Source: Oscillospiraceae bacterium
GTDB lineage: Bacteria; Bacillota; Clostridia; Oscillospirales; Oscillospiraceae
Assembly (NCBI GenBank): GCA_017515345.1
Contig: JAFWFZ010000028.1
Coordinates: forward strand, 1 to 64,000
Direction: 5' to 3'
Length of the DNA: 64,000 nt
The notes below the pieces were generated by a model. That model was not told where the DNA came from. It did not search any database and saw only the letters and a list, made by a program, of their open reading frames with translations. This document shows positions 1 through 64,000 of the stretch, piece by piece; the first letter of the stretch is position 1, and each line of letters begins with the position of its first letter. A program made the position numbers and the translations under genes.

Positions 1-2
1 AC

Positions 3-425
3 CGGGACGGCCGGGTGCTTGGCCGCCACCGGGGCATCATCCGCTATACCGTCGGCCAGCACCGGGGACTTGGCCTGAGCCTGCCGGAGGCCATGTACGT
101 CTGCGCCGTCGACGCGGGGAGCAACCGGGTGGTGCTGGGCAGGCAGGAGGACCTGTTCCGGCGGGAGGTCCAGGTCCGGGATTTCTCCTGGGTCTCCGGA
201 GAGAGTCCTGACGGCGCGATCCGCTGTACGGCGAAGCTCCGCTATGCCCACCGGCCTCAGCCCGCCTGGGCGGAGCCGGCGGGGGACCGGGTGCTCCTCA
301 CCTTTGACGAGCCCCAGCGCGCCGCCACGCCCGGTCAGGCCGCCGTCCTCTACGACGGGGACGAGGTCCTGGGCGGCGGCACCATCGAATCACATTCCAC
401 AGGGAAAGGAGATGAGAGCATATGA
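3..425 (+). CDS. mnmA: tRNA-specific 2-thiouridylase MnmA, C-terminal part
   Basis: This is the last ~140 codons of a gene that begins before the window. The visible part has the family's Y-T-V-G-Q-H-R-G-L-G-L stretch, followed by the beta-barrel C-terminal domain that ends MnmA proteins. MnmA activates U34 of tRNAs for Lys, Glu and Gln and receives sulfur from a cysteine desulfurase. The catalytic P-loop and cysteines lie upstream of the window and cannot be checked. The stop codon overlaps the next start (ATGA), so translation of the regulator that follows is probably coupled. In related bacteria this gene sits with cysteine desulfurase and NifU-like genes, which may lie just upstream here. 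Confidence 0.9.
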   Translation, partial: RDGRVLGRHRGIIRYTVGQHRGLGLSLPEAMYVCAVDAGSNRVVLGRQEDLFRREVQVRDFSWVSGESPDGAIRCTAKLRYAHRPQPAWAEPAGDRVLLTFDEPQRAATPGQAAVLYDGDEVLGGGTIESHSTGKGDESI

Positions 426-850
426 TGATCTCAACGCGCGGACGGTATGCCCTCCGGGTCATGATCGATCTGGCGGAGCACCGAAACGGAAAGTACATCC
501 CCATGAAGGATGTGGCCGCAAGACAGGAGATATCCCTCAAGTATCTGGAGCGCATCCTGCCGCTGCTGACCCAGAACGGCCTGCTGGAGGGCGTTCACGG
601 CCGGGGCGGCGGCTATCGGTTGTGCCGCGCGCCGGAGGATACCACCGTGGGGGAGATCCTGCGCATCATGGAGGGGGATCTGGCCCCGGTGAGCTGCCTC
701 GAGAGCGACGCCAAGCCCTGTGAGCGCATGGCGGAGTGCCGTACCCTTCCCATGTGGACGGAATTCCTGCGCCTCACCAATGAGTATTTTGACGGCATCA
801 CCCTGGCCGATCTCATGAAGACCGACACCGCGGCGAACTATGTGATATAG
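422..850 (+). CDS. Rrf2-family (IscR-like) transcriptional regulator
   Basis: A 142-residue protein with the Rrf2 winged helix-turn-helix at residues 3-75, including S-x-K-Y-L-E-R-I in the recognition helix region and the R-G-R-G-G-G-Y wing. Three cysteines at 92, 100 and 106 (spacing C-x7-C-x5-C) lie where IscR binds its iron-sulfur cluster, so a cluster-sensing repressor is likely rather than a cluster-free CymR. It overlaps mnmA by 4 nt. About 90 nt downstream a perfect palindrome covers the start region of the sulfur operon promoter and is the obvious candidate operator. The family is clear; the ligand (Fe-S status or cysteine supply) is inferred. Confidence 0.88.
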   Translation: MMISTRGRYALRVMIDLAEHRNGKYIPMKDVAARQEISLKYLERILPLLTQNGLLEGVHGRGGGYRLCRAPEDTTVGEILRIMEGDLAPVSCLESDAKPCERMAECRTLPMWTEFLRLTNEYFDGITLADLMKTDTAANYVI

Positions 851-935
851 GAGCCGGGCGCGAAGGCGGCGGCTGTGTCGGATACCCGGTACAGGCGTCT
901 TCGCATGCGGCTTCAAACTTTTTTCAAAAAAACAG

Positions 936-964
936 TTGACAAACGGTTGCTCCCGTGCTATTAT
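936..964 (+). promoter_or_regulatory. sigma-A promoter of the sulfur amino acid operon
   Basis: TTGACA at 936-941 and TATTAT at 959-964 are separated by 17 bp, directly upstream of the Rrf2-type palindrome. Confidence 0.8.
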
Positions 965-967
965 ACG

Positions 968-986
968 ACCAACCTACTTGGTTGGT
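968..986 (+). promoter_or_regulatory. probable Rrf2/CymR-type operator
   Basis: A perfect inverted repeat, ACCAACC (968-974) and GGTTGGT (980-986), has a 5-bp centre and begins 4 bp after the -10 box. It covers the expected transcription start, so a bound protein would block initiation. The neighbouring Rrf2 regulator is the natural candidate to bind it. Confidence 0.65.
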
Positions 987-1013
987 ATAATTTATAACGC
1001 GGGAGGAGAACCA

Positions 1014-1127
1014 ATGAGATCCCTGTTTGACAAGCTGCTGAGGCAGAATTTCCGGTCCGGGCGATGTCCCGGTTTCCGAATAAACGAATATAAGATGAAA
1101 GGAACGACAAATCATGTCAAACTATAA
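1014..1127 (+). CDS. possible 37-residue leader peptide
   Basis: A short frame starts with ATG 9-10 nt after a very strong Shine-Dalgarno (GGGAGGAG, 1001-1008) and ends at 1125-1127, so it overlaps the first codons of the sulfhydrylase gene in another frame. Its product is basic, has one cysteine (R-C-P-G-F) and matches no family known to me. The strong ribosome site, the place right after the operator and the overlap with the next start suggest a translated leader that could couple or attenuate the downstream gene. It may equally be fortuitous, because the region is too short to judge by codon usage. Confidence 0.4.
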
Positions 1128-2397
1128 ATTCGAGACACTGCAGATCCATGTGGGCCAGGAGCAGGCCGACCCCGCCACCGACGCCCGCGCGGTGCCCATC
1201 TACGCCACCACCAGCTATGTATTCAAGGATTCGGCCCAGGCGGCCGGCCGCTTCGCCCTGACGGAGGGCGGCAACATCTACACCCGGCTCATGAACCCCA
1301 CCACCGACGTGTTTGAGAAGCGCATTGCCGCGCTGGAGGGCGGCGTAGGCGCACTGGCTGCCGCCTCCGGCTCCGCCGCCATCACCTACGCGGTGCAGAA
1401 CATCGCCCTGGCCGGGGACCACATCGTGTCCTCCACCAACCTCTACGGCGGCACCTACAACCTGTTCTCCAACACCCTGGTGGACCAGGGGCTCACCACC
1501 ACCTTTGTGGATCCCTCCGATCCCGCGAATTTTGAGGCCGCCATTCAGCCCAACACCAAGCTCCTCTACGCGGAGACTCTGGGCAATCCCAACGCCGACG
1601 TGATCGACATCCGCGCCATCGCGGACATCGCCCATAAGCACGGCATCCCCCTGATCGTGGACAACACCTTCGCCACTCCCTTCAAGCTCCGGCCCATCGA
1701 GTACGGCGCCGACATCGTGGTCCACTCCGCCACCAAGTTCATCGGCGGCCACGGCACCGTCATGGGCGGCGTGATCGTGGACAGCGGCAAATTCGACTGG
1801 ACGCAGAACGACAAGTTCCCCGGCATCTCCAAGCCCAATCCCTCCTACCACGGGGTGGTGTTCGCCGACGCGGCGGGCAGCGCAGCCTATATCACCAAGC
1901 TGCGCTGCACCCTCATGCGGGACCAGGGCGCCACCATCTCCCCCTTCCACTCCTTCCTGCTCCTCCAGGGGCTGGAGACACTGTCCCTCCGGGTGGAGCG
2001 GCACACGGAAAACGCCCTCAAGGTGGTGGACTTCCTGAAAAAACATCCCCAGGTGGAGAAGGTCAACCACCCCTCCCTGGAAACGGGACGGGCCAAGGAG
2101 CTCTACGACGAGTACTTCCCCGACGGAGCAGGCTCCATCTTTACCTTTGAGATCAAGGGCGGCGCGGACACGGCGAAGAAATTCACCGAGAGCCTGAAGC
2201 TCTTCTCCCTGCTGGCCAACGTGGCCGACGTGAAGAGCCTGGTGATCCACCCGGCGTCCACCACCCACTCCCAGCTCTCGGAGGAGGAGCTGCTGGCCGG
2301 CGGCATCAAGCCCAGCACCATCCGGCTCTCCATCGGCACCGAACACATCGACGATATCATCGAGGACCTGAAGCAGGGCTTCGAAGCGGTCAAATAA
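1114..2397 (+). CDS. metY: O-acetylhomoserine sulfhydrylase (aminocarboxypropyltransferase)
   Basis: A 427-residue PLP enzyme of the Cys/Met metabolism family. It joins O-acetylhomoserine with sulfide to give homocysteine, or with methanethiol to give methionine. The Schiff-base lysine is K208 in [10 protein letters not shown], and Y-T-R-L-M-N-P-T (56-63) binds the PLP phosphate. The length of ~430 separates it from cystathionine gamma-synthases (~380). A moderate AAGGAA site precedes the ATG, and the cysteine synthase gene follows after 14 bp, so the two are one operon for sulfide assimilation behind the palindromic operator. Confidence 0.93.
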
Positions 2398-2411
2398 AAG
2401 GAGACGATACC

Positions 2412-3344
<933 letters not shown>

Positions 3345-3346
3345 CG

Positions 3347-3375
3347 TTGCATTTTTCCCGAAGCTGCGGTATAAT
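3347..3375 (+). promoter_or_regulatory. sigma-A promoter for the 3407 gene
   Basis: TTGCAT (3347-3352), a 17-bp spacer and a perfect TATAAT (3370-3375) lie just after the cysK stop codon. Confidence 0.7.
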
Positions 3376-3406
3376 CTCCCCAGAATAAGCTGCGGAGGTG
3401 CTGCGT

Positions 3407-3850
3407 GTGAACGGGACCGTGAACTGGATCGCTGTCATCGGCGCCGTGTGGGGCGTCTACGGACTCGCCGGTGTGCTGGGGTTTCAGAAAGCCCCGCCGG
3501 AATTTACCGGCAAGAGCTGGCTGAAGAAGTACAAGCAGTCCATCGGATTGAGCAATCTGCTCCTGGGTGCGCTGTGGCTCATCGCGGGGCTTATCATCGG
3601 GAAGACGGATCTGAGCCGCCCCCTGCGGCTGGTGATCCTGGCTGTCCTGGCGATCCCCTCCCTCGTCATGTCCGTGAAAACCTCCCAGAAATACCATGAC
3701 CTGGCGGAGGAGGAGAAGAAGGCGGAGCAATACTTCGACCCCTACGGGAACCCTCCCGAGGATGAGGACGAAGAGTTCGAGGATGATGAGTTCGAGGACG
3801 ACGCGGACGAAGAATACGAAGAAGAGTACAGTGACGAAGACGACGAATAG
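3407..3850 (+). CDS. small membrane protein with highly acidic tail
   Basis: A 147-residue protein of unknown function. Residues ~6-24, ~46-64 and ~72-89 are hydrophobic and could form three membrane segments. From ~115 to the end the sequence is almost all Asp, Glu and Tyr, a strongly acidic and probably disordered tail. GTG at 3407 is preferred because GGAGG at 3394-3398 is correctly spaced from it; a GTG at 3398 overlaps that site. It has its own promoter and ends in a strong terminator, so it is a single-gene unit. Such a tail may bind cations or basic partners, but no function is assigned. Confidence 0.75.
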   Translation: MNGTVNWIAVIGAVWGVYGLAGVLGFQKAPPEFTGKSWLKKYKQSIGLSNLLLGALWLIAGLIIGKTDLSRPLRLVILAVLAIPSLVMSVKTSQKYHDLAEEEKKAEQYFDPYGNPPEDEDEEFEDDEFEDDADEEYEEEYSDEDDE

Positions 3851-3856
3851 CAACAA

Positions 3857-3896
3857 AACCGCTCCCCGTGCGTTCGCACGGGGAGCGGTTTTTTCT
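3857..3896 (+). terminator. Rho-independent terminator
   Basis: A 16-bp perfect GC-rich stem (3857-3872 with 3875-3890) closed by TT is followed by a T-run on the plus strand and preceded by an A-run, so it can also serve the convergent reductase gene at 3913. Confidence 0.9.
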
Positions 3897-3912
3897 ATTT
3901 GACGGATTTTGT

Positions 3913-5874
3913 TCAGCTGTCGATGGACATACAGGCGTAGTAGGCGCTGTTGGTGGCGTCGCCCACCAGGCCGACCTTCCGCGCGTCGCCGATCACGTAC
4001 GTCTCGGGCACGATCTCCTTCAGCTCGGCGATCAAGGCGTCGTTCTTCTTCAGGCCGAAGGCGGTGATGACGGTGTCGCACTCGATGGTGCGCTTGCGGC
4101 CGTTCTTCTTCACCACCACGCCCTTTTCGGTGATCTCCTGCACCGCGGTCTCATAGAGGCGCTTGACCTTGCCGTCGTCCAGGTGCATTTTGAAGATGGG
4201 CAGGGTGAAGTCCTTCATGTTGGTGTAGAGCTGATCCTCGGGGAGGACGTCCACGATGGTGCAGTCCACGCCCTCGTGGCCAAGGCCCATGGCGCACTCC
4301 GCGCCGGAGAGGCCCGCGCCGCAGATGACGACCTTCTTGCCCACCTTGGCGGTTCCGCGGTCCACATCCACCACGCTGACCACGTTGGGGCCGTCCACGC
4401 CGGGGATATTGGGTACGAACTCATCCGCGCCCAGGGCGATGATGAGGGTATCCGGCGCCTCGGCCCGGACCATATCCGCCGTGATCTCGGTATTCAGATG
4501 GACGTGGACGCCGCTCTCAAAGGTGCCGCGTGCCGCCCGCTCCAGATACCGGCGGAACCCCTCCTTCAGCCAGAGGGAGGACGCCTCGTGCAGCCTGCCG
4601 CCCAGCTTGTTCGCTTTTTCGAACAGGTGGACCTCATGGCCGCGCTCCGCCAGGGTGGAGGCGGCGAACATGCCGCCCGGGCCGCCGCCGATGACCATGA
4701 CCTTCTTGTGCTTCTTGGCAGGCATGAACCGGGGGAACCGGTACTCGAAGCCCAGACGCGGGTTGGCCGCGCAGCCGTGGATCGACTCGTCGGTGCCCTG
4801 GTTGCGCAGGCAGTACATGCAGCGCATGCAGGGGACGATGTCCTTCTCCTGGCCGCGCTCGCCCTTGACGATCATCCGGTCGTCGGCCATCAGGGCCTTG
4901 GCCATGGCGACGATATCCGCCTTGCCCTCGGCCAGGACCTTCTCCGCCAGCTCCAGGGAGTTGATGCCGCCCACCACGGAGACGGCCACCTTGTCGCCCA
5001 GCGCCTCCTTGAAGGCGGCGGCATGCTCGATGTTGCAGCCGTTGGGGACGTAGTAGCTGGGCATGTTGTAGCACATGGCGTTGCCGTAGAACAGCGTGCC
5101 GGTGGAGACGCACAGCATATCGATGTATTTGGACGCCTCCTTGAGGAACTCGATGCGCTCCCGGATGTCGGTGGCGCCCTCCAGCCGCTCGTCACCCACC
5201 ACGCGGACCTCGATGGGGATGCGGCCCTTGGTGACGGAGTACATGGCCTCCATGACCTCCAGCGGGAATTTCCAGCGGTTTTTGGCGGAGCCGCCGTAAG
5301 CGTCGTTCCTGTGGTTCCAGTAGGTGGAGAGGAACGCGGACAGCAGGTTGCCGTGGGCGATGTGGCACATGACCATGTCAAAGCCGGCCTTCATGCACCG
5401 CTCGGTGGCCTTCATGAAGTGATCCACCACTACGTCCATTTCCTTCCTGGTGATCTCCTTGTACAGGGATTTGTCCTTGGGGAACACGTCCATGATGGAG
5501 GGGACCCACGCCTCGATATCGTTGAGGGCAGCCCACTGGCCGGCGTGGATCAGCTCCGCCGACAGGTTGCAGTCGTAGGTGTGGATCTCATTGGTCAGCA
5601 GCCGGAGACCGGAGATGTCGTGGTCGTTCGTAACGGACATACAGCCGTAGAAGTCGCGGCCGTGCTCGAAATCCACGGGGGTGGAGCCGATGGTCACCAG
5701 ACCGCAGCCCGTCTGTGCCTGGGCGCTGACGAATTCAAGAAGCTGCCGGGTGACGCGGCCGCTCTCAAACTCCGCGTGGTTTGTGACGATGGGGGAGTAC
5801 TGGATCCTGTTCTTCATGTGCATCGTACCGACCTGGATGGGCTGGTAGATGTGCGGAAAATGATTCAGGGCCAT
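3913..5874 (-). CDS. FMN/FAD/4Fe-4S ene-reductase (old yellow enzyme / 2,4-dienoyl-CoA reductase type)
   Basis: A 653-residue flavoenzyme. Residues 1-340 are the old-yellow-enzyme TIM barrel. Cysteines 349, 352, 355 and 368 form the 4Fe-4S site, and a FAD/NAD(P)-binding module starts with V-I-G-G-G-P-G-G near 395. This is the layout of 2,4-dienoyl-CoA reductase, BaiCD/BaiH and related reductases that use NAD(P)H to reduce activated double bonds. The ATG at 5874 has GAGGTG 6 nt upstream and replaces a GTG nine bases earlier. The substrate cannot be read from the sequence; a second member lies at 48997. No partner gene shares its transcript. Confidence 0.88.
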
Positions 5875-5985
5875 ATAGAACACCTCGCATAATAATATTG
5901 ATTACATGATACAGGATATCGGCGGCTTTGACAATAGTCTCCGCGAAAAACTTCTGTTGGCCGGGAAGCGGGTTCTTCCGGAGCC

Positions 5986-6029
5986 AAAAAGCTCCCCGTG
6001 AGGGACGGAAACCGTCGGTCACGGGGAGC
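5986..6029 (-). terminator. terminator of the DUF1576-like gene
   Basis: Read on the minus strand, GCTCCCCGTGA pairs with TCACGGGGAGC around a small inner hairpin and is followed by TTTTT. Confidence 0.8.
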
Positions 6030-6078
6030 GTGATTTATAAGTATCTGCGCATGTACGGTGCGGCCCGGGGAGCCGTAT

Positions 6079-7374
6079 TTATTTTACCGTGTGCTTTTCG
6101 GGCACGAAGGCCTCCAGGATCGCGATCAGCACCATGGCGACCAGGCCGGAAGTGAACCCGCCGTTATAGCAGTTCAGCCAGGCGTGGAACCCGCCGGCAT
6201 AGGGAACGACGCAGGCATGGAGGGCGCCGGCAACGATGCCCCACCAGAAGTGGTATTTGCCCGAGATGGGGGCGAGGCCGCTGGCGAAATAGACGCCCAG
6301 GAGGATACCCTGGCCGCCCAGCCAGGTCAGGCCGTCGCCCTGGAACAGAGACACCAGGACATAGCCTGCGAAAATTGGCCATACGTTGCGCACGTGGCTG
6401 CCGTTGGCGGCCCAGCACAGCATGCTGATGTAGGCGCCGATCACCGGGCCGGTGAAGGGGGCCCCGACGATATTCATGTACAGCAGGCCGAAGGCGCCCA
6501 GCACGGCAAAGTTGATAAGGCACAGCGGTCCGCCGTCCAGAGCGGACAGATCGTTCTTGTAGCCCGTGCGTTTGAGCAGGGTGCCGAAGCCGCCGAAGCC
6601 GCCGTTCAGGATCAGCCCGAACACGAAGGTCAGGACGAGAATGGCGCCCAGGAAGATATTGAAGAACATCTGATGGGATCCGCCCTTCACGGCGTTGACG
6701 GCGTAATCCGCCAGGGTGCCCGCGGGAGTGAGCACCAGCTGCTTGTACATGCCGCCCAGCAGGATGCCCAGAAGGCCGGCAGTGAGGCCGGCGTTGTAGA
6801 GGTTGAAGCCTTTATGCATATTGGCCACGTGGCCGGCCAGAGGTGCGAACACGAAGCCGATCACAAGGCCCAGCACCACGCCGATGAGGATGCCGACGAC
6901 CTGGGACCAGGGATTGCAGGAGCCGAACATCATCTCGGAGACGGCGGGGGCCAGTGAGCAGGCAAACAGACCCATGTTGGCCACGCTGCCGAAGGAGACC
7001 TTTTTCACCTTGGCGTAGAGGAACGAACCCAGGAGAACGGGAAGAATGTTCAGCGGATTTTTCCCGTAGAAGCCCAGGCCAAGCATCAGAAAGTACGCGC
7101 CGAAGGACGCCCCGCCGATCTTTGCTCCGCTGAATTTCAGCACGGCCCAGGAGATCAGCCCCACAAGGCCCACGCTGAGCAGGCCGCCGCCCAGGCCGCC
7201 CATCTGGTCAGCCAGTACGTCGGTGACCAGCTTTTCGGAGGAGGTCATGACCCTCAGAAGCCCGGAAAACGCGTCTGCGCCGCCGGCGATCACCCCGGCA
7301 GCCATAAATACAACGGATATGCACAGGAAAAACAGCAAGAACAGCTTCCCGGCATCCTTTTTCAGTGCATCCAT
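6079..7374 (-). CDS. multi-spanning membrane protein, DUF1576-like
   Basis: A 431-residue, very hydrophobic protein with about ten to twelve predicted membrane segments. It has two similar motifs, H-K-G-F-N-L-Y-N-A-G-L-T-A-G in the middle and a C-Y-N-G-G-F-T-S-G-L block near the C-terminus, which suggests an internal duplication as seen in many transporters. The overall pattern is that of the DUF1576 family found in Firmicutes; I recognise it from memory and cannot test it. It lies downstream of folD on the same strand after a 117-bp gap holding a long hairpin, and has its own terminator. Substrate unknown. Confidence 0.6.
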   Translation of the reverse strand: MDALKKDAGKLFLLFFLCISVVFMAAGVIAGGADAFSGLLRVMTSSEKLVTDVLADQMGGLGGGLLSVGLVGLISWAVLKFSGAKIGGASFGAYFLMLGLGFYGKNPLNILPVLLGSFLYAKVKKVSFGSVANMGLFACSLAPAVSEMMFGSCNPWSQVVGILIGVVLGLVIGFVFAPLAGHVANMHKGFNLYNAGLTAGLLGILLGGMYKQLVLTPAGTLADYAVNAVKGGSHQMFFNIFLGAILVLTFVFGLILNGGFGGFGTLLKRTGYKNDLSALDGGPLCLINFAVLGAFGLLYMNIVGAPFTGPVIGAYISMLCWAANGSHVRNVWPIFAGYVLVSLFQGDGLTWLGGQGILLGVYFASGLAPISGKYHFWWGIVAGALHACVVPYAGGFHAWLNCYNGGFTSGLVAMVLIAILEAFVPEKHTVK

Positions 7375-7440
7375 ACGATTTCTCTCCCTTGCACGATTTT
7401 TAGAAAATCCCGCGGCGGCCGCACTCGGGCTTTCGGAATT

Positions 7441-7467
7441 CTCCCTCCCGCGGTGAGCGGGAGGGAG
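7441..7467 (-). other. intergenic hairpin between folD and the DUF1576-like gene
   Basis: An 11-bp perfect stem (7441-7451 with 7457-7467) and 5-nt loop with no clear T-run on the minus strand. It may protect the 3' end of folD mRNA or weakly end transcription. Confidence 0.5.
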
Positions 7468-7491
7468 ACGGTTTTATATGACGGGAATCGA

Positions 7492-8346
7492 TCAGCCGAC
7501 GATGCGCTTCGCGGCCTCCACCACGTGAGAAACGAGCACGCTGGTGGTCACGCTGCCGACGCCGCCGGGCACCGGGGTGATGGCGGCAACAATGGGCTCG
7601 ACCTCGTCGAACTTCACATCGCCGCAGAGCTTGCCCTTTTCCTCGTTCCAGTTGATGCCCACGTCGATGACGACCTGGCCCTCACGGAAATACTCCTTGC
7701 CGATGGTCTCCATCTTGCCGGCGGCCACGATGACGATGTCCGCCTCACGGATGATGGAGGGCATATCGACGGTGCGGGTGTGGCAGATGGTGGGGGTGGC
7801 GTTCTTGTGCATGAGCATCATGCCGGCCGGACGGCCGACCACCAGGGAGCGGCCGATGACGGCGGCGCGCTTGCCCTTGCAGTCAACGCCGTAGAAGTCC
7901 AGGATCTCCATGGCGGCCTGGGCGGTGCAGGGCGGGAAGCCCAGCTCCGTGTTGGTAAACACGCCGGCCAGGGAGCCGTCGGTGCAGCCGTCCACGTCCT
8001 TGGCGGGGTTGAGGGCCTTGCGGGCCTTCTCCCCGTCCAGCTGCTTGGGCAGGGGACGGAACATGAGGATGCCGTGGACCTCGGGATCGTTGTTCAGCTC
8101 GTCCAGGGTCTTGAAGAACGTGTCGGGATCCACGTCGGCGGGCAGGACCACGCTCTTGACGGCAACGCCCACAGCGTCGCAGCGCTTCATGGCGCCGCGC
8201 TCATAGCTCAGGTCGTCCTCCCTCTCGCCCACGCGGAAGATCGCCAGCGTGGGGACGACGCCCTTATCCTTCAGCGCCGCCACGTCGGCGGCCATTTTCT
8301 CGTTCAGGGCGTCGGCAACGGCCTTGCCCTTCCAAATCTCAGCCAT
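7492..8346 (-). CDS. folD: methylene-tetrahydrofolate dehydrogenase FolD (cyclohydrolase residues missing)
   Basis: A 284-residue FolD-family protein with the NAD(P) site G-R-S-L-V-V-G-R-P and the terminal T-P-V-P-G-G-V-G motif. It oxidises 5,10-methylene-THF to methenyl-THF or runs the reverse reaction. The stretch that holds the cyclohydrolase lysine in bifunctional enzymes (Y-x3-K) reads Y-E-R-G-A-M-K here, so an alanine replaces the lysine, and the Q of V-Q-L-P-L-P is F in M-F-R-P-L-P; the D of K-D-V-D-G is kept. The cyclohydrolase step is probably done by FchA, whose stop lies one base before this ATG. GGGAGG upstream fits the 8346 start. Confidence 0.92.
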   Translation of the reverse strand: MAEIWKGKAVADALNEKMAADVAALKDKGVVPTLAIFRVGEREDDLSYERGAMKRCDAVGVAVKSVVLPADVDPDTFFKTLDELNNDPEVHGILMFRPLPKQLDGEKARKALNPAKDVDGCTDGSLAGVFTNTELGFPPCTAQAAMEILDFYGVDCKGKRAAVIGRSLVVGRPAGMMLMHKNATPTICHTRTVDMPSIIREADIVIVAAGKMETIGKEYFREGQVVIDVGINWNEEKGKLCGDVKFDEVEPIVAAITPVPGGVGSVTTSVLVSHVVEAAKRIVG

Positions 8347-8347
8347 T

Positions 8348-8965
8348 TCAGTTGAACCTCCCGTATACGGATTCAAATACTTCGTCGGCCAGCGGGATAT
8401 ACTTCGCCATCAGCTCGTCAACGTGCTTGTTCATTTCCTCTGCGTGGGCGCGGTCCTTCATGAGCTTGGTGTTGACCTTCACGTTGATCGCAGCGCCGCG
8501 CATGGCTGCCTGGCAGAAGGTGACGCCCGTGCCGGCGTCGGAGACCATCATGGTGCTGCCCTTCTCGGCGAATTCCTTGTGCAGCTCGATGCAGCGGCAG
8601 CTCAGCTCAAGGATCTTCATCGGCGCTCCGGCCGCGTCGCGCAGGCACTTCTCCAGCGTCTCGTCGCGGCCCGGCTCCTCCTTGGGGATGCCGTAGGCCT
8701 TCGAGAGCGGCTCAAAGGCGGCGGCGTCCTCGTCGATGCAGTCCAGCAGCTCGCCGCGGAGCTTCTCCGCCTCGTCCATCAGACGGATGATCTCCGGCTC
8801 CACATCGGCGTACTTCTTCTTGCCGAGGGTAAAGTTGCCCACCATGGAGCCGAGCGCCACGCCCATCGCAGCCACCAGCGCGCTGGCGCCGCCGCCGCCG
8901 GGCACGGAGGTCTTCGCCGCCAGGATCGCGCCGAATTCCCGCACGCTCATATCGTTCATTGACAT
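8348..8965 (-). CDS. fchA: methenyl-tetrahydrofolate cyclohydrolase FchA
   Basis: A 205-residue all-helical protein of the formiminotransferase-cyclodeaminase C-terminal-domain family, with the signature V-P-G-G-G-G-A-S-A near residue 21. Stand-alone members next to fhs in acetogens and purine fermenters act as methenyl-THF cyclohydrolases. It is the middle gene of fhs-fchA-folD, has AGGAGG seven bases before the ATG, and complements a FolD without the cyclohydrolase residues. A histidine-degradation cyclodeaminase role is unlikely because no hut genes are nearby. Confidence 0.88.
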   Translation of the reverse strand: MSMNDMSVREFGAILAAKTSVPGGGGASALVAAMGVALGSMVGNFTLGKKKYADVEPEIIRLMDEAEKLRGELLDCIDEDAAAFEPLSKAYGIPKEEPGRDETLEKCLRDAAGAPMKILELSCRCIELHKEFAEKGSTMMVSDAGTGVTFCQAAMRGAAINVKVNTKLMKDRAHAEEMNKHVDELMAKYIPLADEVFESVYGRFN

Positions 8966-9005
8966 GTTATTTCCTCCTTGGCAAGGGGCCGAAGCCCCCC
9001 TCTTT

Positions 9006-9040
9006 TAACAGACGCACGGGTATAAACCGTGCGTCTGTTA
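9006..9040 (-). other. 14-bp perfect hairpin between fhs and fchA
   Basis: TAACAGACGCACGG (9006-9019) pairs fully with 9027-9040 around a 7-nt loop. No T-run follows on either strand, so it is more likely an mRNA processing or stability element than a terminator. Confidence 0.6.
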
Positions 9041-9099
9041 TGAGAATTTCGTTTTCCTTCGATCGAAGGCTCATGAAAGAGCCGTTCGACCGCGCGGCA

Positions 9100-10863
9100 T
9101 CAGAACAGGCCGGAGACAGCGCCGGTCTTGGTGTCCACGTCGACGCGGCGATAGGCGGGGTTGGAGCCGGTGCCGGGCATCATGCTGATGGTGCCGGCCA
9201 TCGGGCAGAGGAACTTGGCTCCGCCATACTCCAGGATGTCGCGGATGGGCAGACGCCAGTTCTTCGGCACGCCCTTGAGGTTCGGGTCGTGGCTGAGGGA
9301 CAGGTGGGTCTTGACCATCATGGTGCAGTAGTCGGCATACTTGGGATCGTTCTCGAAACGCTCGGCCTTCTCGATAGCCAGGGGCGACCAGTCGACGCCG
9401 TCGGCGCCGTAGACTTCCTTGGCGATGAGCTCCACGCGCTGACGCAGCGGAGTGTCGAGCTCGTACAGGTAGTGGATGGGCTCCTCGGGCTCGTTGCAGG
9501 CGTCGATAACGGCCTGGGCCAGCTCAAGGGCGCCCTCGCCGCCGTACTGCCAGTGCTCGCTCAGAGCGCAACGGACATCCTGCTCCTTGCACAGACGGCG
9601 GATCAGCTCGATCTCGGCGTCGGTGTCGGTGTAGAACTTGTTGATGCAGACGACGGGCTTGATGCCGGACTTCTTCACGTTCTTGACGTGGTGGAACAGG
9701 TTCTCGCAGCCCTTCTCCAGGAGCTCCAGGTTCTCCTCGGTGTACTCCTTCGGGAGAGGACGGCCCGGACGCACTTCCGGTCCGCCGCCGTGCATCTTGA
9801 GGGCGCGGATCGTGGCGACCACGACGGAGACGTGGGGCTTCAGGCCGGACAGGCGGCACTTGACGTTCCAGAACTTCTCAAAGCCGATGTCGGCGGCAAA
9901 GCCGGACTCGGTGACGTGGTAGTCGAAGAGCTTGAGGGCCAGACGGTCGCCGATGATGGAGCTCTGGCCGATGGCGATGTTGGCGAAGGGGCCGGCATGG
10001 ACCAGGCAGGGCTGATGCTCGACGGTGTAGCAAAGGGTCGGGTTGATGGTGTTGCGCATCCAGGCGGTCATGGCGCCGGCGACCTCCAGATCCTCGGCGG
10101 TCACGGGGTTGCCCTGCTTGTCGTAGGCCAGGACGATCTTGCCGATGCGCTCACGCAGGTCGGGCAAATCGCGGGCGACGGCCAGGATGGCCATCAGCTC
10201 GGAGGAAACAGCGATGTTGGTGCGGGTGGTCATGCGATAACCGTCCATCTTGCCCTCGCCGAGGCCGATCTCCATCTTGCGGAGAGCCTGGCAGCAGAAG
10301 TCCATGACGAAGTTCCACTCAATACGCTCGGGGTCGATGTCGAGACGCTTCAGGCCGATGGAGGCCAGCTTCTCGTCGTCGTAGTTGCGCTCATGCTGCA
10401 TACGGGCGTTGAGGGCGACCATGCCGAGGTTGTGGGCGTTCATGATGTCGTTGATATCGCCGGTCAGGCCGAGGGAGAACTCGGTCATGGGGATCAGCAG
10501 CGCGTTGCCGCCGCCGGCAGCGGTGCCCTTGACGTTCATGGTCGGGCCGCCGGAGGGCTGACGCAGGCAGCCGCCCACGTTCTTGCCCAGCTTGCCCAGA
10601 CCCTCGATCAGGCCAAGGGAGGTGGTGGACTTGCCTTCGCCCAGGGGAGTCGGGGTGATGGCGGTGACCTCGATGTACTTGCCGTCGGGACGGTCCTTCA
10701 GACGTTCCATGATCTTCAGGAAGTCGAGCTTGGGGGTGCGGCCGTAGGGGATGATTTCGTCAGGCAGCAGGCCCATCTTCTCACGGAAGTAGTCGATGGA
10801 CGGCAGACGCTTCTCTGCATCCTCCGCGATTTGCCAGTCTTTGTACACAGTCGGATCAAGCAT
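9100..10863 (-). CDS. fhs: formate-tetrahydrofolate ligase
   Basis: A 587-residue enzyme that makes 10-formyl-THF from formate, THF and ATP, the entry of the methyl branch of the Wood-Ljungdahl pathway. The P-loop [10 protein letters not shown] lies near residue 72, and the family blocks R-Q-P-S-G-G-P-T and F-A-N-I-A-I-G are intact. The C-terminus M-P-G-T-G-S-N-P-A replaces the usual M-P-G-L-P-K-x-P-A, and the protein is ~30 residues longer than the usual 556, so it belongs to a divergent clostridial subgroup. It is the first gene of the operon behind a consensus promoter. Confidence 0.95.
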
Positions 10864-10931
10864 AGTGGAGCACTCCTTTTATCATATTTTTTGTAATCCA
10901 ACAAAACACGCAGCATTGCTGTTTCCAGATA

Positions 10932-10960
10932 ATTATATCAGCGCGAAAATTCCCTGTCAA
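10932..10960 (-). promoter_or_regulatory. consensus sigma-A promoter of the fhs operon
   Basis: On the minus strand TTGACA (10955-10960), 17 bp and TATAAT (10932-10937) match the consensus at every base; the transcript would have a ~60-nt leader without a recognisable riboswitch. Confidence 0.85.
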
Positions 10961-11126
10961 TAATTGATAGCCGCTTATCCTGCGCCCAAGTTTTGCTTTT
11001 TTATTATGCAACCTGTCCTGTGCGGAGCGGTCGGACGGCGCACTTTCCGCGGTCTGCGGCTTTTCCGGCGGCTCCGGGCCCGGCGCCGACCCGCCCGCGC
11101 GGCTGCGTACAGATCCGGCGGACGCC
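10961..11126. other. intergenic stretch without a gene
   Basis: Between the fhs promoter and the 11127 promoter there is only GC-rich sequence with short imperfect inverted repeats. I see no coding frame with a ribosome site and no known RNA. Confidence 0.5.
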
Positions 11127-11155
11127 TTGACACTTCGGGGCGATTTGCGTATAAT
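11127..11155 (+). promoter_or_regulatory. consensus sigma-A promoter of the UroD-like gene
   Basis: TTGACA (11127-11132), 17 bp and TATAAT (11150-11155). Confidence 0.85.
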
Positions 11156-11276
11156 ATTAGCGGCTTTCCGGCGGGAAGCGCCGGGGAAGCGAGCTCCGGC
11201 AAGTGTTTTCATGCAGTCTGTATGCGGCTGTATATGAGTTGAGATCCGATCACAGCAAGAAGGAAGGAGAATAAAA

Positions 11277-12350
11277 ATGGCAGGCAAGTTTATGCAGCGC
11301 GCCGCGACCCGGGATTACACCCAGTGGTGGCAGGATCCCGCGTCCTGGCCGGCGCAGTTCCAGAAGAAGAAGGCCCCCATCACCGGCCGCCCCTACAGCG
11401 TCCGGGAGAACTACATCCGGGCCGCCACCGGCGGCAAGCCCTACTGGATGCCCATCTGGATGTATGAGAGCAATACCGTGTGGCCCGACGCCATGGAGGA
11501 GCACCCCGTTCCCGAGGTCAACGGCTATGACTGGTGGGGTGTGGACTGGTACATGGAGGAGACCATCGGCGGCATGATCACCAAGCCCGGCACCCGCACC
11601 ATCTCCGATTTCGCGAACTGGAAGGAGGAGCTTGAGTGGCCGGACCTCAGCCTTGTGGACTTCGCCACCGACGGCAAAAAGATCTCCTCCAACTACGACC
11701 CCGATCGGGTCCACATCTATGAGTGCGTGGAGGGGCTGTTCGAACGGCTCCACGAGATGATCCCCTTCGACGAATCTCTGCTTGCCTTCTACGAGGAGCC
11801 GGAGCTGCTGGAAGAGTTTTTCCAGAAGATGGCCGACTACAAGATCGAGAGCTGCGAGAAGATCTTCAAATACTACGCCCCCGTGGACGGCGTGCTGTAC
11901 CACGACGACTGGGGCGCCGAAAAGTCGGGCTTCTTCTCCAACGACATGTTCGAAGAGCAGCTCATGCCGCCCACCAAGCGGTTCTTCGACTTCCTCCACG
12001 AAAACGGCAAGTTCATCGAGCTCCACTCCTGCGGCCGGAATATGCAGTACGTGCCCCAGATGATCGAGCTGGGCATCGACATGTGGACGCCCCAGTTCCG
12101 CTGCAACGATCTGGACTTCCTCTATGACACCTATGGGGACAGGATGGGCTTCACCATCCCCCTGCAGATCCCCGCTGAGGCCGGGGAGGATGAGATCCGC
12201 AGGCTGTGCGATGATTTTGTGGACCGCTACGGCGGCACCGGCCGCACCTTCTGCTGGCCCATGTGCCCCCCCGACAAGACTGAGATCGTCTACGACGAGA
12301 TCTACCGCTACTCCCTGCAGCACTACAACAAGCTCTACGGCCGCGAATGA
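11277..12350 (+). CDS. uroporphyrinogen decarboxylase-family protein (methyltransferase-like)
   Basis: A 357-residue protein of the UroD superfamily, which includes true uroporphyrinogen decarboxylases and zinc-dependent methylcobamide methyltransferases. The motif L-H-S-C-G (H250, C252) and a later C-x3-C at 326/330 match the His-x-Cys...Cys zinc site of the methyltransferase branch, so a corrinoid methyl-transfer role is more likely than heme synthesis. No corrinoid protein, activase or heme gene lies next to it. It stands alone between its own promoter and a terminator, with AAGGAGAATAAA before the ATG. A second family member is at 41826. The methyl donor is unknown. Confidence 0.8.
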   Translation: MAGKFMQRAATRDYTQWWQDPASWPAQFQKKKAPITGRPYSVRENYIRAATGGKPYWMPIWMYESNTVWPDAMEEHPVPEVNGYDWWGVDWYMEETIGGMITKPGTRTISDFANWKEELEWPDLSLVDFATDGKKISSNYDPDRVHIYECVEGLFERLHEMIPFDESLLAFYEEPELLEEFFQKMADYKIESCEKIFKYYAPVDGVLYHDDWGAEKSGFFSNDMFEEQLMPPTKRFFDFLHENGKFIELHSCGRNMQYVPQMIELGIDMWTPQFRCNDLDFLYDTYGDRMGFTIPLQIPAEAGEDEIRRLCDDFVDRYGGTGRTFCWPMCPPDKTEIVYDEIYRYSLQHYNKLYGRE

Positions 12351-12390
12351 GCCCGTTTATTCCAAAGAGGAATCAAATAGCGCGGAAAAG

Positions 12391-12422
12391 TCACGCTCCC
12401 TTTCACGGGAGCGTGATTATTT
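12391..12422 (+). terminator. terminator of the UroD-like gene
   Basis: A 10-bp stem (12391-12400 with 12407-12416) followed by TTATTTAT, a weak T-rich tail. Confidence 0.75.
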
Positions 12423-12447
12423 ATGAAAAAAAGCTGAAAATTTGTGC

Positions 12448-12476
12448 TTACATTGCGGCAAAAGCTGTGGTATACT
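12448..12476 (+). promoter_or_regulatory. sigma-A promoter of the CarD-like gene
   Basis: TTACAT (12448-12453), 17 bp and TATACT (12471-12476). Confidence 0.65.
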
Positions 12477-12506
12477 GTAAGTATTCGGGAAAACGGAGGG
12501 GTTCGG

Positions 12507-13031
12507 ATGTTTCATGTCGGCGATCTGATCGTCTATGGGAGCACCGGCGTCTGTCTCGTCTCTGAGATCGCTCACAGGAATGGGGCCGACGGCGGTGAGA
12601 GGCTGTTCTATGTCCTCAAGCCGCTTTACCAGAAATGTACCATCTCCGCGCCGGTGGACTCCGACAAGGTCTTCATGCGGCCCATCATATCCAGAAGCGA
12701 GGCCGACCGGCTCATCGACTCCATCCCCCACCGGAGCGCGGAGGCGTGCCAAGACCGGGCCCTGCGCCAGCTCACCAAATACTACGAGGACAAGATCCGT
12801 TCCCATGACTGCGGCGAGCTGATCGACCTGACCATGTCCATCCATGCCAAGAGGGAGCTGGCCGTCAGCCAGAACAGGAAGCTGGGCTCCGTGGATGAGC
12901 GGTTCATGAAGCGGGCAGAGGAGCTTCTGTTCGGGGAATTTGCCGCCGCGCTGGAGATCGAGCCGGACGACGTGCCGGATTATATCCGCAGCCGTATCGA
13001 AAATATGCCGGCAAATAGCTCGAATTCATAA
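12507..13031 (+). CDS. CarD-like transcriptional regulator
   Basis: A 174-residue protein beginning F-x-V-G-D-x-I-V-Y-G-S-T-G-V, the Tudor-like RNA-polymerase-interacting domain of CarD/CdnL/TRCF. The helical C-terminal half (residues ~70-165) is where CarD contacts promoter DNA. Such proteins bind the beta subunit and tune open-complex formation, often for rRNA and growth-linked promoters. The ATG at 12507 follows GGAGG; an in-frame ATG 63 bases earlier lies inside the promoter region and is rejected. It is monocistronic, with a hairpin and T-run after it. Confidence 0.85.
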   Translation: MFHVGDLIVYGSTGVCLVSEIAHRNGADGGERLFYVLKPLYQKCTISAPVDSDKVFMRPIISRSEADRLIDSIPHRSAEACQDRALRQLTKYYEDKIRSHDCGELIDLTMSIHAKRELAVSQNRKLGSVDERFMKRAEELLFGEFAAALEIEPDDVPDYIRSRIENMPANSSNS

Positions 13032-13058
13032 AAACTCTTTTCAATCGCCGCGCCGAAT

Positions 13059-13101
13059 AGTATAATGTCTCCAGAGAGGCATTATACTATTTCTTTTTTT
13101 C
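13059..13101 (+). terminator. AT-rich terminator of the CarD-like gene, overlapping a possible promoter
   Basis: AGTATAATGTCTC (13059-13071) and GAGGCATTATACT (13076-13088) form a 13-bp stem with one G-T pair and a CAGA loop, followed by ATTTC and a 7-T run. The left arm itself contains TATAAT, so the site could also be part of a promoter or operator for the dehydrogenase gene. Confidence 0.6.
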
Positions 13102-13137
13102 AGACAGGCTACTTCATTTCAGAAAGAGGGTATTTCC

Positions 13138-13932
13138 ATGATAAAACCGATCACCAGCATGAAAAACGCCTTTGACCTCACCGGGAAGACCGCTATCATC
13201 ACCGGCGGCAACCGCGGACTTGGCCTCGGCATCGGGCTCGCATTCGCGGAGTGCGGCGCCAACATCGCCATCCTCTGCCGCGACGCGAAGAAGGCCGAAG
13301 AAGCGCTGGAGGAGCTGAAGCCCTTCGGCACTGTCTGCAAGAGCTTCAGCTGCGACGTCACCGACATTAAGGACGTGCGGCGGGCTGTGGGCGAGGTGTA
13401 CGAAGCCTTTGACCAGATCGATATCCTGGTGAACAACGCGGGCGTGTCCTGTGTCAGCGAGCTGCTGGACATGGACGAGGAGCTCAGCGACTGGTACAGC
13501 GTCATCAACACCGACCTGAACGGCACCGTACACATGACCTATGAGGTGGGCAAGCGCATGCGCGACGCGGGCAAGGGCGGCTGCATCATCAACGTGACCT
13601 CCAACGCCGCTTTCATCGTCAACAAGACCCAGGCCATGTCCCCCTACAGCTGCGCCAAGGCCGCCGGCAACCACTTCACCCACTGCATGGCCGTGGAGCT
13701 GGGCAAGTACGATATCCGGGTCAACGCCATCGCCCCCGGCTTCACCAACACGGAGCTGAGCCGCCACATCCCGCCGGATATGTTCGACTACATCAACAAC
13801 CAGATGCCCCTCGGCCGCTTCGGCGAGCCCATCGAGATCGGCGCCCTGGCCGTGTACCTGGCTTCCCCCGCCGCGGCTCAGGTCACCGGCACCGTCCAGG
13901 TCATCGACGGCGGATACATCCTGTCCTGCTGA
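13138..13932 (+). CDS. short-chain dehydrogenase/reductase (classical SDR)
   Basis: A 264-residue NAD(P)-dependent oxidoreductase with a Rossmann fold. The cofactor motif T-G-G-N-R-G-L-G-L-G is at 22-31, N-N-A-G at 99-102, and the catalytic Ser155, Tyr170 and Lys174 are all in place. The best-known relatives are gluconate 5-dehydrogenase-like and 3-oxoacyl-ACP-reductase-like enzymes; the exact substrate cannot be told. Its ATG follows AAAGAGGG. A small CDCPAC-motif gene follows 29 bp later and is probably co-transcribed. Confidence 0.85.
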   Translation: MIKPITSMKNAFDLTGKTAIITGGNRGLGLGIGLAFAECGANIAILCRDAKKAEEALEELKPFGTVCKSFSCDVTDIKDVRRAVGEVYEAFDQIDILVNNAGVSCVSELLDMDEELSDWYSVINTDLNGTVHMTYEVGKRMRDAGKGGCIINVTSNAAFIVNKTQAMSPYSCAKAAGNHFTHCMAVELGKYDIRVNAIAPGFTNTELSRHIPPDMFDYINNQMPLGRFGEPIEIGALAVYLASPAAAQVTGTVQVIDGGYILSC

Positions 13933-13961
13933 TGGGACGACAATAATACGAAGGAGGCATT

Positions 13962-14291
13962 ATGATGGATGCGATCAGAGAAAAAGTACAGGAAATGATC
14001 TCTCACTGCTGCCCGGAACTGAAGGAGGCCGGCCAGGCCTGGCTGGACGCCGCCGGCACGGAGCAGGAGGCAGAGGCGACACAGCGGCTCCTGGCGGAGA
14101 TCGAAGAGGACGTGACCCCTATTGACGGGCTCGTGGCCTTTGCCGGCTCCGACCACGCCAAAAAGATTTTCGGCGAGGAGAAGGCGGCGGCCTTCCTGGC
14201 CCACGCGCAGGAGCTCAAGGCGTCCGGCGCGCTGACCTGCGACTGCCCGGCATGCTCCGCGGCCCTGGCAGTGAAGGAGCTGCTGAAATAA
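13962..14291 (+). CDS. conserved small protein with C-terminal Cys-x-Cys-x2-Cys motif
   Basis: A 109-residue, mostly helical acidic protein. The only obvious motif is C-D-C-P-A-C near residues 93-98, preceded by a Cys pair at 16-17, so metal binding or redox activity is possible. Similar short proteins are common in gut Clostridia and are sometimes labelled molecular chaperone Hsp90, which I do not see support for: there is no ATPase fold. AAGGAGG precedes the ATG. It follows the SDR gene closely and ends in a strong terminator. Confidence 0.7.
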   Translation: MMDAIREKVQEMISHCCPELKEAGQAWLDAAGTEQEAEATQRLLAEIEEDVTPIDGLVAFAGSDHAKKIFGEEKAAAFLAHAQELKASGALTCDCPACSAALAVKELLK

Positions 14292-14315
14292 CAACGGGCA
14301 GACCGTGATTGTGAG

Positions 14316-14349
14316 AAACCGCCCGCAGGAAACACCTGCGGGCGGTTTT
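14316..14349 (+). terminator. Rho-independent terminator
   Basis: AAACCGCCCGCAGG pairs with CCTGCGGGCGGTTT around a 5-nt loop and runs into TTTTC. Confidence 0.88.
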
Positions 14350-14446
14350 CCGCGTTTTCGGCCGTCCGAGCCAGAGGAAAAAGGCGCAAAAAGGACCGCG
14401 CGCGCGGCGCGGTCCCATAAGGCGATATCGAATTGCGCCTGCTCCG

Positions 14447-15184
14447 TCACAGCTTCGGCAGGGGAGGCTGCTGCTCCAGGATCACCTTGCCGTAGCACAG
14501 CAGCGTTACCCCGGATCCCGCCAGGACGGCGGTGTCAGCGTCCTGCCGCGCCCGGTTCAGGGAGAGCAGATACACGTTGCCCATCCGGTCCGCGAAATAC
14601 TGCTTGCACTTCATGTCCCCGTCCACGTAGAAAATGCCCACGTCGCCGGGACGCAGGTCGGTCTGCCGCTTCACCAGCACCAGATCGCCGTCGCGGATAT
14701 ACGGCTCCATGCTGTCCCCGGAGATGCGCACGGCGAAGTCCGCGGGGCTGGCCGCGGGGACGATATGGTCCACGTAGTCGTCGCCGTAGGCGGGGGACAC
14801 ATAGCCCGCCGCCGCCGGGGTCAGGTACAGGGGGATGACCCGTGTCTGCTCCGATACGCCGCCGGAGGTCATACGCAGAGCCTCCTCCTCCGCCACGAGC
14901 CGCACGGTGCGCAGGCCGTGCTCGTCAAGGCTGCGGATCGTCTCCAGCAGCTCCGCCAGCTCGGGCGAGGGCGCGTCCCGCAGTTCCAGGGAATCCTGGA
15001 ACAGATAGTTGGCGTCGCAGTCAAGCGCCCGGAACGCCCGCAGCAGCACGTCCGCCTTGGGATAGCTGACGCCGGTCTCGTAATTGCCCACGGCAGAGCC
15101 GGTGACGCCCATCATCTTTCCCAGCTCGCTCTGCTTCAGGCCCAGCTCCTCCCGCCGGGCGCGCATCCTGTCTCCGAACCGCAT
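14447..15184 (-). CDS. XRE-type LexA-like repressor with S24 peptidase domain
   Basis: A 245-residue protein. Residues 5-60 are a Cro/CI-type helix-turn-helix (L-K-Q-S-E-L-G-K...S-A-V-G-N-Y-E). Residues ~115-245 are an S24 domain with an Ala-Gly cleavage site at 126-127 in A-A-A-G-Y, the catalytic serine S158 in G-D-S-M-E-P, and lysine K192 or K194. This is the design of CI/LexA repressors that cut themselves after RecA activation. There are no phage genes around, so it is probably a host stress regulator. ATG 15184 has AGGAGGTGA at ideal spacing; the GTG nine bases earlier is not used. A palindrome overlaps its own promoter. Confidence 0.88.
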   Translation of the reverse strand: MRFGDRMRARREELGLKQSELGKMMGVTGSAVGNYETGVSYPKADVLLRAFRALDCDANYLFQDSLELRDAPSPELAELLETIRSLDEHGLRTVRLVAEEEALRMTSGGVSEQTRVIPLYLTPAAAGYVSPAYGDDYVDHIVPAASPADFAVRISGDSMEPYIRDGDLVLVKRQTDLRPGDVGIFYVDGDMKCKQYFADRMGNVYLLSLNRARQDADTAVLAGSGVTLLCYGKVILEQQPPLPKL

Positions 15185-15210
15185 GGCGGTCACCTCCTGT
15201 CGTTGTTATC

Positions 15211-15241
15211 ACCAGAATATCACATATTCTTGGTGTGTCAA
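15211..15241 (-). promoter_or_regulatory. promoter with overlapping operator, probably autoregulatory
   Basis: On the minus strand TTGACA (15236-15241) and TATTCT (15214-15219) are 16 bp apart. The region 15211-15234 is an imperfect palindrome with GAATAT/ATATTC cores three bases apart, flanked by ACCA and TTGGT. Binding there would block the -10 box. A second TTGACA at 15250-15255 is too far upstream to serve it. Confidence 0.65.
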
Positions 15242-15255
15242 CAATTATTTGTCAA

Positions 15256-15520
15256 GTTGCTTGTGAAAAATTGGGGATTTTCAGCGCTTTCACGGCCTTC
15301 GATGTCCACGCAGGCGCGTGCGGTTTCCCCTGCGCCGTGCAAAAACTGGCGGGCGCCCCCGCGAGGGAAAAGCTGCCCCCGCAGGGAAACCGTCTCACCC
15401 CGGGCGGCGCAGCGGCAAGAGCCGCCCCGCGCCGGAGGGGGGGACGAATGCCTGCCCCCGAAGGGGCTCGACCGGGAGAAGCGATCACAAAAGGAAAGCG
15501 CCCGGCGCAAAAGTCCGCGG
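15256..15520. other. GC-rich intergenic stretch without a recognisable gene
   Basis: No frame here has both a ribosome site and protein-like composition, and no known RNA is evident. It separates the repressor promoter from the terminator of aspS. Confidence 0.5.
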
Positions 15521-15549
15521 AAAAACCGCCGCCGGATTCCCGGCGGCGG
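15521..15549 (-). terminator. terminator downstream of aspS
   Basis: On the minus strand a 10-bp all-GC stem (15526-15535 with 15540-15549) and 4-nt loop is followed by TTTTT. It lies ~75 nt after the aspS stop. Confidence 0.85.
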
Positions 15550-15624
15550 TATGTGCGGTTATTCGGATTTGAAAAGCGGCGCACGCCGCGCCCGGAACGG
15601 GGAGGGGCGGAGCGAAGCGCGACT

Positions 15625-17415
<1,791 letters not shown>

Positions 17416-17427
17416 TTCCCTCTCTCC

Positions 17428-18786
17428 TCATTCCTCAGCGGCCGGCTCGCGGATGGGCGCGCCGCCGCGTAGTGACTCGATGCCGTCCCGGATGCCCCGG
17501 GCTGCCATGGCGGGCGACACGGTGGTCTGGGCGCCGGTACGCATGTCCTTCACCGTGACCTTGCCCTGGCTGATCTCATCCTCGCCCAGGAGCGCGACGT
17601 ATGGCGCGCCCAGCTTGTCGGCGTAGGACATCTTCGCCTTGAACTTTTTCTTCTCGCTGTGGATCTGCACCCGCAGCCCCTGATCCCGCAGGGCGGTGGC
17701 CAGGGAGACGGCGGGGCCCATATCTTCCGTCATGGGGATCACCAGCACGTCCATGGGGGCGGTGAGCAGCTCCTCATTCAGATACCCCTGATCCTCCAGC
17801 ACGAAGAACAGCCGGGTGAGCCCGATGGAGATGCCCACGCCGGGCAGCTTTTTGTTCGTATAGTAGCCCGCCAGATCGTCGTACCGTCCGCCGGAGCAGA
17901 CCGAGCCCACCTCCGGGTGGTCGAGAAGCGTCGTTTCATACACGGTGCCGGTGTAGTAGTCCAGGCCGCGGGCGATGGTCAGGTCCACCTTGAAGTGGTC
18001 CTCCGGCACGCCGAAGCCGGTCATATAGCGGCACACGGTCTCCAGCTCCTCCACGCCCCGGTCGAACGTCTCATTCTGACCCTTGAGGGCGGCCAGCGCC
18101 GCCAGCGGATCATCGGAGCCGAGAATCTCCAGGATCCGGGCAGCCGTGTCGGCGGGAACGCCTTCCTCCTCCGTGAGGAGCTGACGCACCTTGTCGGGGC
18201 CGACCTTGTCCAGCCTGTCCACCTGGTGCATGATGCCGGTTGCCCGCTCCGCCTCTCCGAGGAGGGCGAAGAGGCCGTTCAGTATTTTCCGGTTGTTCAC
18301 CCGGATCACGAACCGCTCCAGCCCAAGGCCGGTGAACGCCCGGTAGATGATGCTGGGGATCTCCGCCTCGTTGATGATGTCCAGCTCCCCGTCGCCGATC
18401 ACGTCGATGTCGGCCTGGTAGAATTCCCGGAACCGGCCCCGCTGTGCCCGTTCGCCCCGGTAGACCTTGCCGATCTGGTACCGGCGGAAGGGGAAGGTGA
18501 GCTGCCCGCAGTTCATGGCGGCGTATTTCGCCAGGGGCACCGTCAGGTCAAAGCGCAGGGCCAGGTCGTTGTCGCCCTTGGCGAAGCGGTAGATCTGCTT
18601 CTCCGTTTCGCCGCCGCCCTTGGCCAGCAGCACCTCCGCGGATTCGATCACCGGCGTGTCCAGGGGGGTGAAGCCGTAGAGGGCGTAGACCTCCCGCAGC
18701 TTGTCGGTCATTTTGTCAAACAGCACCTGCTTCTCCGGCAGCAGCTCCATGAAGCCGGATAAGGTGCGCGGTTTCACTTTTTCCAT
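17428..18786 (-). CDS. hisS: histidyl-tRNA synthetase
   Basis: A 452-residue class II synthetase. Motif 2 with the R-G-E-R-x-Q-x-G-R-F-R-E-F-Y-Q loop, the HisA motif G-L-D-Y-Y-T-G-T-V-Y-E, motif 3 and the C-terminal anticodon domain are all visible. Three ATG codons compete; the one at 18786 has GGAG eight bases upstream, while the ATG at 18792 overlaps that site. No T-box leader is visible in the ~80 bases upstream, so it is probably read from the mgsA/minD transcript. Confidence 0.95.
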   Translation of the reverse strand: MEKVKPRTLSGFMELLPEKQVLFDKMTDKLREVYALYGFTPLDTPVIESAEVLLAKGGGETEKQIYRFAKGDNDLALRFDLTVPLAKYAAMNCGQLTFPFRRYQIGKVYRGERAQRGRFREFYQADIDVIGDGELDIINEAEIPSIIYRAFTGLGLERFVIRVNNRKILNGLFALLGEAERATGIMHQVDRLDKVGPDKVRQLLTEEEGVPADTAARILEILGSDDPLAALAALKGQNETFDRGVEELETVCRYMTGFGVPEDHFKVDLTIARGLDYYTGTVYETTLLDHPEVGSVCSGGRYDDLAGYYTNKKLPGVGISIGLTRLFFVLEDQGYLNEELLTAPMDVLVIPMTEDMGPAVSLATALRDQGLRVQIHSEKKKFKAKMSYADKLGAPYVALLGEDEISQGKVTVKDMRTGAQTTVSPAMAARGIRDGIESLRGGAPIREPAAEE

Positions 18787-18868
18787 TTCCATCTCTCCTC
18801 TTGCGTAAGGTATGATACAAAGCGATAGGGCGGAGATGCCTCCGCCCATGAGCGCAGTTTTCGTTGCT

Positions 18869-19270
18869 TTATTTCTTTGGGTTAACGATGTCGCGCCAGT
18901 CCAGATCGCCGCGCTTGAGCCCCTGGATCAGGACCTCCGCCGTGGCCACGTTGGACGCATAAGGGACATTGTACTGGTCGCAGAGACGGGAGATCTCATT
19001 GACGCTGCCGTTGGGGTCCCCGATGCTGGGGTCGCAGAAAAACAGCACCATATCCAGCTCGTTGTAGGCGATGCGCGCCCCGATCTGCTGCGCCCCGCCC
19101 TGGCTCGCGGGCAGATACAGTGTGATCGGCAGACCAGTGGCGTCGGATACCAGGCGTCCCGTGGTGTTCGTCGCGCAGATGTTGTGCCCGGACAGGATCC
19201 CGCAGTAGGCGATGCAGAACTGCACCATCAGCTCCTTCTTCCGGTCGTGCGCCATCAATGCGATATTCAT
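18869..19270 (-). CDS. mgsA: methylglyoxal synthase-family protein lacking the classic catalytic residues
   Basis: A 133-residue MGS-fold protein. MgsA turns dihydroxyacetone phosphate into methylglyoxal and phosphate. The phosphate-binding parts are kept: A-H-D near residue 8, T-T-G near 36-38 and F-F-C-D-P with D80. But the catalytic base Asp71 of the E. coli enzyme (in G-G-D-Q-Q) is alanine here (G-G-A-Q-Q, residue 60), and the region of E. coli His98 reads D-P-N-G-S with no histidine. It may therefore bind the ligand without turnover. Its place, just after minD at the end of the cell-shape cluster, is the usual one in Clostridia. Confidence 0.8.
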   Translation of the reverse strand: MNIALMAHDRKKELMVQFCIAYCGILSGHNICATNTTGRLVSDATGLPITLYLPASQGGAQQIGARIAYNELDMVLFFCDPSIGDPNGSVNEISRLCDQYNVPYASNVATAEVLIQGLKRGDLDWRDIVNPKK

Positions 19271-19302
19271 TTCTCCGCCCTCTTTCTATGTAAAATGTTT
19301 AT

Positions 19303-20049
19303 TTACCTTTTACTGGTCGGGGATACGTCCACGCGCTCGCCGCAGAGCCGCTGGGCCGCGCGCAGGAACTGCACGGCGGCGCCGCTGCGCTCATACAGGA
19401 CCAGCGCCTTTTCCGAATTGGCTGCCAGGGGGACGCGCCGGTCCTCGTACACGAGGCCGATGAGCTGCACGCCCGTGATGTCGATGATATCGTCCACCGT
19501 CATGCCGGATCGCCGGAACTGACGCTCGTCCACCCGGTTGACGATCAGCCGCTGCTCCGTGACCCCCAGCCCGTCCAGCTCCTGGGACACGCGCTGCGCG
19601 CCCCGGATACCGGCGGCGTCGCCGGTGGTGACGATGAGCGCCGCATCGGCGCAGCAGGCGGTGAAGCGGAAGCCTGGCCCAATGCCCGCGGGGGAATCCA
19701 GAAGGCAGAAATCGAACGCCTCCCGCGCCGACTCCGCAAGGCCGGCCAGCGCGCCCACGTCCGCCTCCCTTGCGGCGGAAACGGACGGCGCGGACAGAAA
19801 CCAGAGGCCGGGAACCTCCGGATGCTCGGAGGCGGCCTCCGTGATCGCGGCGCCGGAGAGCACGTCCGAATAGTCCCGAACGGCCCGCTCGCTCATCCCC
19901 AGTGTGAGGTCCAGGTTCCGAAGACCGGAGTCACAGTCCACGCAGAGCGTCCTGTGACCCATCACGGCGAGGCAGGAGCCAATGGCACCCACGGTGGTCG
20001 TCTTCCCCGTTCCACCCTTTCCGGATACAACAGCTATGACCTTGCCCAT
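19303..20049 (-). CDS. minD: MinD-type septum-site ATPase
   Basis: A 248-residue ParA/MinD ATPase with the deviant Walker A K-G-G-T-G-K-T-T at residues 11-18, D-C-D-S-G-L-R-N-L-D in the switch I region and D-S-P-A-G in Walker B. The C-terminus holds a helix near 222-237 (F-L-R-A-A-Q-R-L) that could be the membrane-targeting amphipathic helix. MinD usually works with MinC, but no minC gene lies in the expected place between mrdA and minD. It has its own promoter. A plain ParA role is less likely given the position after mreC-mreD-mrdA. Confidence 0.88.
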   Translation of the reverse strand: MGKVIAVVSGKGGTGKTTTVGAIGSCLAVMGHRTLCVDCDSGLRNLDLTLGMSERAVRDYSDVLSGAAITEAASEHPEVPGLWFLSAPSVSAAREADVGALAGLAESAREAFDFCLLDSPAGIGPGFRFTACCADAALIVTTGDAAGIRGAQRVSQELDGLGVTEQRLIVNRVDERQFRRSGMTVDDIIDITGVQLIGLVYEDRRVPLAANSEKALVLYERSGAAVQFLRAAQRLCGERVDVSPTSKR

Positions 20050-20083
20050 TGACGCTCGCCACCTTTCCGGAATCAGCTAAAAT

Positions 20084-20112
20084 ATTATACACAATTTTCT
20101 TTGAGGATTCAA
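20084..20112 (-). promoter_or_regulatory. sigma-A promoter of minD
   Basis: TTGAAT (20107-20112) and TATAAT (20084-20089) on the minus strand are 17 bp apart, giving minD-mgsA-hisS-aspS an entry independent of mreC. Confidence 0.75.
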
Positions 20113-20268
20113 GATTTTTTTGTGGGTTTTGTTTTTGGGGGCGGCAGCGAGGCTCCGCCGCAGGGTCGGCATCTCCTCCAAGGGGAGGCAGAGAGTTCAT
20201 TCAGGCTGACGGCGCCGGATGGGATCCTCGGCGCGCACCGCTCACTCAGGATGACAGGATATAAGGGC

Positions 20269-22314
20269 TTACGGCAGCAGGGTATACTCCGCCGCGATAT
20301 GCTCCTCCTCCTTCTCGGAGAAGTAGTAATCCACGACCCGCCGGGCGGCGGACATGATGTTGACGCCGGACTTGCCCTTCTCCACCACCACGGCGACGGC
20401 GATCTCCGGGTCGTCGGCCGGAGCGTAGCAGATGAACACGCCGTTGGTCAGCGTGGTGCCGTCGGACTGGACGGTGCCGGTCTTGGCCGCCACCTTCACG
20501 GGGGCGTCCTCAAACATCGGCTGGGCAGAGCCCTCGCCCACCGTGACGGCCTCCATCCCCTTCTGGAGGATACGGATGTAGTCCTTTTCCGCGATGGAGT
20601 TCAGGACGCGGGGATCCGGGGCGTGGGTCACCTCCGCGTAATCGGCGCTCTTCGTCTTGCTCAGCAGGGTCAGGGCGTAGTGTGTACCGCCGTTTGCGAT
20701 GGTGGCGCAGTAGTTTGCGAGCTGGATCGGCGTGAACATATTGTAGCCCTGTCCGATGGAGGCGATGATCGTGTCGGCGGGGTACCAGGGGTTGGGGTCC
20801 ACGGTGGCCTTGTACTCCGGCGTGGAGAGGGTGCCCGCGTCCTCGTCCACCTCGATGCCCGTGGGGACGCCCAGGCCGAATTCCTTCGCTGCGGAGGAGA
20901 GCGCGTCGATCCCGATATTGTCGCCGACCCAGTAGAAGAACACGTTGCAGGAGTTCTGGATGGCGCCCACCAGGTCCAGCTCCCCGTGGCCGCCGCCGGT
21001 GTTGGAATAGATCCAGCACACGGGCTGGTAGTCCTCGTAGGCGGTGTACACGCCCAGGTCGGTGTAGGTGGAGAATTCCTTGATGAAGCCGGTCTTCAGC
21101 CCGGCGAAGCCCGTGACCATCTTGAAGGTGGAGCCGGGGTTGTAGATGCCGTTCGTGGCCCGGTTGAACAGGGGCTGGTTCGGCGCGGCCAGCAGCCGAT
21201 CGTAATCCTCGCTCAGGGTGGAGGGATCGTAGAACGGGTAGGAAACGGAGGCCAGCACCTGCCCCGTCTTGGGCTGCACCACCACCAGGGCGCCGCCGGT
21301 GGCCCAGTCGTTGGGGTCGGGGCGGGTGGAGTTGATATCGCTGATCAGATACGACAGGTAGTCCTCACAGGCCTTCTGGAGCTCGATATCCAGGGAGAGG
21401 TACACATTCTGCCCCGGCTGGGCGGGCTCGATCACCTTCTCGGAGACGACGGTCCCGTCCTCCAGGGTGGTCACCTGCAGGATCCCGTCCTTCCCGTGGA
21501 GGTATTCCTCGAACGCCTTCTCGGCCCCCGCCTGACCCACCTGGGCGTTCATGGGATAGCCCAGTTTTTCGTAATACTCATACTGCTCGCTGTCCATATA
21601 CGCGGTGTAGCCAAGCAGGTGCCCGGCGCTGGCGGTGAAGCACTCCCGGATATAGTCGGTGGTGGTGTTCACGCCGATAAAGCCCCGCTCCTTCATCACG
21701 GCGATGAAGTCCGCGTCCACGTCGGAGGCGAACACGTAGGGGTCGATATTGACGATCACCCGCAGCTCCAGCTCGTAGCGGAGGCCGATGATCCGACGGG
21801 CGTCGTTGAGGCTGGTGGTGAAGCTGATCTCATAGTGGTCCTTGAGCCAAACGATCAGGTCGCTGGCCAGGATGTCGTGCCGCAGACCGAAGAAGTCCAG
21901 ATACTGCTCGAAGCAGTAGGTCTGCTGCTCGTCCATACTCGTGTAGGAGAAGGGCGCTTCCATGGTGATGGGGAACGTGTCCGTATACGCGACGCCGTAT
22001 TCCCGGGCTGTTTCGATGATCCGCATGAGCTCCCCGTTGGTGTCCACCGCGTTGAGGAGCTGGTCCCTGGACAGGGTGATGCCGTAGGTCGCCCGGCTGG
22101 CGATCAGGGGCACGCCGTTCCGGTCCAGGATATCGCCCCGGGCGGCGTCCAGCGTGATGCGGCTGGTGGACGTGTTCAGGGCGGACAGATTCTCCGGATC
22201 GGAGCTGTCCTTATAGAGCTGCAGCCTGTACAGCGCGCTGATGTACACCATGGTCAGCGCGGCCACGAGGATGAGGAGGATCACGATCCTCGCAATGTTC
22301 ACGAATCTGCGCAT
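20269..22314 (-). CDS. mrdA: penicillin-binding protein 2 (elongation transpeptidase)
   Basis: A 681-residue class B PBP that crosslinks peptidoglycan along the cell side wall together with RodA and the MreBCD complex. A single membrane segment lies at ~8-28, then the dimerisation domain with R-G-D-I-L-D-R-N-G, then the transpeptidase domain with S-T-F-K (catalytic serine), S-C-N and K-T-G motifs all intact. The ATG at 22314 has AAAGGAA upstream. It follows mreD after 22 bp in the same operon. Confidence 0.93.
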   Translation of the reverse strand: MRRFVNIARIVILLILVAALTMVYISALYRLQLYKDSSDPENLSALNTSTSRITLDAARGDILDRNGVPLIASRATYGITLSRDQLLNAVDTNGELMRIIETAREYGVAYTDTFPITMEAPFSYTSMDEQQTYCFEQYLDFFGLRHDILASDLIVWLKDHYEISFTTSLNDARRIIGLRYELELRVIVNIDPYVFASDVDADFIAVMKERGFIGVNTTTDYIRECFTASAGHLLGYTAYMDSEQYEYYEKLGYPMNAQVGQAGAEKAFEEYLHGKDGILQVTTLEDGTVVSEKVIEPAQPGQNVYLSLDIELQKACEDYLSYLISDINSTRPDPNDWATGGALVVVQPKTGQVLASVSYPFYDPSTLSEDYDRLLAAPNQPLFNRATNGIYNPGSTFKMVTGFAGLKTGFIKEFSTYTDLGVYTAYEDYQPVCWIYSNTGGGHGELDLVGAIQNSCNVFFYWVGDNIGIDALSSAAKEFGLGVPTGIEVDEDAGTLSTPEYKATVDPNPWYPADTIIASIGQGYNMFTPIQLANYCATIANGGTHYALTLLSKTKSADYAEVTHAPDPRVLNSIAEKDYIRILQKGMEAVTVGEGSAQPMFEDAPVKVAAKTGTVQSDGTTLTNGVFICYAPADDPEIAVAVVVEKGKSGVNIMSAARRVVDYYFSEKEEEHIAAEYTLLP

Positions 22315-22336
22315 GTTTGGTTCCTTTCGATCGGCG

Positions 22337-22840
22337 TCACGCCGGGGTGACGCCCCTGGATACGGCCCGCGCGGCAAAGTAGGCTGGGATGGCAAAGAGG
22401 AGGGAATAGGCCGTCTGCAGCAGTCCCTCCAGCGCCAGGGCGCCAAAGGACTGCCCCCGGAAGAACAGCAGGCTGAAGCTCTGCACCCCGGAACAGATCA
22501 CCAGCGCGGCGGCGCACATGACGAGATAGGAGACGAGTCCCCGCGCCACCACGGTCTGGCCGAGCCAGCCGGCAGCCAGCCCGATGACCGTCAGCGTGAG
22601 GGTGAACATGATGGTGGGCGCGTTGAAGGAGCAGTCGCAGAACATACCCGCGAAGAGCCCGAACAGAGCGCCGTAAAAACCGCCCTCGAACATGGCGACG
22701 GCCGCCGCCGTCACCGGCAGGATCAGGGGCACCATCCCCCGGAGGGGGATATAGGGGAGCACCATCCCCTGAAGGATGTAGGCGATGAGCAGCAGCAACG
22801 CGTGCTGGATCACCTTCCAAACGATCTTACCCTTGCTCAT
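22337..22840 (-). CDS. mreD: rod shape-determining protein MreD
   Basis: A 167-residue membrane protein with about five hydrophobic segments, matching MreD in size and context. MreD links MreC to the PBP2/RodA machine. The ATG at 22840 is chosen because GAGGTGG overlapping the mreC stop lies 4-5 bases upstream; a GTG twelve bases earlier is unlikely. It lies 8 bp after mreC. Sequence is weakly conserved in this family, so the call leans on the neighbours. Confidence 0.85.
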   Translation of the reverse strand: MSKGKIVWKVIQHALLLLIAYILQGMVLPYIPLRGMVPLILPVTAAAVAMFEGGFYGALFGLFAGMFCDCSFNAPTIMFTLTLTVIGLAAGWLGQTVVARGLVSYLVMCAAALVICSGVQSFSLLFFRGQSFGALALEGLLQTAYSLLFAIPAYFAARAVSRGVTPA

Positions 22841-22848
22841 GGGCCACC

Positions 22849-23691
22849 TCACTCGCTGGTCTCAAAATCCGTGATGAGGAACACGTCCATCACGTTGCGG
22901 AGATCGGCCGCGGGAGAGACGGTCACCTTGCTCCCGTTGCCGGCGGGGTCGGGCTCCACATCCTCGATGTAGCCGATGACGAGCCCCTTGGGGAACACGC
23001 CGCCCCTGCCGCTGGTGACCACGGAGTCCCCGGTGATGAACCGGGTGTCGCTGGCGAGGAAGTCCAGGGTCAGCATCCCCCGCCGCATGAGGGCGTAGTC
23101 GCCGGAGGCCACGGCGGTGTCGCCGCTGGACTCGATGACGCAGCCGGCAGAGAATTTGGTATCGATCACCGTGACGGCCACGCTCGTCTTGTCCCGCACC
23201 TCGGTGATGACGCCGATGAGCACGCCCGACTCGGTGATGACACTGTCTCCCACCGCCACGTCGGAGTTCTCGCTCCCCTTGCTGACGGTGAAGGAGGAGG
23301 TGTAGTTGGAGGCGCCCCAGGAGATGACGGAGGCGTTTTCGAACTGATAGTCAGAGTGGCGGGAGGCGAGCTGCAGGAGCTGACGGAAATGCTCGTTCTC
23401 CTCGGAGACCTCCACGTATTCCCTGCGCTCCCGCTCCAGGGCGGCGAGCTGCATATGGAGCTGCTCGTTCTCCTTGACCACCTCGTCGTATTTGTACATA
23501 TAGCCGTAGATGCTCTCGATCTGGGAGGCCACGGCTGCGGACAGCCGCTTCAGAGGCATGGATACGCCGTTCACAGCGGAGGTGAAGATCCCGCCGCGGC
23601 CCCCCGCGCTGACCGAGATCAGCGTGATCAGCGCGATGACCGCGGCGGCGGCCAGCACGATCAGTCCTTTTCTGCTCAAACGTCTCTTCAT
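22849..23691 (-). CDS. mreC: rod shape-determining protein MreC
   Basis: A 280-residue bitopic protein with a short basic N-terminus, one membrane helix (~9-29), a coiled coil (~60-105) and the beta-barrel MreC domain, including the typical G-R-G-G-V-F-P-K-G-L-V-I-G block. It forms periplasm-side filaments that activate PBP2. It follows maf after 26 bp and is followed by mreD and mrdA. The mreB gene that usually precedes mreC is absent; an mreB-like gene is at 60933. Confidence 0.92.
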   Translation of the reverse strand: MKRRLSRKGLIVLAAAAVIALITLISVSAGGRGGIFTSAVNGVSMPLKRLSAAVASQIESIYGYMYKYDEVVKENEQLHMQLAALERERREYVEVSEENEHFRQLLQLASRHSDYQFENASVISWGASNYTSSFTVSKGSENSDVAVGDSVITESGVLIGVITEVRDKTSVAVTVIDTKFSAGCVIESSGDTAVASGDYALMRRGMLTLDFLASDTRFITGDSVVTSGRGGVFPKGLVIGYIEDVEPDPAGNGSKVTVSPAADLRNVMDVFLITDFETSE

Positions 23692-23717
23692 GTTCGCTCC
23701 TTATGAAAACGCCGCCT

Positions 23718-24281
23718 TTACGGCCGGATGCCCAGAGCGCGCAGCATCAGGGCCAGCGCGCAGACGGGCAGCCCCATCACGTTGAAAAAATCGCCGTCGA
23801 TCCGCTCGATAAACACGGCGGCCCGGCCCTGGGCGCCGTAGGCCCCGGCCTTGTCCATGGGCTCTCCCGTGTCGATATACTCTTCGATCTCCCTGTCCGT
23901 CAGACTGCGGAAGTACACATCTGTCCGCACTGCTTTTGCCAGAGTATCCGCCCCGCGGATGACCGCCACGCCGGTGTACACCGCGTGCCGTTTGCCGGAG
24001 AGCATATGCAGCATCCGCCCGGCGTCCTCCCGGTCCCGGGGCTTGCCGAGAGCCTGGCCGTCCGCAAAGACAAGGGTATCCGCCGCGATGACCGCAGCAT
24101 CCAGGTGCAGCGCGGCCGCGTGCTCCGCCTTGAAGCGGGCGATGCGGCGCACCGTCTCATCCGGGGCGAGACCTTTCAGCTCCGGCTCTCCCGAGGCGGG
24201 GCAAACGATGAAATCCGTGATCCCCATCAGCTCCAGCAGCTCCCGCCGCCGGGGCGACGCCGATGCGAGAACGATGGCCAT
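23718..24281 (-). CDS. maf: Maf-type nucleoside triphosphate pyrophosphatase
   Basis: A 187-residue Maf/HAM1-fold protein beginning L-A-S-A-S-P-R-R-R-E-L-L, with the second motif A-D-T-L-V and the K-A-G-A-Y-G-x-Q-G block. Maf proteins hydrolyse dTTP/UTP and modified nucleotides and are linked to septum control; they often lie next to mreC, as here. The start overlaps the stop of the U32 gene by one base (TAATG), so the two are translationally coupled. Confidence 0.93.
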   Translation of the reverse strand: MAIVLASASPRRRELLELMGITDFIVCPASGEPELKGLAPDETVRRIARFKAEHAAALHLDAAVIAADTLVFADGQALGKPRDREDAGRMLHMLSGKRHAVYTGVAVIRGADTLAKAVRTDVYFRSLTDREIEEYIDTGEPMDKAGAYGAQGRAAVFIERIDGDFFNVMGLPVCALALMLRALGIRP

Positions 24282-26371
24282 TACTCCACTCCTCTGTAAT
24301 ACAGTCCTCTTGTGATGCTCACGGGCTCGAAGTCCTCCGTGCCCATGTAGCGGCGCAGCACCTGGGCGCACTCCGCGCTGTTCTCGGTGGTGAAGCAGAG
24401 ACGCTCCGCCCACAGGCCAAGGGAGGCGGTGTCCCGCCGCTTGTCCGCCAGGAACAGCTTTTTCGAGTTGAGCACCGTATTCCGGCAGCCGTAGGATTTG
24501 ACCACCGGGAAGATGGCGCCCAGCCTGTCGCTGATGCCGGTAAAGCTGTCGCAGGCGCAGGCCTTCGTGCTGTTTTTCACGATGCAGTTCTCGGTGATCA
24601 TCAGGGGCAGCCGCCCGTAGGCGATGAGCTCCGTATCGATGCACTTGGCAATGTCCCGGATCTGCTCCAGCCGCAGCTCGAAGCTGAGGGTCTGGGAAAC
24701 GAGACCCAGGTCCCGTGCCACCTGCAGGGCGTGGGAATTGTAGATGTTGAGGCCGAAATCGCCCCGTACGGCAAAGCCGTGGCTCCTGGCGAGCTGGATC
24801 TGCCCCAGGTTGCCCACCAGAGCCTCCCCGATGCCCATGCCCGCCGCCCGCTCCAGCATGGCGGACACGTCGTCCAGCTCGGGGTCGTGGATGATCCTCG
24901 GCAGCACGGCGCAGACCGTGATCTCCTGACTGTCCAGGAACGGCCACAGCTCGCGTCCCGCCTCCTGCAGCTCCTCCAGCGGGAAGTAGAGGATGTTCGG
25001 CTTCAGCTCGAACAGCTCCCGGGAGAGCTGCCGCGCCCGCATGAGCTGCACGTTCAGGACCGGAGGCTCGGTCCGGTTTTCGATAGGCTCGGGAGGCGTA
25101 TAGTCACGCTCCTCCCGCTCCGGGAGAGCCCGGCGCATGTCCATGAGCTTTGCCAGCACCTCCCGCCGCAGCTCGTTGATGGCGGAGGTGGGCAGGGAGA
25201 GCCCCTCCCCGATCTCGCTTTTGACGCCGGCGCAGATGAAGGGCGTGCCGCCGGTCTTGTGGAGCTGGGTGGCGAACAGGGCAGGCGTAAGCTCGCGGTT
25301 GACCGCTTGCTCCGGCGTCATCCCCGCAGCGTCGGCGATGTGCCCGCGGTCGTCCATTCCGGCCAGCTTCGCGGGTTCCCCGGCCTTGACGATGGCGGCA
25401 AAACGCACGGGGATCCGCTGGTATTCCCCGTTCAGGTAGTTCTTTCTCGCGGTGGAGAAGATGACCTCGCTCCCCCGGTCGTCCTCCTCCCGGACGCCGA
25501 ACATCTCCGGCCCCTTCCGGTCCCGGTAGTAGCCGTCCGTAAAGCCCTGCCGGGAGAAGGCCGCCTGCAGCGCCTGCATATCGGCGCGGGTGGGCGGCAG
25601 CCTGTCCTTGATGGCCCGGGAATAGACCCCGGTCACGATGGCCGCGTATTCAGGGCGGCGCATCCTTCCCTCGATCTTTACGCAGGCGACGCCCATCTTC
25701 TCCAGCTCATCCAGATACCGGACGAGGCAGGAGTCCTTCAGGCTCAGCAGGTACTGGGCGTCGTGGCCGGAGGCGGAGTAGTTGAGACGGCACGGCTGGG
25801 CGCACAGGCCCCGGTTCCCGCTCCTGCGCCCGATGACGGCGCTCATGTAGCACTGGCCGGAATAGCACATGCACAGGGCCCCGTGGACGAATACCTCGAT
25901 CTCGATGGGGGAATTTCGGCAGATATACTCGATCTCCCGGCGGCTGAGCTCCCTGGCCAGCACCACCCGGCTCGCGCCCATGGCCGCGGCCAGCTTCACC
26001 CCCTCCAGGTTGTGGACGGACATCTGTGTGCTGGCGTGGACGGGCAGCTCCGGCGCGGCCTGCCGCACCGCCTGCATCACACCCAGGTCCTGCACCAGCA
26101 CCGCGTCCGCCCCGAGTCGGGAGGCCAGGCGGGCATGCTCCGCCACCTCGCCGAGCTCCCGGTCGGAGGCGAGGGTATTCAGTGTGACGTAGGTCTTGAC
26201 GCCCCGCACGCGGCAGTACTCCGCGGCGCGCTCAAACTCGTCCGCTGTGAAGTTTTTGGCGTTCCGCCTGGCGTTGAAGCCGCCAAAGCCCAGGTATACA
26301 GCGTCGGCCCCGTTCTGAACGGCGGCCACCACGCCCTCGGGCGAGCCGGCGGGCGACAGGATCTCGAGCAT
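24281..26371 (-). CDS. peptidase U32-family protein (RlhA/collagenase-like)
   Basis: A 696-residue protein whose N-terminal half is the U32 domain with the signature E-V-F-V-H-G-A-L-C-M-C-Y-S-G-Q-C followed by a cysteine pair C-A-Q-P-C; these cysteines are thought to hold an Fe-S cluster. The C-terminal half matches the collagenase-like extension typical of U32 proteins of this length. Relatives act in prephenate-dependent hydroxylation of 23S rRNA C2501 (RlhA) or tRNA (TrhP); proteolysis is doubtful. It is the first gene of the maf-mre run; a TATATAAT-like -10 box lies about 70-80 bases upstream. Confidence 0.85.
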   Translation of the reverse strand: MLEILSPAGSPEGVVAAVQNGADAVYLGFGGFNARRNAKNFTADEFERAAEYCRVRGVKTYVTLNTLASDRELGEVAEHARLASRLGADAVLVQDLGVMQAVRQAAPELPVHASTQMSVHNLEGVKLAAAMGASRVVLARELSRREIEYICRNSPIEIEVFVHGALCMCYSGQCYMSAVIGRRSGNRGLCAQPCRLNYSASGHDAQYLLSLKDSCLVRYLDELEKMGVACVKIEGRMRRPEYAAIVTGVYSRAIKDRLPPTRADMQALQAAFSRQGFTDGYYRDRKGPEMFGVREEDDRGSEVIFSTARKNYLNGEYQRIPVRFAAIVKAGEPAKLAGMDDRGHIADAAGMTPEQAVNRELTPALFATQLHKTGGTPFICAGVKSEIGEGLSLPTSAINELRREVLAKLMDMRRALPEREERDYTPPEPIENRTEPPVLNVQLMRARQLSRELFELKPNILYFPLEELQEAGRELWPFLDSQEITVCAVLPRIIHDPELDDVSAMLERAAGMGIGEALVGNLGQIQLARSHGFAVRGDFGLNIYNSHALQVARDLGLVSQTLSFELRLEQIRDIAKCIDTELIAYGRLPLMITENCIVKNSTKACACDSFTGISDRLGAIFPVVKSYGCRNTVLNSKKLFLADKRRDTASLGLWAERLCFTTENSAECAQVLRRYMGTEDFEPVSITRGLYYRGVE

Positions 26372-26494
26372 CGCGCACCTCGCGTTGTCTTTCAGTCTTC
26401 ATACGGTGCGGCCGGAACCGGCGCACACGTATCTATCATAGTATTATATATCAGGTGACATAAGAAAGTAAACGGGAAAATCGTGAAAGAAGTA

Positions 26495-27406
26495 TTAAAT
26501 CTTTTGCTCATTTTCTCCGTGCTCCGCGGCGGGGAGGGGGTGTCGCTCCTCGGTGAAGCCCTGGCCCCGCACCTCCCGGATCTGGGTCACGGTGATGAAG
26601 GCGTGGGGGTCGGCGGCGTGGATCAGCTCCGTCACGTCGTAGAGCTTTCGCTGAGGGATCACGCAGAGGACGCCCTCCTGCTCCTCGCCCAGGCGGCCCG
26701 TTTCGATGTGCAGCATGGTCACGCCCACCGCCATCTGATTCAGCAGCAGGGCGCGCACCTCCTCATATTGCTCCGTGACGGCGAAGACCTGGATCTGGCT
26801 CTTGCCCAGAAGCATGGCCTTGTCCAGCACCAGCGTCTCCAGCACGATGACGATGATGCCCAGCAGGATGCGCTCCGGCGGCGTCACCAGCGCCTGCACT
26901 CCCACCACCACCGTGTTGGTGATGTACACGAAAAGGGACACGGGCCGGTGGGTCACGTGGCTGAGCACCAGGTTCACGATGTCGGTGCCGCCAGTGGAGG
27001 AGCCCACCCGCATCACGAGCCCCAGGGCCACGCCCAGCAGGCACCCGGCGAAGATGGCCGCCACCAGGGGCGAATCGGTCAGGCTCCCGATACCGGGGAT
27101 CCGCTGCATGATCCCCAGAAGCACCGGGTAGACGACGGAGCTGGCCACGGTGGTGAGGGCGAACTTCTTCCCCAGCACGATGAGCCCCAGGAATACCAGC
27201 AGGATATTCAGGATCAGGATGATGAGCGACACGTCCAGAGCGGGAAACAGCCGCTTCAGCACAAGGCTCAGGCCGGTGGTGCCGCCCATAATGAGTCCGT
27301 GGGGGATGATAAACGCCGCCACCAGGAACGCCAGCAGCGCATTCCCCGCCGCGATGCAGACACCGGTCACCAGCGTACGCTTCCATGTCTTGTCATAGGG
27401 TCTCAT
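26495..27406 (-). CDS. YitT-family membrane protein, copy 2
   Basis: A 303-residue protein with five to six membrane segments (residues ~10-190), the conserved G-S-S-T-G-G-T-D-I-V block near 135, and a soluble C-terminal DUF2179 domain. YitT proteins are of unknown transport function. Its ATG overlaps the stop of the upstream paralogue by 4 nt (ATGA). The C-terminal domain is nearly identical to the upstream copy, with a stretch of over 50 bases unchanged, whereas the tails differ (H-P-L-P-A-A-E-H here). Confidence 0.85.
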   Translation of the reverse strand: MRPYDKTWKRTLVTGVCIAAGNALLAFLVAAFIIPHGLIMGGTTGLSLVLKRLFPALDVSLIILILNILLVFLGLIVLGKKFALTTVASSVVYPVLLGIMQRIPGIGSLTDSPLVAAIFAGCLLGVALGLVMRVGSSTGGTDIVNLVLSHVTHRPVSLFVYITNTVVVGVQALVTPPERILLGIIVIVLETLVLDKAMLLGKSQIQVFAVTEQYEEVRALLLNQMAVGVTMLHIETGRLGEEQEGVLCVIPQRKLYDVTELIHAADPHAFITVTQIREVRGQGFTEERHPLPAAEHGENEQKI

Positions 27407-28323
27407 ATCGCGCCTCCCGTCTCATTTTTATGCCGTTCTCCGCCGCCGGGGATCCGCGCCCGCTCCTCGGTGAAGCCCCGGCCCCGCACCTCCCGGATCT
27501 GGGTCACGGTGATGAAGGCGTGGGGGTCGGCGGCACGGATCAGCTCCGTGGCCTCAAAGAGCTTCCGCTGGGGGATGATGCAGAGGACGCCCTTTCCCTC
27601 CCGCGCCAGGCGGCCGGTCTCGATGTGCAGCATGGTCACGCCCACGTCAGCCCGGTCCAGCAGCAGGGCACGCACCTCCTCATATTGCTCCGTGACGGCA
27701 AAGACCTGCACCCGGGACTTGCCCAGCAGCATGGCCTTATCCAGCACCAGCGTCTCCAGCACGATGACGATGACGCCGAGCAGGATCTGCTCCGAGGTGG
27801 CCGTCAGCACCTGCAGCGCCACGATGACGAGATCGGTGATATAGACAAAAACGGACACGGGCCGGTGGGTCACGCGGCTGAGCACCAGGTTCACGATGTC
27901 GGTGCCGCCGGTGGAGGAGCCCACCCGCATCACGAGCCCCAGGGCGACCCCCATGAGGCTGCCGGCGAATACCGCGGCCACCAGGGGCGAATCGGTCAGG
28001 CTCCCGATGCCGGGGAGGCGCTGCATGAGGCCCAGGAGCACCGGGTACATCAGGGAGCTGGCCACGGTGGTGAGGGCGAACTTCCGCCCCAGCACGATAA
28101 GGCCCAGGATCACCAGCAGGATATTCAGGATCAGGATGAACAGGGACACGTCGAGCTGCGGGAGCAGCCGATGCAGCACCAGGCCGATGCCAGTGGTGCC
28201 GCCCATGACGATGTCGTGGGGGATGATGAACGCCGCCACCAGAAACGCCATCAGCGCGTTCCCCGCAAAGACGCAGACGCCGGTCACCGCAGCTCGTTTC
28301 CAGAGCTTGTCATAGGGTCGCAT
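27403..28323 (-). CDS. YitT-family membrane protein, copy 1
   Basis: A 306-residue paralogue of the next gene, with the same membrane layout, G-S-S-T-G-G-T-D-I-V motif and DUF2179 domain. The first ~60 residues have drifted more than the C-terminal domain. The two genes are a recent tandem duplication in one transcript. No clear promoter is visible in the 200 bases upstream on this strand. Confidence 0.85.
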   Translation of the reverse strand: MRPYDKLWKRAAVTGVCVFAGNALMAFLVAAFIIPHDIVMGGTTGIGLVLHRLLPQLDVSLFILILNILLVILGLIVLGRKFALTTVASSLMYPVLLGLMQRLPGIGSLTDSPLVAAVFAGSLMGVALGLVMRVGSSTGGTDIVNLVLSRVTHRPVSVFVYITDLVIVALQVLTATSEQILLGVIVIVLETLVLDKAMLLGKSRVQVFAVTEQYEEVRALLLDRADVGVTMLHIETGRLAREGKGVLCIIPQRKLFEATELIRAADPHAFITVTQIREVRGRGFTEERARIPGGGERHKNETGGAI

Positions 28324-28527
28324 GGTCCACCTCGCAGCTTGAAATTCAGGTTCTTTTTATTCTATCCAATTCCTGCGCCAAAAGCAACGGCTTCCGGCTG
28401 CCGCAGCGCCCCGGGAGACAGATTTTTCTGCGAAAAAGCGGGCGAACGCGTAGATTTCGCCGGGGAGCTGTGGTATAGTGGTGCCATAAAACGAACGCCC
28501 ACAGCACAGAATGAAGGGAGGAGCAGT

Positions 28528-29832
28528 ATGCAGGAAAAATACGAGAAGCTGTTTCACGAACTGAAGACGGAGGAGAACGTGGGACGGAGCTGGCTGAGCA
28601 CGGAGCAGGTCTATTTCCGCGGCACGCGGGACATGCCCGGCGCCACCATGCACTGCGGCTTTCAGGTGATCACGAAGCCGGTGGAGCTGTTCGACCAGCC
28701 GGTCTTCCGTCCGTGCAACGCCCATATGGTCTTTTTCGGCGCCGGATTCCCGGACGTGTTCAAGTCCTTCGACGCGGAGATCCACCTCTACATGGGCAAA
28801 AGTCTGGACGACATGGAGAAGATCGTGATCACGGAGCCCACCATCGTGAAGATCCCCAAGGGCTGGTGGCACGGGCCGCTGCGCATCGTGCGGACGGGAA
28901 AACCCCTCTTTTTCCAAAACGTGCTGTTCGCCGGCGAGGCGGACTGCGTCCAGCTTGCGGAGGGGGAGGACGGACTGCGGTATCACTACCTCCGGGAGAT
29001 CGACGGCGCTGAGGGCGACTTTTTCCGCTCCGGGCTGAAGTGCGCCCCCTGGCGGGCGGTGAACGAGGACGGGGTGGAGATCTACACGGAGGACGGCTCC
29101 TATGACGACACGAAGGCCCCCGACTCCCAGGGCTGCGTGGTGCGGCCAGGCTACGTGACGAACACGTATACGGAAGCGTCCGCGCTCCTGACGGCGAAGC
29201 CGCCCCTCCGGCCGGAGACGGCGAAGATGGTCCTGGCCGTACCCAGGGAGGAGACGAAGTGGGGACCCTGGTGTCCCTCGCCCCAGGCGTATTTCCGGGG
29301 CGACATCTACATGGAGGACTCCTACTACAACGTGGGCTTCCAGGTGTTCACCGCCGCGAACAATATGGAGGAGCCCCACTTCCATCAGGCGGTGGACGAG
29401 TACATCTTCTTCCTCAGCGCCGATCCCACGAAGCCCGGCGACTTCGACGCGGAGATCGAGTTCATGATCGGGGACGATCCGGACCACATGGAGTCCCGGA
29501 TGATCACGAAGCCCACCGTGGTGCGGCTGCCGCCCAATGTGTGGCACTGCCCCATCAAGTTCCGGCAGATGAAAAAGCCCCTGATCTTCCAGGCGGCCTT
29601 CCTGAACGGGACCTGGGGCACCATCACCCGGAAGGAGAACCCGGACCCCGACGCGTCGGCCCTTTTCGACCGGCACTACCGCTACGATTACATGGGCGAC
29701 AACGTGCGCTTCTGCAAATTCAACAGGCAGAAGCGGTGCAACATCTGCGGCGCCTGCTTCCCCAAAATGGACGAGATCGACTTCGACCGTCTGGACGAGG
29801 AGGAGCGCCGGGCAAAGGAGCAGCAGGACTGA
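28528..29832 (+). CDS. bicupin-like protein with C-terminal cysteine cluster
   Basis: A 434-residue protein of no named family known to me. It contains two copies of one unit. Both halves share Y-F-R-G, G-F-Q-V, F-D-A-E-I-x-x-x-x-G and a W-H pair. The second copy (residues ~240-365) carries cupin-type metal ligands H284-x-H286-x4-E291 and H340. In the first copy (~25-150) the matching positions are V59, R61 and H66, with only H115 kept, so it has probably lost its metal. The end holds C396, C404, C407 and C410, a likely zinc or Fe-S knuckle. GGGAGGAG precedes the ATG, and the gene at 29886 follows after 53 bp. Confidence 0.75.
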   Translation: MQEKYEKLFHELKTEENVGRSWLSTEQVYFRGTRDMPGATMHCGFQVITKPVELFDQPVFRPCNAHMVFFGAGFPDVFKSFDAEIHLYMGKSLDDMEKIVITEPTIVKIPKGWWHGPLRIVRTGKPLFFQNVLFAGEADCVQLAEGEDGLRYHYLREIDGAEGDFFRSGLKCAPWRAVNEDGVEIYTEDGSYDDTKAPDSQGCVVRPGYVTNTYTEASALLTAKPPLRPETAKMVLAVPREETKWGPWCPSPQAYFRGDIYMEDSYYNVGFQVFTAANNMEEPHFHQAVDEYIFFLSADPTKPGDFDAEIEFMIGDDPDHMESRMITKPTVVRLPPNVWHCPIKFRQMKKPLIFQAAFLNGTWGTITRKENPDPDASALFDRHYRYDYMGDNVRFCKFNRQKRCNICGACFPKMDEIDFDRLDEEERRAKEQQD

Positions 29833-29885
29833 CCTGCGCGACAACAGCGGGCGCGTCCCGCCGATCACATTGAAAGAGGTGCGAT

Positions 29886-31691
29886 ATGTTCAGGGTAAAA
29901 TACAGCGATTTGAATCTCAGTCAGGTACAGGCCCTCGTGGATCCCGCGAAGGCGCCGGAGCACGCCTCCCCCCTGTGCCCCTGCCTTGTCGGCAAAAAGC
30001 TGGAGCTGGTGCTGGATGAAAAGCCGGTGCCCGGTCCCGTCCTCCGCTATGAATTCCTCAGCGAGGACCGGCTTCTCCTCAGCGAGAACGGGGGCGAGCC
30101 CGCGGAGTGCGGCTACGGCGCCCTCTCCCACCGGCACATGACGCTGTTTTCCCACATGATCCCCGGCACCCTCCGGGGCTACACGGTGATCCTCAACCGG
30201 GAGACCAATGTGGTCACCGTATTCGAGATGTGGTTCATCGACCACGAGGGGACCGATTACCGGGAGTCCGGCATGGACGTGTTCGCCCCCTCGGCGCTGG
30301 ACGGCTTCATCAACCGTGAGGTGCAGCGCCAGGTCTACACCGGCTACGCGAAGGCCGAGGGCGCGGAGCCCCCGACGATCCGGGACAGCGTGACGCTGCG
30401 GCTGGACAACCGGATGATCCTGTGGGACGACGATCTTGGCAGGCGGCAGCTTTTCACCTACGCCACGTCCCTTTTCTGCACCATGGTGGAGCCCGACGCG
30501 CCGGACGGGGACGACGTGCTCACCTTCCCCTCCGACACGTATAAGATCAGCGATGACCTGTTTGTCTTCTCCTGCGGCGAGGTGGAGTACTCCGGCCGCC
30601 TGAGCGTGGAGGTGGTGGACATCCTCCTGAACGAGAAGATCGGCGTGATCCTGGGCATCGACGAAAAGGACCGGTACGAGTACAGCCTCTACCGGGGCAA
30701 GGGCCGCATGCTGGGCCAGCTCGCCACCTTCCACGACTTCAACGACAAGGGCCTCGTCCGCTCTCCCACCCATACCGAGCGGATGGACTACTCCCGCAGG
30801 GGCGCCCGGGCCACCTACCGTACCAGCGTCCTGGCCCACCCCTTCAACGAGGATATGATGCGCGAGTTCGCCAAAGCGCCCCACATCTTCCCCTCCATGC
30901 AGCAGGGCGAGCAGCAGATGATGTCCTCCAAGGAGCTCATGGGCGAGAGCGACCTGTGCGTGGGGAAGGAGATCTCCCTCCGGTTCGACGACGGGGCCGC
31001 CTGGGACTACCGGTTCCCCTCGATCCACGAGCTGGAGTTCAGGAAGCCCGGCGAGGCGGAGTGGCACAGGGAGATGTGCAAGCCCTTCCGGCTGGATGAC
31101 GGCCTTGTGGCGGTGGGGCACTACTGCTCCGCCGAATACCCGCCCACGAGCCACATCCTGTTCCTGGACTTCCACAACGGCTGCGCCACCTGCATCGAGG
31201 CGGTGCTGGGCAGCAAGAACGACCTGAGGGACGTGGAGCCCCGCTACCACTTCGGCTATATGATCACCGAGGGCGTGGAGCCTCCGCGGCTCATGCGCCA
31301 CGGCTTCACCAGGGAGCTGCTGGGCCGGTCCTTCACCTGGACCTATTCGGATATGATGTCCTCCCAGCACATCTACAACTCCCCCCACTCCTACTCCTGG
31401 ACGATCATCAACAACACAAAGCCCGGCGACCCCATGAACCGGGCCGGCGGCTACGTTTGGAGCAGTCCCTGCGAGTATATCAAGCTCCGCAAGGACGTGT
31501 ATGTGATGAACTGGGTGGAGCAGAAATGGGAAGGCATCATGGGCTGCGCCGCCATGAACCTGCGGCTCATGCACGACTGCGGTTTCACCTTCGGCGTGGG
31601 CATGGGCGGCGACTGCGTCATGATCGAGGTCATGGGCGCGCTGGCACGACCCGCCGGCTCCGTCGACCTCTCCGGAGTATACGAGCTCTGA
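29886..31691 (+). CDS. large protein of about four MoaF/calycin-like units
   Basis: A 601-residue protein without a signal peptide. Four segments follow one pattern: roughly residues 33-125, 150-270, 345-455 and 455-595. Each has a G-x-x-L/I-x-L-x-F/D strand start, an aromatic Y-x-F/W turn, and paired strands such as Y-T-V-I-L-N-R and H-I-L-F-L-D-F. The last contains F-T-W-T-Y-S-D-M-M-S-S-Q-H-I-Y-N and S-W-T-I-I-N-N, which resemble MoaF-type calycin domains. The beta-barrel design suggests binding of a small hydrophobic ligand. It is paired with the bicupin gene and ends at a repeat element and a terminator. Function unknown; domain name tentative. Confidence 0.65.
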   Translation: MFRVKYSDLNLSQVQALVDPAKAPEHASPLCPCLVGKKLELVLDEKPVPGPVLRYEFLSEDRLLLSENGGEPAECGYGALSHRHMTLFSHMIPGTLRGYTVILNRETNVVTVFEMWFIDHEGTDYRESGMDVFAPSALDGFINREVQRQVYTGYAKAEGAEPPTIRDSVTLRLDNRMILWDDDLGRRQLFTYATSLFCTMVEPDAPDGDDVLTFPSDTYKISDDLFVFSCGEVEYSGRLSVEVVDILLNEKIGVILGIDEKDRYEYSLYRGKGRMLGQLATFHDFNDKGLVRSPTHTERMDYSRRGARATYRTSVLAHPFNEDMMREFAKAPHIFPSMQQGEQQMMSSKELMGESDLCVGKEISLRFDDGAAWDYRFPSIHELEFRKPGEAEWHREMCKPFRLDDGLVAVGHYCSAEYPPTSHILFLDFHNGCATCIEAVLGSKNDLRDVEPRYHFGYMITEGVEPPRLMRHGFTRELLGRSFTWTYSDMMSSQHIYNSPHSYSWTIINNTKPGDPMNRAGGYVWSSPCEYIKLRKDVYVMNWVEQKWEGIMGCAAMNLRLMHDCGFTFGVGMGGDCVMIEVMGALARPAGSVDLSGVYEL

Positions 31692-31693
31692 TC

Positions 31694-31733
31694 TCAAATC
31701 GCACCCGCTTCGTTGGGCTGCGATTTGAGGGGG
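31694..31733 (+). repeat. stop-codon-proximal intergenic repeat, copy A
   Basis: Starts 2 nt after the stop of the 29886 gene. TCAAATCGCA pairs with TGCGATTTGA to make a hairpin and is followed by GGGG. Related copies lie at 43053, 50958, 58984 and 62899. Confidence 0.65.
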
Positions 31734-31761
31734 GCGAACTCCGCGATGCCCGCATAAGCAG

Positions 31762-31799
31762 AAAACGATCCCGGAAACGAACGTTTCCGGGATCGTTTT
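31762..31799 (+). terminator. bidirectional terminator
   Basis: An 18-bp near-perfect stem (AAAACGATCCCGGAAACG and its complement) with T-runs on both strands; serves the 29886 gene and the convergent NlpC/P60 gene. Confidence 0.9.
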
Positions 31800-31813
31800 T
31801 TATTCACGTTTGG

Positions 31814-32788
31814 TTACTCTTCTTCGGGGAGGATGATGCGTTTTGCGGCGTAATAGAAGCTCTGGTACCAGTCGCTCGTCAGATCGGAGATGATGACGCC
31901 GACGCCGTAATCCGAGGCGTGGACCACCTGGTCGTTACCCAGGTAGATGCCCACATGGGCGATGTCATTGCCTCCGTCGTAGGAGAAGAAGACCAGGTCG
32001 CCGGGGAGCATATCCTCATAGGCCACCTCCACGCCGTACATGCGGTACTGGCTGTTGGAGCCATGGTACAGGTTATAGCCGAACTGGGCGTACACATAGG
32101 TCACGAGGCCGGAGCAGTCGAAGCCGCCCTCCTCCGGGGAGTCGCCGCCGTAGACATAGTCGTAACCCACGAACTGGACGGCGTAATCCGCGATCCGCTG
32201 GCCGAGGGCGATAGTCTCGTCATTGGAGGGAGGCGCGGGGGTGTGGAATTGGGTCTTGCCCACGGGGTCGGTGCTCAGTCCCGCCTGGGAGGGACGGTAG
32301 GAGGACCAGATCTCCACGTAGTCGGAGCGCATATAGCCCGTCTTGTCCCCGATGCGGACCTTGTACCAGCCGTTTTCGATCCCCAGCACGGTGAGGATAT
32401 CGCCGGTGTTGAGGACGCCGTAGCTCTGGCTTTTCGTGGTGGGCTCCTCCCGCATGTTCACTTCCTCGTCCGTGACCTTGCCCAGCGCGAGGAGATCCGC
32501 CTCGGGCGAGATGCCGGAGAGGTAGCGGCCGGGCACGTAGCCCACGATGCCGTTGTAGTTGATGCGGTACCAGGCGCCAGCCTTTTCCAGCACCACGACT
32601 ACGGAGCCGCGGCTCAGCCGGGCGATGACGGCGCCGTCGGCGCCGGGCTCGCTGCGGACGCTGATATGCTCCGCCTCCACCGCGGCGACGCCGGAGGCAA
32701 CGCCTGCCGCCTCGGCGGTGATGACCGCCAGGGACGCCGTGATCAGCAGCGCCAGCAGCAGGGCGGTCAGTTTTTTCGCTGTTTTCAT
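31814..32788 (-). CDS. secreted NlpC/P60 peptidoglycan hydrolase with two SH3b domains
   Basis: A 324-residue exported protein. It has a signal peptide (basic start, hydrophobic core, A-E-A-A cleavage region near 28), two bacterial SH3 domains (~35-95 and ~103-165), and a C-terminal NlpC/P60 domain with F-D-C-S-G-L (catalytic Cys), H-V-G-I-Y-L-G and V-V-H-A-S. Such enzymes cut D-gamma-Glu-diamino-acid bonds in the cell wall. It lies ~10 bp after the 33083 gene in one transcript. An in-frame GTG directly before the ATG is an alternative start. Confidence 0.9.
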   Translation of the reverse strand: MKTAKKLTALLLALLITASLAVITAEAAGVASGVAAVEAEHISVRSEPGADGAVIARLSRGSVVVVLEKAGAWYRINYNGIVGYVPGRYLSGISPEADLLALGKVTDEEVNMREEPTTKSQSYGVLNTGDILTVLGIENGWYKVRIGDKTGYMRSDYVEIWSSYRPSQAGLSTDPVGKTQFHTPAPPSNDETIALGQRIADYAVQFVGYDYVYGGDSPEEGGFDCSGLVTYVYAQFGYNLYHGSNSQYRMYGVEVAYEDMLPGDLVFFSYDGGNDIAHVGIYLGNDQVVHASDYGVGVIISDLTSDWYQSFYYAAKRIILPEEE

Positions 32789-32798
32789 CACATTCCCC

Positions 32799-33083
32799 TT
32801 ACTTGGAGGCGAGAGCCCTGTCCAGCCATACGGCGGCTACGTCCATAGCGGAGTAGAAGCTGTTCTTCTCGCTCTTCTTCACCACCCGGTCCCTGGACTT
32901 GAGGTCGGGATCTGTGAGCTGGAGCTGGACGGAGATACGGGTCGCCACCTCCATATCCTTGACCTTCTTTGTCTCGGAGACCTGCATCATGATGATGTAT
33001 TTGTCGTCCATGCTGCCGTAGTAGATCAGATTGTCCTTCCGCCTGAGGGGATGGTTTTTATATTCAAGGACTGTTGAAGCCAT
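32799..33083 (-). CDS. conserved hypothetical 94-residue protein
   Basis: A small, charged, probably cytosolic protein without membrane segments or known motif. It begins M-A-S-T-V-L-E-Y-K-N-H-P-L-R-R-K and ends V-W-L-D-R-A-L-A-S-K. GGAGG lies seven bases upstream. It is the first gene of a transcript with the wall hydrolase and has a clear promoter, which supports it as real. I assign no function. Confidence 0.7.
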   Translation of the reverse strand: MASTVLEYKNHPLRRKDNLIYYGSMDDKYIIMMQVSETKKVKDMEVATRISVQLQLTDPDLKSRDRVVKKSEKNSFYSAMDVAAVWLDRALASK

Positions 33084-33118
33084 AGCTGCCTCCTTACCGA
33101 TTCAAAAAATGTAACCAG

Positions 33119-33147
33119 ATTGTAACACATTGTTTCCCCTGTGTCAA
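33119..33147 (-). promoter_or_regulatory. sigma-A promoter
   Basis: TTGACA (33142-33147), 17 bp and TACAAT (33119-33124) on the minus strand, driving the 33083 gene and the NlpC/P60 gene. Confidence 0.8.
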
Positions 33148-33232
33148 CCCGTATACCGATTTGGCATATGGGCGCCAGTTTTTGCCAGACGCCCCCTGGG
33201 TACGAGGCCTGTGCCGCACTATCGCGGCGCGC

Positions 33233-33265
33233 AAAAACTCCCCGGTCCGGAAACGGGCCGGGGAG
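33233..33265 (-). terminator. terminator after the 33302 gene
   Basis: On the minus strand CTCCCCGG...CCGGGGAG closes a stem followed by TTTTTGC. Confidence 0.8.
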
Positions 33266-33301
33266 CGCAGACCGGCGAGACGGTCCGATTTGCGGCGTTC
33301 G

Positions 33302-33544
33302 TCAGTCCAGGTCGACGCCCCAGCCTGACACCATCTTGTAAAGCAGCTTTGCCAGCGCCACGGTGCCCTCTCTCGTGAGGAGGACGCTGGCCACGTCGTC
33401 GCACACCTGGGCGGACACGTCGGTGAGCTGACCGCTCTGCATGGAGAAGTTGTGCTCCGTGTACACGTGGGTGAAGGTGAGGGCGACCTCGGATTTCGTC
33501 TTGTTGTGAGTCACGTTGAACGTGTTGCTGAATACCGGCTTCAT
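33302..33544 (-). CDS. conserved hypothetical 80-residue protein
   Basis: A short protein with no signal or membrane segment. The N-terminal half looks like beta-strands (V-F-S-N-T-F-N-V, V-A-L-T-F-T-H-V-Y), and the C-terminal half looks helical. GAGGTGA before the ATG overlaps the end of the nitroreductase gene, from which it is separated by 9 bp, so it belongs to that operon. Function unknown. Confidence 0.65.
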   Translation of the reverse strand: MKPVFSNTFNVTHNKTKSEVALTFTHVYTEHNFSMQSGQLTDVSAQVCDDVASVLLTREGTVALAKLLYKMVSGWGVDLD

Positions 33545-33553
33545 ACTGTCACC

Positions 33554-34123
33554 TCACCCGATATAGGCGACCAGGTTTTCCCGTCTGGGAGCCCGTTCGC
33601 CAAGCGTCTCGTCGGGGTAGCCCAGGGAGACGGCATAGTACGGCTCGTACCCGTTGGGGATCTTCAGGGCGGAGTACATCCAGTCTCCGTCGGGGCCGGA
33701 GAGGCAGAACTTGAACGACGCGATGTAGCAGGAGCCCAGCCCCAGCGCCTCGGCGCCGATGCAGATGTTCTCAGCCGCGTTGGCGCAGTCCGCGATGGTA
33801 AACTCCTCCGGATTGTCGCCGCAGCAGCCGGAGATGATGATGGCGGCGGGGGCATGGTGGAAGTTGTCGAAGGCGGGGTCCCTGGCCCGCTCCGTCATGG
33901 CTCCCTCCGGCAGGGAGAGGATGAAGTCCCGGTTGCATTTGGAGATCCGGTCCAGCACGGCCCGGTCCGTCACCACGGAGAAGAACCAGGGCTGGATGCC
34001 CCTGGCCGTGGCCGCGAATTTGCCGCAGTCCACCAGGATATCCAGCAGCTCGCGGGGCACGGGGGTATCCTTGTATTTCCTGATGCTGCGTCGCCCAAGG
34101 ATCGTTTTGATGGTTTCGTTCAT
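33554..34123 (-). CDS. nitroreductase-family flavoprotein
   Basis: A 189-residue FMN-dependent NAD(P)H oxidoreductase. It begins with the family's R-R-S-I-R-K-Y motif (FMN phosphate contact), has A-P-A-A-I-I-I-S-G in the central strand and G-A-E-A-L-G-L-G-S-C-Y-I in the C-terminal helix that contacts FMN. Substrate preference cannot be told. It lies 25 bp after the TSCPD gene and 9 bp before the 80-residue gene on one transcript. Confidence 0.88.
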   Translation of the reverse strand: MNETIKTILGRRSIRKYKDTPVPRELLDILVDCGKFAATARGIQPWFFSVVTDRAVLDRISKCNRDFILSLPEGAMTERARDPAFDNFHHAPAAIIISGCCGDNPEEFTIADCANAAENICIGAEALGLGSCYIASFKFCLSGPDGDWMYSALKIPNGYEPYYAVSLGYPDETLGERAPRRENLVAYIG

Positions 34124-34148
34124 ATGCGCTCCCTTCTGTTTCGTAAGA

Positions 34149-34394
34149 TCACTCGTTCATGGCCTGCTCGATCGCGTATGTGAGCTGATCGGGGCAGGAT
34201 GTGGGCTTGAAGCCGCACCGGATGCCCCGCAGCCGCGCGATCACATCCTCGGCGGGCATGCCCTCCACCAGCCGCGCCACCCCCTGGAGATTCCCGGGGC
34301 AGCCGCCGTGGAACCGGACCGACGTGACAATACCGTCCCGCACCTCCACGTCGATCTGGCGCGCGCATGTCCCTCTCGTGGCGTATGAGATCAT
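34149..34394 (-). CDS. TSCPD-domain protein
   Basis: An 81-residue protein named for its T-S-C-P-D motif near residues 65-69, with further conserved cysteines at C9, in G-G-C-P-G-N and in R-C-G-F. This short domain also occurs at the C-terminus of B12-dependent ribonucleotide reductases, where the cysteines are redox or metal active. Stand-alone copies are common in Clostridia. It is first in the transcript with the nitroreductase, behind its own promoter. Confidence 0.85.
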   Translation of the reverse strand: MISYATRGTCARQIDVEVRDGIVTSVRFHGGCPGNLQGVARLVEGMPAEDVIARLRGIRCGFKPTSCPDQLTYAIEQAMNE

Positions 34395-34444
34395 TCGCTA
34401 ACCCTCTTTCCCGTTAAGTTCGCGCTGTGCGCATTATTTAGAAA

Positions 34445-34473
34445 AGTATACCACAGTTTGTCCGCCTTGACAA
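34445..34473 (-). promoter_or_regulatory. sigma-A promoter of the TSCPD/nitroreductase operon
   Basis: TTGTCA (34468-34473), 17 bp and TATACT (34445-34450) on the minus strand. Confidence 0.75.
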
Positions 34474-34533
34474 ACATATTCGTGCCGCCGCGCGCATAGA
34501 ATGTCCGTATACAGACTGCGGAGGTGACGGGAA

Positions 34534-35646
34534 ATGAGGAGAAGGCGGCGGGACAGGTCCGCTGTGATGCGCAGCGCCAGGGCGGTAAAGGGCGCCGCGG
34601 TGCTGCTGGCGCTGTTTTCCGCACTGCGGCTGCTGTCCACCCTGGGCGCGGAGGACGCCATGGACGGACTGCTGGCGGACATCGTCTCCCGGGACGGGGT
34701 AACGGAGGCGATCCTGTGCATGGAGCTGGGCGGAGAGAGCGCGGAGCCCTCTCCCGCAGAGCTGTCACCGGAGCCGGAGACGCCCGCGCCGAAAGCGCAG
34801 GAGCGGCTTCGGGCCCCCCTGTCCGCCCGAAGCGTCGCGGCGGAGAGCGCGGACGAGCGCATCCCCGTGCGGGAACTGAAGCGGGTGTTCTCCGGCGATC
34901 TCTCCGCCGAGCGCCTGTCGGTGAAGAACTACACGGATTACGACATCGACTGCACGGCGCTGCTGAACGAGCCGCTCACGCTCCGCGACACGTCCGCAGA
35001 CGGTCCGCTGGTGCTGGTGATCCACACCCACGGGAGCGAGGCCTACGCCCCCGACCCCGGCGATACCTATGAGGAGTCCGACCCCTCCCGCACGGAGGAC
35101 AAAACCCACAGCGTCATCCGCGTGGGCGACGAGCTGACGGCTGCCCTGGCGGAGCGGGGCATCCCTGCGGTCCACGACCGGGAGCTCTACGACTACCCCA
35201 GCTACACGGGTTCCTACGCCCGGTCCCTGGAATCGGTGGAGGCGTGGCTGGAGGCGTACCCCTCCCTCCAGCTCGTCGTCGATCTGCACCGGGACGCCAT
35301 CGAGAACGAGGACGGCACCTATGTCCGCACCGTCGCCAGCTTCCCCGGGGTCGAGAGCGCCCAGGTGATGCTGGTGGCGGGTACCGACTATTCCGGGCTG
35401 GAGCATCCGGCCTGGCGGGAGAACCTGAAGCTGGCCCTGCGCCTCCAGTACGCCATGGAGGCTCTGTATCCTACCCTGGCGCGGCCCCTGAACATCTCCC
35501 AGTACCGGTATAACCAGGACGTTTGCCCCGGCGCTTTAATCGTGGAGGTGGGCACCAACGGGAACACACTCAGCGAGGCGGTGACGGCCGTCCGGCTGTT
35601 TGCCGACGCCGCCGCGGAGGTCGTCGGGACACTGGAAAAAAATTAA
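34534..35646 (+). CDS. spoIIP: stage II sporulation protein P
   Basis: A 370-residue membrane-anchored peptidoglycan amidase/endopeptidase needed for engulfment in sporulation. An N-terminal membrane helix (~19-38) and a Glu/Pro-rich linker (~68-90) precede the catalytic domain. The metal-site blocks are present: V-I-H-T-H-G-S-E-A-Y, V-D-L-H-R-D-A and V-E-V-G-T-N-G-N-T. This is strong evidence of spore formation. The GGAGGTGACGGGAA region precedes the ATG. No sigma-E-type promoter could be defined confidently. Confidence 0.93.
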   Translation: MRRRRRDRSAVMRSARAVKGAAVLLALFSALRLLSTLGAEDAMDGLLADIVSRDGVTEAILCMELGGESAEPSPAELSPEPETPAPKAQERLRAPLSARSVAAESADERIPVRELKRVFSGDLSAERLSVKNYTDYDIDCTALLNEPLTLRDTSADGPLVLVIHTHGSEAYAPDPGDTYEESDPSRTEDKTHSVIRVGDELTAALAERGIPAVHDRELYDYPSYTGSYARSLESVEAWLEAYPSLQLVVDLHRDAIENEDGTYVRTVASFPGVESAQVMLVAGTDYSGLEHPAWRENLKLALRLQYAMEALYPTLARPLNISQYRYNQDVCPGALIVEVGTNGNTLSEAVTAVRLFADAAAEVVGTLEKN

Positions 35647-35655
35647 GAAAGCGTA

Positions 35656-35684
35656 TTGACAAACCTAACGCCCGCAGATATAAT
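35656..35684 (+). promoter_or_regulatory. consensus promoter of tRNA-Leu
   Basis: TTGACA (35656-35661), 17 bp and TATAAT (35679-35684), as expected for a stable RNA gene. Confidence 0.9.
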
Positions 35685-35698
35685 AACCTTTGCTATTT

Positions 35699-35784
35699 GC
35701 GAGAGTGCTGGAACAGGTAGACAGGCACGTTTGAGGGGCGTGTGCAGACACTGCGTGTGGGTTCAAGTCCCATCTCTCGCACCA
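35699..35784 (+). tRNA. tRNA-Leu (anticodon GAG)
   Basis: An 86-nt class II tRNA. The acceptor stem is GCGAGAG with CTCTCGC, and CCA is encoded. The anticodon stem CACGT/GCGTG closes a TTGAGGG loop, giving GAG, which reads CUC and CUU. The variable arm is long, and the T loop reads GGGTTCAAGTCCC. Confidence 0.93.
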
Positions 35785-35826
35785 CGTCGTCGCGGACATC
35801 GTATCGTTCGCGACGGCGTTTTCTTT
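35785..35826 (+). terminator. tRNA terminator
   Basis: CGTCGTCGCG pairs with CGCGACGGCG and is followed by TTTTCTTTTT. Confidence 0.75.
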
Positions 35827-35940
35827 TTCACAGCATACGACGTCTCTCGTTTACTCCGCTGCTTCTCCTTCCCGGATCGACCCGCTTCGCCGGACGTCGA
35901 TTCGGAGATCGCGTTTGTCGTTAACTTTATTTGTATCAAA

Positions 35941-35974
35941 GAGGGGAGGTCCCGTACGGGACCTCCCCTCTTTT
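35941..35974 (-). terminator. palindromic terminator after the DUF4353-like gene
   Basis: A 30-bp perfect palindrome centred on CCCGTACGGG, with TTTT on the plus strand and TTT on the minus strand; it can end transcription from both sides. Confidence 0.75.
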
Positions 35975-36043
35975 GGCGCCTCTGCGCGTTTTGACCGCGG
36001 CTTTTCTCAGGCGGGTCGGAAAAGCCGGGGAGACGGAATCCTG

Positions 36044-37348
36044 TTAAGGGCGCCAGCCACCTCTCATACCGCCCATATCTCCGCCGAAGCCGCCTCCGCC
36101 CATCATCTGGTTGGGGATCTCGCTGACCTGCCGGCCGTTGACGATGATCGTACCGCCGTTGTACTGGGCTGTGCCGTCACAGTCGAAAGAGGACTGGCCG
36201 GTCACGTCGATGGTGCCGCCGTTGACGACTATATTGCCGTTGGAATCGATGCCGTCGGTGTCGCCGGCGCCCATGACAATGGTCAGGGTCCCGTCGTTCA
36301 TCTCAAAGGTCGGGGTGCAGACAGAGGACTTCCGGGCCGCGTTGACGCCGTCGTCGGAGGCGGAGATCCGGATATCGCCGCCGTTGATCTGAATGTAGGT
36401 CGCCTCCAGCCCCTCGGCCGCCGTGATGTCGAACGTACCGCCGTCGATCTGCAGCAGGGTGGTAGCGTGGATCGCATCGTCATTGACCTGGATCACGAAG
36501 CTGCCGCCCGCGATGTAGATGCTGCCCAGGGTCTCGTCGTCTCCGTTCTCGGCGTGCAGGCCGTCCTCCGACGCATAAAGGGTGAAGCTGCCGTCCGCAA
36601 TGGCGAGGCTGTCCTTGGCGCGGATCGCGTGGCTGTCTGCTGAGATTTCATAGACGCCGCCGGTGATCGTCACCTCGTCCTTGCCGACAATGCCGCTCCC
36701 GGCGGGGGAGCTGATCCGGAGCGTGCCGGTCCCGTTGAAGGTGATGTCGTCCTTCGCGAAGATCACGGCGTCCACATCGTTTTCGTCCTTCTGCGTGAAG
36801 GACCCGCCGTTTGCGAGGGTATTCTCGGTCCCGTCCGCCAGGGTGACAAAGACCTTGTCTGCCTGCTTGACATATATGGCCGCGTAGTCGGAGGCCTGGA
36901 TGCTCACGCCCGCGAGCACGAGCTGGACCTTGTCCTCCTTGGCCGCGTCCACAACGATGGTCCCGTCCTCCAGGGTGCCGGAGAGAATGTAGGTGCCTTC
37001 GCCGGTGATCGTCACGGTGCCGCCGGTTATCTGCACCGTCTCGGAGGAGGCTTCGGCGGCCGTGCCGTTCAGGGAGATCGTCACAGCCTCGCCGGCATCG
37101 TATTCCCCGGAGAGATCCCGGTTGGAGAATGCCTCGCTTTCATCCGCGCTTTCTGCATCGCTTTCGCTGCTGCCTGCCGATTCGGCAACGGTGCTTGCCG
37201 GGCTGGCCGATCCTTCGGAAGAGGGGGTTTGCGCTGCGCTTGCCGTTCCCGCAGCCCGGCTTCCCGCCGTGCCGCAGCCGGACAGGATCAGGGCCGACGC
37301 CAGGAGCAGGGCAAGAAGGATGAGAGATTTATTCTTTAGATGAGTCAT
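36044..37348 (-). CDS. carbohydrate-binding DUF4353-like lipoprotein
   Basis: A 434-residue exported lipoprotein with lipobox L-S-G-C near residue 25. A Ser/Ala-rich linker leads to a long parallel beta-helix of repeated G-T/G-V-x-I-T/S-A turns (residues ~90-400), ending in a Gly/Met-rich tail. It resembles the cellulose/pectin-binding Cthe_2159 family (DUF4353), which often travels with CotH, VTC-domain and DUF4956 genes; the last two lie ~2.5 kb away, while CotH is absent. ATG 37348 has GGAGGG upstream. A 31-bp element shared with the VTC operon lies in its promoter region. Confidence 0.8.
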   Translation of the reverse strand: MTHLKNKSLILLALLLASALILSGCGTAGSRAAGTASAAQTPSSEGSASPASTVAESAGSSESDAESADESEAFSNRDLSGEYDAGEAVTISLNGTAAEASSETVQITGGTVTITGEGTYILSGTLEDGTIVVDAAKEDKVQLVLAGVSIQASDYAAIYVKQADKVFVTLADGTENTLANGGSFTQKDENDVDAVIFAKDDITFNGTGTLRISSPAGSGIVGKDEVTITGGVYEISADSHAIRAKDSLAIADGSFTLYASEDGLHAENGDDETLGSIYIAGGSFVIQVNDDAIHATTLLQIDGGTFDITAAEGLEATYIQINGGDIRISASDDGVNAARKSSVCTPTFEMNDGTLTIVMGAGDTDGIDSNGNIVVNGGTIDVTGQSSFDCDGTAQYNGGTIIVNGRQVSEIPNQMMGGGGFGGDMGGMRGGWRP

Positions 37349-37407
37349 TTCGGTTGCCCTCCATTCATGTTTGGATTCTGGCGTCATCGTAGCACACGGA
37401 AACGAAA

Positions 37408-37438
37408 GAATCTCCGAAAACCAACGGCGAAAAATACG
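37408..37438 (-). promoter_or_regulatory. 31-bp element shared with the VTC operon (copy 1)
   Basis: On the minus strand it starts CGTATTTTT and contains TCGGAGATT, matching 39670-39700 at about 24 of 31 positions without a gap. A TGTGCTA-type -10 region follows at nearly the same distance in both. Candidate site for the adjacent response regulator. Confidence 0.55.
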
Positions 37439-37450
37439 CAGAATACACGA

Positions 37451-37484
37451 AAAAAGACGCTGACCGCCCGGTCAGCGTCTTTTT
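37451..37484 (-). terminator. terminator of the two-component operon
   Basis: A 15-bp stem (37451-37465 with 37470-37484) with a T-run on the minus strand begins at the kinase stop codon. Confidence 0.88.
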
Positions 37485-38857
37485 CAGTTCGATGAATCCT
37501 GTTGCCCGGCAATGGGGAAAACGGCCTCGAATACCGCGCCGTGCTCGTTCCAGGCCCGCAGCGACCCGTGATACGCTTCCGCGACGGAACGGGCGATTGC
37601 CAGGCCGATGCCGTGCTTCCCGTCCTTGCCTTTATAGAAGCGCTCGAATATATGGGGCAGGTCCTCCTCCGCGATGCCAGACCCGTCGTCCGCGACCCTG
37701 ACGATAGCCCTGCCGCCGATGCTGTGACAGCTCAAACGGATCTCCTTGTCCGCATAGCGGACCGCGTTGGATATCAGATTCCCAAAGAGCCGCTGCGCGT
37801 CCTGCTCGCGGATCGCCGGCATGACAGGGTCATCATCGAAGTCGAACGCGAAATGCAGCGCCTTTCGCTCCGCCTCCGTGTGCTGTTCGGATACGCACAG
37901 CGACAGGACCTCCCGGAGATCGACCGTCTCCGTGCAGCCTTCCGGCCTGCCCCTGCCCATGCGGGACAGATAGAGGATATCCTCCACCATGCCGCCGAGC
38001 TTGTCCGATTCGGAAAGGATGACCCGGGCCGCCTTCTGGGGCTCGATGACCCCATACACGATGCCCTCCGCGTTTCCGCGGATGGAGGTCAGCGGCGTCC
38101 GAAGCTCGTGGGAAACATTCTGAAAGAAGGTCTCCTGCTTCTGCTTTGCGTCGTTAAGCTCCCGCACCATCCCGTTCATGGAATCGGCAAGCTGCTGGAA
38201 TTCCGCGTCGCGGAAGGCAAGCTCCCGCTGATCCAGCTTTCCGCTTCCGATCTGGGCCGCAAAACCGGAAAGCGTTTGGACCGGCCTGGCGAAGGACCTG
38301 GCAAAGCGGCGGCTCAGAAGGACGGAGATCACCACGGCCGCAAGGACCACGATCAAAAGGATAACGTTTACCTGCTGGGTAAAAGCCGTGATGGAGGTCA
38401 CGTCGGCATAGATCATCAGGCGGCTGTCGGCCTCCTTCGGGTCCTGCAGGACGGAGATCGTATACGTGCCGCTGTCCAGAGAGACGACCCTGCCTTCCGT
38501 GCCCGCGGACAGCTCATGGTCGCTGACATAGCGCGCAAGCTCCTGCGCCACGGCGTCGTTTCCGTGCAGGACGGCTTTCAGGATCCCGTCCTCCGTCAGT
38601 ACCGCGGCGCTGTATTCCGCGCCCGGCACACGGTCCGGGCGGTCGTCAAAGCGCATGTCGCCCTTCGGCAGGCGGTCTCCCGCGAGCCGGTCGTCGGATA
38701 CGCTCTGCGTTACCTCGCTCAGCTGAGCGGAGACCATGGAACGGATATGGCTCCGGACCGCGATGTTGAATGCCAGCATGACCACGATCAAAACCGTGCA
38801 GCTCAGTCCCATGATGGCTAGGGTCAGCCGCGTACGGATATGTCGCTGCTTTTTCAT
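37484..38857 (-). CDS. sensor histidine kinase
   Basis: A 457-residue membrane kinase: membrane helix ~12-32, an extracytoplasmic sensor of ~130 residues, a second helix near 165-185, HAMP, then the HisKA domain with F-Q-N-V-S-H-E-L-R-T-P-L (phospho-His) and an HATPase domain with N-L-I-S-N-A-V-R-Y and D-D-G-S-G-I. The ATG overlaps the response-regulator stop by 4 nt. It lies between the two envelope operons it probably controls. The stimulus is unknown. Confidence 0.92.
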   Translation of the reverse strand: MKKQRHIRTRLTLAIMGLSCTVLIVVMLAFNIAVRSHIRSMVSAQLSEVTQSVSDDRLAGDRLPKGDMRFDDRPDRVPGAEYSAAVLTEDGILKAVLHGNDAVAQELARYVSDHELSAGTEGRVVSLDSGTYTISVLQDPKEADSRLMIYADVTSITAFTQQVNVILLIVVLAAVVISVLLSRRFARSFARPVQTLSGFAAQIGSGKLDQRELAFRDAEFQQLADSMNGMVRELNDAKQKQETFFQNVSHELRTPLTSIRGNAEGIVYGVIEPQKAARVILSESDKLGGMVEDILYLSRMGRGRPEGCTETVDLREVLSLCVSEQHTEAERKALHFAFDFDDDPVMPAIREQDAQRLFGNLISNAVRYADKEIRLSCHSIGGRAIVRVADDGSGIAEEDLPHIFERFYKGKDGKHGIGLAIARSVAEAYHGSLRAWNEHGAVFEAVFPIAGQQDSSN

Positions 38858-39555
38858 TTGGATTCCTCCAGCCGGAAGCCGTAGCCCCAGACTGCGGCAA
38901 TGTTCACGCCGCACCCGCCCAGCTTCTGCCGCAGCCGCCGTACCGTATCGTCCGTTGCCCTGGTCTCCACCACCGATTCAAAGCCCCAGACGGTATTAAG
39001 GAGCTCCTCTCTGGAGACGGCCTGATCCGCGTGAAGCATCAGATATTTCAAAACATCGTACTCCGTGGGAGACAGCGCAAGGGGCTTTCCCTCGACGAGA
39101 ATGCGCCGCTTATCCTCGTCCAGCGTCAGCTTTCCCACGGAAACGGGCGCATACGCGGGCGTCTCGTGCTTCCGGCTCTCGAAGTCGATCCGCCGGAAGA
39201 TGGCGCGGACCCGCATCAGCAGCGCCATGGCGGAAAAAGGCTTTGTGATATAGTCGTCGCTGCCGAGGCCAAGGCCCATGGCAAAGTCGTTTTCCGTGTC
39301 CCTTGCGGTGAGCATGATGATCGGAACGGTACTGAGCTTTCTGAGCTCCGTGCAGATGCTGAAGCCGTCTGCCCCCGGCATCATCACATCCAGGATCACC
39401 AGATCACAGGGCTCCTGCCGGAAGCGCTCCAGCAGCAGATCCCCGGTCGGGAAATCCTCGGTCTCGTAGCCGTCGCTGGACAGAAAGGTCTTGACGACCT
39501 GGCGGATATTGTCATCGTCGTCCGCAATATAAATCCTTTTTTTCATAGCATCCAT
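38854..39555 (-). CDS. OmpR-family response regulator
   Basis: A 233-residue regulator with an N-terminal receiver domain (acidic D-D-D cluster near residue 12, phospho-Asp in L-V-I-L-D-V-M-M-P-G, K in T-K-P-F) and a winged-helix DNA-binding domain with S-P-T-E-Y-D-V-L-K and V-W-G-Y-G-F. ATG 39555 has GAGG nine bases upstream; another ATG lies at 39546. It is the first gene of the transcript with the kinase. Winged-helix regulators bind direct repeats ~10-11 bp apart, and such repeats lie upstream of the VTC gene. Confidence 0.93.
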   Translation of the reverse strand: MDAMKKRIYIADDDDNIRQVVKTFLSSDGYETEDFPTGDLLLERFRQEPCDLVILDVMMPGADGFSICTELRKLSTVPIIMLTARDTENDFAMGLGLGSDDYITKPFSAMALLMRVRAIFRRIDFESRKHETPAYAPVSVGKLTLDEDKRRILVEGKPLALSPTEYDVLKYLMLHADQAVSREELLNTVWGFESVVETRATDDTVRRLRQKLGGCGVNIAAVWGYGFRLEESK

Positions 39556-39585
39556 TTCATTTTGCCTCATTTTCGGTTTGACCTG

Positions 39586-39614
39586 ATTATAACAGCTCTT
39601 CGCCCCAAAAACAA
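39586..39614 (-). promoter_or_regulatory. sigma-A promoter of the two-component operon
   Basis: TTGTTT (39609-39614), 17 bp and TATAAT (39586-39591) on the minus strand. Confidence 0.7.
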
Positions 39615-39655
39615 TGTGGATCAGCACGCGAAACTCCGGCAATCCATACGAAGGC

Positions 39656-39673
39656 TTTCGTACGGTTTTCGTA
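39656..39673 (+). promoter_or_regulatory. direct repeat, possible response-regulator site
   Basis: TTTCGTA occurs at 39656-39662 and 39667-39673, one helical turn (11 bp) apart, upstream of the VTC gene, as expected for OmpR-type sites. Confidence 0.45.
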
Positions 39674-39700
39674 TTTTTTGCCGCCGTATCTCGGAGATTT
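39670..39700 (+). promoter_or_regulatory. 31-bp element shared with the DUF4353-like gene (copy 2)
   Basis: Matches 37408-37438 (minus) at about 24 of 31 positions: CGTATTTTT, GCCG and TCGGAGATT are identical and in register. A GTGCTATCAT -10-like region follows. Confidence 0.55.
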
Positions 39701-39784
39701 CCTTCTCCGGCCTGTGCTATCATCGCACTATGAAAACGGTCGGCGCAGAACACGGCCGGAGTCCTGACAAAGGAGGGAATCGAC

Positions 39785-40516
39785 GTGAGTGAGCTGCAAA
39801 GCTGCTTCAGACGCTATGAGAAAAAATATCTGCTTACACAGGAGCAGTACCGCGCCGTGAAGCGCGGCATGGCCCCGTTTATGAAGCCGGACCCGCATCC
39901 CCGATACACTGTCTGCAGCGTCTATTACGACACCGGGCATTACGATCTGATCCGTGCGTCGCTGGAGAAGCCTGTCTACAAGGAAAAACTCCGGCTGCGC
40001 AGCTACGGCGTGCCGGACGGCCGTGATCCGGTGTTCGTGGAGGTCAAGAAAAAATACGACGGCGTGGTCTACAAGCGCCGCGTCACGATGGCAGCCCAGG
40101 ATGCGGTGCGTTATCTTGAGGGCGCGCGGAACGGCGACGGCAGCCAGATCGGCCGTGAGCTCGATTGGTTCCTGCGGTTTTACCGGCCGGAACCAAAGGT
40201 GTTCATCGCCTATGACCGGGAGGCGTACGCCTCAGCGGACGGCGGTGAGCTTCGGCTCACCTTCGACAGCGCGCTCCGCGTCCGCGCCGTCGACCTGGAC
40301 CTGCGCTCCGGCGATCACGGCGTGCCGCTTATGGATAAGGACCTGGTTCTGATGGAAATCAAGATCCCGGGCACTGCGCCGCTGTGGCTGGCACAGCTGC
40401 TTTCCGAGGAGCATATCTTCCCCGACTCATTCTCCAAGTATGGAACATACTACAAACGATTCGTGCTCGGCGGCAGATCCGCCGCAATTCGAAAGGAGGC
40501 TCTTCTAAGTGCTTGA
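39785..40516 (+). CDS. VTC domain (polyphosphate polymerase-like) protein
   Basis: A 243-residue protein with the triphosphate-tunnel fold of VTC4. The visible blocks are F-R-R-Y-E-K-K-Y, S-V-Y-Y-D-T, K-L-R-L-R-S-Y-G, F-V-E-V-K-K-K-Y, K-R-R, I-A-Y-D-R-E-A-Y and L-M-E-I-K-I-P-G, which supply the basic and acidic tunnel residues. In yeast VTC4 makes polyphosphate; in bacteria the role beside DUF4956 and CotH genes is unproven. It starts with GTG after GGAGG and overlaps the next gene by 8 bp. Expression is probably driven by the adjacent two-component system. Confidence 0.88.
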   Translation: MSELQSCFRRYEKKYLLTQEQYRAVKRGMAPFMKPDPHPRYTVCSVYYDTGHYDLIRASLEKPVYKEKLRLRSYGVPDGRDPVFVEVKKKYDGVVYKRRVTMAAQDAVRYLEGARNGDGSQIGRELDWFLRFYRPEPKVFIAYDREAYASADGGELRLTFDSALRVRAVDLDLRSGDHGVPLMDKDLVLMEIKIPGTAPLWLAQLLSEEHIFPDSFSKYGTYYKRFVLGGRSAAIRKEALLSA

Positions 40517-41174
40517 CTCGATCATTACAGGAACGGAGATCACCGTTTCCGCATTCTTCATCTGTACAGCGGTCTCGCTGGTGATCGGCCTCGGCGCCGC
40601 CGCCCTGAGCATGTACAGATCCAAGTATTCCCGCAGCTTTGTACTGACCCTGGCCCTGCTTCCCGCGATGGTGCAGATCGTCATCATGATGGTCAACGGA
40701 AATATCGGCGCGGGCGTGGCGGTGGCCGGCGCGTTCGGCCTGATCCGTTTCCGCAGCGCGCCGGGCAGCGCCAGGGAGATCGGCCTGGTTTTCCTGGCAA
40801 CTGCCGTCGGCCTTGCCACCGGCATGGGCTACGTGGTGATCGCCGCGGTCTTCTTTGTCATCATCGCCGCCGCAGCGCTGCTTCTGACGCTGACAGGCTT
40901 CGGCGCGGGCGCGGCAGACGAGCGCGAGCTCAAAATCACGATCCCCGAGAATCTGGATTACGACGGTTTGTTTGACGATCTGTTCCGGCAGTACACCCGC
41001 AGCGCGGAGCTGGAGCGCGTCAGGACGACGAGCATGGGTACGCTCTATGAGCTGAGCTACAAGATCGTGCTCCGGGACGCCCGCGGGACCAAAGACTTCC
41101 TTGACGAGCTGCGCACCAGAAACGGCAACCTGAATATCGTCTGCGGAAAGCCCGTGACGAAGGACGCCCTGTGA
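40509..41174 (+). CDS. DUF4956 membrane protein
   Basis: A 221-residue protein with four membrane segments (residues ~8-125), the conserved G-L-I-R-F-R-S-A-P-G-S-A-R-E-I block in the middle, and a ~90-residue cytosolic C-terminal domain. This family is nearly always next to a VTC-domain gene and probably forms a membrane complex with it. Start is GTG with AAAGGAGG nine bases upstream, inside the end of the VTC gene. Confidence 0.88.
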   Translation: MLDSIITGTEITVSAFFICTAVSLVIGLGAAALSMYRSKYSRSFVLTLALLPAMVQIVIMMVNGNIGAGVAVAGAFGLIRFRSAPGSAREIGLVFLATAVGLATGMGYVVIAAVFFVIIAAAALLLTLTGFGAGAADERELKITIPENLDYDGLFDDLFRQYTRSAELERVRTTSMGTLYELSYKIVLRDARGTKDFLDELRTRNGNLNIVCGKPVTKDAL

Positions 41175-41426
41175 GTCGGGCGGGAGGGCTGACGCTTCTG
41201 CTGCCCTCGGAAAGCGGCGCCGCAGCAGAGACGGCGGCGAACCTCGGGAAACCTTGGGCCCGCGTCCGCGGGGGCATGCGCCTCCGGACCATTCCGGAGC
41301 ATCCGGTTCAGCTATGGCCTGCTCCGGCTCGTCCCGATGCGGGAATGAAAAATGGCATGACCAGAAGTGCGCTCTCGCTTAAGGATCATATTGGTTTTTC
41401 GCGGCTCTTTTCCGCCGTAACTGCCT

Positions 41427-41467
41427 GACCGGCACAGGGTATCCGTCAGGATGACCCTGTGCCGGTC
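41427..41467 (+). repeat. long hairpin 1 of an inverted, loop-complementary pair
   Basis: A 14-bp perfect stem (41427-41440 with 41454-41467) encloses a 13-nt loop, 41441-41453, which itself can extend the stem by ATCC/GGAT. The loop is the exact reverse complement of the loop of the hairpin at 41544. No T-run follows. Confidence 0.75.
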
Positions 41468-41492
41468 GGCTTGTTCAGACGAAAAAAACATA

Positions 41493-41530
41493 CGAAAAAC
41501 TGCCGCGCACCGCAGCGGATGCAGTTTTCG
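41493..41530 (+). repeat. middle imperfect hairpin
   Basis: CGAAAAACTGC (41493-41503) pairs with GCAGTTTTCG (41521-41530) with one bulged A. It lies between the two long hairpins. Confidence 0.5.
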
Positions 41531-41543
41531 CGAAAGACAAGGC

Positions 41544-41582
41544 GCAGGGGCCGGATCATCCTGACGGATATCCGGCCCCTGC
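41544..41582 (+). repeat. long hairpin 2 of an inverted, loop-complementary pair
   Basis: A 13-bp perfect stem (41544-41556 with 41570-41582) encloses the 13-nt loop 41557-41569. Its stem sequence differs from hairpin 1 but the loop is its exact reverse complement, so the two behave as diverged inverted copies of one palindromic unit. Confidence 0.75.
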
Positions 41583-41825
41583 AACGCAGTATTTCACAAA
41601 TAAATGTGCCGCTGCGGCAACAGAATCCCTAAGTGAAAGCGCCCAAGGTCATGCCATTCCTGCAGGTAATAATTCTTTCCTGTGGGAGCCCATGTCCGCT
41701 CTCTTTATTTCTGCTGCAACGCGGAAGAGTTCGGGCGCTCAGCGAATGCGAAAGAGGAGCGCGCCGTCCTTTCGTGCCGTCAAATGCGTACCCGGTGAAA
41801 CGGGCAGCGTTTGTCGTTATAGTTA
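41583..41825. other. intergenic stretch without a convincing gene
   Basis: The sequence is somewhat richer in A and T than its surroundings. The only sizeable frame (41633-41914, plus) runs into the opposite gene, has no ribosome site and reads as low-complexity Arg/Ser. Confidence 0.5.
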
Positions 41826-42830
41826 TTAATAGTATTTGTGGTCCAGTTCAGCGACGGCCTGATAGAGCATCTGGTTTTTCTTCAGTGCGATCTCGTCGCC
41901 CTTGGCGCCCATGAAGAAGCCCATGAACATATAGCCGCCTCCGGGGGCCAGCATATCGAACGACTTCTTCACGGACTCATAGATCTCCTCATAAGTCACG
42001 TCGTCATCCAGCAGGCGGTCCCTGGCGTCCCAACCGCCGGCGATGACCAGCCGGTTGCCGAACTTTGCCTTCACGGCAGCCAGATCGTTGCAGGTCTGGG
42101 CGGGGTCCCACATGGTGACGCCCACTTCATTCACCAGATCGTCGAAGAAGCAGGCGGCTTTTCCGCAGTTGTGCATGGAGATGGGAAGACCCCTGTCGTT
42201 GGCGAACTTGGCCTGGCGCTTGTACAGGGGAATCAGGAACTCCCGGTACATCTCGGGGGAGATGAAGGGGTTGGCCCAGGCGGCGGTGTCGTCCATCATG
42301 GTCCACACGTCGGGATCGCAGTACTCGCCGTACTTCTCGCCGATGGTGCAGTAGAAGTCGCACAGGTAATCGAACAGCGCCTTGACCTCGTCGGGATCCT
42401 CATAGAAGGCCATGAGGCCGTTGGTGAAGCCCATAAAGCTCATGAGATCCTGGAAATAGCCCATGTGCAGGTTCATGCAGATGGCGGTGTTCTCCCGGTT
42501 GACGTTCATGCGCTTGAAGTCGTCCTTCACCATCTGCTCCCAGTCCACGCCGGAGAGATCCGGGACCTTGATCACATCGCGCCAGTCGGCGATATCCTCC
42601 AGGATGAAGTCGCTGGTCTTGGGGATGATGGCGCCGCCGGTGGAATCGGTGGGGACGTATTCCACGCCGAAGATGTCCGGGCCGCCGCCGCGGATACGGT
42701 GCTCGTTGATGATGCTGGGCTCGATCATCTTGTCAAAGGACTCGCCGAGGAAGCCCATGGTGTACGTGGGGACCCAGTCGGGCTGTTCGCCGTGGGCGCA
42801 CTTCAAAAAGTTTTCTTTTCCTGACAGCAT
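41826..42830 (-). CDS. uroporphyrinogen decarboxylase-family protein, second member
   Basis: A 334-residue UroD-superfamily protein beginning M-L-S-G-K-E-N-F-L-K-C. It has the M-H-N-C-G motif (H220, C222) at the place of the methyltransferase zinc site, D-P-x-Q-T-C-N-D and G-G-W-D in the C-terminal barrel. It is shorter than, and clearly different from, the member at 11277. No corrinoid-binding protein is near. It has its own promoter and GGAG before the ATG. A methyltransferase role is inferred, not shown. Confidence 0.8.
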   Translation of the reverse strand: MLSGKENFLKCAHGEQPDWVPTYTMGFLGESFDKMIEPSIINEHRIRGGGPDIFGVEYVPTDSTGGAIIPKTSDFILEDIADWRDVIKVPDLSGVDWEQMVKDDFKRMNVNRENTAICMNLHMGYFQDLMSFMGFTNGLMAFYEDPDEVKALFDYLCDFYCTIGEKYGEYCDPDVWTMMDDTAAWANPFISPEMYREFLIPLYKRQAKFANDRGLPISMHNCGKAACFFDDLVNEVGVTMWDPAQTCNDLAAVKAKFGNRLVIAGGWDARDRLLDDDVTYEEIYESVKKSFDMLAPGGGYMFMGFFMGAKGDEIALKKNQMLYQAVAELDHKYY

Positions 42831-42896
42831 ATTCGTTCTCCATTCTTCTCAATTATCATTGTGTGGAAGCCGTGACCACGCAAAGACGGTGAAGTC

Positions 42897-42925
42897 AGTA
42901 TATTCCATCCGCGTCAGTACGTCAA
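42897..42925 (-). promoter_or_regulatory. sigma-A promoter of the second UroD-like gene
   Basis: TTGACG (42920-42925), 17 bp and TATACT (42897-42902) on the minus strand. Confidence 0.75.
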
Positions 42926-42965
42926 CCTGAAAATAGGGCAAAAACGCGGCCCTGCCGAAAAACAG

Positions 42966-42996
42966 AAACGCTCCCGTGTTTTGCACGGGAGCGTTT
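42966..42996 (-). terminator. terminator of the DUF937 gene
   Basis: AAACGCTCCCGTG (42966-42978) pairs with 42984-42996 around a 5-nt loop; TTTCTGTTTTT follows on the minus strand. Confidence 0.85.
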
Positions 42997-43052
42997 TCGG
43001 CTGCTTTCAGACCGGTCCGCGGTTTTGCGGCGGATCGGGCCCGAACATGGAT

Positions 43053-43067
43053 GCGTCTGTGATCTGA
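43053..43067 (-). repeat. stop-codon-proximal repeat, copy E (left part only)
   Basis: Directly after the DUF937 stop the minus strand reads TCAGATCACAGACGC, matching the start of the other copies. Confidence 0.5.
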
Positions 43068-43670
43068 TTATCTCAGCAGGTTGAACAGGGTGCCCAGCAG
43101 GCCGGAGGGCTTGCTCTCATCAGGCTCGGTGAGAGGCTGCACATCCGCCTGAGCGGGCGCTGCAGCGCCGCCGCCCAGCAGACCGGAGAGGATGCCGCCC
43201 ATATCGCCGCTGCCCAGCAGGCTGCCCATGAGGCCGGCGACGCCGGCACCGGAATTGGCCGAGCTCTGGGTCTGCTGTCCCAACAGGCTCATGAGAAGGG
43301 GAGCGGCCAGGGAGAGGATGCTGCCTGTCTGGGCGCTGCCCAGGCCGGCGCGCTCGGCGACGGCGGAGGTGACGGCCTCCTTCTCGCCGCCCAGCAGGTG
43401 GCTGATGATCTTGCCGCCGTCCTCGGCGTCCACGTTGGACAGGAAGGCGGTCAGGTCGGCGGTGTCGGCCTGGGCGTGGTCGTTGAGGGCGCCGGCAAAA
43501 CCGGCGGAAGTAGCGTCATCCTTGGCCTGATTCTCCGCGCCGTGGATCAGGGCGGGGAGAGCGGTGCCGATGACGTTCTTGGCCTCGTCCTCGGAGACGC
43601 CGACGACCTTGCCGATCTGGCTCAGCGCGTCGCCGCTGAGCATGGTGCTCATAAGTGCGGAAATATCCAT
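43068..43670 (-). CDS. DUF937 domain protein
   Basis: A 200-residue protein with an N-terminal helical DUF937 domain (residues ~1-130: D-I-S-A-L-M...T-A-L-P-A-L-I and L-L-G-G-E-K, G-S-I-L-S-L-A-A-P-L-L-M), then a Gly/Met/Leu-rich hydrophobic region (~140-175) and a short acidic tail. Family members are abundant, unstudied proteins. It has a strong promoter that faces away from the 43880 gene, and stands alone. Confidence 0.85.
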   Translation of the reverse strand: MDISALMSTMLSGDALSQIGKVVGVSEDEAKNVIGTALPALIHGAENQAKDDATSAGFAGALNDHAQADTADLTAFLSNVDAEDGGKIISHLLGGEKEAVTSAVAERAGLGSAQTGSILSLAAPLLMSLLGQQTQSSANSGAGVAGLMGSLLGSGDMGGILSGLLGGGAAAPAQADVQPLTEPDESKPSGLLGTLFNLLR

Positions 43671-43730
43671 ATTCTTTGACCTCCATTATCGTATTTTCAG
43701 CGTTGATTCCTTGTGCTCGATCTTGCCCTG

Positions 43731-43759
43731 ATTATACGCAATAACTCAAATAAAGTCAA
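43731..43759 (-). promoter_or_regulatory. sigma-A promoter of the DUF937 gene
   Basis: TTGACT (43754-43759), 17 bp and TATAAT (43731-43736). Just upstream, at 43775-43792, the minus strand carries TTCTGCGTATTTTT, which is also found at the 37408 element. Confidence 0.8.
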
Positions 43760-43796
43760 TGTCCGCCAAAAAAACGCCAAAAATACGCAGAAACTC

Positions 43797-43824
43797 TTGT
43801 ATCTGGAGGAAAAATCAATATAAT
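43797..43824 (+). promoter_or_regulatory. sigma-A promoter of the 43880 gene
   Basis: TTGTAT (43797-43802), 16 bp and TATAAT (43819-43824). Confidence 0.7.
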
Positions 43825-43879
43825 GTAAACCAGAGGGTAGAGGGATACCCTATCTTGTGATTCAGATAGGAGAATGACT

Positions 43880-44668
43880 ATGGCAGAGAAAGAGAAAAAG
43901 GAACATAAAATCGTATCGGCCTCCACGGGCGAGGAGGTCAAGCCCGGCCCGGCGAAGCCCCGGCCGACCATGACCCAGGCCGCCCCGGTGGGCAACGCCG
44001 TCGGTCTGCGCATCGGCGCCGTAGCGCTGTGGGTGTTGGCGATCGTCTTTGAGGTGCTGGCGCTGCTGGTGGTGCTGGGGAAGCTGGACCTGAAGTTCAT
44101 CCCCTCGGTGTGGCAGCTCATCATCTTCATCGTGCTGGATCTGGCCTGCGTCATCATCGGCGCCCAGCTCTGGAAGAAGGCGAACCACATCAAGCCCGCC
44201 TCGGAGAAAAACAAGTTCCTGTTCTGGGTCTGGAACAACATGGGCGTCATCGTCTGCGTCATCGCCTTTGTGCCGCTCATCATCATCATCCTGGCGAACA
44301 AGTCCATCGACAAGAAGACCAAGGTCATCGCCCTGGTGGCGGCGATCATCGCGCTGCTTATCGGCGGCGTGGCGAGCTACGATTTCAACCCCGTGTCCGC
44401 GGAGCAGCAGCAGGCCGCCATGGAGGCCATACAGACCGACGTGTACTGGACCCCCTTCGGCCACGTGTATCACACCAACGAGGACTGCCAGGCGCTGAAC
44501 CACACGGATCAGCTCACCTACGGCACGGTGGAGGAGGCTATCGCCGCCAACCGCACCCGGCTTTGCGCCTTCTGCGCCAAGCGGGATGAGATCACCGGCG
44601 TCGTCACCGACGGAGCCGATACCTCCGCCCTGGAGGAGGCCGTCGAAGAGGCTGCCCCAGCCGCGTAA
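43880..44668 (+). CDS. membrane protein with C-terminal Ada-like cysteine motif
   Basis: A 262-residue protein. A basic/Pro-rich cytosolic N-terminus (~1-40) is followed by four hydrophobic segments (~42-66, ~76-96, ~116-138, ~145-163). The tail holds V-Y-H-T-N-E-D-C...E-E-A-I-A-A-N-R-T-R-L-C-A-F-C, the spacing of the small zinc-binding Ada/SLH-associated domain. The ATG at 43880 has GGAG at 7-nt spacing; an ATG six bases earlier is too close. Its job is unknown. Confidence 0.75.
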   Translation: MAEKEKKEHKIVSASTGEEVKPGPAKPRPTMTQAAPVGNAVGLRIGAVALWVLAIVFEVLALLVVLGKLDLKFIPSVWQLIIFIVLDLACVIIGAQLWKKANHIKPASEKNKFLFWVWNNMGVIVCVIAFVPLIIIILANKSIDKKTKVIALVAAIIALLIGGVASYDFNPVSAEQQQAAMEAIQTDVYWTPFGHVYHTNEDCQALNHTDQLTYGTVEEAIAANRTRLCAFCAKRDEITGVVTDGADTSALEEAVEEAAPAA

Positions 44669-44680
44669 GCGAACGAAATA

Positions 44681-44711
44681 AAAGAGCGGTCCTTCACGGA
44701 CCGCTCTTTTA
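44681..44711 (+). terminator. bidirectional terminator
   Basis: A 12-bp stem (AAAGAGCGGTCC with GGACCGCTCTTT) and T-runs on both strands, between convergent genes. Confidence 0.9.
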
Positions 44712-45374
44712 TTTCCCGTATTCATTTAATACCGACATGGCGGCGTCGATGTCGCCGGCCGTGATATAGCCCACCCTGGTGCGGTCCGCCTTCTCCTTAT
44801 AGAGGTTCGCCGGATCCTGGTACCCGGCGCGCAGCAGGGGTCCCATCCCGGTGTATACGGCGGCGTAGTCGGTCAGGAGCTCGTTGCCGTGATCCGAGGC
44901 GCCCTTCATCTTCTTCACATTCAGGAAGTGATGGGCGCACTCGTGGCACACGATGGCGACGATCTGCTCCGTGGTGTAGCCGGGGCGGAGCTGCAGCCCA
45001 ATGGTGGGATGCAGGGGGTCGTGCTGATAGGTGCCCGCCGTTTAGGCGTCCGTCCCGTCGGTGATCACGACCCTGAAATCGCTGTAGGGCATGCCCAGGT
45101 GGATCATGATCCGGGAGATGAGCCGCCGGACGGCAGCCTCGCCGTACCCGTGGAGGGCCATGAACTCCCGGTCCTCCGCCGTGAGCTCCAGCGTCCGGTA
45201 GGCGGGCCCCAGCCTGGCGTGCAGCGCGTCGAAGTAGTGCCTCGCCCGCCGTTTGGATTCCTCGGCCTCTTTGCGGGACTGCTTCCGGGCGCGGGCGTTC
45301 CGGCTCCCCCTGCGGACGGCATTGATCAGGAGCCAGGCGGCGAGCGCGGCGAGGACAGTGAATAGAAGCTCCAA
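44709..45374 (-). pseudogene. zinc metalloprotease-like gene interrupted by an in-frame TAA
   Basis: One reading frame covers 44709-45374 (222 codons) but is cut by TAA at 45042-45044. The first part is 110 residues: an N-terminal membrane helix, a basic linker and a soluble region. After the stop the same frame goes on with T-A-G-T-Y-Q-H-D-P, then C-H-E-C-A-H-H (a HExxH zinc site), and ends N-E-Y-G-K. Both halves look like intact protein of one metallopeptidase. A single C-to-T change of CAA would explain the stop. The second half alone has no ribosome site near an ATG. It follows the coiled-coil gene by 10 bp. A sequencing error is possible. Confidence 0.75.
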
Positions 45375-45384
45375 AGCGGGCGCC

Positions 45385-45921
45385 TTATGAGCGGTGGAAC
45401 AGGTTGGAGAGGGTGTTCACCGCGTTCTCCAGCTTTTCCGCCACGGTGCCCAGGGACTGGACCAGGCTGTTCAGCGAATCCGTATCCACCTTGGAGAGGT
45501 TGTTTGCCGCTTCCTTCAGGGAGGCGGCGGTGCTGTTGAGGGTGTCCGTGTCGATCAGCGCCAGGGTGTCGGCGGCCTCCCGCAGGGAGGAGGCTGTTTG
45601 ATTCAGGGTGCCCACGTCCACGGCGGCCAGGGTATCGGCGGCCTCGCGGAGGGAGACGGCCGTTTCATTCAGGGTGCTCACGTCCACCGCGGCCAGGTTT
45701 TCCGCCGCTTCGGTGAGGGCGGCTACCGCGTCGTTGACGCTGTCCATCTCCAGGGACTCCACCTCGGTCTGGAGGGTGGAGATGCTGCGATGGATCGTGG
45801 AAAACTCCGCGGCAACGAAGATGCCCGCTATCAGCAGGATCACCAGGATCGCGGCGAGGATGGCGGTCTGCATCTTCATGAGCTTCATTCTCGGGTCGTT
45901 TTTCAGTTGAGCGGCGTCCAT
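45385..45921 (-). CDS. membrane-anchored coiled-coil protein with 22-residue repeats
   Basis: A 178-residue protein with a short cytosolic start, one membrane helix (~19-39) and then five tandem 22-residue repeats from ~62 to ~171 built on L-N-x-T-A-x-S-L-R-E-A-A-D-T-L. A 22-residue period equals two hendecads and predicts a long, nearly straight coiled-coil rod outside the cell, resembling the rod parts of chemoreceptors. Start ATG 45921 follows AGGAGG. It shares its promoter with the broken metalloprotease gene. Function unknown. Confidence 0.75.
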   Translation of the reverse strand: MDAAQLKNDPRMKLMKMQTAILAAILVILLIAGIFVAAEFSTIHRSISTLQTEVESLEMDSVNDAVAALTEAAENLAAVDVSTLNETAVSLREAADTLAAVDVGTLNQTASSLREAADTLALIDTDTLNSTAASLKEAANNLSKVDTDSLNSLVQSLGTVAEKLENAVNTLSNLFHRS

Positions 45922-45949
45922 GGCTGACCTCCTTATCGTTCCTGTTTCG

Positions 45950-45978
45950 ATTATATTCGGCAGCAGAGGACGTGTCAA
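45950..45978 (-). promoter_or_regulatory. consensus sigma-A promoter of the coiled-coil gene
   Basis: TTGACA (45973-45978), 17 bp and TATAAT (45950-45955) on the minus strand. Confidence 0.85.
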
Positions 45979-46001
45979 CCTTCGCGGAGTCCCGGCGCTT
46001 G

Positions 46002-46030
46002 TTGACAAGACAGGGACTGCATGCTAAAAT
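46002..46030 (+). promoter_or_regulatory. sigma-A promoter of guaA
   Basis: TTGACA (46002-46007), 17 bp and TAAAAT (46025-46030). The 30-nt leader leaves no room for a purine riboswitch. Confidence 0.8.
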
Positions 46031-46060
46031 CACGGAAAAAATGACAGGCGGTGTCAGAAA

Positions 46061-47587
46061 ATGTCAAATCAGATCGTGGTCGTGCTGGATTTCGGCGGCC
46101 AGTACAAGGAGCTGATCGCCCGCCGGGTGCGGGAGTGCGGCGTATGCTCGGTGATCCTGCCGGGGAACCTGCCGCTGGAGGAGCTGCGGGCGCGCTCGCC
46201 CATCGGCGTCATCCTCACCGGAGGACCGGACAGCGTATACCGGGACGGCGCGCCCCGGTGCGACCCGGCGCTGTTTGAGCTGGGCGTGCCGGTGCTGGGC
46301 ATCTGCTACGGACTCCAGCTCATGACGTATACCCTGGGCGGTGAGGTCACCCCCTGCGCCGTCAGCGAGTACGGCAGGACGGAGATGACGGTAAAGAAGT
46401 CCTGCGCGCTGTTCCGCGGCCTTGCGGAACAGCAGATCGGCCTCATGAGCCACACGGATCAGGTGAGCCGCCTGCCGGAGGGGTTTATCTCCGCCGCCTC
46501 CACGAAAAACTGCCCCAACGCCGCCATCGCCTGCCAGGAGCGGAAGCTCTACGGCGTGCAGTTCCACCCGGAGGTGGAGAACACGCCCAACGGCACCGAG
46601 ATGATCCGCAATTTCCTCTACCGCGTCTGCGGCGCGGCGGGGGACTACAGCATGGAGGATTATGAGCAGCGGATGATCGCGCAGATCCGGGAGCAGGTGG
46701 GGGAGGAGCACGTGCTGCTGGGTCTTTCCGGCGGGGTGGATTCCTCCGTCTGCGCGGCGCTGCTGGCCAAGGCGCTCCCCGGCCGCGTCCATGCCATTTT
46801 CGTGGATCACGGGCTTATGCGGAAAAACGAGGGGGACGAGGTGGAGGCCGCCTTCAGCGGACGGGAGCTGGACTTCATCCGGGTGAACGCGGAGGAGCGG
46901 TTTTTGAATAAGCTCCGGGGCGTCACGGAGCCGGAGCGGAAGCGCAAGCTCATCGGCGAGGAATTCGTCCGGGTCTTCGAGGAGGAATCGCGCCGCCTGG
47001 GCACGATCCGCTTCCTGGCCCAGGGCACCATCTACCCTGACGTGATCGAATCCGGCGCTTGGAACTCCGCCGCCATCAAGAGCCACCACAACGTGGGCGG
47101 ACTGCCGAAGGACATGAGCTTCACCGGTCTGGTGGAGCCCCTGCGGGACCTGTTCAAGGACGAGGTCCGCGCCCTTGGCCGCCAGCTCGGCCTGAGCAGG
47201 CGCTTTGTGGATCGGCAGCCCTTCCCCGGGCCCGGCCTCGCCGTGCGGGTCATCGGGGAAGTGACAAAGGAGAAGCTGGACATCCTCCGGGAGGCGGACG
47301 CCATCTTCCGGGAGGAGATGCGCCGCTCCCGGTGCCGGGCGGACCAGTATTTCGCCGTGCTTACCGACACCCGCTCCGTGGGCGTCATGGGTGATTTCCG
47401 CACCTACGGCTGGACCGTCGCCCTCCGGGCCGTGAAGACCACGGACTTCATGACCTGTGAATACGCCCGGCTGAGCCACTCGCTTCTGGGACGCACCGCC
47501 TCCCGTATCGTGAACGAGGTGAGGGGCGTCAGCCGCGTGGTCTACGACGTGACCGGCAAACCCCCCGCTACCATCGAGTGGGAGTGA
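46061..47587 (+). CDS. guaA: GMP synthase (glutamine-hydrolysing)
   Basis: A 508-residue enzyme that converts XMP to GMP with ATP and glutamine. The class I amidotransferase domain has C82 in G-I-C-Y-G, H169 and E171 in H-P-E. The ATP pyrophosphatase domain starts with the P-loop S-G-G-V-D-S-S at 223-229, and the dimerisation domain ends K-P-P-A-T-I-E-W-E, the family's hallmark end. It is alone on its transcript. The ribosome site before the ATG is weak. Confidence 0.97.
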   Translation: MSNQIVVVLDFGGQYKELIARRVRECGVCSVILPGNLPLEELRARSPIGVILTGGPDSVYRDGAPRCDPALFELGVPVLGICYGLQLMTYTLGGEVTPCAVSEYGRTEMTVKKSCALFRGLAEQQIGLMSHTDQVSRLPEGFISAASTKNCPNAAIACQERKLYGVQFHPEVENTPNGTEMIRNFLYRVCGAAGDYSMEDYEQRMIAQIREQVGEEHVLLGLSGGVDSSVCAALLAKALPGRVHAIFVDHGLMRKNEGDEVEAAFSGRELDFIRVNAEERFLNKLRGVTEPERKRKLIGEEFVRVFEEESRRLGTIRFLAQGTIYPDVIESGAWNSAAIKSHHNVGGLPKDMSFTGLVEPLRDLFKDEVRALGRQLGLSRRFVDRQPFPGPGLAVRVIGEVTKEKLDILREADAIFREEMRRSRCRADQYFAVLTDTRSVGVMGDFRTYGWTVALRAVKTTDFMTCEYARLSHSLLGRTASRIVNEVRGVSRVVYDVTGKPPATIEWE

Positions 47588-47607
47588 ATGCCCATAGCGA
47601 CCTGATT

Positions 47608-47641
47608 AGAGCCGAACGATCTCCGGATCGTTCGGCTCTTG
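47608..47641 (+). terminator. terminator of guaA
   Basis: A 14-bp perfect stem (47608-47621 with 47626-47639) with a TCCG loop; the T-run is short and interrupted (TTGCGGATTTTT). Confidence 0.8.
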
Positions 47642-47711
47642 CGGATTTTTATGGGAGTTCCGAGAGAAGCGGGACCCGCGAAGCCGGGCAGGGCGTTTCA
47701 CAGATCCGGTG

Positions 47712-47740
47712 TTGATTCCTATGGCGGATTCCCCTATAAT
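47712..47740 (+). promoter_or_regulatory. sigma-A promoter of the aldo/keto reductase gene
   Basis: TTGATT (47712-47717), 17 bp and TATAAT (47735-47740). Confidence 0.78.
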
Positions 47741-47773
47741 AGAGGCCAGAAAAAACGAATAAGGAGGCATCGT

Positions 47774-48952
47774 ATGTATTACAGGGAAATCGCGGGCGTG
47801 AAGGTCTCCGCCCTGGGCATGGGCAATATGCGGCTCCCTACCCTCGAGGGGCAGGACAACAAGATCGTATATGACAAGGCGCAGGAGATCATCGACTACG
47901 CCATGAGCCACGGGATCAACTACTACGACACGGCCTACCGCTATCACGGCGGCGAATCCGAGCGATTCATCGGCCAGGCGCTGAAAAAGTATCCCCGGGA
48001 CAGCTTTTTGCTGGCCAGCAAGTTCCCCGGCCACATGATGGTCAAGAAGGAAAACGGCGTCGTTGGCTTCACCAGCGGCCTCGCCGGATGGCCGGACAAC
48101 ACGGTGGCGGGCGTCTTCGCGGAGCAGCTCGAAAAGTGCCAGGTGGATTATTTCGACTTCTATCTTCTGCACAATGTCAGCGAAAATTCCCTCGGCATCT
48201 ACGACGATCCCGAGCTGCAGGTGGTGGAATTCGTGAAGCGGATGAAGGCGGAGGGGAAGGTCCGACACCTGGGCTTCAGCTCCCACGCCTCCTCAGCGGC
48301 CACCATCGACGACTTCCTCACAAGGCATGAGGGGGTCTTTGACTTCGTGCAGATCCAGCTCAACTATCTGGACTGGACGCTGCAGGACGCCAGAGGCAAG
48401 TATGAGGCCATCACGAAGCACGGCGTGAAGGTGGTGGTCATGGAGGGAGTGCGCGGCGGCAGGCTGGCAAAGCTCCCCGAGGAGCAGATGGCAAAGCTCC
48501 GGGCGCTGCGGCCGGAGGATTCCGCAGCCCGATGGGCGCTGCGCTGGCTCCAGGGACTGCCGGAGGCGGCGGTGGTGCTGTCCGGCATGACTACGCTGGA
48601 GCAAATCAAAGAGAACGTCGAGACCTTTGCCGCCCCCGATCCGCTGGACGAGGAGGAGAAGGCATTGTTGGCGGAGGTAGCGGACATCATGCTGGACCTG
48701 GTGCCCTGCACCGGCTGCCGCTACTGTACCGAGGGCTGCCCCGTGGGGCTGGAGATCCCGAAGATCATCGCGGCCTACAACGGTGTGAAAAACGGCGATT
48801 TCATGTCCATCTACGATCCGGACAAAGTCCCTGATATGGATCCCCGGCGCTGCGTGGGCTGCGGCGCCTGCAGCCGCATCTGCCCTCAGGGGATCGAGGT
48901 CCCGGCCATCATGGACAAGCTCCCGGAGATGCTGAGACCCCCGCGCTTCTGA
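47774..48952 (+). CDS. aldo/keto reductase fused to a 2x[4Fe-4S] ferredoxin domain
   Basis: A 392-residue protein. Residues 1-300 form the AKR barrel with D52, Y56, K83 and a histidine in Y-L-L-H of the catalytic tetrad. The tail has two ferredoxin motifs, C312-x2-C-x2-C-x3-C-P and C360-x2-C-x2-C-x3-C-P. Such fusions are typical of anaerobes and may pass electrons between ferredoxin and the substrate. AAGGAGG precedes the ATG. The ene-reductase gene follows after 44 bp and is probably on the same transcript. Confidence 0.9.
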   Translation: MYYREIAGVKVSALGMGNMRLPTLEGQDNKIVYDKAQEIIDYAMSHGINYYDTAYRYHGGESERFIGQALKKYPRDSFLLASKFPGHMMVKKENGVVGFTSGLAGWPDNTVAGVFAEQLEKCQVDYFDFYLLHNVSENSLGIYDDPELQVVEFVKRMKAEGKVRHLGFSSHASSAATIDDFLTRHEGVFDFVQIQLNYLDWTLQDARGKYEAITKHGVKVVVMEGVRGGRLAKLPEEQMAKLRALRPEDSAARWALRWLQGLPEAAVVLSGMTTLEQIKENVETFAAPDPLDEEEKALLAEVADIMLDLVPCTGCRYCTEGCPVGLEIPKIIAAYNGVKNGDFMSIYDPDKVPDMDPRRCVGCGACSRICPQGIEVPAIMDKLPEMLRPPRF

Positions 48953-48996
48953 CCGCCCGGAGCAATCATCCCACAACTTGAAAAAGGAGTGTAATT

Positions 48997-50952
48997 ATGA
49001 GCGTTTTGAAGTTTCCCCATCTTTTTGAGCCGCTGATCATCGGAAACACCGTTTTCAGGAACCGCATCTTCGCCTCGCCCCAGGGCTCCTCCTATCTGGA
49101 GGTGGAGCAGCTCCCCACGCCGGAGGTCACGGTCTATTACGAGCGGAAGGCCATCGGCGGCGCCGCCACCACCTGCATGGGCGTGCGCAGCGTGGACCCG
49201 GTCTCCGGCCTGAACTTCGGGGACAACGTGATCCCGCTCAGGAACAACCGGGGCATCGCCTGGTTCAGCTATTATACGAACGCCATCAGCCGCCACGGTG
49301 CCGTTCCCTCCATCGAGCTGCAGCACAGCGGCGCCTTCTCCCAGCAGTCCGCCAGGGCGGGGCATCCCATCTACGGGCCGGTGGAAGGCGACTATGACGG
49401 CTTCCACGTGCTCCCCATGACGGAGGAGCAGATCGTATCCACCATCGACGCCTTTATCGAGCACGCCAAATGGGCGAAGCGCTGCGGCTTCGGCATGGTC
49501 ACCGTCCACGGGGGCCACGGCTGGCTGCTGGGCGAGTTTTTGTCCCCCCTGTTCAACACCCGCACGGACCGGTGGGGCGGCAGCATCGAGAACCGTGCCC
49601 GCCTCGCCCGCGAAATCTGCAAGGGCATCCACGAGAAGGTGCCTGGCCTGGTGGTCGAGCTGCGCATCTCCGGCGGCGAAGGCCTTGAGGACGGCTACGG
49701 CGTGGAGACCGGCATCGAGATCGCGAAATCGCTGGACGGCTATCCCGACATCATCCACGTCTCCGTGGGCCACGCCACCATCGACGATGCCTTCACCGTC
49801 ATGTGCCCGAGCATGTTCATGCCGGACGGCGTGAACGTGAAGTACGCCGCCGCCATCAAACCCCACATCAAATACAGCAAGGTGGGGACCGTGGGCGCGC
49901 TCTCCGACCCGGAGCTGATGGAGGAGATCATCTCCAGCGGAAAGGCGGACATCGTGAACATGGCCCGCGGCCTGATTGCTGATCCTGACCTCCCGCTGAA
50001 GGCGCGGACCGGCCACGAAAAGGACATCAACAAGTGCCTCCGGTGCAGCTACTGCTTCTCCCATCTTGTGACCACGGGCCAGTATGCCTGCGCCCTCAAT
50101 CCCGAGATCGGCCGCGAGCGCGAATATACCACGGAGCCCCTGAAGGTCACCCATCCGAAGAAGGTGCTTGTCCTGGGCGGCGGCATCGCGGGTATGCAGG
50201 CCGCGCTGACGGCGGCCGGGCGCGGACACGCCGTCACATTGGCCGAAAAGAGCGACCGCCTCGGCGGGATCCTGCTCTGCGAGGCGGAGGTGCCCTTCAA
50301 GCGCCACCTCCATGAGTACATCGAAAACCAGATCCGCCGAATCGAAGAGGCCGGGATCGAGGTGCTCCTGAATACGGCGCTGACCCCGGCGCAGGCGGAG
50401 GAGATGAAGCCCGACGCCATCATCGCGGCCATCGGCTCCGATCCCGTCGTTCCGCCGATCCCCGGCGTGGACGGCGAAAATGTGATGCAGGCCCAGTATG
50501 CCTACACCCATGCGGAGGAGCTGGACGGCAGGACCGTGATCCTGGGCGGCGGCCTGGTGGGCGTCGAGCTGGGCATCTTCCTGAAAAATCTGGGGAAGGA
50601 CGTGGCGGTGGTCGAGATGGCCGACAAGCTGAACTGCGGGGACAACATAGTCCACGAATGGGGCGTCATGGCAGAGATCAGGCGCAACGGCCTTGAGACC
50701 CACACGTCCACAAAGGCGCTGAAGATCGACGAAAAGGGCGTGACCTGCCAGGGCCCCGACGGCGAGGCGTTCTTCCCGGCGGATCACGTGGTCATCGCCG
50801 CCGGCATGAGGGGCCGCCAGAAGGAGGCGGCCGCGTTCGCCCAGGCGGCGCCCGTCTTCTACCAGGTCGGCGACTGCCTGGCCGCAGCGAACATCGCCGA
50901 GGCGAACCGTCTCGGGTTCAACGCCGCCATGGAGCTCGGCACCCGCTGGTAA
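48997..50952 (+). CDS. FMN/FAD/4Fe-4S ene-reductase, second member
   Basis: A 651-residue old-yellow-enzyme-type reductase with the same three-part plan as the gene at 3913: TIM barrel with H-G-G-H-G-W-L-L-G-E-F-L-S-P near residue 171, 4Fe-4S cysteines 347, 350, 353 and 365, and a FAD/NAD module opening with V-L-G-G-G-I-A-G near 393. Overall identity to the other copy looks low, so they likely have different substrates. Being downstream of a ferredoxin-like aldo/keto reductase suggests joint reduction of a carbonyl and an adjacent double bond, but this is inference. Confidence 0.88.
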   Translation: MSVLKFPHLFEPLIIGNTVFRNRIFASPQGSSYLEVEQLPTPEVTVYYERKAIGGAATTCMGVRSVDPVSGLNFGDNVIPLRNNRGIAWFSYYTNAISRHGAVPSIELQHSGAFSQQSARAGHPIYGPVEGDYDGFHVLPMTEEQIVSTIDAFIEHAKWAKRCGFGMVTVHGGHGWLLGEFLSPLFNTRTDRWGGSIENRARLAREICKGIHEKVPGLVVELRISGGEGLEDGYGVETGIEIAKSLDGYPDIIHVSVGHATIDDAFTVMCPSMFMPDGVNVKYAAAIKPHIKYSKVGTVGALSDPELMEEIISSGKADIVNMARGLIADPDLPLKARTGHEKDINKCLRCSYCFSHLVTTGQYACALNPEIGREREYTTEPLKVTHPKKVLVLGGGIAGMQAALTAAGRGHAVTLAEKSDRLGGILLCEAEVPFKRHLHEYIENQIRRIEEAGIEVLLNTALTPAQAEEMKPDAIIAAIGSDPVVPPIPGVDGENVMQAQYAYTHAEELDGRTVILGGGLVGVELGIFLKNLGKDVAVVEMADKLNCGDNIVHEWGVMAEIRRNGLETHTSTKALKIDEKGVTCQGPDGEAFFPADHVVIAAGMRGRQKEAAAFAQAAPVFYQVGDCLAAANIAEANRLGFNAAMELGTRW

Positions 50953-50957
50953 GAGCG

Positions 50958-50998
50958 TCAGATCGCAAACGCTGCTTCGGCCTGCGATTTGAGGGGAC
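50958..50998 (+). repeat. stop-codon-proximal repeat, copy B
   Basis: Starts 5 nt after the ene-reductase stop: TCAGATCGCAAACGCT, a short middle, then TGCGATTTGAGGGGACG. Similarity to copy C goes on for ~150 nt downstream (GCCGCGGCGTAA, GGTCGG, AAAACGAT blocks). Confidence 0.7.
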
Positions 50999-51056
50999 GG
51001 GGGAAACGGCTCGAGCTCCGTCGCATGCGCCGCGGCGTAAAGCGCGCCGCGCCCGG

Positions 51057-51239
51057 TCGGATCGGTGACGCGCGAGACTCGTCTGATAGCGTTTTTGCCG
51101 CTGCAAAAACGATGGGGTTTTGTTCGCTGAAAAATCACCGACCTCTGCAGGGATCTGTGGGAAGATTAACGCCCTTCGCCGCGTGCGGCGAAGGGCGTTT
51201 TGCATATTGGGAGGGCTCGACCCATCGGATCGGTGACGC
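51057..51239. repeat. 15-bp direct repeat
   Basis: TCGGATCGGTGACGC is found at 51057-51071 and again at 51225-51239, framing a hairpin in the gap before the CDF gene. Confidence 0.6.
51168..51202 (-). terminator. hairpin between convergent genes, probable terminator
   Basis: A 14-bp perfect stem (51168-51181 with 51186-51199) and CGTG loop. The flanking T-runs are short on both strands. Confidence 0.65.
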
Positions 51240-51247
51240 TGTTTTGC

Positions 51248-52387
51248 TTAATCCGCAACATCGACATCCGGCACGATGACGATCTCATAATCGGGATACA
51301 TCGCGGAGATCTCGCTGTACAAGACCGTCATTGCCTCTTTCCTGTCTATATCGAAACTGAGGACCACGTCAAAGCGAACGGTTTTCTTCTCTGTGTCTGC
51401 GTAAAAGCCGTGCATCTGCAGAGCCCAGTCGTGCGACAGAACCGCTTTTTGGATCGAGTTGCGCATTTGGGCCGCTTCCTCATCGGAAGTATTGAACGAA
51501 TATACACCGATGCCCGTCAGGATAATGCCGGTCCTCTGATAAACGTCAGCCTGAATCTTCCGCGTGATCCGGTCAACGTCGTCAACGTTCAGCGTGTCAG
51601 GCAGCTCAATATGGACCGAGCCGTAGTTCCTGTTTGGCCCGTAGTTGAAAAGTGTGACGTCATACGCGCCGAGCACGGCTTCCTCTTCACAGATGATCTT
51701 CTTTAATTCCATGCTCGTTTCCGCGTCCTCGCGCTTGCCGATAATGTCGTTCAGCGTTTCGATCATCATTTCTATACCGGCTTTGATGATGAACCCGGCG
51801 ATCACAACACCTACGTATGCTTCAAGCGAAATATCCCAGATCAGGAAAACGATCGCCGAGGCAAGGACGGAAGCGGAGAGGATCGCGTCGAAAAGCGCGT
51901 CCGAACCGGAAGCGACGAGAGCGCCGGAATTGACTTTTTTCCCCTGCCGCTTTACGTACATGCCGAGCAGCAGCTTCACGACGATAGCCACGGAGATGAT
52001 GATGATCGAAACCGTGCTGTAATCGGCCGCCTCCGGATGAATGATCTTCTTTATCGATTCCACAAGAGACGTGATACCGGCGTAAAGCACAAGCGCCGCG
52101 ACGATCATGGAGCTCAGGTATTCGATCCTGCCGTAACCGAGCGGATGCTTTTTATCCGGCTGCTTTGCGCCGAGCTTCGCGCCGATGATCGTCACGACCG
52201 ACGACAGTGCGTCAGACAGGTTGTTGACCGCGTCCAGGATCACGGCGATCGAATTCGAGATCAGTCCGACAAAGGCCTTGAAGCCGACCAGGAGCAGATT
52301 TGTCACGATGCCGATGATGCTCGTTTTTACGATCGCTTTTTCGCGGTTTGCCGTAAGAACGGCCATATCGATGCTTTTTTCCTGCAT
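51248..52387 (-). CDS. cation diffusion facilitator family transporter
   Basis: A 379-residue CDF protein with six membrane segments (~20-210) and a long C-terminal domain. The metal site in TM2 is N55-x3-D59 (V-N-N-L-S-D) and in TM5 D163-x3-D167 (S-D-A-L-F-D). Asn instead of His in TM2 is the pattern of manganese-exporting members rather than zinc ones. ATG 52387 follows GAGGAA. The gene uses more A/T than its neighbours, a hint of separate origin. It exports a divalent cation in exchange for protons; Mn(II) is the best guess. Confidence 0.88.
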   Translation of the reverse strand: MQEKSIDMAVLTANREKAIVKTSIIGIVTNLLLVGFKAFVGLISNSIAVILDAVNNLSDALSSVVTIIGAKLGAKQPDKKHPLGYGRIEYLSSMIVAALVLYAGITSLVESIKKIIHPEAADYSTVSIIIISVAIVVKLLLGMYVKRQGKKVNSGALVASGSDALFDAILSASVLASAIVFLIWDISLEAYVGVVIAGFIIKAGIEMMIETLNDIIGKREDAETSMELKKIICEEEAVLGAYDVTLFNYGPNRNYGSVHIELPDTLNVDDVDRITRKIQADVYQRTGIILTGIGVYSFNTSDEEAAQMRNSIQKAVLSHDWALQMHGFYADTEKKTVRFDVVLSFDIDRKEAMTVLYSEISAMYPDYEIVIVPDVDVAD

Positions 52388-52465
52388 TGTATTCTTCCTC
52401 ACAAAACTCAATAATCCCTTGCGGCGCTGGACGGCCACGCCGGCTGTCCGAACCGCGGCGGCGCC

Positions 52466-52912
52466 CTATTCCGCCCAGTGCTTCAGGAGGGAGAGATACC
52501 CGTCGAAGCTCCTGCGCCGTTCCTCGTCGGAGAGCTGCTCCGGATTCGGCATGTGCGCCACCAGATAATCCAGCAGCGCGTCCTTGGAATCATAGGTGAA
52601 GAGCCCCTCCGCGTAGCACCATTTGCAGTAATCCTCATTGAAGGAGCCGTCCGGCTCCCGGCTGACATAGCCGTCCTCGCTGATGGGCATCCCGCAGCAC
52701 TGGCAGACAAGCTGCCTGGGGGAGCCGAGCAGGGTATTGATCGTAACGCCGAACTCCCGGGACAGCAGCTTCAGCGTTTCCGTATTGGGCTGGGTCTCGC
52801 CCGTTTCCCAGCGGCTGACCGCCTGCCTCGTCACCATGACCTTTTCCGCCAGCTGCGCCTGTGTCAGCCGGTGCTGCTCCCGCAGGCTTTTCAGGATCTC
52901 ACGGGTCTCCAT
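52466..52912 (-). CDS. XRE-type regulator with C-terminal zinc ribbon
   Basis: A 148-residue protein. Residues ~5-60 are a helix-turn-helix (L-T-Q-A-Q-L-A-E-K...R-Q-A-V-S-R-W-E-T-G). Residues ~70-140 hold C-Q-C-C-G-M-P and Y-C-K-W-C, the cysteine pairs of the zinc-ribbon-2 family. The combination suggests a small metal- or redox-sensing repressor. Two adjacent ATG codons are possible starts; GGAG fits the 52912 one. It lies ~80 bp before the CDF gene on the same strand and may control it. Confidence 0.82.
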   Translation of the reverse strand: METREILKSLREQHRLTQAQLAEKVMVTRQAVSRWETGETQPNTETLKLLSREFGVTINTLLGSPRQLVCQCCGMPISEDGYVSREPDGSFNEDYCKWCYAEGLFTYDSKDALLDYLVAHMPNPEQLSDEERRRSFDGYLSLLKHWAE

Positions 52913-53075
52913 CATGTCACTCCTGTCATTGTTGATGGCTGCATTATACCAGATTGGCGCGCTCCGGGCAAGCAACCCGTCGTTGCGCCGATGAAAAAGA
53001 TTTGAAAGCGCCGCCGGGACAGGGATTCCGTTTTCCGGGAAAAGCAACTTGATCAGGTCAAAAAAAAGCTACTAC

Positions 53076-53104
53076 TTGTAAACGGGGAGAAGGGACGATA
53101 CAAT
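53076..53104 (+). promoter_or_regulatory. sigma-A promoter of the surface phosphoesterase gene
   Basis: TTGTAA (53076-53081), 17 bp and TACAAT (53099-53104). Confidence 0.7.
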
Positions 53105-53192
53105 TAACCTGAGCCGTATGACGGCACGGGCGGCAAATGGTCGTCCTCCTGTGTGCGGTTCACTGTATCACTTTATTGAGGGAGGAGTATTC

Positions 53193-56100
53193 ATGAAAAC
53201 ACGAAACGGAAAACAGGTACTTGTCTTCCTGCTCCTGTTTGCCCTGTTGGCATCTATGCTCAGCGGCACCGTCGTGCTGGCGGCGGAGGAGGGAACAGAC
53301 TACCGTCCCGCAGAAGCTTTCACAGAGGGCATGGATTGCCTTGTGGTGGCGGAGGCGGGCGGAGCCAAATATGCCCTGGCTTATGACGGCGAGGCCATCA
53401 CGGCCAAGCCCGTCACCGAGACGGATGGGGTCATTACTCTGAGCGATAAGGCTGCCGTTTGGACCGCTCGGCCGGACGACACCATCGAGAGCGCGGGGAC
53501 CCCGGGGGCATTCATCTTCTCCGGCAGCTACGGGCTGATGATCTTCACCGGAGGCCGTACCTTTGAGTATGACGCCGAAGCCCGTCATATCCTGATGCAC
53601 AAGATGTACTATCTCACCTTTGATGCTGCAACAGGAAAGTTCGATCAGAGCATCGAGGAGGCGGACGCGGCGGATATCACCCTTTATGAGCCGGTACCGC
53701 TGTTCACAAAAACAGACGCCCTGGTGGACGGAGACCAGTTCGTTATCGTCACCGAGGCGGAGGGGAAGAACGTGGCTTTTTCCTTTGACGGAGAGGCCAT
53801 CATTTCCAAACCCGTAAACGTAACGGGGGACACCATTCGCGATCCGGAAGCCGCCAGCGTCTGGTACGGCAGGCCTGACGACACATTGGAGAGCGCGGGG
53901 ACCCCGGGATCATTCATTTTCTCCGGCAGCTACGGGCTGATGATCTTCACCGGCGGCCGTACCTTTGAGTATAACGCCGAAACAAAGCATATCCTGATGC
54001 ACAAGATGTATTATCTGACCTACGATGCGTCGACCGGCAGGTTCGACCAGAGCCTTGAGGAGGCAGACGCCGCTTCTTTCACGCTCTACGGCAGGGTCAT
54101 GCCCAAGACTGAGGCGGAGGAAAAGTACATCCCTGACGGCAGCGACCTGCCCTGTGTGGAGCGGGCTTCGGTGAAGAATGCCGACGGCTCCATCACGCTG
54201 GCCTTTGTGACCGACATCCACTACAGCACCCAGTATGCCCAGAACAACCTCCAGGTGTGGTTTGACAATGTCTCCGAGAAGGTGGGATACATCGACGCGC
54301 TGGGTTCGCTGGGAGACATGGGCAGCGCCTACTCCGCTACGCCGGAGGAGTACTGGACCAACCTGCAGGCCGTCTTCGATTACATGGACGGCAATGTGGA
54401 AAATGGCGCCATCGGCAACACGATCTATACCTTTGGCAACCATGAGTGGTATCCCGCAGCCGGCGGCGACTTCATGAACAACTATGAAGTTCCTGCCGCG
54501 AAGCGCCTGTTCCGTCTGGGCGAGGCCATAAAGACCGACGATTACATCTTCTATTGCCTGGGCGCCGGCTCCATCGCCTCCAAATACAGCCAGGGCTACA
54601 GCGATGAGGATATCGCCCGGATTGACGCGTATCTCAGTACCGCCCCCACGGATATTCCCATCTTCGTACTGACCCATTTCCCCGTCCACTTCTGGGGAGA
54701 CCGCAAGGAGGAGAACGCCGACAAGCTGTTGGATGTGTTCAACAAATATCCGAATCTGGTCGTCTTGTGGGGCCACAACCATTCCGACTTTGATGAGAGC
54801 TACGATATGGTCTACCGTCCCGGCGATACGATCGTCATCGACCAGAACGGCACCTCCCGCGAGATCAACTTTACCTATCTCTCCGCGGGCTGCATCTCTG
54901 ACGTAGAGTATACCGGCGCCTACGGCGGCAGCGCCTGGGTGCTGGCCAAGGGCCTGATCGTCACCATCAAGCCTGACGGCACACTGGTCTATGACTATTA
55001 TGATATGGACGGCAATGTCATGCATGAGGACGGCCCGTACCTGGTGGAGTTCCGCGACGGCGTGGAGTATCAGACGCTGAAGAGGGAATATGTCCAGCCC
55101 GGTGCGGCTGCCGAAGCCCCCGAGGTGCCCCGATTTGAGCATTATACCTTCAAAGGCTGGGATACGGCCTTCGACAAGGTGGATCGGCATCTGGTGGTCA
55201 CCGCCCAGTACGATTATGAGACCCTGCGCGATGAAAATTATGTCTACCTCACGGTGACTCTGGGACCCGACGCCCTGGTGGGCAGGTCCGGCAAGGAGAT
55301 CATCCTCTATCCCGTGCCCTTCACCGAGAACATGACCGTTGGCGACGCCTTCAGCGCCCTGCAGGAGGCGGAATACCCCGGCGGGGAGATCCCGGAGATC
55401 TCTGCGGGAAGCAGGGGCTTCTTCACAAATATCTGGGGCCTCGATGAGGGCGACGGAGTATATGCCTTGGCCATGAACTCCAATGACGGCTATGTGGCCA
55501 GCTCCGACGCGGCACTCGCAGGCAACTGCTACTATTTGAACCTGTTCAACGAAGACAATGAGCAGCTCACGGCAAGTTATGTAAACCCGGAGGAGATCAC
55601 GGTGGGCGTGAGCGAAACAGTGACCATGGCCGCCAGGACCTGGGTCGGCCAGCCCAGCCATACCTTTATGCAGGTACCCATGGACGGCGACGTCTATGTG
55701 GGCAACAGCTGGAGCGAGCTTGCCGATTCCGGCGTGAAGGCCGTGGACGGCGTGTTTGAGCTGAGCTTCAAGGAGCGCGGCGACTACTTCGTGGCCGTGA
55801 AGGCGGAGGGAGCGGCGAATGCCTACGCCGTCGTTCACGTCGGTTACAGCTTCGTGGATGTGGAGCCGGACGCCTACTACCATGACGCGGTGGAGTGGGC
55901 CGTGGACAACGCCGTTACCAGCGGTATTGACAAGACGCACTTTGGACCCGATAAGTCCTGCACCCGCGCCCAGTTTGTCACGTTCCTGTGGCGTGCCGCG
56001 GGCAAGCCCCAGCCCGAGCTCACAGAGTGCCCCTTCACTGATGTGGCGAAGGATACCTACTATTACGACGCGGTACTGTGGGCAGTGGAAAACGGCATTA

Positions 56101-56369
56101 CCTATGGCAAGACGCCAACCGCTTTCGCCCCTGAAGATAATGTTACCCGCGGGCAGGCTGTGACCTTCCTCTGGAGATACAAGGGGGAGCCTGCTGCGAC
56201 GGGCGCCTGCGCCTTCACCGATGTGGAAGAGGATGCCTACTACTACAGCGCGGTGCTTTGGGCGGCGGAGACCGGAGCTACCAACGGCAAAACGGCGACC
56301 GCCTTCTGCCCCGAAGATGCCTGCATCAGGGGCCAGATCGTTGCCTTCCTCTGGAGAGCGCTGAAATGA
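53193..56369 (+). CDS. SLH-anchored cell-surface metallophosphoesterase
   Basis: A 1,058-residue exported protein. A signal peptide (~1-30) is followed by two copies of a ~138-residue domain (both with F-I-F-S-G-S-Y-G-L-M-I-F-T-G-G-R). Next comes a calcineurin-type phosphoesterase (~335-560) with T-D-I-H, G-D-M-G, G-N-H-E, T-H-F-P-V-H and G-H-N-H metal motifs, then an InlB-like beta unit near 620-690, further beta domains, and three SLH domains from ~886 to the end that bind cell-wall polymers. It is probably a surface nucleotidase or phosphatase. The ATG follows GGGAGGAG. It is a monocistronic unit with a strong terminator. Confidence 0.9.
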   Translation: MKTRNGKQVLVFLLLFALLASMLSGTVVLAAEEGTDYRPAEAFTEGMDCLVVAEAGGAKYALAYDGEAITAKPVTETDGVITLSDKAAVWTARPDDTIESAGTPGAFIFSGSYGLMIFTGGRTFEYDAEARHILMHKMYYLTFDAATGKFDQSIEEADAADITLYEPVPLFTKTDALVDGDQFVIVTEAEGKNVAFSFDGEAIISKPVNVTGDTIRDPEAASVWYGRPDDTLESAGTPGSFIFSGSYGLMIFTGGRTFEYNAETKHILMHKMYYLTYDASTGRFDQSLEEADAASFTLYGRVMPKTEAEEKYIPDGSDLPCVERASVKNADGSITLAFVTDIHYSTQYAQNNLQVWFDNVSEKVGYIDALGSLGDMGSAYSATPEEYWTNLQAVFDYMDGNVENGAIGNTIYTFGNHEWYPAAGGDFMNNYEVPAAKRLFRLGEAIKTDDYIFYCLGAGSIASKYSQGYSDEDIARIDAYLSTAPTDIPIFVLTHFPVHFWGDRKEENADKLLDVFNKYPNLVVLWGHNHSDFDESYDMVYRPGDTIVIDQNGTSREINFTYLSAGCISDVEYTGAYGGSAWVLAKGLIVTIKPDGTLVYDYYDMDGNVMHEDGPYLVEFRDGVEYQTLKREYVQPGAAAEAPEVPRFEHYTFKGWDTAFDKVDRHLVVTAQYDYETLRDENYVYLTVTLGPDALVGRSGKEIILYPVPFTENMTVGDAFSALQEAEYPGGEIPEISAGSRGFFTNIWGLDEGDGVYALAMNSNDGYVASSDAALAGNCYYLNLFNEDNEQLTASYVNPEEITVGVSETVTMAARTWVGQPSHTFMQVPMDGDVYVGNSWSELADSGVKAVDGVFELSFKERGDYFVAVKAEGAANAYAVVHVGYSFVDVEPDAYYHDAVEWAVDNAVTSGIDKTHFGPDKSCTRAQFVTFLWRAAGKPQPELTECPFTDVAKDTYYYDAVLWAVENGITYGKTPTAFAPEDNVTRGQAVTFLWRYKGEPAATGACAFTDVEEDAYYYSAVLWAAETGATNGKTATAFCPEDACIRGQIVAFLWRALK

Positions 56370-56440
56370 TCCGATATACCGCCCTTCGGCAGCATAAACT
56401 CTGCTGACAGCGGCACCTGACAGTTAAACTCCATTCAACA

Positions 56441-56474
56441 CAAGGCGCCGGGATCGTTCGATCCCGGCGCCTTG
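56441..56474 (+). terminator. hairpin terminator between convergent genes
   Basis: A 14-bp perfect stem (56441-56454 with 56461-56474) closed by CGTTCG. Confidence 0.75.
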
Positions 56475-56503
56475 TGCAATTGGAGTCACTGCAGAGAAGT
56501 GTG

Positions 56504-56872
56504 TCAATCAGGTCTTTTGCTCCGACAATAGGTGCGCTCCCAGGTTATGATGCGGTGATCCAGCTTCATGAGTTCGACGCCCGCCTCTGTGATGGAGTAC
56601 TCCACCCTCAGCGGCAGCTCGTTGAACTGTTTCCGGGAAATGAGCCCATTATCCTGGAGACTGTGTAAGGAGGAGGAAAGGGCCGCATTGGAGATATCGG
56701 GGATGATGCGCTTGATTTCACCAAAGCGAAGCGGACTCCTTCGGCAGAGATGAAACAGGATGCGCATCAGCCATTTGGAGCCGATGATGTCCATCGCAGG
56801 CATCCCGGTATTGTTGTCCACGCAGGAACGCACGTACTGCTCGATCTCGTCGAGCATCTCATCCTTTGTCAT
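56504..56872 (-). CDS. HxlR-family transcriptional regulator
   Basis: A 122-residue winged-helix protein with the family block G-S-K-W-L-M-R-I-L-F-H-L near residue 32, R-F-G-E-I-K-R-I-I-P-D-I-S and the wing around V-E-Y-S-I-T-E-A-G. The cysteine in the N-terminal R-S-C-V-D-N could act as a redox or electrophile sensor, as in related regulators. It is alone and faces away from the gene at 57015, so it may control either itself or that neighbour. Confidence 0.88.
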   Translation of the reverse strand: MTKDEMLDEIEQYVRSCVDNNTGMPAMDIIGSKWLMRILFHLCRRSPLRFGEIKRIIPDISNAALSSSLHSLQDNGLISRKQFNELPLRVEYSITEAGVELMKLDHRIITWERTYCRSKRPD

Positions 56873-56902
56873 GGCCGCTGTCCCCCCTTTCCGATTTTTA
56901 TG

Positions 56903-56931
56903 ATTGTATCAGGAAAGAAAGACCCTGTCAA
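56903..56931 (-). promoter_or_regulatory. sigma-A promoter of the HxlR-type gene
   Basis: TTGACA (56926-56931), 17 bp and TACAAT (56903-56908) on the minus strand. Confidence 0.8.
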
Positions 56932-56953
56932 ATCGAGCTGACAGAGAAAGGAA

Positions 56954-56982
56954 TTGAAAGCGCTGCCGGGATATGGTATCCT
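56954..56982 (+). promoter_or_regulatory. sigma-A promoter of the 57015 gene
   Basis: TTGAAA (56954-56959), 17 bp and TATCCT (56977-56982), back to back with the HxlR promoter. Confidence 0.65.
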
Positions 56983-57014
56983 TTTTCCAGAGAGAACGAA
57001 GAGGAGGGCGGGGT

Positions 57015-57497
57015 ATGAGCGAATCCGTCGACCGTGGGGCGGTCTGCGAGCTGCTGGACCGGCACACCACCTTTGTCGAAAACGGCTTTTCCGTGGATCT
57101 GGAGCCGGAGACGCTCCGCTGGCGCGACCTGGCCGCCCAGCTGGGGGCGAAGGAGCTGTGCCGGATCATGAGCGGGCATCTATGCGCACGGTTCCGGGAG
57201 CGCAGCGGGCGGGAATTCCTGTTCAGCGACGAATGTGTGGCCTATGAGCTGGAGTACCACCTGCGGGGCTATCTGTGGGCCAGGGGCTACGGCGGCTGGG
57301 GGAGGCACATCACCACCTGGCTGCTGCCGAGGAGCCTGGTCCTGGCCCGGTGCAAAGAGATCGACATCTCATCCGACGATATAGCGAGCCTGCCTCAGCT
57401 GATCGTGTTCCGATACAGAAAAGGCATCCGGGAGAGCTATAAAAACACCCCCGACGATCCGTTCCGGAAAAAAAGAAAGCGCAAAAACAAGAGCTGA
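57015..57497 (+). CDS. hypothetical 160-residue protein
   Basis: A soluble, probably helical protein with no recognised domain. It has conserved-looking aromatic/glycine stretches (G-Y-L-W-A-R-G-Y-G-G-W-G-R-H) and a strongly basic C-terminal tail of Lys/Arg that may bind nucleic acid. ATG 57015 follows GAGGAGGG. It has its own promoter and terminator and lies opposite the HxlR regulator. No function assigned. Confidence 0.65.
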   Translation: MSESVDRGAVCELLDRHTTFVENGFSVDLEPETLRWRDLAAQLGAKELCRIMSGHLCARFRERSGREFLFSDECVAYELEYHLRGYLWARGYGGWGRHITTWLLPRSLVLARCKEIDISSDDIASLPQLIVFRYRKGIRESYKNTPDDPFRKKRKRKNKS

Positions 57498-57519
57498 CCG
57501 GTCTCCCGGTCAGCTCTTC
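57489..57519 (+). terminator. bidirectional terminator
   Basis: A 13-bp stem (57489-57501 with 57506-57518) that overlaps the stop of the 57015 gene and lies just before the end of the convergent gene. Confidence 0.75.
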
Positions 57520-57522
57520 CGT

Positions 57523-58125
57523 TTATTTCATTGCGTCTTTGATGAATGTCAGCAGCTCACCGTAATCCTCGGTGGCGGGGAGGTCGGGGTTGTCGGCCTT
57601 TATGCTCTCGGTGGAGCGGAACAGGAAACCGGCCTTGCTGGCGCGGATCATGGCGAGATCGTTGAAGCTGTCGCCGGCTGCGATGGTCTCAAACCCGCAG
57701 GACTGAAGCGCGCGCACGGTGGTGAGCTTCGTATTCTCGCAGCGGAGCCGGTAGTCGCTGATGCTGCCGTCATCCGCCACCACCAGCTCGTTGCAGAAGA
57801 TGGTGGGCCAGCCCAGCTTTTTCATCAGGGGCTGGGCGAACTGGGTGAACGTATCGCTGAGGATCACCGCCTGGGTGATGGAGCGGAGCTCGTCCAGGAA
57901 CTCCTTGGCGCCGGGCATGGGATCGATGTTGGCGATGACCTCCTGGATCTCCCGGAGGCCGAGGCCATGCTCCTTCAGGATACCCAGCCGCCATTTCATC
58001 AGCTTGTTGTAATCCGGCTCGTCCCGGGTGGTGCGCTTCAGCTCGGGGATGCCGCTCTTCTCGGAAAATGCGATCCAGATCTCAGGGACGAGGACGCCCT
58101 CCAGATCCAAACAGGTGATAAACAT
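57523..58125 (-). CDS. thrH: ThrH-type phosphoserine phosphatase / homoserine phosphotransferase
   Basis: A 200-residue HAD enzyme. The first motif reads L-D-L-E-G-V-L-V-P-E-I-W, with Glu at the usual second position as in ThrH rather than D-x-D. Motif 2 is I-L-S-D-T-F, and motif 4 G-D-S-F-N-D. ThrH removes phosphate from phosphoserine and can pass it to homoserine, linking serine and threonine synthesis. It is a single gene with its own promoter. Confidence 0.88.
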   Translation of the reverse strand: MFITCLDLEGVLVPEIWIAFSEKSGIPELKRTTRDEPDYNKLMKWRLGILKEHGLGLREIQEVIANIDPMPGAKEFLDELRSITQAVILSDTFTQFAQPLMKKLGWPTIFCNELVVADDGSISDYRLRCENTKLTTVRALQSCGFETIAAGDSFNDLAMIRASKAGFLFRSTESIKADNPDLPATEDYGELLTFIKDAMK

Positions 58126-58157
58126 AGTCGTTTCCCTCTTCCGTTTCAGTTTGTTTC

Positions 58158-58186
58158 AGTAAACAATAAAATGCGGGATTTGTCAA
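58158..58186 (-). promoter_or_regulatory. promoter of thrH
   Basis: TTGACA (58181-58186) and a weak TTTACT (58158-58163) on the minus strand are 17 bp apart. A direct repeat of ACTGAAAC ten bases apart lies at the start point and could be a regulator site. Confidence 0.55.
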
Positions 58187-58257
58187 GCTGATGATCCTGC
58201 CGTCCGGCAATGGCCGGCTGCGGCCAGCTTCGGCCGGGCGCCCGGCCGCTTTTCCGG

Positions 58258-58286
58258 TTGAAATGTTCTGCCGCATCCGCTAGAAT
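58258..58286 (+). promoter_or_regulatory. sigma-A promoter of the acetyltransferase gene
   Basis: TTGAAA (58258-58263), 17 bp and TAGAAT (58281-58286). Confidence 0.7.
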
Positions 58287-58326
58287 GGAAACGGAAGGCG
58301 GCCGCGGATTTAAAGGGGAGAGCTTT

Positions 58327-58872
58327 ATGAAAGAGAGAACAGAGTACAGCAGAGTCGAAGTGAAAGAAGAGTATCTGCAGGCTATGGCGAACGCGTCCGC
58401 GCTCACGAAAAAGCTGAACAGCATGACGATCGACCGGCTTGAAGAGAAAGAGGCGATCGTCAGGGAGCTTTTCGGCTCCGTCGGCGAAAACCCGTTTGTC
58501 GGGGATAATTTCCACTGCGATTTCGGAAAAAACATCCGCGTCGGGGACAATTTTCACGCTGATTTCAACTGTACGATGGCGGATGTGGGCGGGATCACGA
58601 TCGGCGACAACTGTCTTATAGGGCCGGATGTGGGCATCTATACGGCAGGCCATTCCCTGAAGCCGGAGGGAAGGACCCTGTCCGGTTACGGGATCGGGAT
58701 CGATATCGGGCGTGACGTCTGGATCGGCGGACACAGCACGATCCTGCCCGGTGTGACGGTCGGCGACGGGGCAGTCATTGCTGCCGGATCTGTCGTGACG
58801 AATGATGTGGAGGCAGGCGTACTTGTTGCCGGAAACCCGGCGAGGTTTATCAAACGGGTCGATACGGAATGA
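58327..58872 (+). CDS. maltose/galactoside O-acetyltransferase-like protein
   Basis: A 181-residue left-handed beta-helix acetyltransferase of the LacA/Maa/NodL group. Hexapeptide repeats run from ~60 to ~165 (I-T-I-G-D-N, I-G-P-D-V-G, V-W-I-G-G-H, V-T-V-G-D-G), the catalytic histidine lies in Y-T-A-G-H-S, and the end has G-N-P-A-R. It moves an acetyl group from acetyl-CoA to a sugar hydroxyl, probably as detoxification. GGGGAG precedes the ATG. Single gene. Confidence 0.9.
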
Positions 58873-58922
58873 CCTCCTCTTATTGCGAGCGTCTGCCTGA
58901 ACATCCGGCCTGCGCCTGTACG

Positions 58923-58953
58923 AAAGCCCCGGACTCAAAAAGTCCGGGGCTTT
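58923..58953 (+). terminator. bidirectional terminator
   Basis: A 13-bp perfect stem, AAAGCCCCGGACT with AGTCCGGGGCTTT, and a 5-nt loop between convergent genes. Confidence 0.85.
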
Positions 58954-58983
58954 GATCTCATCGGAGTCCGCGCTGTAAGCGAA

Positions 58984-59000
58984 AAGCGTCTGCGATTTGA
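58984..59000 (-). repeat. stop-codon-proximal repeat, copy D (left part)
   Basis: Directly after the htpG stop the minus strand reads TCAAATCGCAGACGCTT, as in the other copies; the right arm is not recognisable. Confidence 0.55.
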
Positions 59001-60911
59001 TTATTTCATCAGCTCGCAGACGAGCTCCGAGAAGCGGGAAGCGTCCTCCAGGGGCACGCCCGCCATGAGCAGCGCCTGGCCGTAGAGCAGCTCCGCGTAT
59101 TTGCCGGCCAGCTCCCGGTCGCCGTCATAGGCGTTTTTCAGCGCCTCGAAGATGGGATGGGAGGCGTTCAGTTCCAGCACCCGCTGGGCCTTCATGGGCT
59201 CCACATTGTCCCGCCGCAGGTTGGCGAAATACCGCTCCATCTCCAGGGTGATCTCTCCCTGGGTGGTGAGGCAGACAGGCTTGGAGACCAGCTTGTGGGA
59301 GAGGCGCACGGCGGCGACTCTGTCGCCCAGCGTCTCCTTCACGAAGTCAAGCAGAGGCCTGTTCTCCTCCTCGGCCCTGTCGGTCTCCGCCTTCTCATCG
59401 TCGGATTCCAGCCCCAGATCGTCGGAGGAGACGGAGCAGAAGGGCTTTTCGCCGTACTTGCCCAGCATCTTCACCACGAACTCGTCGGCGTCCTCGGTGA
59501 GATAGAGGATGTCGTACCCCTTCTCCCGGACGGTCTCCGTCTGGGGGAGGCGGCGGATCATCTCGGCGCTGTCGCCGCAGGCGTAATAGATGGATTTCTG
59601 GCTCTCCGGCATATTGTCGGCGTAGGATTTCAGGGAGATGAGCTTTTCCGCGTCGCCGGAGTAGAACATGAGCAGATCCTTGAGAGTGTCGCTGTTGGTG
59701 CCGTAGTTGTTCAGAAGGCTGTATTTGAGCTGGGTGCCGAAGCTCTTGTAGAAGGCGGCGTACTTGTCCGGCTCCTTCTCCATGAGGCGCTTCAGCTCGG
59801 CGGCGATCTTCTTTTCGATATTCGTGGCGATGACCTTGAGCTGCCTGTCGTGCTGCAGCAGCTCCCGGGAGATGTTCAGAGACAGGTCGGGGGAGTCCAC
59901 CACGCCCCGCACGAAGCGGAAGTGATCCGGCACCAGGGCCTCGCACTTCTCCATGATCATCACGCCGGAGGAGTAGAGCTGGAGTCCGGGACGGTAGTCC
60001 CTGGTGTAGAAATCGTAGGGGGCGGCCGCAGGGATGAACAGCATGGCCTTGAAGCTTACCGTGCCCTCCGCCGCGATGCGGATGACGGACACGGGATCGG
60101 CGGCGTCGTAAAAGTGTTCCTTATAGAAATTGAAGCAGTCCGCGTCGGAGACCTCGCTCTTTGGCCGCTGCCAGATGGGCACCCGGCTGTTGATCGTCTC
60201 CTCCTCGGTGTAGTCCTCCCAGTCCTTCTTGGCTGAGCCGTCGGCATTTTTCTCGCCGGTCTCCACCTGGCGGCTCTTGGTGACCGTCATGACGATGGGC
60301 CAGCGTATGTAATCGGAGTATTTTTTGATGAGGGAGTGGAGGGTGTACTCCTCCAGGAAGGTGCTGTAATCCTCCCCCTCGGCGTCGGGCTTGATCTCCA
60401 TGATCACGTCGGTGCCCACGGCGTCCTTCTCACAGGGCGTGATCGTGTAGCCGGAGGAACCCTCCGACACCCACATGTGGGCGCCCTCCTCGCCGTAGGC
60501 CCGGGAGATGACGGTGACCTTGGAGGCCACCATGAACGCGGAGTAGAAGCCCACGCCGAACTGGCCGATGATGTCGGTGTCGCCCTTGTCCTCCATCTCA
60601 CTCTTGAACTGGAAGGAGCCGCTTTTGGCGATGACGCCCAGATTCTTGTCCAGCTCCTCCTCGGTCATGCCCACGCCGTTGTCGGAGACGGTGATGGTGC
60701 GCGCCTCCTTGTCCGCTTTCACGGTGATGCGGAAATCATCCCGATCCATGCCCACCCGGTCATCCGTCAGAGAGATGTAGCAGAGCTTGTCGATGGCGTC
60801 GGACGCGTTGGAGATAAGCTCCCGGAGAAAGATCTCCTTGTGGGTGTAGATGGAGTTGACCATCAGGTCGAGCAGGCGCTTGGATTCCGATTTGAACTGT
60901 TTCTTTGCCAT
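59001..60911 (-). CDS. htpG: chaperone HtpG (Hsp90)
   Basis: A 636-residue Hsp90 with the GHKL ATPase domain (E-L-I-S-N-A-S-D-A, D-N-G-V-G-M, Q-F-G-V-G-F-Y-S-A-F), the middle domain with the arginine-bearing S-R-E-L-L-Q block, and the C-terminal dimerisation domain. It assists folding under stress. The eukaryotic M-E-E-V-D tail is absent, as expected. It lies 21 bp after the mreB-like gene and may share its transcript. Confidence 0.96.
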   Translation of the reverse strand: MAKKQFKSESKRLLDLMVNSIYTHKEIFLRELISNASDAIDKLCYISLTDDRVGMDRDDFRITVKADKEARTITVSDNGVGMTEEELDKNLGVIAKSGSFQFKSEMEDKGDTDIIGQFGVGFYSAFMVASKVTVISRAYGEEGAHMWVSEGSSGYTITPCEKDAVGTDVIMEIKPDAEGEDYSTFLEEYTLHSLIKKYSDYIRWPIVMTVTKSRQVETGEKNADGSAKKDWEDYTEEETINSRVPIWQRPKSEVSDADCFNFYKEHFYDAADPVSVIRIAAEGTVSFKAMLFIPAAAPYDFYTRDYRPGLQLYSSGVMIMEKCEALVPDHFRFVRGVVDSPDLSLNISRELLQHDRQLKVIATNIEKKIAAELKRLMEKEPDKYAAFYKSFGTQLKYSLLNNYGTNSDTLKDLLMFYSGDAEKLISLKSYADNMPESQKSIYYACGDSAEMIRRLPQTETVREKGYDILYLTEDADEFVVKMLGKYGEKPFCSVSSDDLGLESDDEKAETDRAEEENRPLLDFVKETLGDRVAAVRLSHKLVSKPVCLTTQGEITLEMERYFANLRRDNVEPMKAQRVLELNASHPIFEALKNAYDGDRELAGKYAELLYGQALLMAGVPLEDASRFSELVCELMK

Positions 60912-60932
60912 GGTGAATGTTCGCTCTCCTTA

Positions 60933-61961
60933 TCAATTCTTCATTTGCTTTCTTCTGGAAAGGTTGATGGTGCCCTCGTGCAAATCGTCGATCCACTCCA
61001 GGGCGCGGCCCACGCCGTAGGCCACGCACAGCTCCGCGTCGTCCGCGATGCGGGTGGGGATGCCGGTGCGCGCCTCGATGAGCTTGTCGAAGCCCCAGAG
61101 CAGGCTGCCGCCGCCGGTGAGCACGATGCCGCTCTCGGAGATGTCGGCCACCAGCTCGGGGGGCGTCTCCTCCAGCACGGTGTGCAGCGTTTCCAGGATC
61201 CGCTCGGAAACCTCCTCAAAGGCGTCCAGCATGTCCGCGGTGTTCACGGGGATGATGCGGGGCAGGCCGGTCATGAGGCAGCGGCCCTTGGCCTCCGTCT
61301 CCGCCGTGTCCTGCCGGGGGTAGATGCAGCCGATGCTTTTTTTCAGCTCCTCGGCGGTGCTGTCCCCGATGAGTACGTTGTGCTTGCGCTTCAGGTAGCG
61401 GATCAGCGCGTCGTTGAAGGCGTTGCCGCCGATCTTGACGGATTCCGAAACCACCACCCCGGAGAGGCTCAGCACGGCCATGTCCGTGGTGCCGCCGCCG
61501 ATGTCGATGACGAGGATCCCGTCCGGCTTGGAGATGTCGAGCCCCGCGCCGATGGCGGCGGCCACAGGCGCCTCCATCAGATAGACCTTCCTGGCGCCGG
61601 CGGAGATGCCCGCGTCGATCACGGCGCGCTCCTCCACCTCGCTGATGCCGCTGGAGACGGAGATGATCATCCTCGGCTTCAGAAGGGAGAAGCTGGTGAC
61701 TTTTTTGACCAGCTCCCGGAGCATCCGCTCCGTCATGTCGTAGTCGGAGATGGCCCCGTCCCGCACCGGGAGGATGGCGGCGATGTTGCCCGGCGTCCTT
61801 CCCAGCATGCGCTGGGCGGCCATGCCCACGTTCAGAAGGCGGCCGGTGTTCTTGTCCATGGCGACGACCGATGGCTCACGGAGGATCACGCCCTTGTTCC
61901 TGGCGGAAACAAGGACGTTATTGGTGCCCAGATCGATGCCGATATCTCTGCCAAAAAGCAT
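60933..61961 (-). CDS. mreB: MreB/Mbl-family actin-like protein
   Basis: A 342-residue actin fold protein with phosphate loop 1 I-D-L-G-T-N-N-V-L-V, the nucleotide block I-G-G-G-T-T-D-M-A and the adenosine motif T-G-G-G-S-L-L-W-G. The first loop has Asn-Asn where MreB usually has Ala-Asn-T. It forms filaments that guide side-wall synthesis. It lies apart from mreC/mreD/mrdA, next to comF and htpG, the position typical of an Mbl or MreBH paralogue, so it may not be the only MreB of the cell. Confidence 0.92.
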   Translation of the reverse strand: MLFGRDIGIDLGTNNVLVSARNKGVILREPSVVAMDKNTGRLLNVGMAAQRMLGRTPGNIAAILPVRDGAISDYDMTERMLRELVKKVTSFSLLKPRMIISVSSGISEVEERAVIDAGISAGARKVYLMEAPVAAAIGAGLDISKPDGILVIDIGGGTTDMAVLSLSGVVVSESVKIGGNAFNDALIRYLKRKHNVLIGDSTAEELKKSIGCIYPRQDTAETEAKGRCLMTGLPRIIPVNTADMLDAFEEVSERILETLHTVLEETPPELVADISESGIVLTGGGSLLWGFDKLIEARTGIPTRIADDAELCVAYGVGRALEWIDDLHEGTINLSRRKQMKN

Positions 61962-62055
61962 GGTAACCCCCCAGAAGTAAAGTCTTTCTCAAGGCGCGGT
62001 CATGCCGCGCATTTATCTATTATACCCCAAAAAAGGGGCGATGAAAAGCGATTTC

Positions 62056-62706
62056 TCAGGCGCCGGCCAGCGCGGCGCAGACGACGGAATCGGCCCCCGC
62101 CAGCAGCAGCGTCTTCGCGCATTCGGAGAGGGTGGACCCGGTGGTGACGATATCGTCGATGAGCAGGATGCGCTTTTCCGCGATGAGCTCATGGTCCGCT
62201 GCGGAGTAGGCGCCGCTGATGTTGGCCTTCCGCTGATCCTTGCCGCCCATGGTGGACTGGGCCTCCGCCTCCACGTCCTTGCGGAGCGTTTCCACGGCCA
62301 CGCTGTCCAGTTCCAGCGCGGCGGCGCAGGCCAGCAGCATGGCCTGGTCGTACCCTCTGGCGCGCATGCGCCCGGGGGAGAGGGGCACCCAGGAGATCAG
62401 GTCGTACCGTCCCTCCAGATGTTCCCGGATGCAGGAGGCCAGGATGGCCCCGTAGCAGTCGGCGTAATTGGAGGCGCCCTTGAACTTGAACCGGTGCAGG
62501 GACTTGCGCACCTTGTCCTCATACCGCAGGGGCACCACGCAGTCCTCAAAGTAATCGCCGGACCGGTGCACGGCGCCGCCGGAGGTATAGGGGAGGGAGT
62601 CCGCGCACTGGCGGCAGACGGATTCCTCGCCGCTCTTCAGGATATGGGAGCAGAATACGCAGCGCCGGGGAAACAGGATATCGAGCAAGCCGGAGAATGT
62701 GTTCAT
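62056..62706 (-). CDS. comF: ComF family phosphoribosyltransferase-like protein
   Basis: A 216-residue protein with an N-terminal zinc finger of two cysteine pairs (R-R-C-V-F-C and V-C-R-Q-C) and a phosphoribosyltransferase fold ending in I-L-L-I-D-D-I-V-T-T-G-S-T, the PRPP-binding loop. ComF aids handling of single-stranded DNA in natural transformation and links to PriA. ATG 62706 follows GGAGGTG. It lies after recD2, a helicase gene often seen beside it. Confidence 0.9.
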   Translation of the reverse strand: MNTFSGLLDILFPRRCVFCSHILKSGEESVCRQCADSLPYTSGGAVHRSGDYFEDCVVPLRYEDKVRKSLHRFKFKGASNYADCYGAILASCIREHLEGRYDLISWVPLSPGRMRARGYDQAMLLACAAALELDSVAVETLRKDVEAEAQSTMGGKDQRKANISGAYSAADHELIAEKRILLIDDIVTTGSTLSECAKTLLLAGADSVVCAALAGA

Positions 62707-62756
62707 AAAAGCACCTCCACAAGACCCTTTGACCTCTGACAATGCCCTCGGCAGAG

Positions 62757-62776
62757 TTCGCGCCGGACGGCGCGAA
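62757..62776. repeat. 20-bp GC-rich palindrome
   Basis: TTCGCGCCG and CGGCGCGAA arms surround a two-base centre in the comF leader; could be a hairpin in the recD2-comF transcript. Confidence 0.55.
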
Positions 62777-62898
62777 TAAAGCCCGATCGTTTTCCGGGGA
62801 CGTATGCCTCGGAAAAATACCCTGGGACGAGCTGAGCGAGTCCTCGTGCCGACCATGCCCGGCGCGTCTTACGCCGCGGCGGGCGCGAAGGAGCACTT

Positions 62899-62940
62899 CG
62901 TCCCCTCAAATCACAAGCCGGCGGAGCGTTTGCGATTTGA
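62899..62940 (-). repeat. stop-codon-proximal repeat, copy C
   Basis: On the minus strand it starts 4 nt after the recD2 stop with TCAAATCGCAAACGCTCC and ends TGATTTGAGGGGACG. Similarity to copy B extends further towards comF. Confidence 0.7.
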
Positions 62941-62944
62941 AGCC

Positions 62945-64000
62945 TTACCCCTCGGCGAGGCGCCAGCGAAGGCCGCTGTAGCGCCTGGCCCGTCTGTCCG
63001 TTTTTATCATTGTCTCCACATCGTCGGTACTTCCAACGATGATCAGAAGCTCTCTGGCGCGGGTCACGGCGGTGTAGAGCACGCCCCTCACGAGGAGCCG
63101 CGGGGAGACCCCCGCCACCGCCAGCACCACGGCGCGGTATTCGCTGCCCTGGGCCTTGTGCACCGTCATGGCGTAGGCCGGCTCCAGCTCGCCGAGCTGG
63201 TCGAACAGGTAGGTGACCAGCCTGTCGTCATAGTCCACCGTCACCGACTCGGCGCCCGTGTCGATGGACGTGATCACGCCCACGTCGCCGTTGAAGATCC
63301 CGCAACCCGCGCGGGTCCCGTCGGCGCTTTTCCATATTATATCATAGTTGTTGCGGATTTGCATCACCTTATCGCCCTCGCGGAAGGTAAAATCACCGAA
63401 AACTTTTTCGCTGACGCCCGGCCGCGGAGGATTCAGCTCGGCCTGAAGCGCCCGGTTGAGCGCTTCCGTCCCCGCTTCCCGCTTCCGCGTGGGGGTGAGC
63501 ACCTGGATCTGGGAGGGGTCGACGCCCATGTTTTCCGGCAGCCGCTTCGTCACGAGCTGGGCCACAGTCTCGGCTGTACGGGCAGCGCCGCTGCGCTTCA
63601 GGAAGAAGAAATCGCCGCTGTTGTCCGCAAGGTCCGGGATGGTGCCCCGGTTGATCAGGTGGGCGTTCTTCACGATCCGGCTCTCCTGCGCCTGGCGGAA
63701 GATCTCCGTCAGGGTGACGGACTCCACCGCGCCGCTCCGGATGATGTCGGAGAACACGCAGCCAGGCCCCACGGAGGGGAGCTGGTCCGCGTCGCCCACC
63801 ATCACCAGGCGGCAGTCAGGCCGCAGGGCGGAGAGCAGGGAGTGCATCAACATTATGTCAACCATTGAGGACTCGTCCATGATGACGGCGTCGCAGTCCA
63901 GGGGCTCGGTCTCGTCATGCTCAAAGACGGGTTCCCCGTCCTCGCCCATGTAGGTGCCCAGCGCCCGGTGGATGGTGGCCGCCTCCCGCCCCGTCAGCTC
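62945..64000 (-). CDS. recD2: RecD2-type DNA helicase, C-terminal part
   Basis: The last ~350 codons of an SF1B helicase whose start lies beyond the window. The visible frame holds D-E-S-S-M-V-D (Walker B), G-D-A-D-Q-L-P-S-V-G-P-G (motif III), L-T-E-I-F-R-Q, the SH3-like insert with V-F-G-D-F-T-F-R-E-G-D-K-V-M-Q, and T-V-H-K-A-Q-G-S-E with Y-T-A-V-T-R-A (motifs V-VI). RecD2 unwinds DNA 5' to 3' in repair outside RecBCD. The Walker A site is outside the window. Confidence 0.93.
   Translation of the reverse strand, partial: ELTGREAATIHRALGTYMGEDGEPVFEHDETEPLDCDAVIMDESSMVDIMLMHSLLSALRPDCRLVMVGDADQLPSVGPGCVFSDIIRSGAVESVTLTEIFRQAQESRIVKNAHLINRGTIPDLADNSGDFFFLKRSGAARTAETVAQLVTKRLPENMGVDPSQIQVLTPTRKREAGTEALNRALQAELNPPRPGVSEKVFGDFTFREGDKVMQIRNNYDIIWKSADGTRAGCGIFNGDVGVITSIDTGAESVTVDYDDRLVTYLFDQLGELEPAYAMTVHKAQGSEYRAVVLAVAGVSPRLLVRGVLYTAVTRARELLIIVGSTDDVETMIKTDRRARRYSGLRWRLAEG

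Follow-up and report, generated by a model that had tools for sequence, protein, structure and literature searches.

A probable MITE-like element family of gut Clostridia, with a fold more durable than its sequence and a main type that inserts into terminator loops

Introduction

What kind of sequence sets two long hairpins side by side with loops that are exact reverse complements of each other? The question is raised by a 64,000-nucleotide stretch of an Oscillospiraceae genome (the window), in which a hairpin with a 14-bp stem (41427–41467) and another with a 13-bp stem (41544–41582) present 13-nt loops (41441–41453 and 41557–41569) of precisely this kind. A sequence-only reading had described both hairpins and the match between their loops, all of which we confirmed in the sequence, and had offered two interpretations: an RNA in which the loops form a kissing or switch interaction, or DNA in which a single palindromic unit is present twice, in inverted orientation, the stems having changed with pairing kept. 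We find that each hairpin caps one of the two folded arms of a mobile DNA element, which is 278 bp long and non-coding. It belongs to a large family in gut Clostridia in which the fold outlives the sequence, and whose main type inserts exactly into terminator loops.

Results

The window element (41367–41644, + strand) is a dispersed repeat of 278 bp that contains no gene and is of the two-arm type termed type A below; its borders were set from the five full copies in the genome. It begins and ends with 27-bp terminal inverted repeats (TIRs) at 41367–41393 (reading GGGCGCTCTCACTTAAGGAT at the start in sister copies) and 41618–41644, which form the two sides of the terminal stem P1, and these are flanked by a 2-bp target duplication, AA, at 41365–41366 and 41645–41646. 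Between the TIRs lie arm 1 (41394–41500), a long imperfect palindrome whose 47-nt half-arms are 72% complementary, a mini-hairpin of sequence TGC-CGC-GCA (41501–41509) within the conserved motif AAAACTGCnnnGCAC, and arm 2 (41510–41617), the inverted homologue of arm 1. Hairpin 1, with the head ATCC-GTCA-GGAT, is the tip of arm 1 and hairpin 2 that of arm 2. A third hairpin proposed between them (41493–41530) does not correspond to any one part of the conserved fold, since its span crosses the end of arm 1 at 41500, the mini-hairpin and the start of arm 2 at 41510. A covariance model matched the window element over positions 1–277 of 277, asymmetrically, with 285 bits on the + strand and 153 on the − strand.

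The element occupies the loop of a predicted intrinsic terminator, the stem halves of which (inverted-repeat pair I4) read AATGGCATGACC (41351–41362) and GGTCATGCCATT (41647–41658) on the + strand. On the − strand the 5′ half (41647–41658) reads AATGGCATGACC and the 3′ half (41351–41362) reads GGTCATGCCATT and then TTTC, running into the T-run ATTTTTC, so that by sequence criteria the site fits an intrinsic terminator, a GC-rich stem and then a T-run, split by an insert. The earlier remark that no terminator T-run is present is correct for the hairpins themselves and fails for the element as a whole, which is flanked by this split stem. In the minimum free energy structure of the − strand, the terminator stem is joined to P1. 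The split terminator probably serves the leftward URO-D-domain gene at 41826–42830. The left neighbour of the element is a DUF4956 gene beside a VTC-domain gene; the VTC-domain gene and then the DUF4956 gene, which overlaps it, lie at 39785–41174 and probably form an operon.

The loop core recurs outside the window and is conserved. The genome of the window (G000) carries five full and three partial copies, the other full ones (at C32:139884, C48:8354, C7:58778 and C10:65609) being 93–94% identical to the window copy, and its copies occupy terminator-like palindromes (for example AAAAACGGCTGAGCGAA, element, AAAGCTCAGCCGTTTTTT). Full copies measure 275–282 bp. G012, a genome from a different genus within this bacterial family, holds at least 20 copies, at about 67% identity and with outer stems that are entirely different. 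The DNA interpretation is supported: the arms are inverted copies with a head of the ATCC-GNCA-GGAT type, and outer stems have been swapped wholesale between genomes with pairing intact. Covariance model matches were obtained in 107 of 400 genomes of Oscillospiraceae (53 of 106 genera) and class-wide in 40 of 391 genomes from about 15 families, counts that are lower bounds because just four candidates were scored per genome; noise in the window reached up to 17 bits, and accepted class matches exceeded 33 bits. Many contigs of G012 and of a further genome, G345, end inside element copies, and copy numbers are therefore underestimated.

The window element is most probably a copy of a mobile DNA element that is MITE-like and non-autonomous. 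It is short, multicopy and dispersed and lacks a transposase gene, TIRs are present in all full copies, and the 2-bp AA/TT target duplication is found at the window copy and at most type-A copies, some having none or a different one.

The fold common to the family comprises the TIR stem, two arms of about 107 nt and the 3-bp mini-hairpin. In an alignment of 12 copies (5 + 7) the fold contains 83 pairs, 24 of them with changes on both sides, and 97.8% of cells are paired, compared with 88% after shuffling and 39–46% when the alignment is slid. Among 36 non-redundant two-arm elements with a mean identity of 50%, aligned by fitting to the covariance model and hence biased towards it, 91% of cells are paired (38–43% when slid), 77 of the 83 pairs show double changes and the mini-hairpin pairs are unbroken in every scored member. 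Folding of single sequences, which is independent of the model, gave a mean MFE z of −10.7 for two-arm elements, in which P1 has at least 16 pairs and there are usually two to three branches, and of −9.9 for one-arm elements. The non-palindromic motifs GGTTTT and AAAACTGC are also conserved at 50% overall identity.

The mismatches within the stems bear on which nucleic acid is selected. Were an RNA strand under selection, non-Watson-Crick positions should hold far more G-U than A-C; a control drawn from the same data, the acceptor stems of tRNAs, contains 32 G.T and one A.C. In 60 two-arm elements the corresponding counts for the terminal stem are 46 and 51, a strand symmetry pointing to selection on DNA rather than RNA. 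At the arm bases the biases are mirrored, with A.C favoured in arm 1 (8:31) and G.T in arm 2 (43:7), as expected of inverted copies of one DNA unit, and a transcript of neither strand would hold both arms in the favoured mismatch state. These position-specific biases could also reflect RNA or protein contact. Among the G000 copies, 11 pairs are broken and none is compensated; when genomes are compared with each other, 28 pairs have changed, and in 23 of these both sides differ and still pair. We infer that a copy decays once inserted, whereas still-moving lineages keep the structure. Taken together with the symmetric TIR mismatches, this would mean that the palindromic structure is needed at the DNA level for mobility, with selection acting on mobility and not on any role that individual copies play for the host.

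Mutation by quasi-palindrome correction is well established, and the fold might instead be passive, with intramolecular template switching and correction at stalled forks maintaining the palindromes and generating double changes without structural selection. The strand-symmetric mismatches would suit such a process, as would the deletions between short direct repeats that seem to have removed the core in G012 (C12:16279, C13:3934 and C18:4340). We nevertheless think it unlikely: the complete lack of compensation for the 11 broken pairs in G000 indicates that palindrome correction is not fast, and the two non-palindromic motifs have been kept as well.

Considerably less probable is a structured RNA made from the locus, be it a riboswitch, an sRNA or a kissing-loop switch in which the heads pair together. 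Its attraction lies in the very strong fold predicted for both strands (relative to dinucleotide shuffles, a 331-nt region has a z of −10.2 for the + strand and of −13.7 for the − strand) and in the conservation of the mini-hairpin and arm motifs. Besides the absence of strand preference in P1 and the uncompensated loss of pairs among copies of one genome, the loops themselves speak against it. Exact head complementarity of 13 nt or more occurs in just one of 62 elements, the window copy, so homologues do not preserve the kissing or switch interaction, and we reject it. Apical loops across elements are mostly C-GNCA-G or variants of it, and other copies in the same genome combine a GTCA head with a second head that reads GACA, GCCA or GCTA. 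The exact 13-nt match is a coincidence of the window copy, built on homologous heads. Membership of a known structured RNA family was likewise rejected, as no Rfam covariance model matched at its gathering score: the window returned no meaningful match at gathering or relaxed thresholds, and the elements in 18 relative loci returned none, the matches to SRP RNA, tRNA and the S10 leader falling outside the elements.

Three types of element can be distinguished. Type A is two-armed and lies in terminator loops with an AA/TT duplication; its ends resemble GGGCGCTCTCACTTAAGGAT or AGGCGGCCTCACATAGGGAT (a pattern also written as RGGCG...TCACATAGGGAT-like). Type B also has two arms, with CGAACC/GGTTCG in its ends and borders that are often TA, and lies outside terminators. 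The one-arm type is about 160 bp long, and the 4-bp duplications seen around it are of the YTAR kind (TTAG, CTAA). Within G012 alone, two types of end (GGGCGCCCTCACTTAAGGA and GGGCGGCGCAARTTAGGGA) surround the same core, left and right being matched in every full copy read.

At its ends type B is similar to the 3′ portion of a tRNA (GGTTCGACTCCCGTCACCT, with the complement at the opposite end). Loci with this feature are L228, L232–L241, L244–L254, L408, L410, L413 and L417, several of them just upstream of a ribosome-binding site. One-arm elements with the ends GGAAGCTCTGAATAAAT appear to number about 50 or more per genome in G345 and G134 (L276–L303 and L336–L355), a figure suggested by matches to the end sequences, and many contigs of these two genomes stop inside a one-arm copy, close to the tip of the palindrome.

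The insertion target of type A was examined across many genera by asking of each reconstituted site whether it forms a hairpin, with a stem of 6 bp or more, whose loop contains the junction. This was so for 39 of 44 pooled type-A copies, with stems of up to 22 bp, compared with 292 of 1000 random points (29%), 13 of 37 type-B copies and 5 of 16 one-arm copies, the types having been set from end sequences before this test but after some flanks had been viewed. T-runs at the sites are undercounted because they often pair with an upstream A-run. At all seven full G012 sites examined, a terminator hairpin with AT flanks (for example AAAAAATACGCTGCATCTTGATGCAGCGTATTTTTT) is restored once the element is taken out together with one copy of the 2-bp duplication, and a plain, uninterrupted terminator stands at two orthologous gene junctions of sister genomes (L375 and L381).

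A terminator loop might well be a safe landing site for an insert of this kind. The self-folding element would reunite the terminator halves and add its own TIR to the stem, and we propose that this reunion by folding is the reason why insertion is tolerated; on the predicted structure, folding may keep the terminator working.

The same preference for terminator loops could be taken to mean that the insert is a host regulatory cassette, retained because it makes the terminator conditional or insulated. That is very improbable given that copies decay within a genome, that sister genomes have plain terminators at the two orthologous junctions and that type-B and one-arm copies are located elsewhere.

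As to how the MITE-like element moves, a DDE-type transposase supplied in trans would act on its ends, and the element would have moved through these paired ends with the arms assisting. The element carries different end sequences in different lineages, and these differences exceed what one transposase should be expected to tolerate, which counts against the reading. For the one-arm type a candidate parent IS can be named. At locus L373 an IS5-family transposase (NF033581, E = 4e-99) is encoded in an IS of 1150 bp with ends GGCAGCACCGCACAATTG and a CTAA duplication; a one-arm relative, L268, has the ends GGCAACACCGCACAATTG and shares with this IS both the TIR GGCAnCACCGCACAATTG and the CTAA duplication. 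From these shared ends, an IS5-like enzyme plausibly moves the one-arm subtype. The N-terminal domain of IS5/IS1182 (PF05598) is present in 2 of 14 genomes, and the IS5 link applies to the one-arm type only. No parent was found for type A: the genomes examined yielded no autonomous transposon with type-A ends, and a search between paired TIRs returned only MITEs, half elements and TIR-only remnants. Plasmid and phage collections contained no match to the element, and viral contigs searched by end patterns gave none or chance matches only, the type-A patterns producing one chance match to a phage.

The palindromic arms with their conserved apical loop (mostly C-GNCA-G) recall hairpins read by HUH enzymes, but a hairpin-recognised single-stranded DNA element of the IS200/IS605, REP or PATE kind is scarcely credible here, and REP/RAYT or PATE membership was rejected, in view of the long TIRs and 2-bp duplication, PATEs having neither TIRs nor target duplications (PMC3119063).

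Discussion

The family behaves like a MITE, with a candidate parent IS for one subtype only, and departs from this pattern in combining a conserved fold with variable ends and in its terminator-loop target. QMITE2 of Coxiella and MITEAba12, which are moved in trans by an IS, are likewise short, non-coding and multicopy, with TIRs, a target duplication and stem-loop folding (PMC10969869, PMC6382973); what sets the present family apart from them is a two-arm core conserved in structure across many genera, terminal sequences that vary and the occupation of terminator loops by type-A copies. The SMR-A small mobile repeats of Haloquadratum resemble type A in being short, in having TIRs but no known mobiliser and in entering palindromes, but they are archaeal, about 110 bp long and without target duplication, and they target the near-terminal palindromes of IS605/PATE elements where type A targets terminators (PMC3119063). 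Site-specific insertion within a palindrome is shared with the REP-palindrome ISs ISPsy8, ISRm22 and IS1397, although these are autonomous and specific for the repeat sequence, whereas the target here is a terminator hairpin of any sequence (PMC1525189). The IS5-family IS at L373 (NF033581), for all the TIR and CTAA duplication it has in common with L268, encodes a transposase and has no arms. We found no description of this two-arm element family of Clostridia in the open-licence PMC literature.

A wider proposal, which we put forward tentatively and consider possible rather than probable, is that the family is class-wide and that its conserved unit is the multi-arm DNA fold and not the ends, so that it travels with different transposases; the main type would reside in terminator loops, where the fold rejoins the terminator and the insertion is silent. 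The family is of interest as what would be a common but undescribed contributor to the intergenic structure of gut Clostridia, one that is missing from Rfam, and as a case of a mobile element conserving structure rather than end sequence. It also provides a natural experiment on how much the loop of an intrinsic terminator can accommodate, about 280 nt in this instance.

Some loci depart from the intact form. Remnants of 33–50 bp consisting of ends only occur at the three G012 positions given above (L186, L188 and L195, respectively), all in terminator loops, and at C47:27080 of another genome (G001; L358); they are consistent with loss of the core by deletion between short direct repeats. At L158, L163 and L166 (G012 contigs C24, C25 and C29) a second palindromic insert (GAAGAGGCGATAAACGCTGCGCACTG... 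/ ...GTGCAGCGTTTATCGCCTCATC) lies within the core. Finally, the terminator at L383 (G228 C106) is a perfect palindrome with a central GGGCGCCC that resembles two joined element ends, and this central sequence could be an excision footprint or a product of chance.
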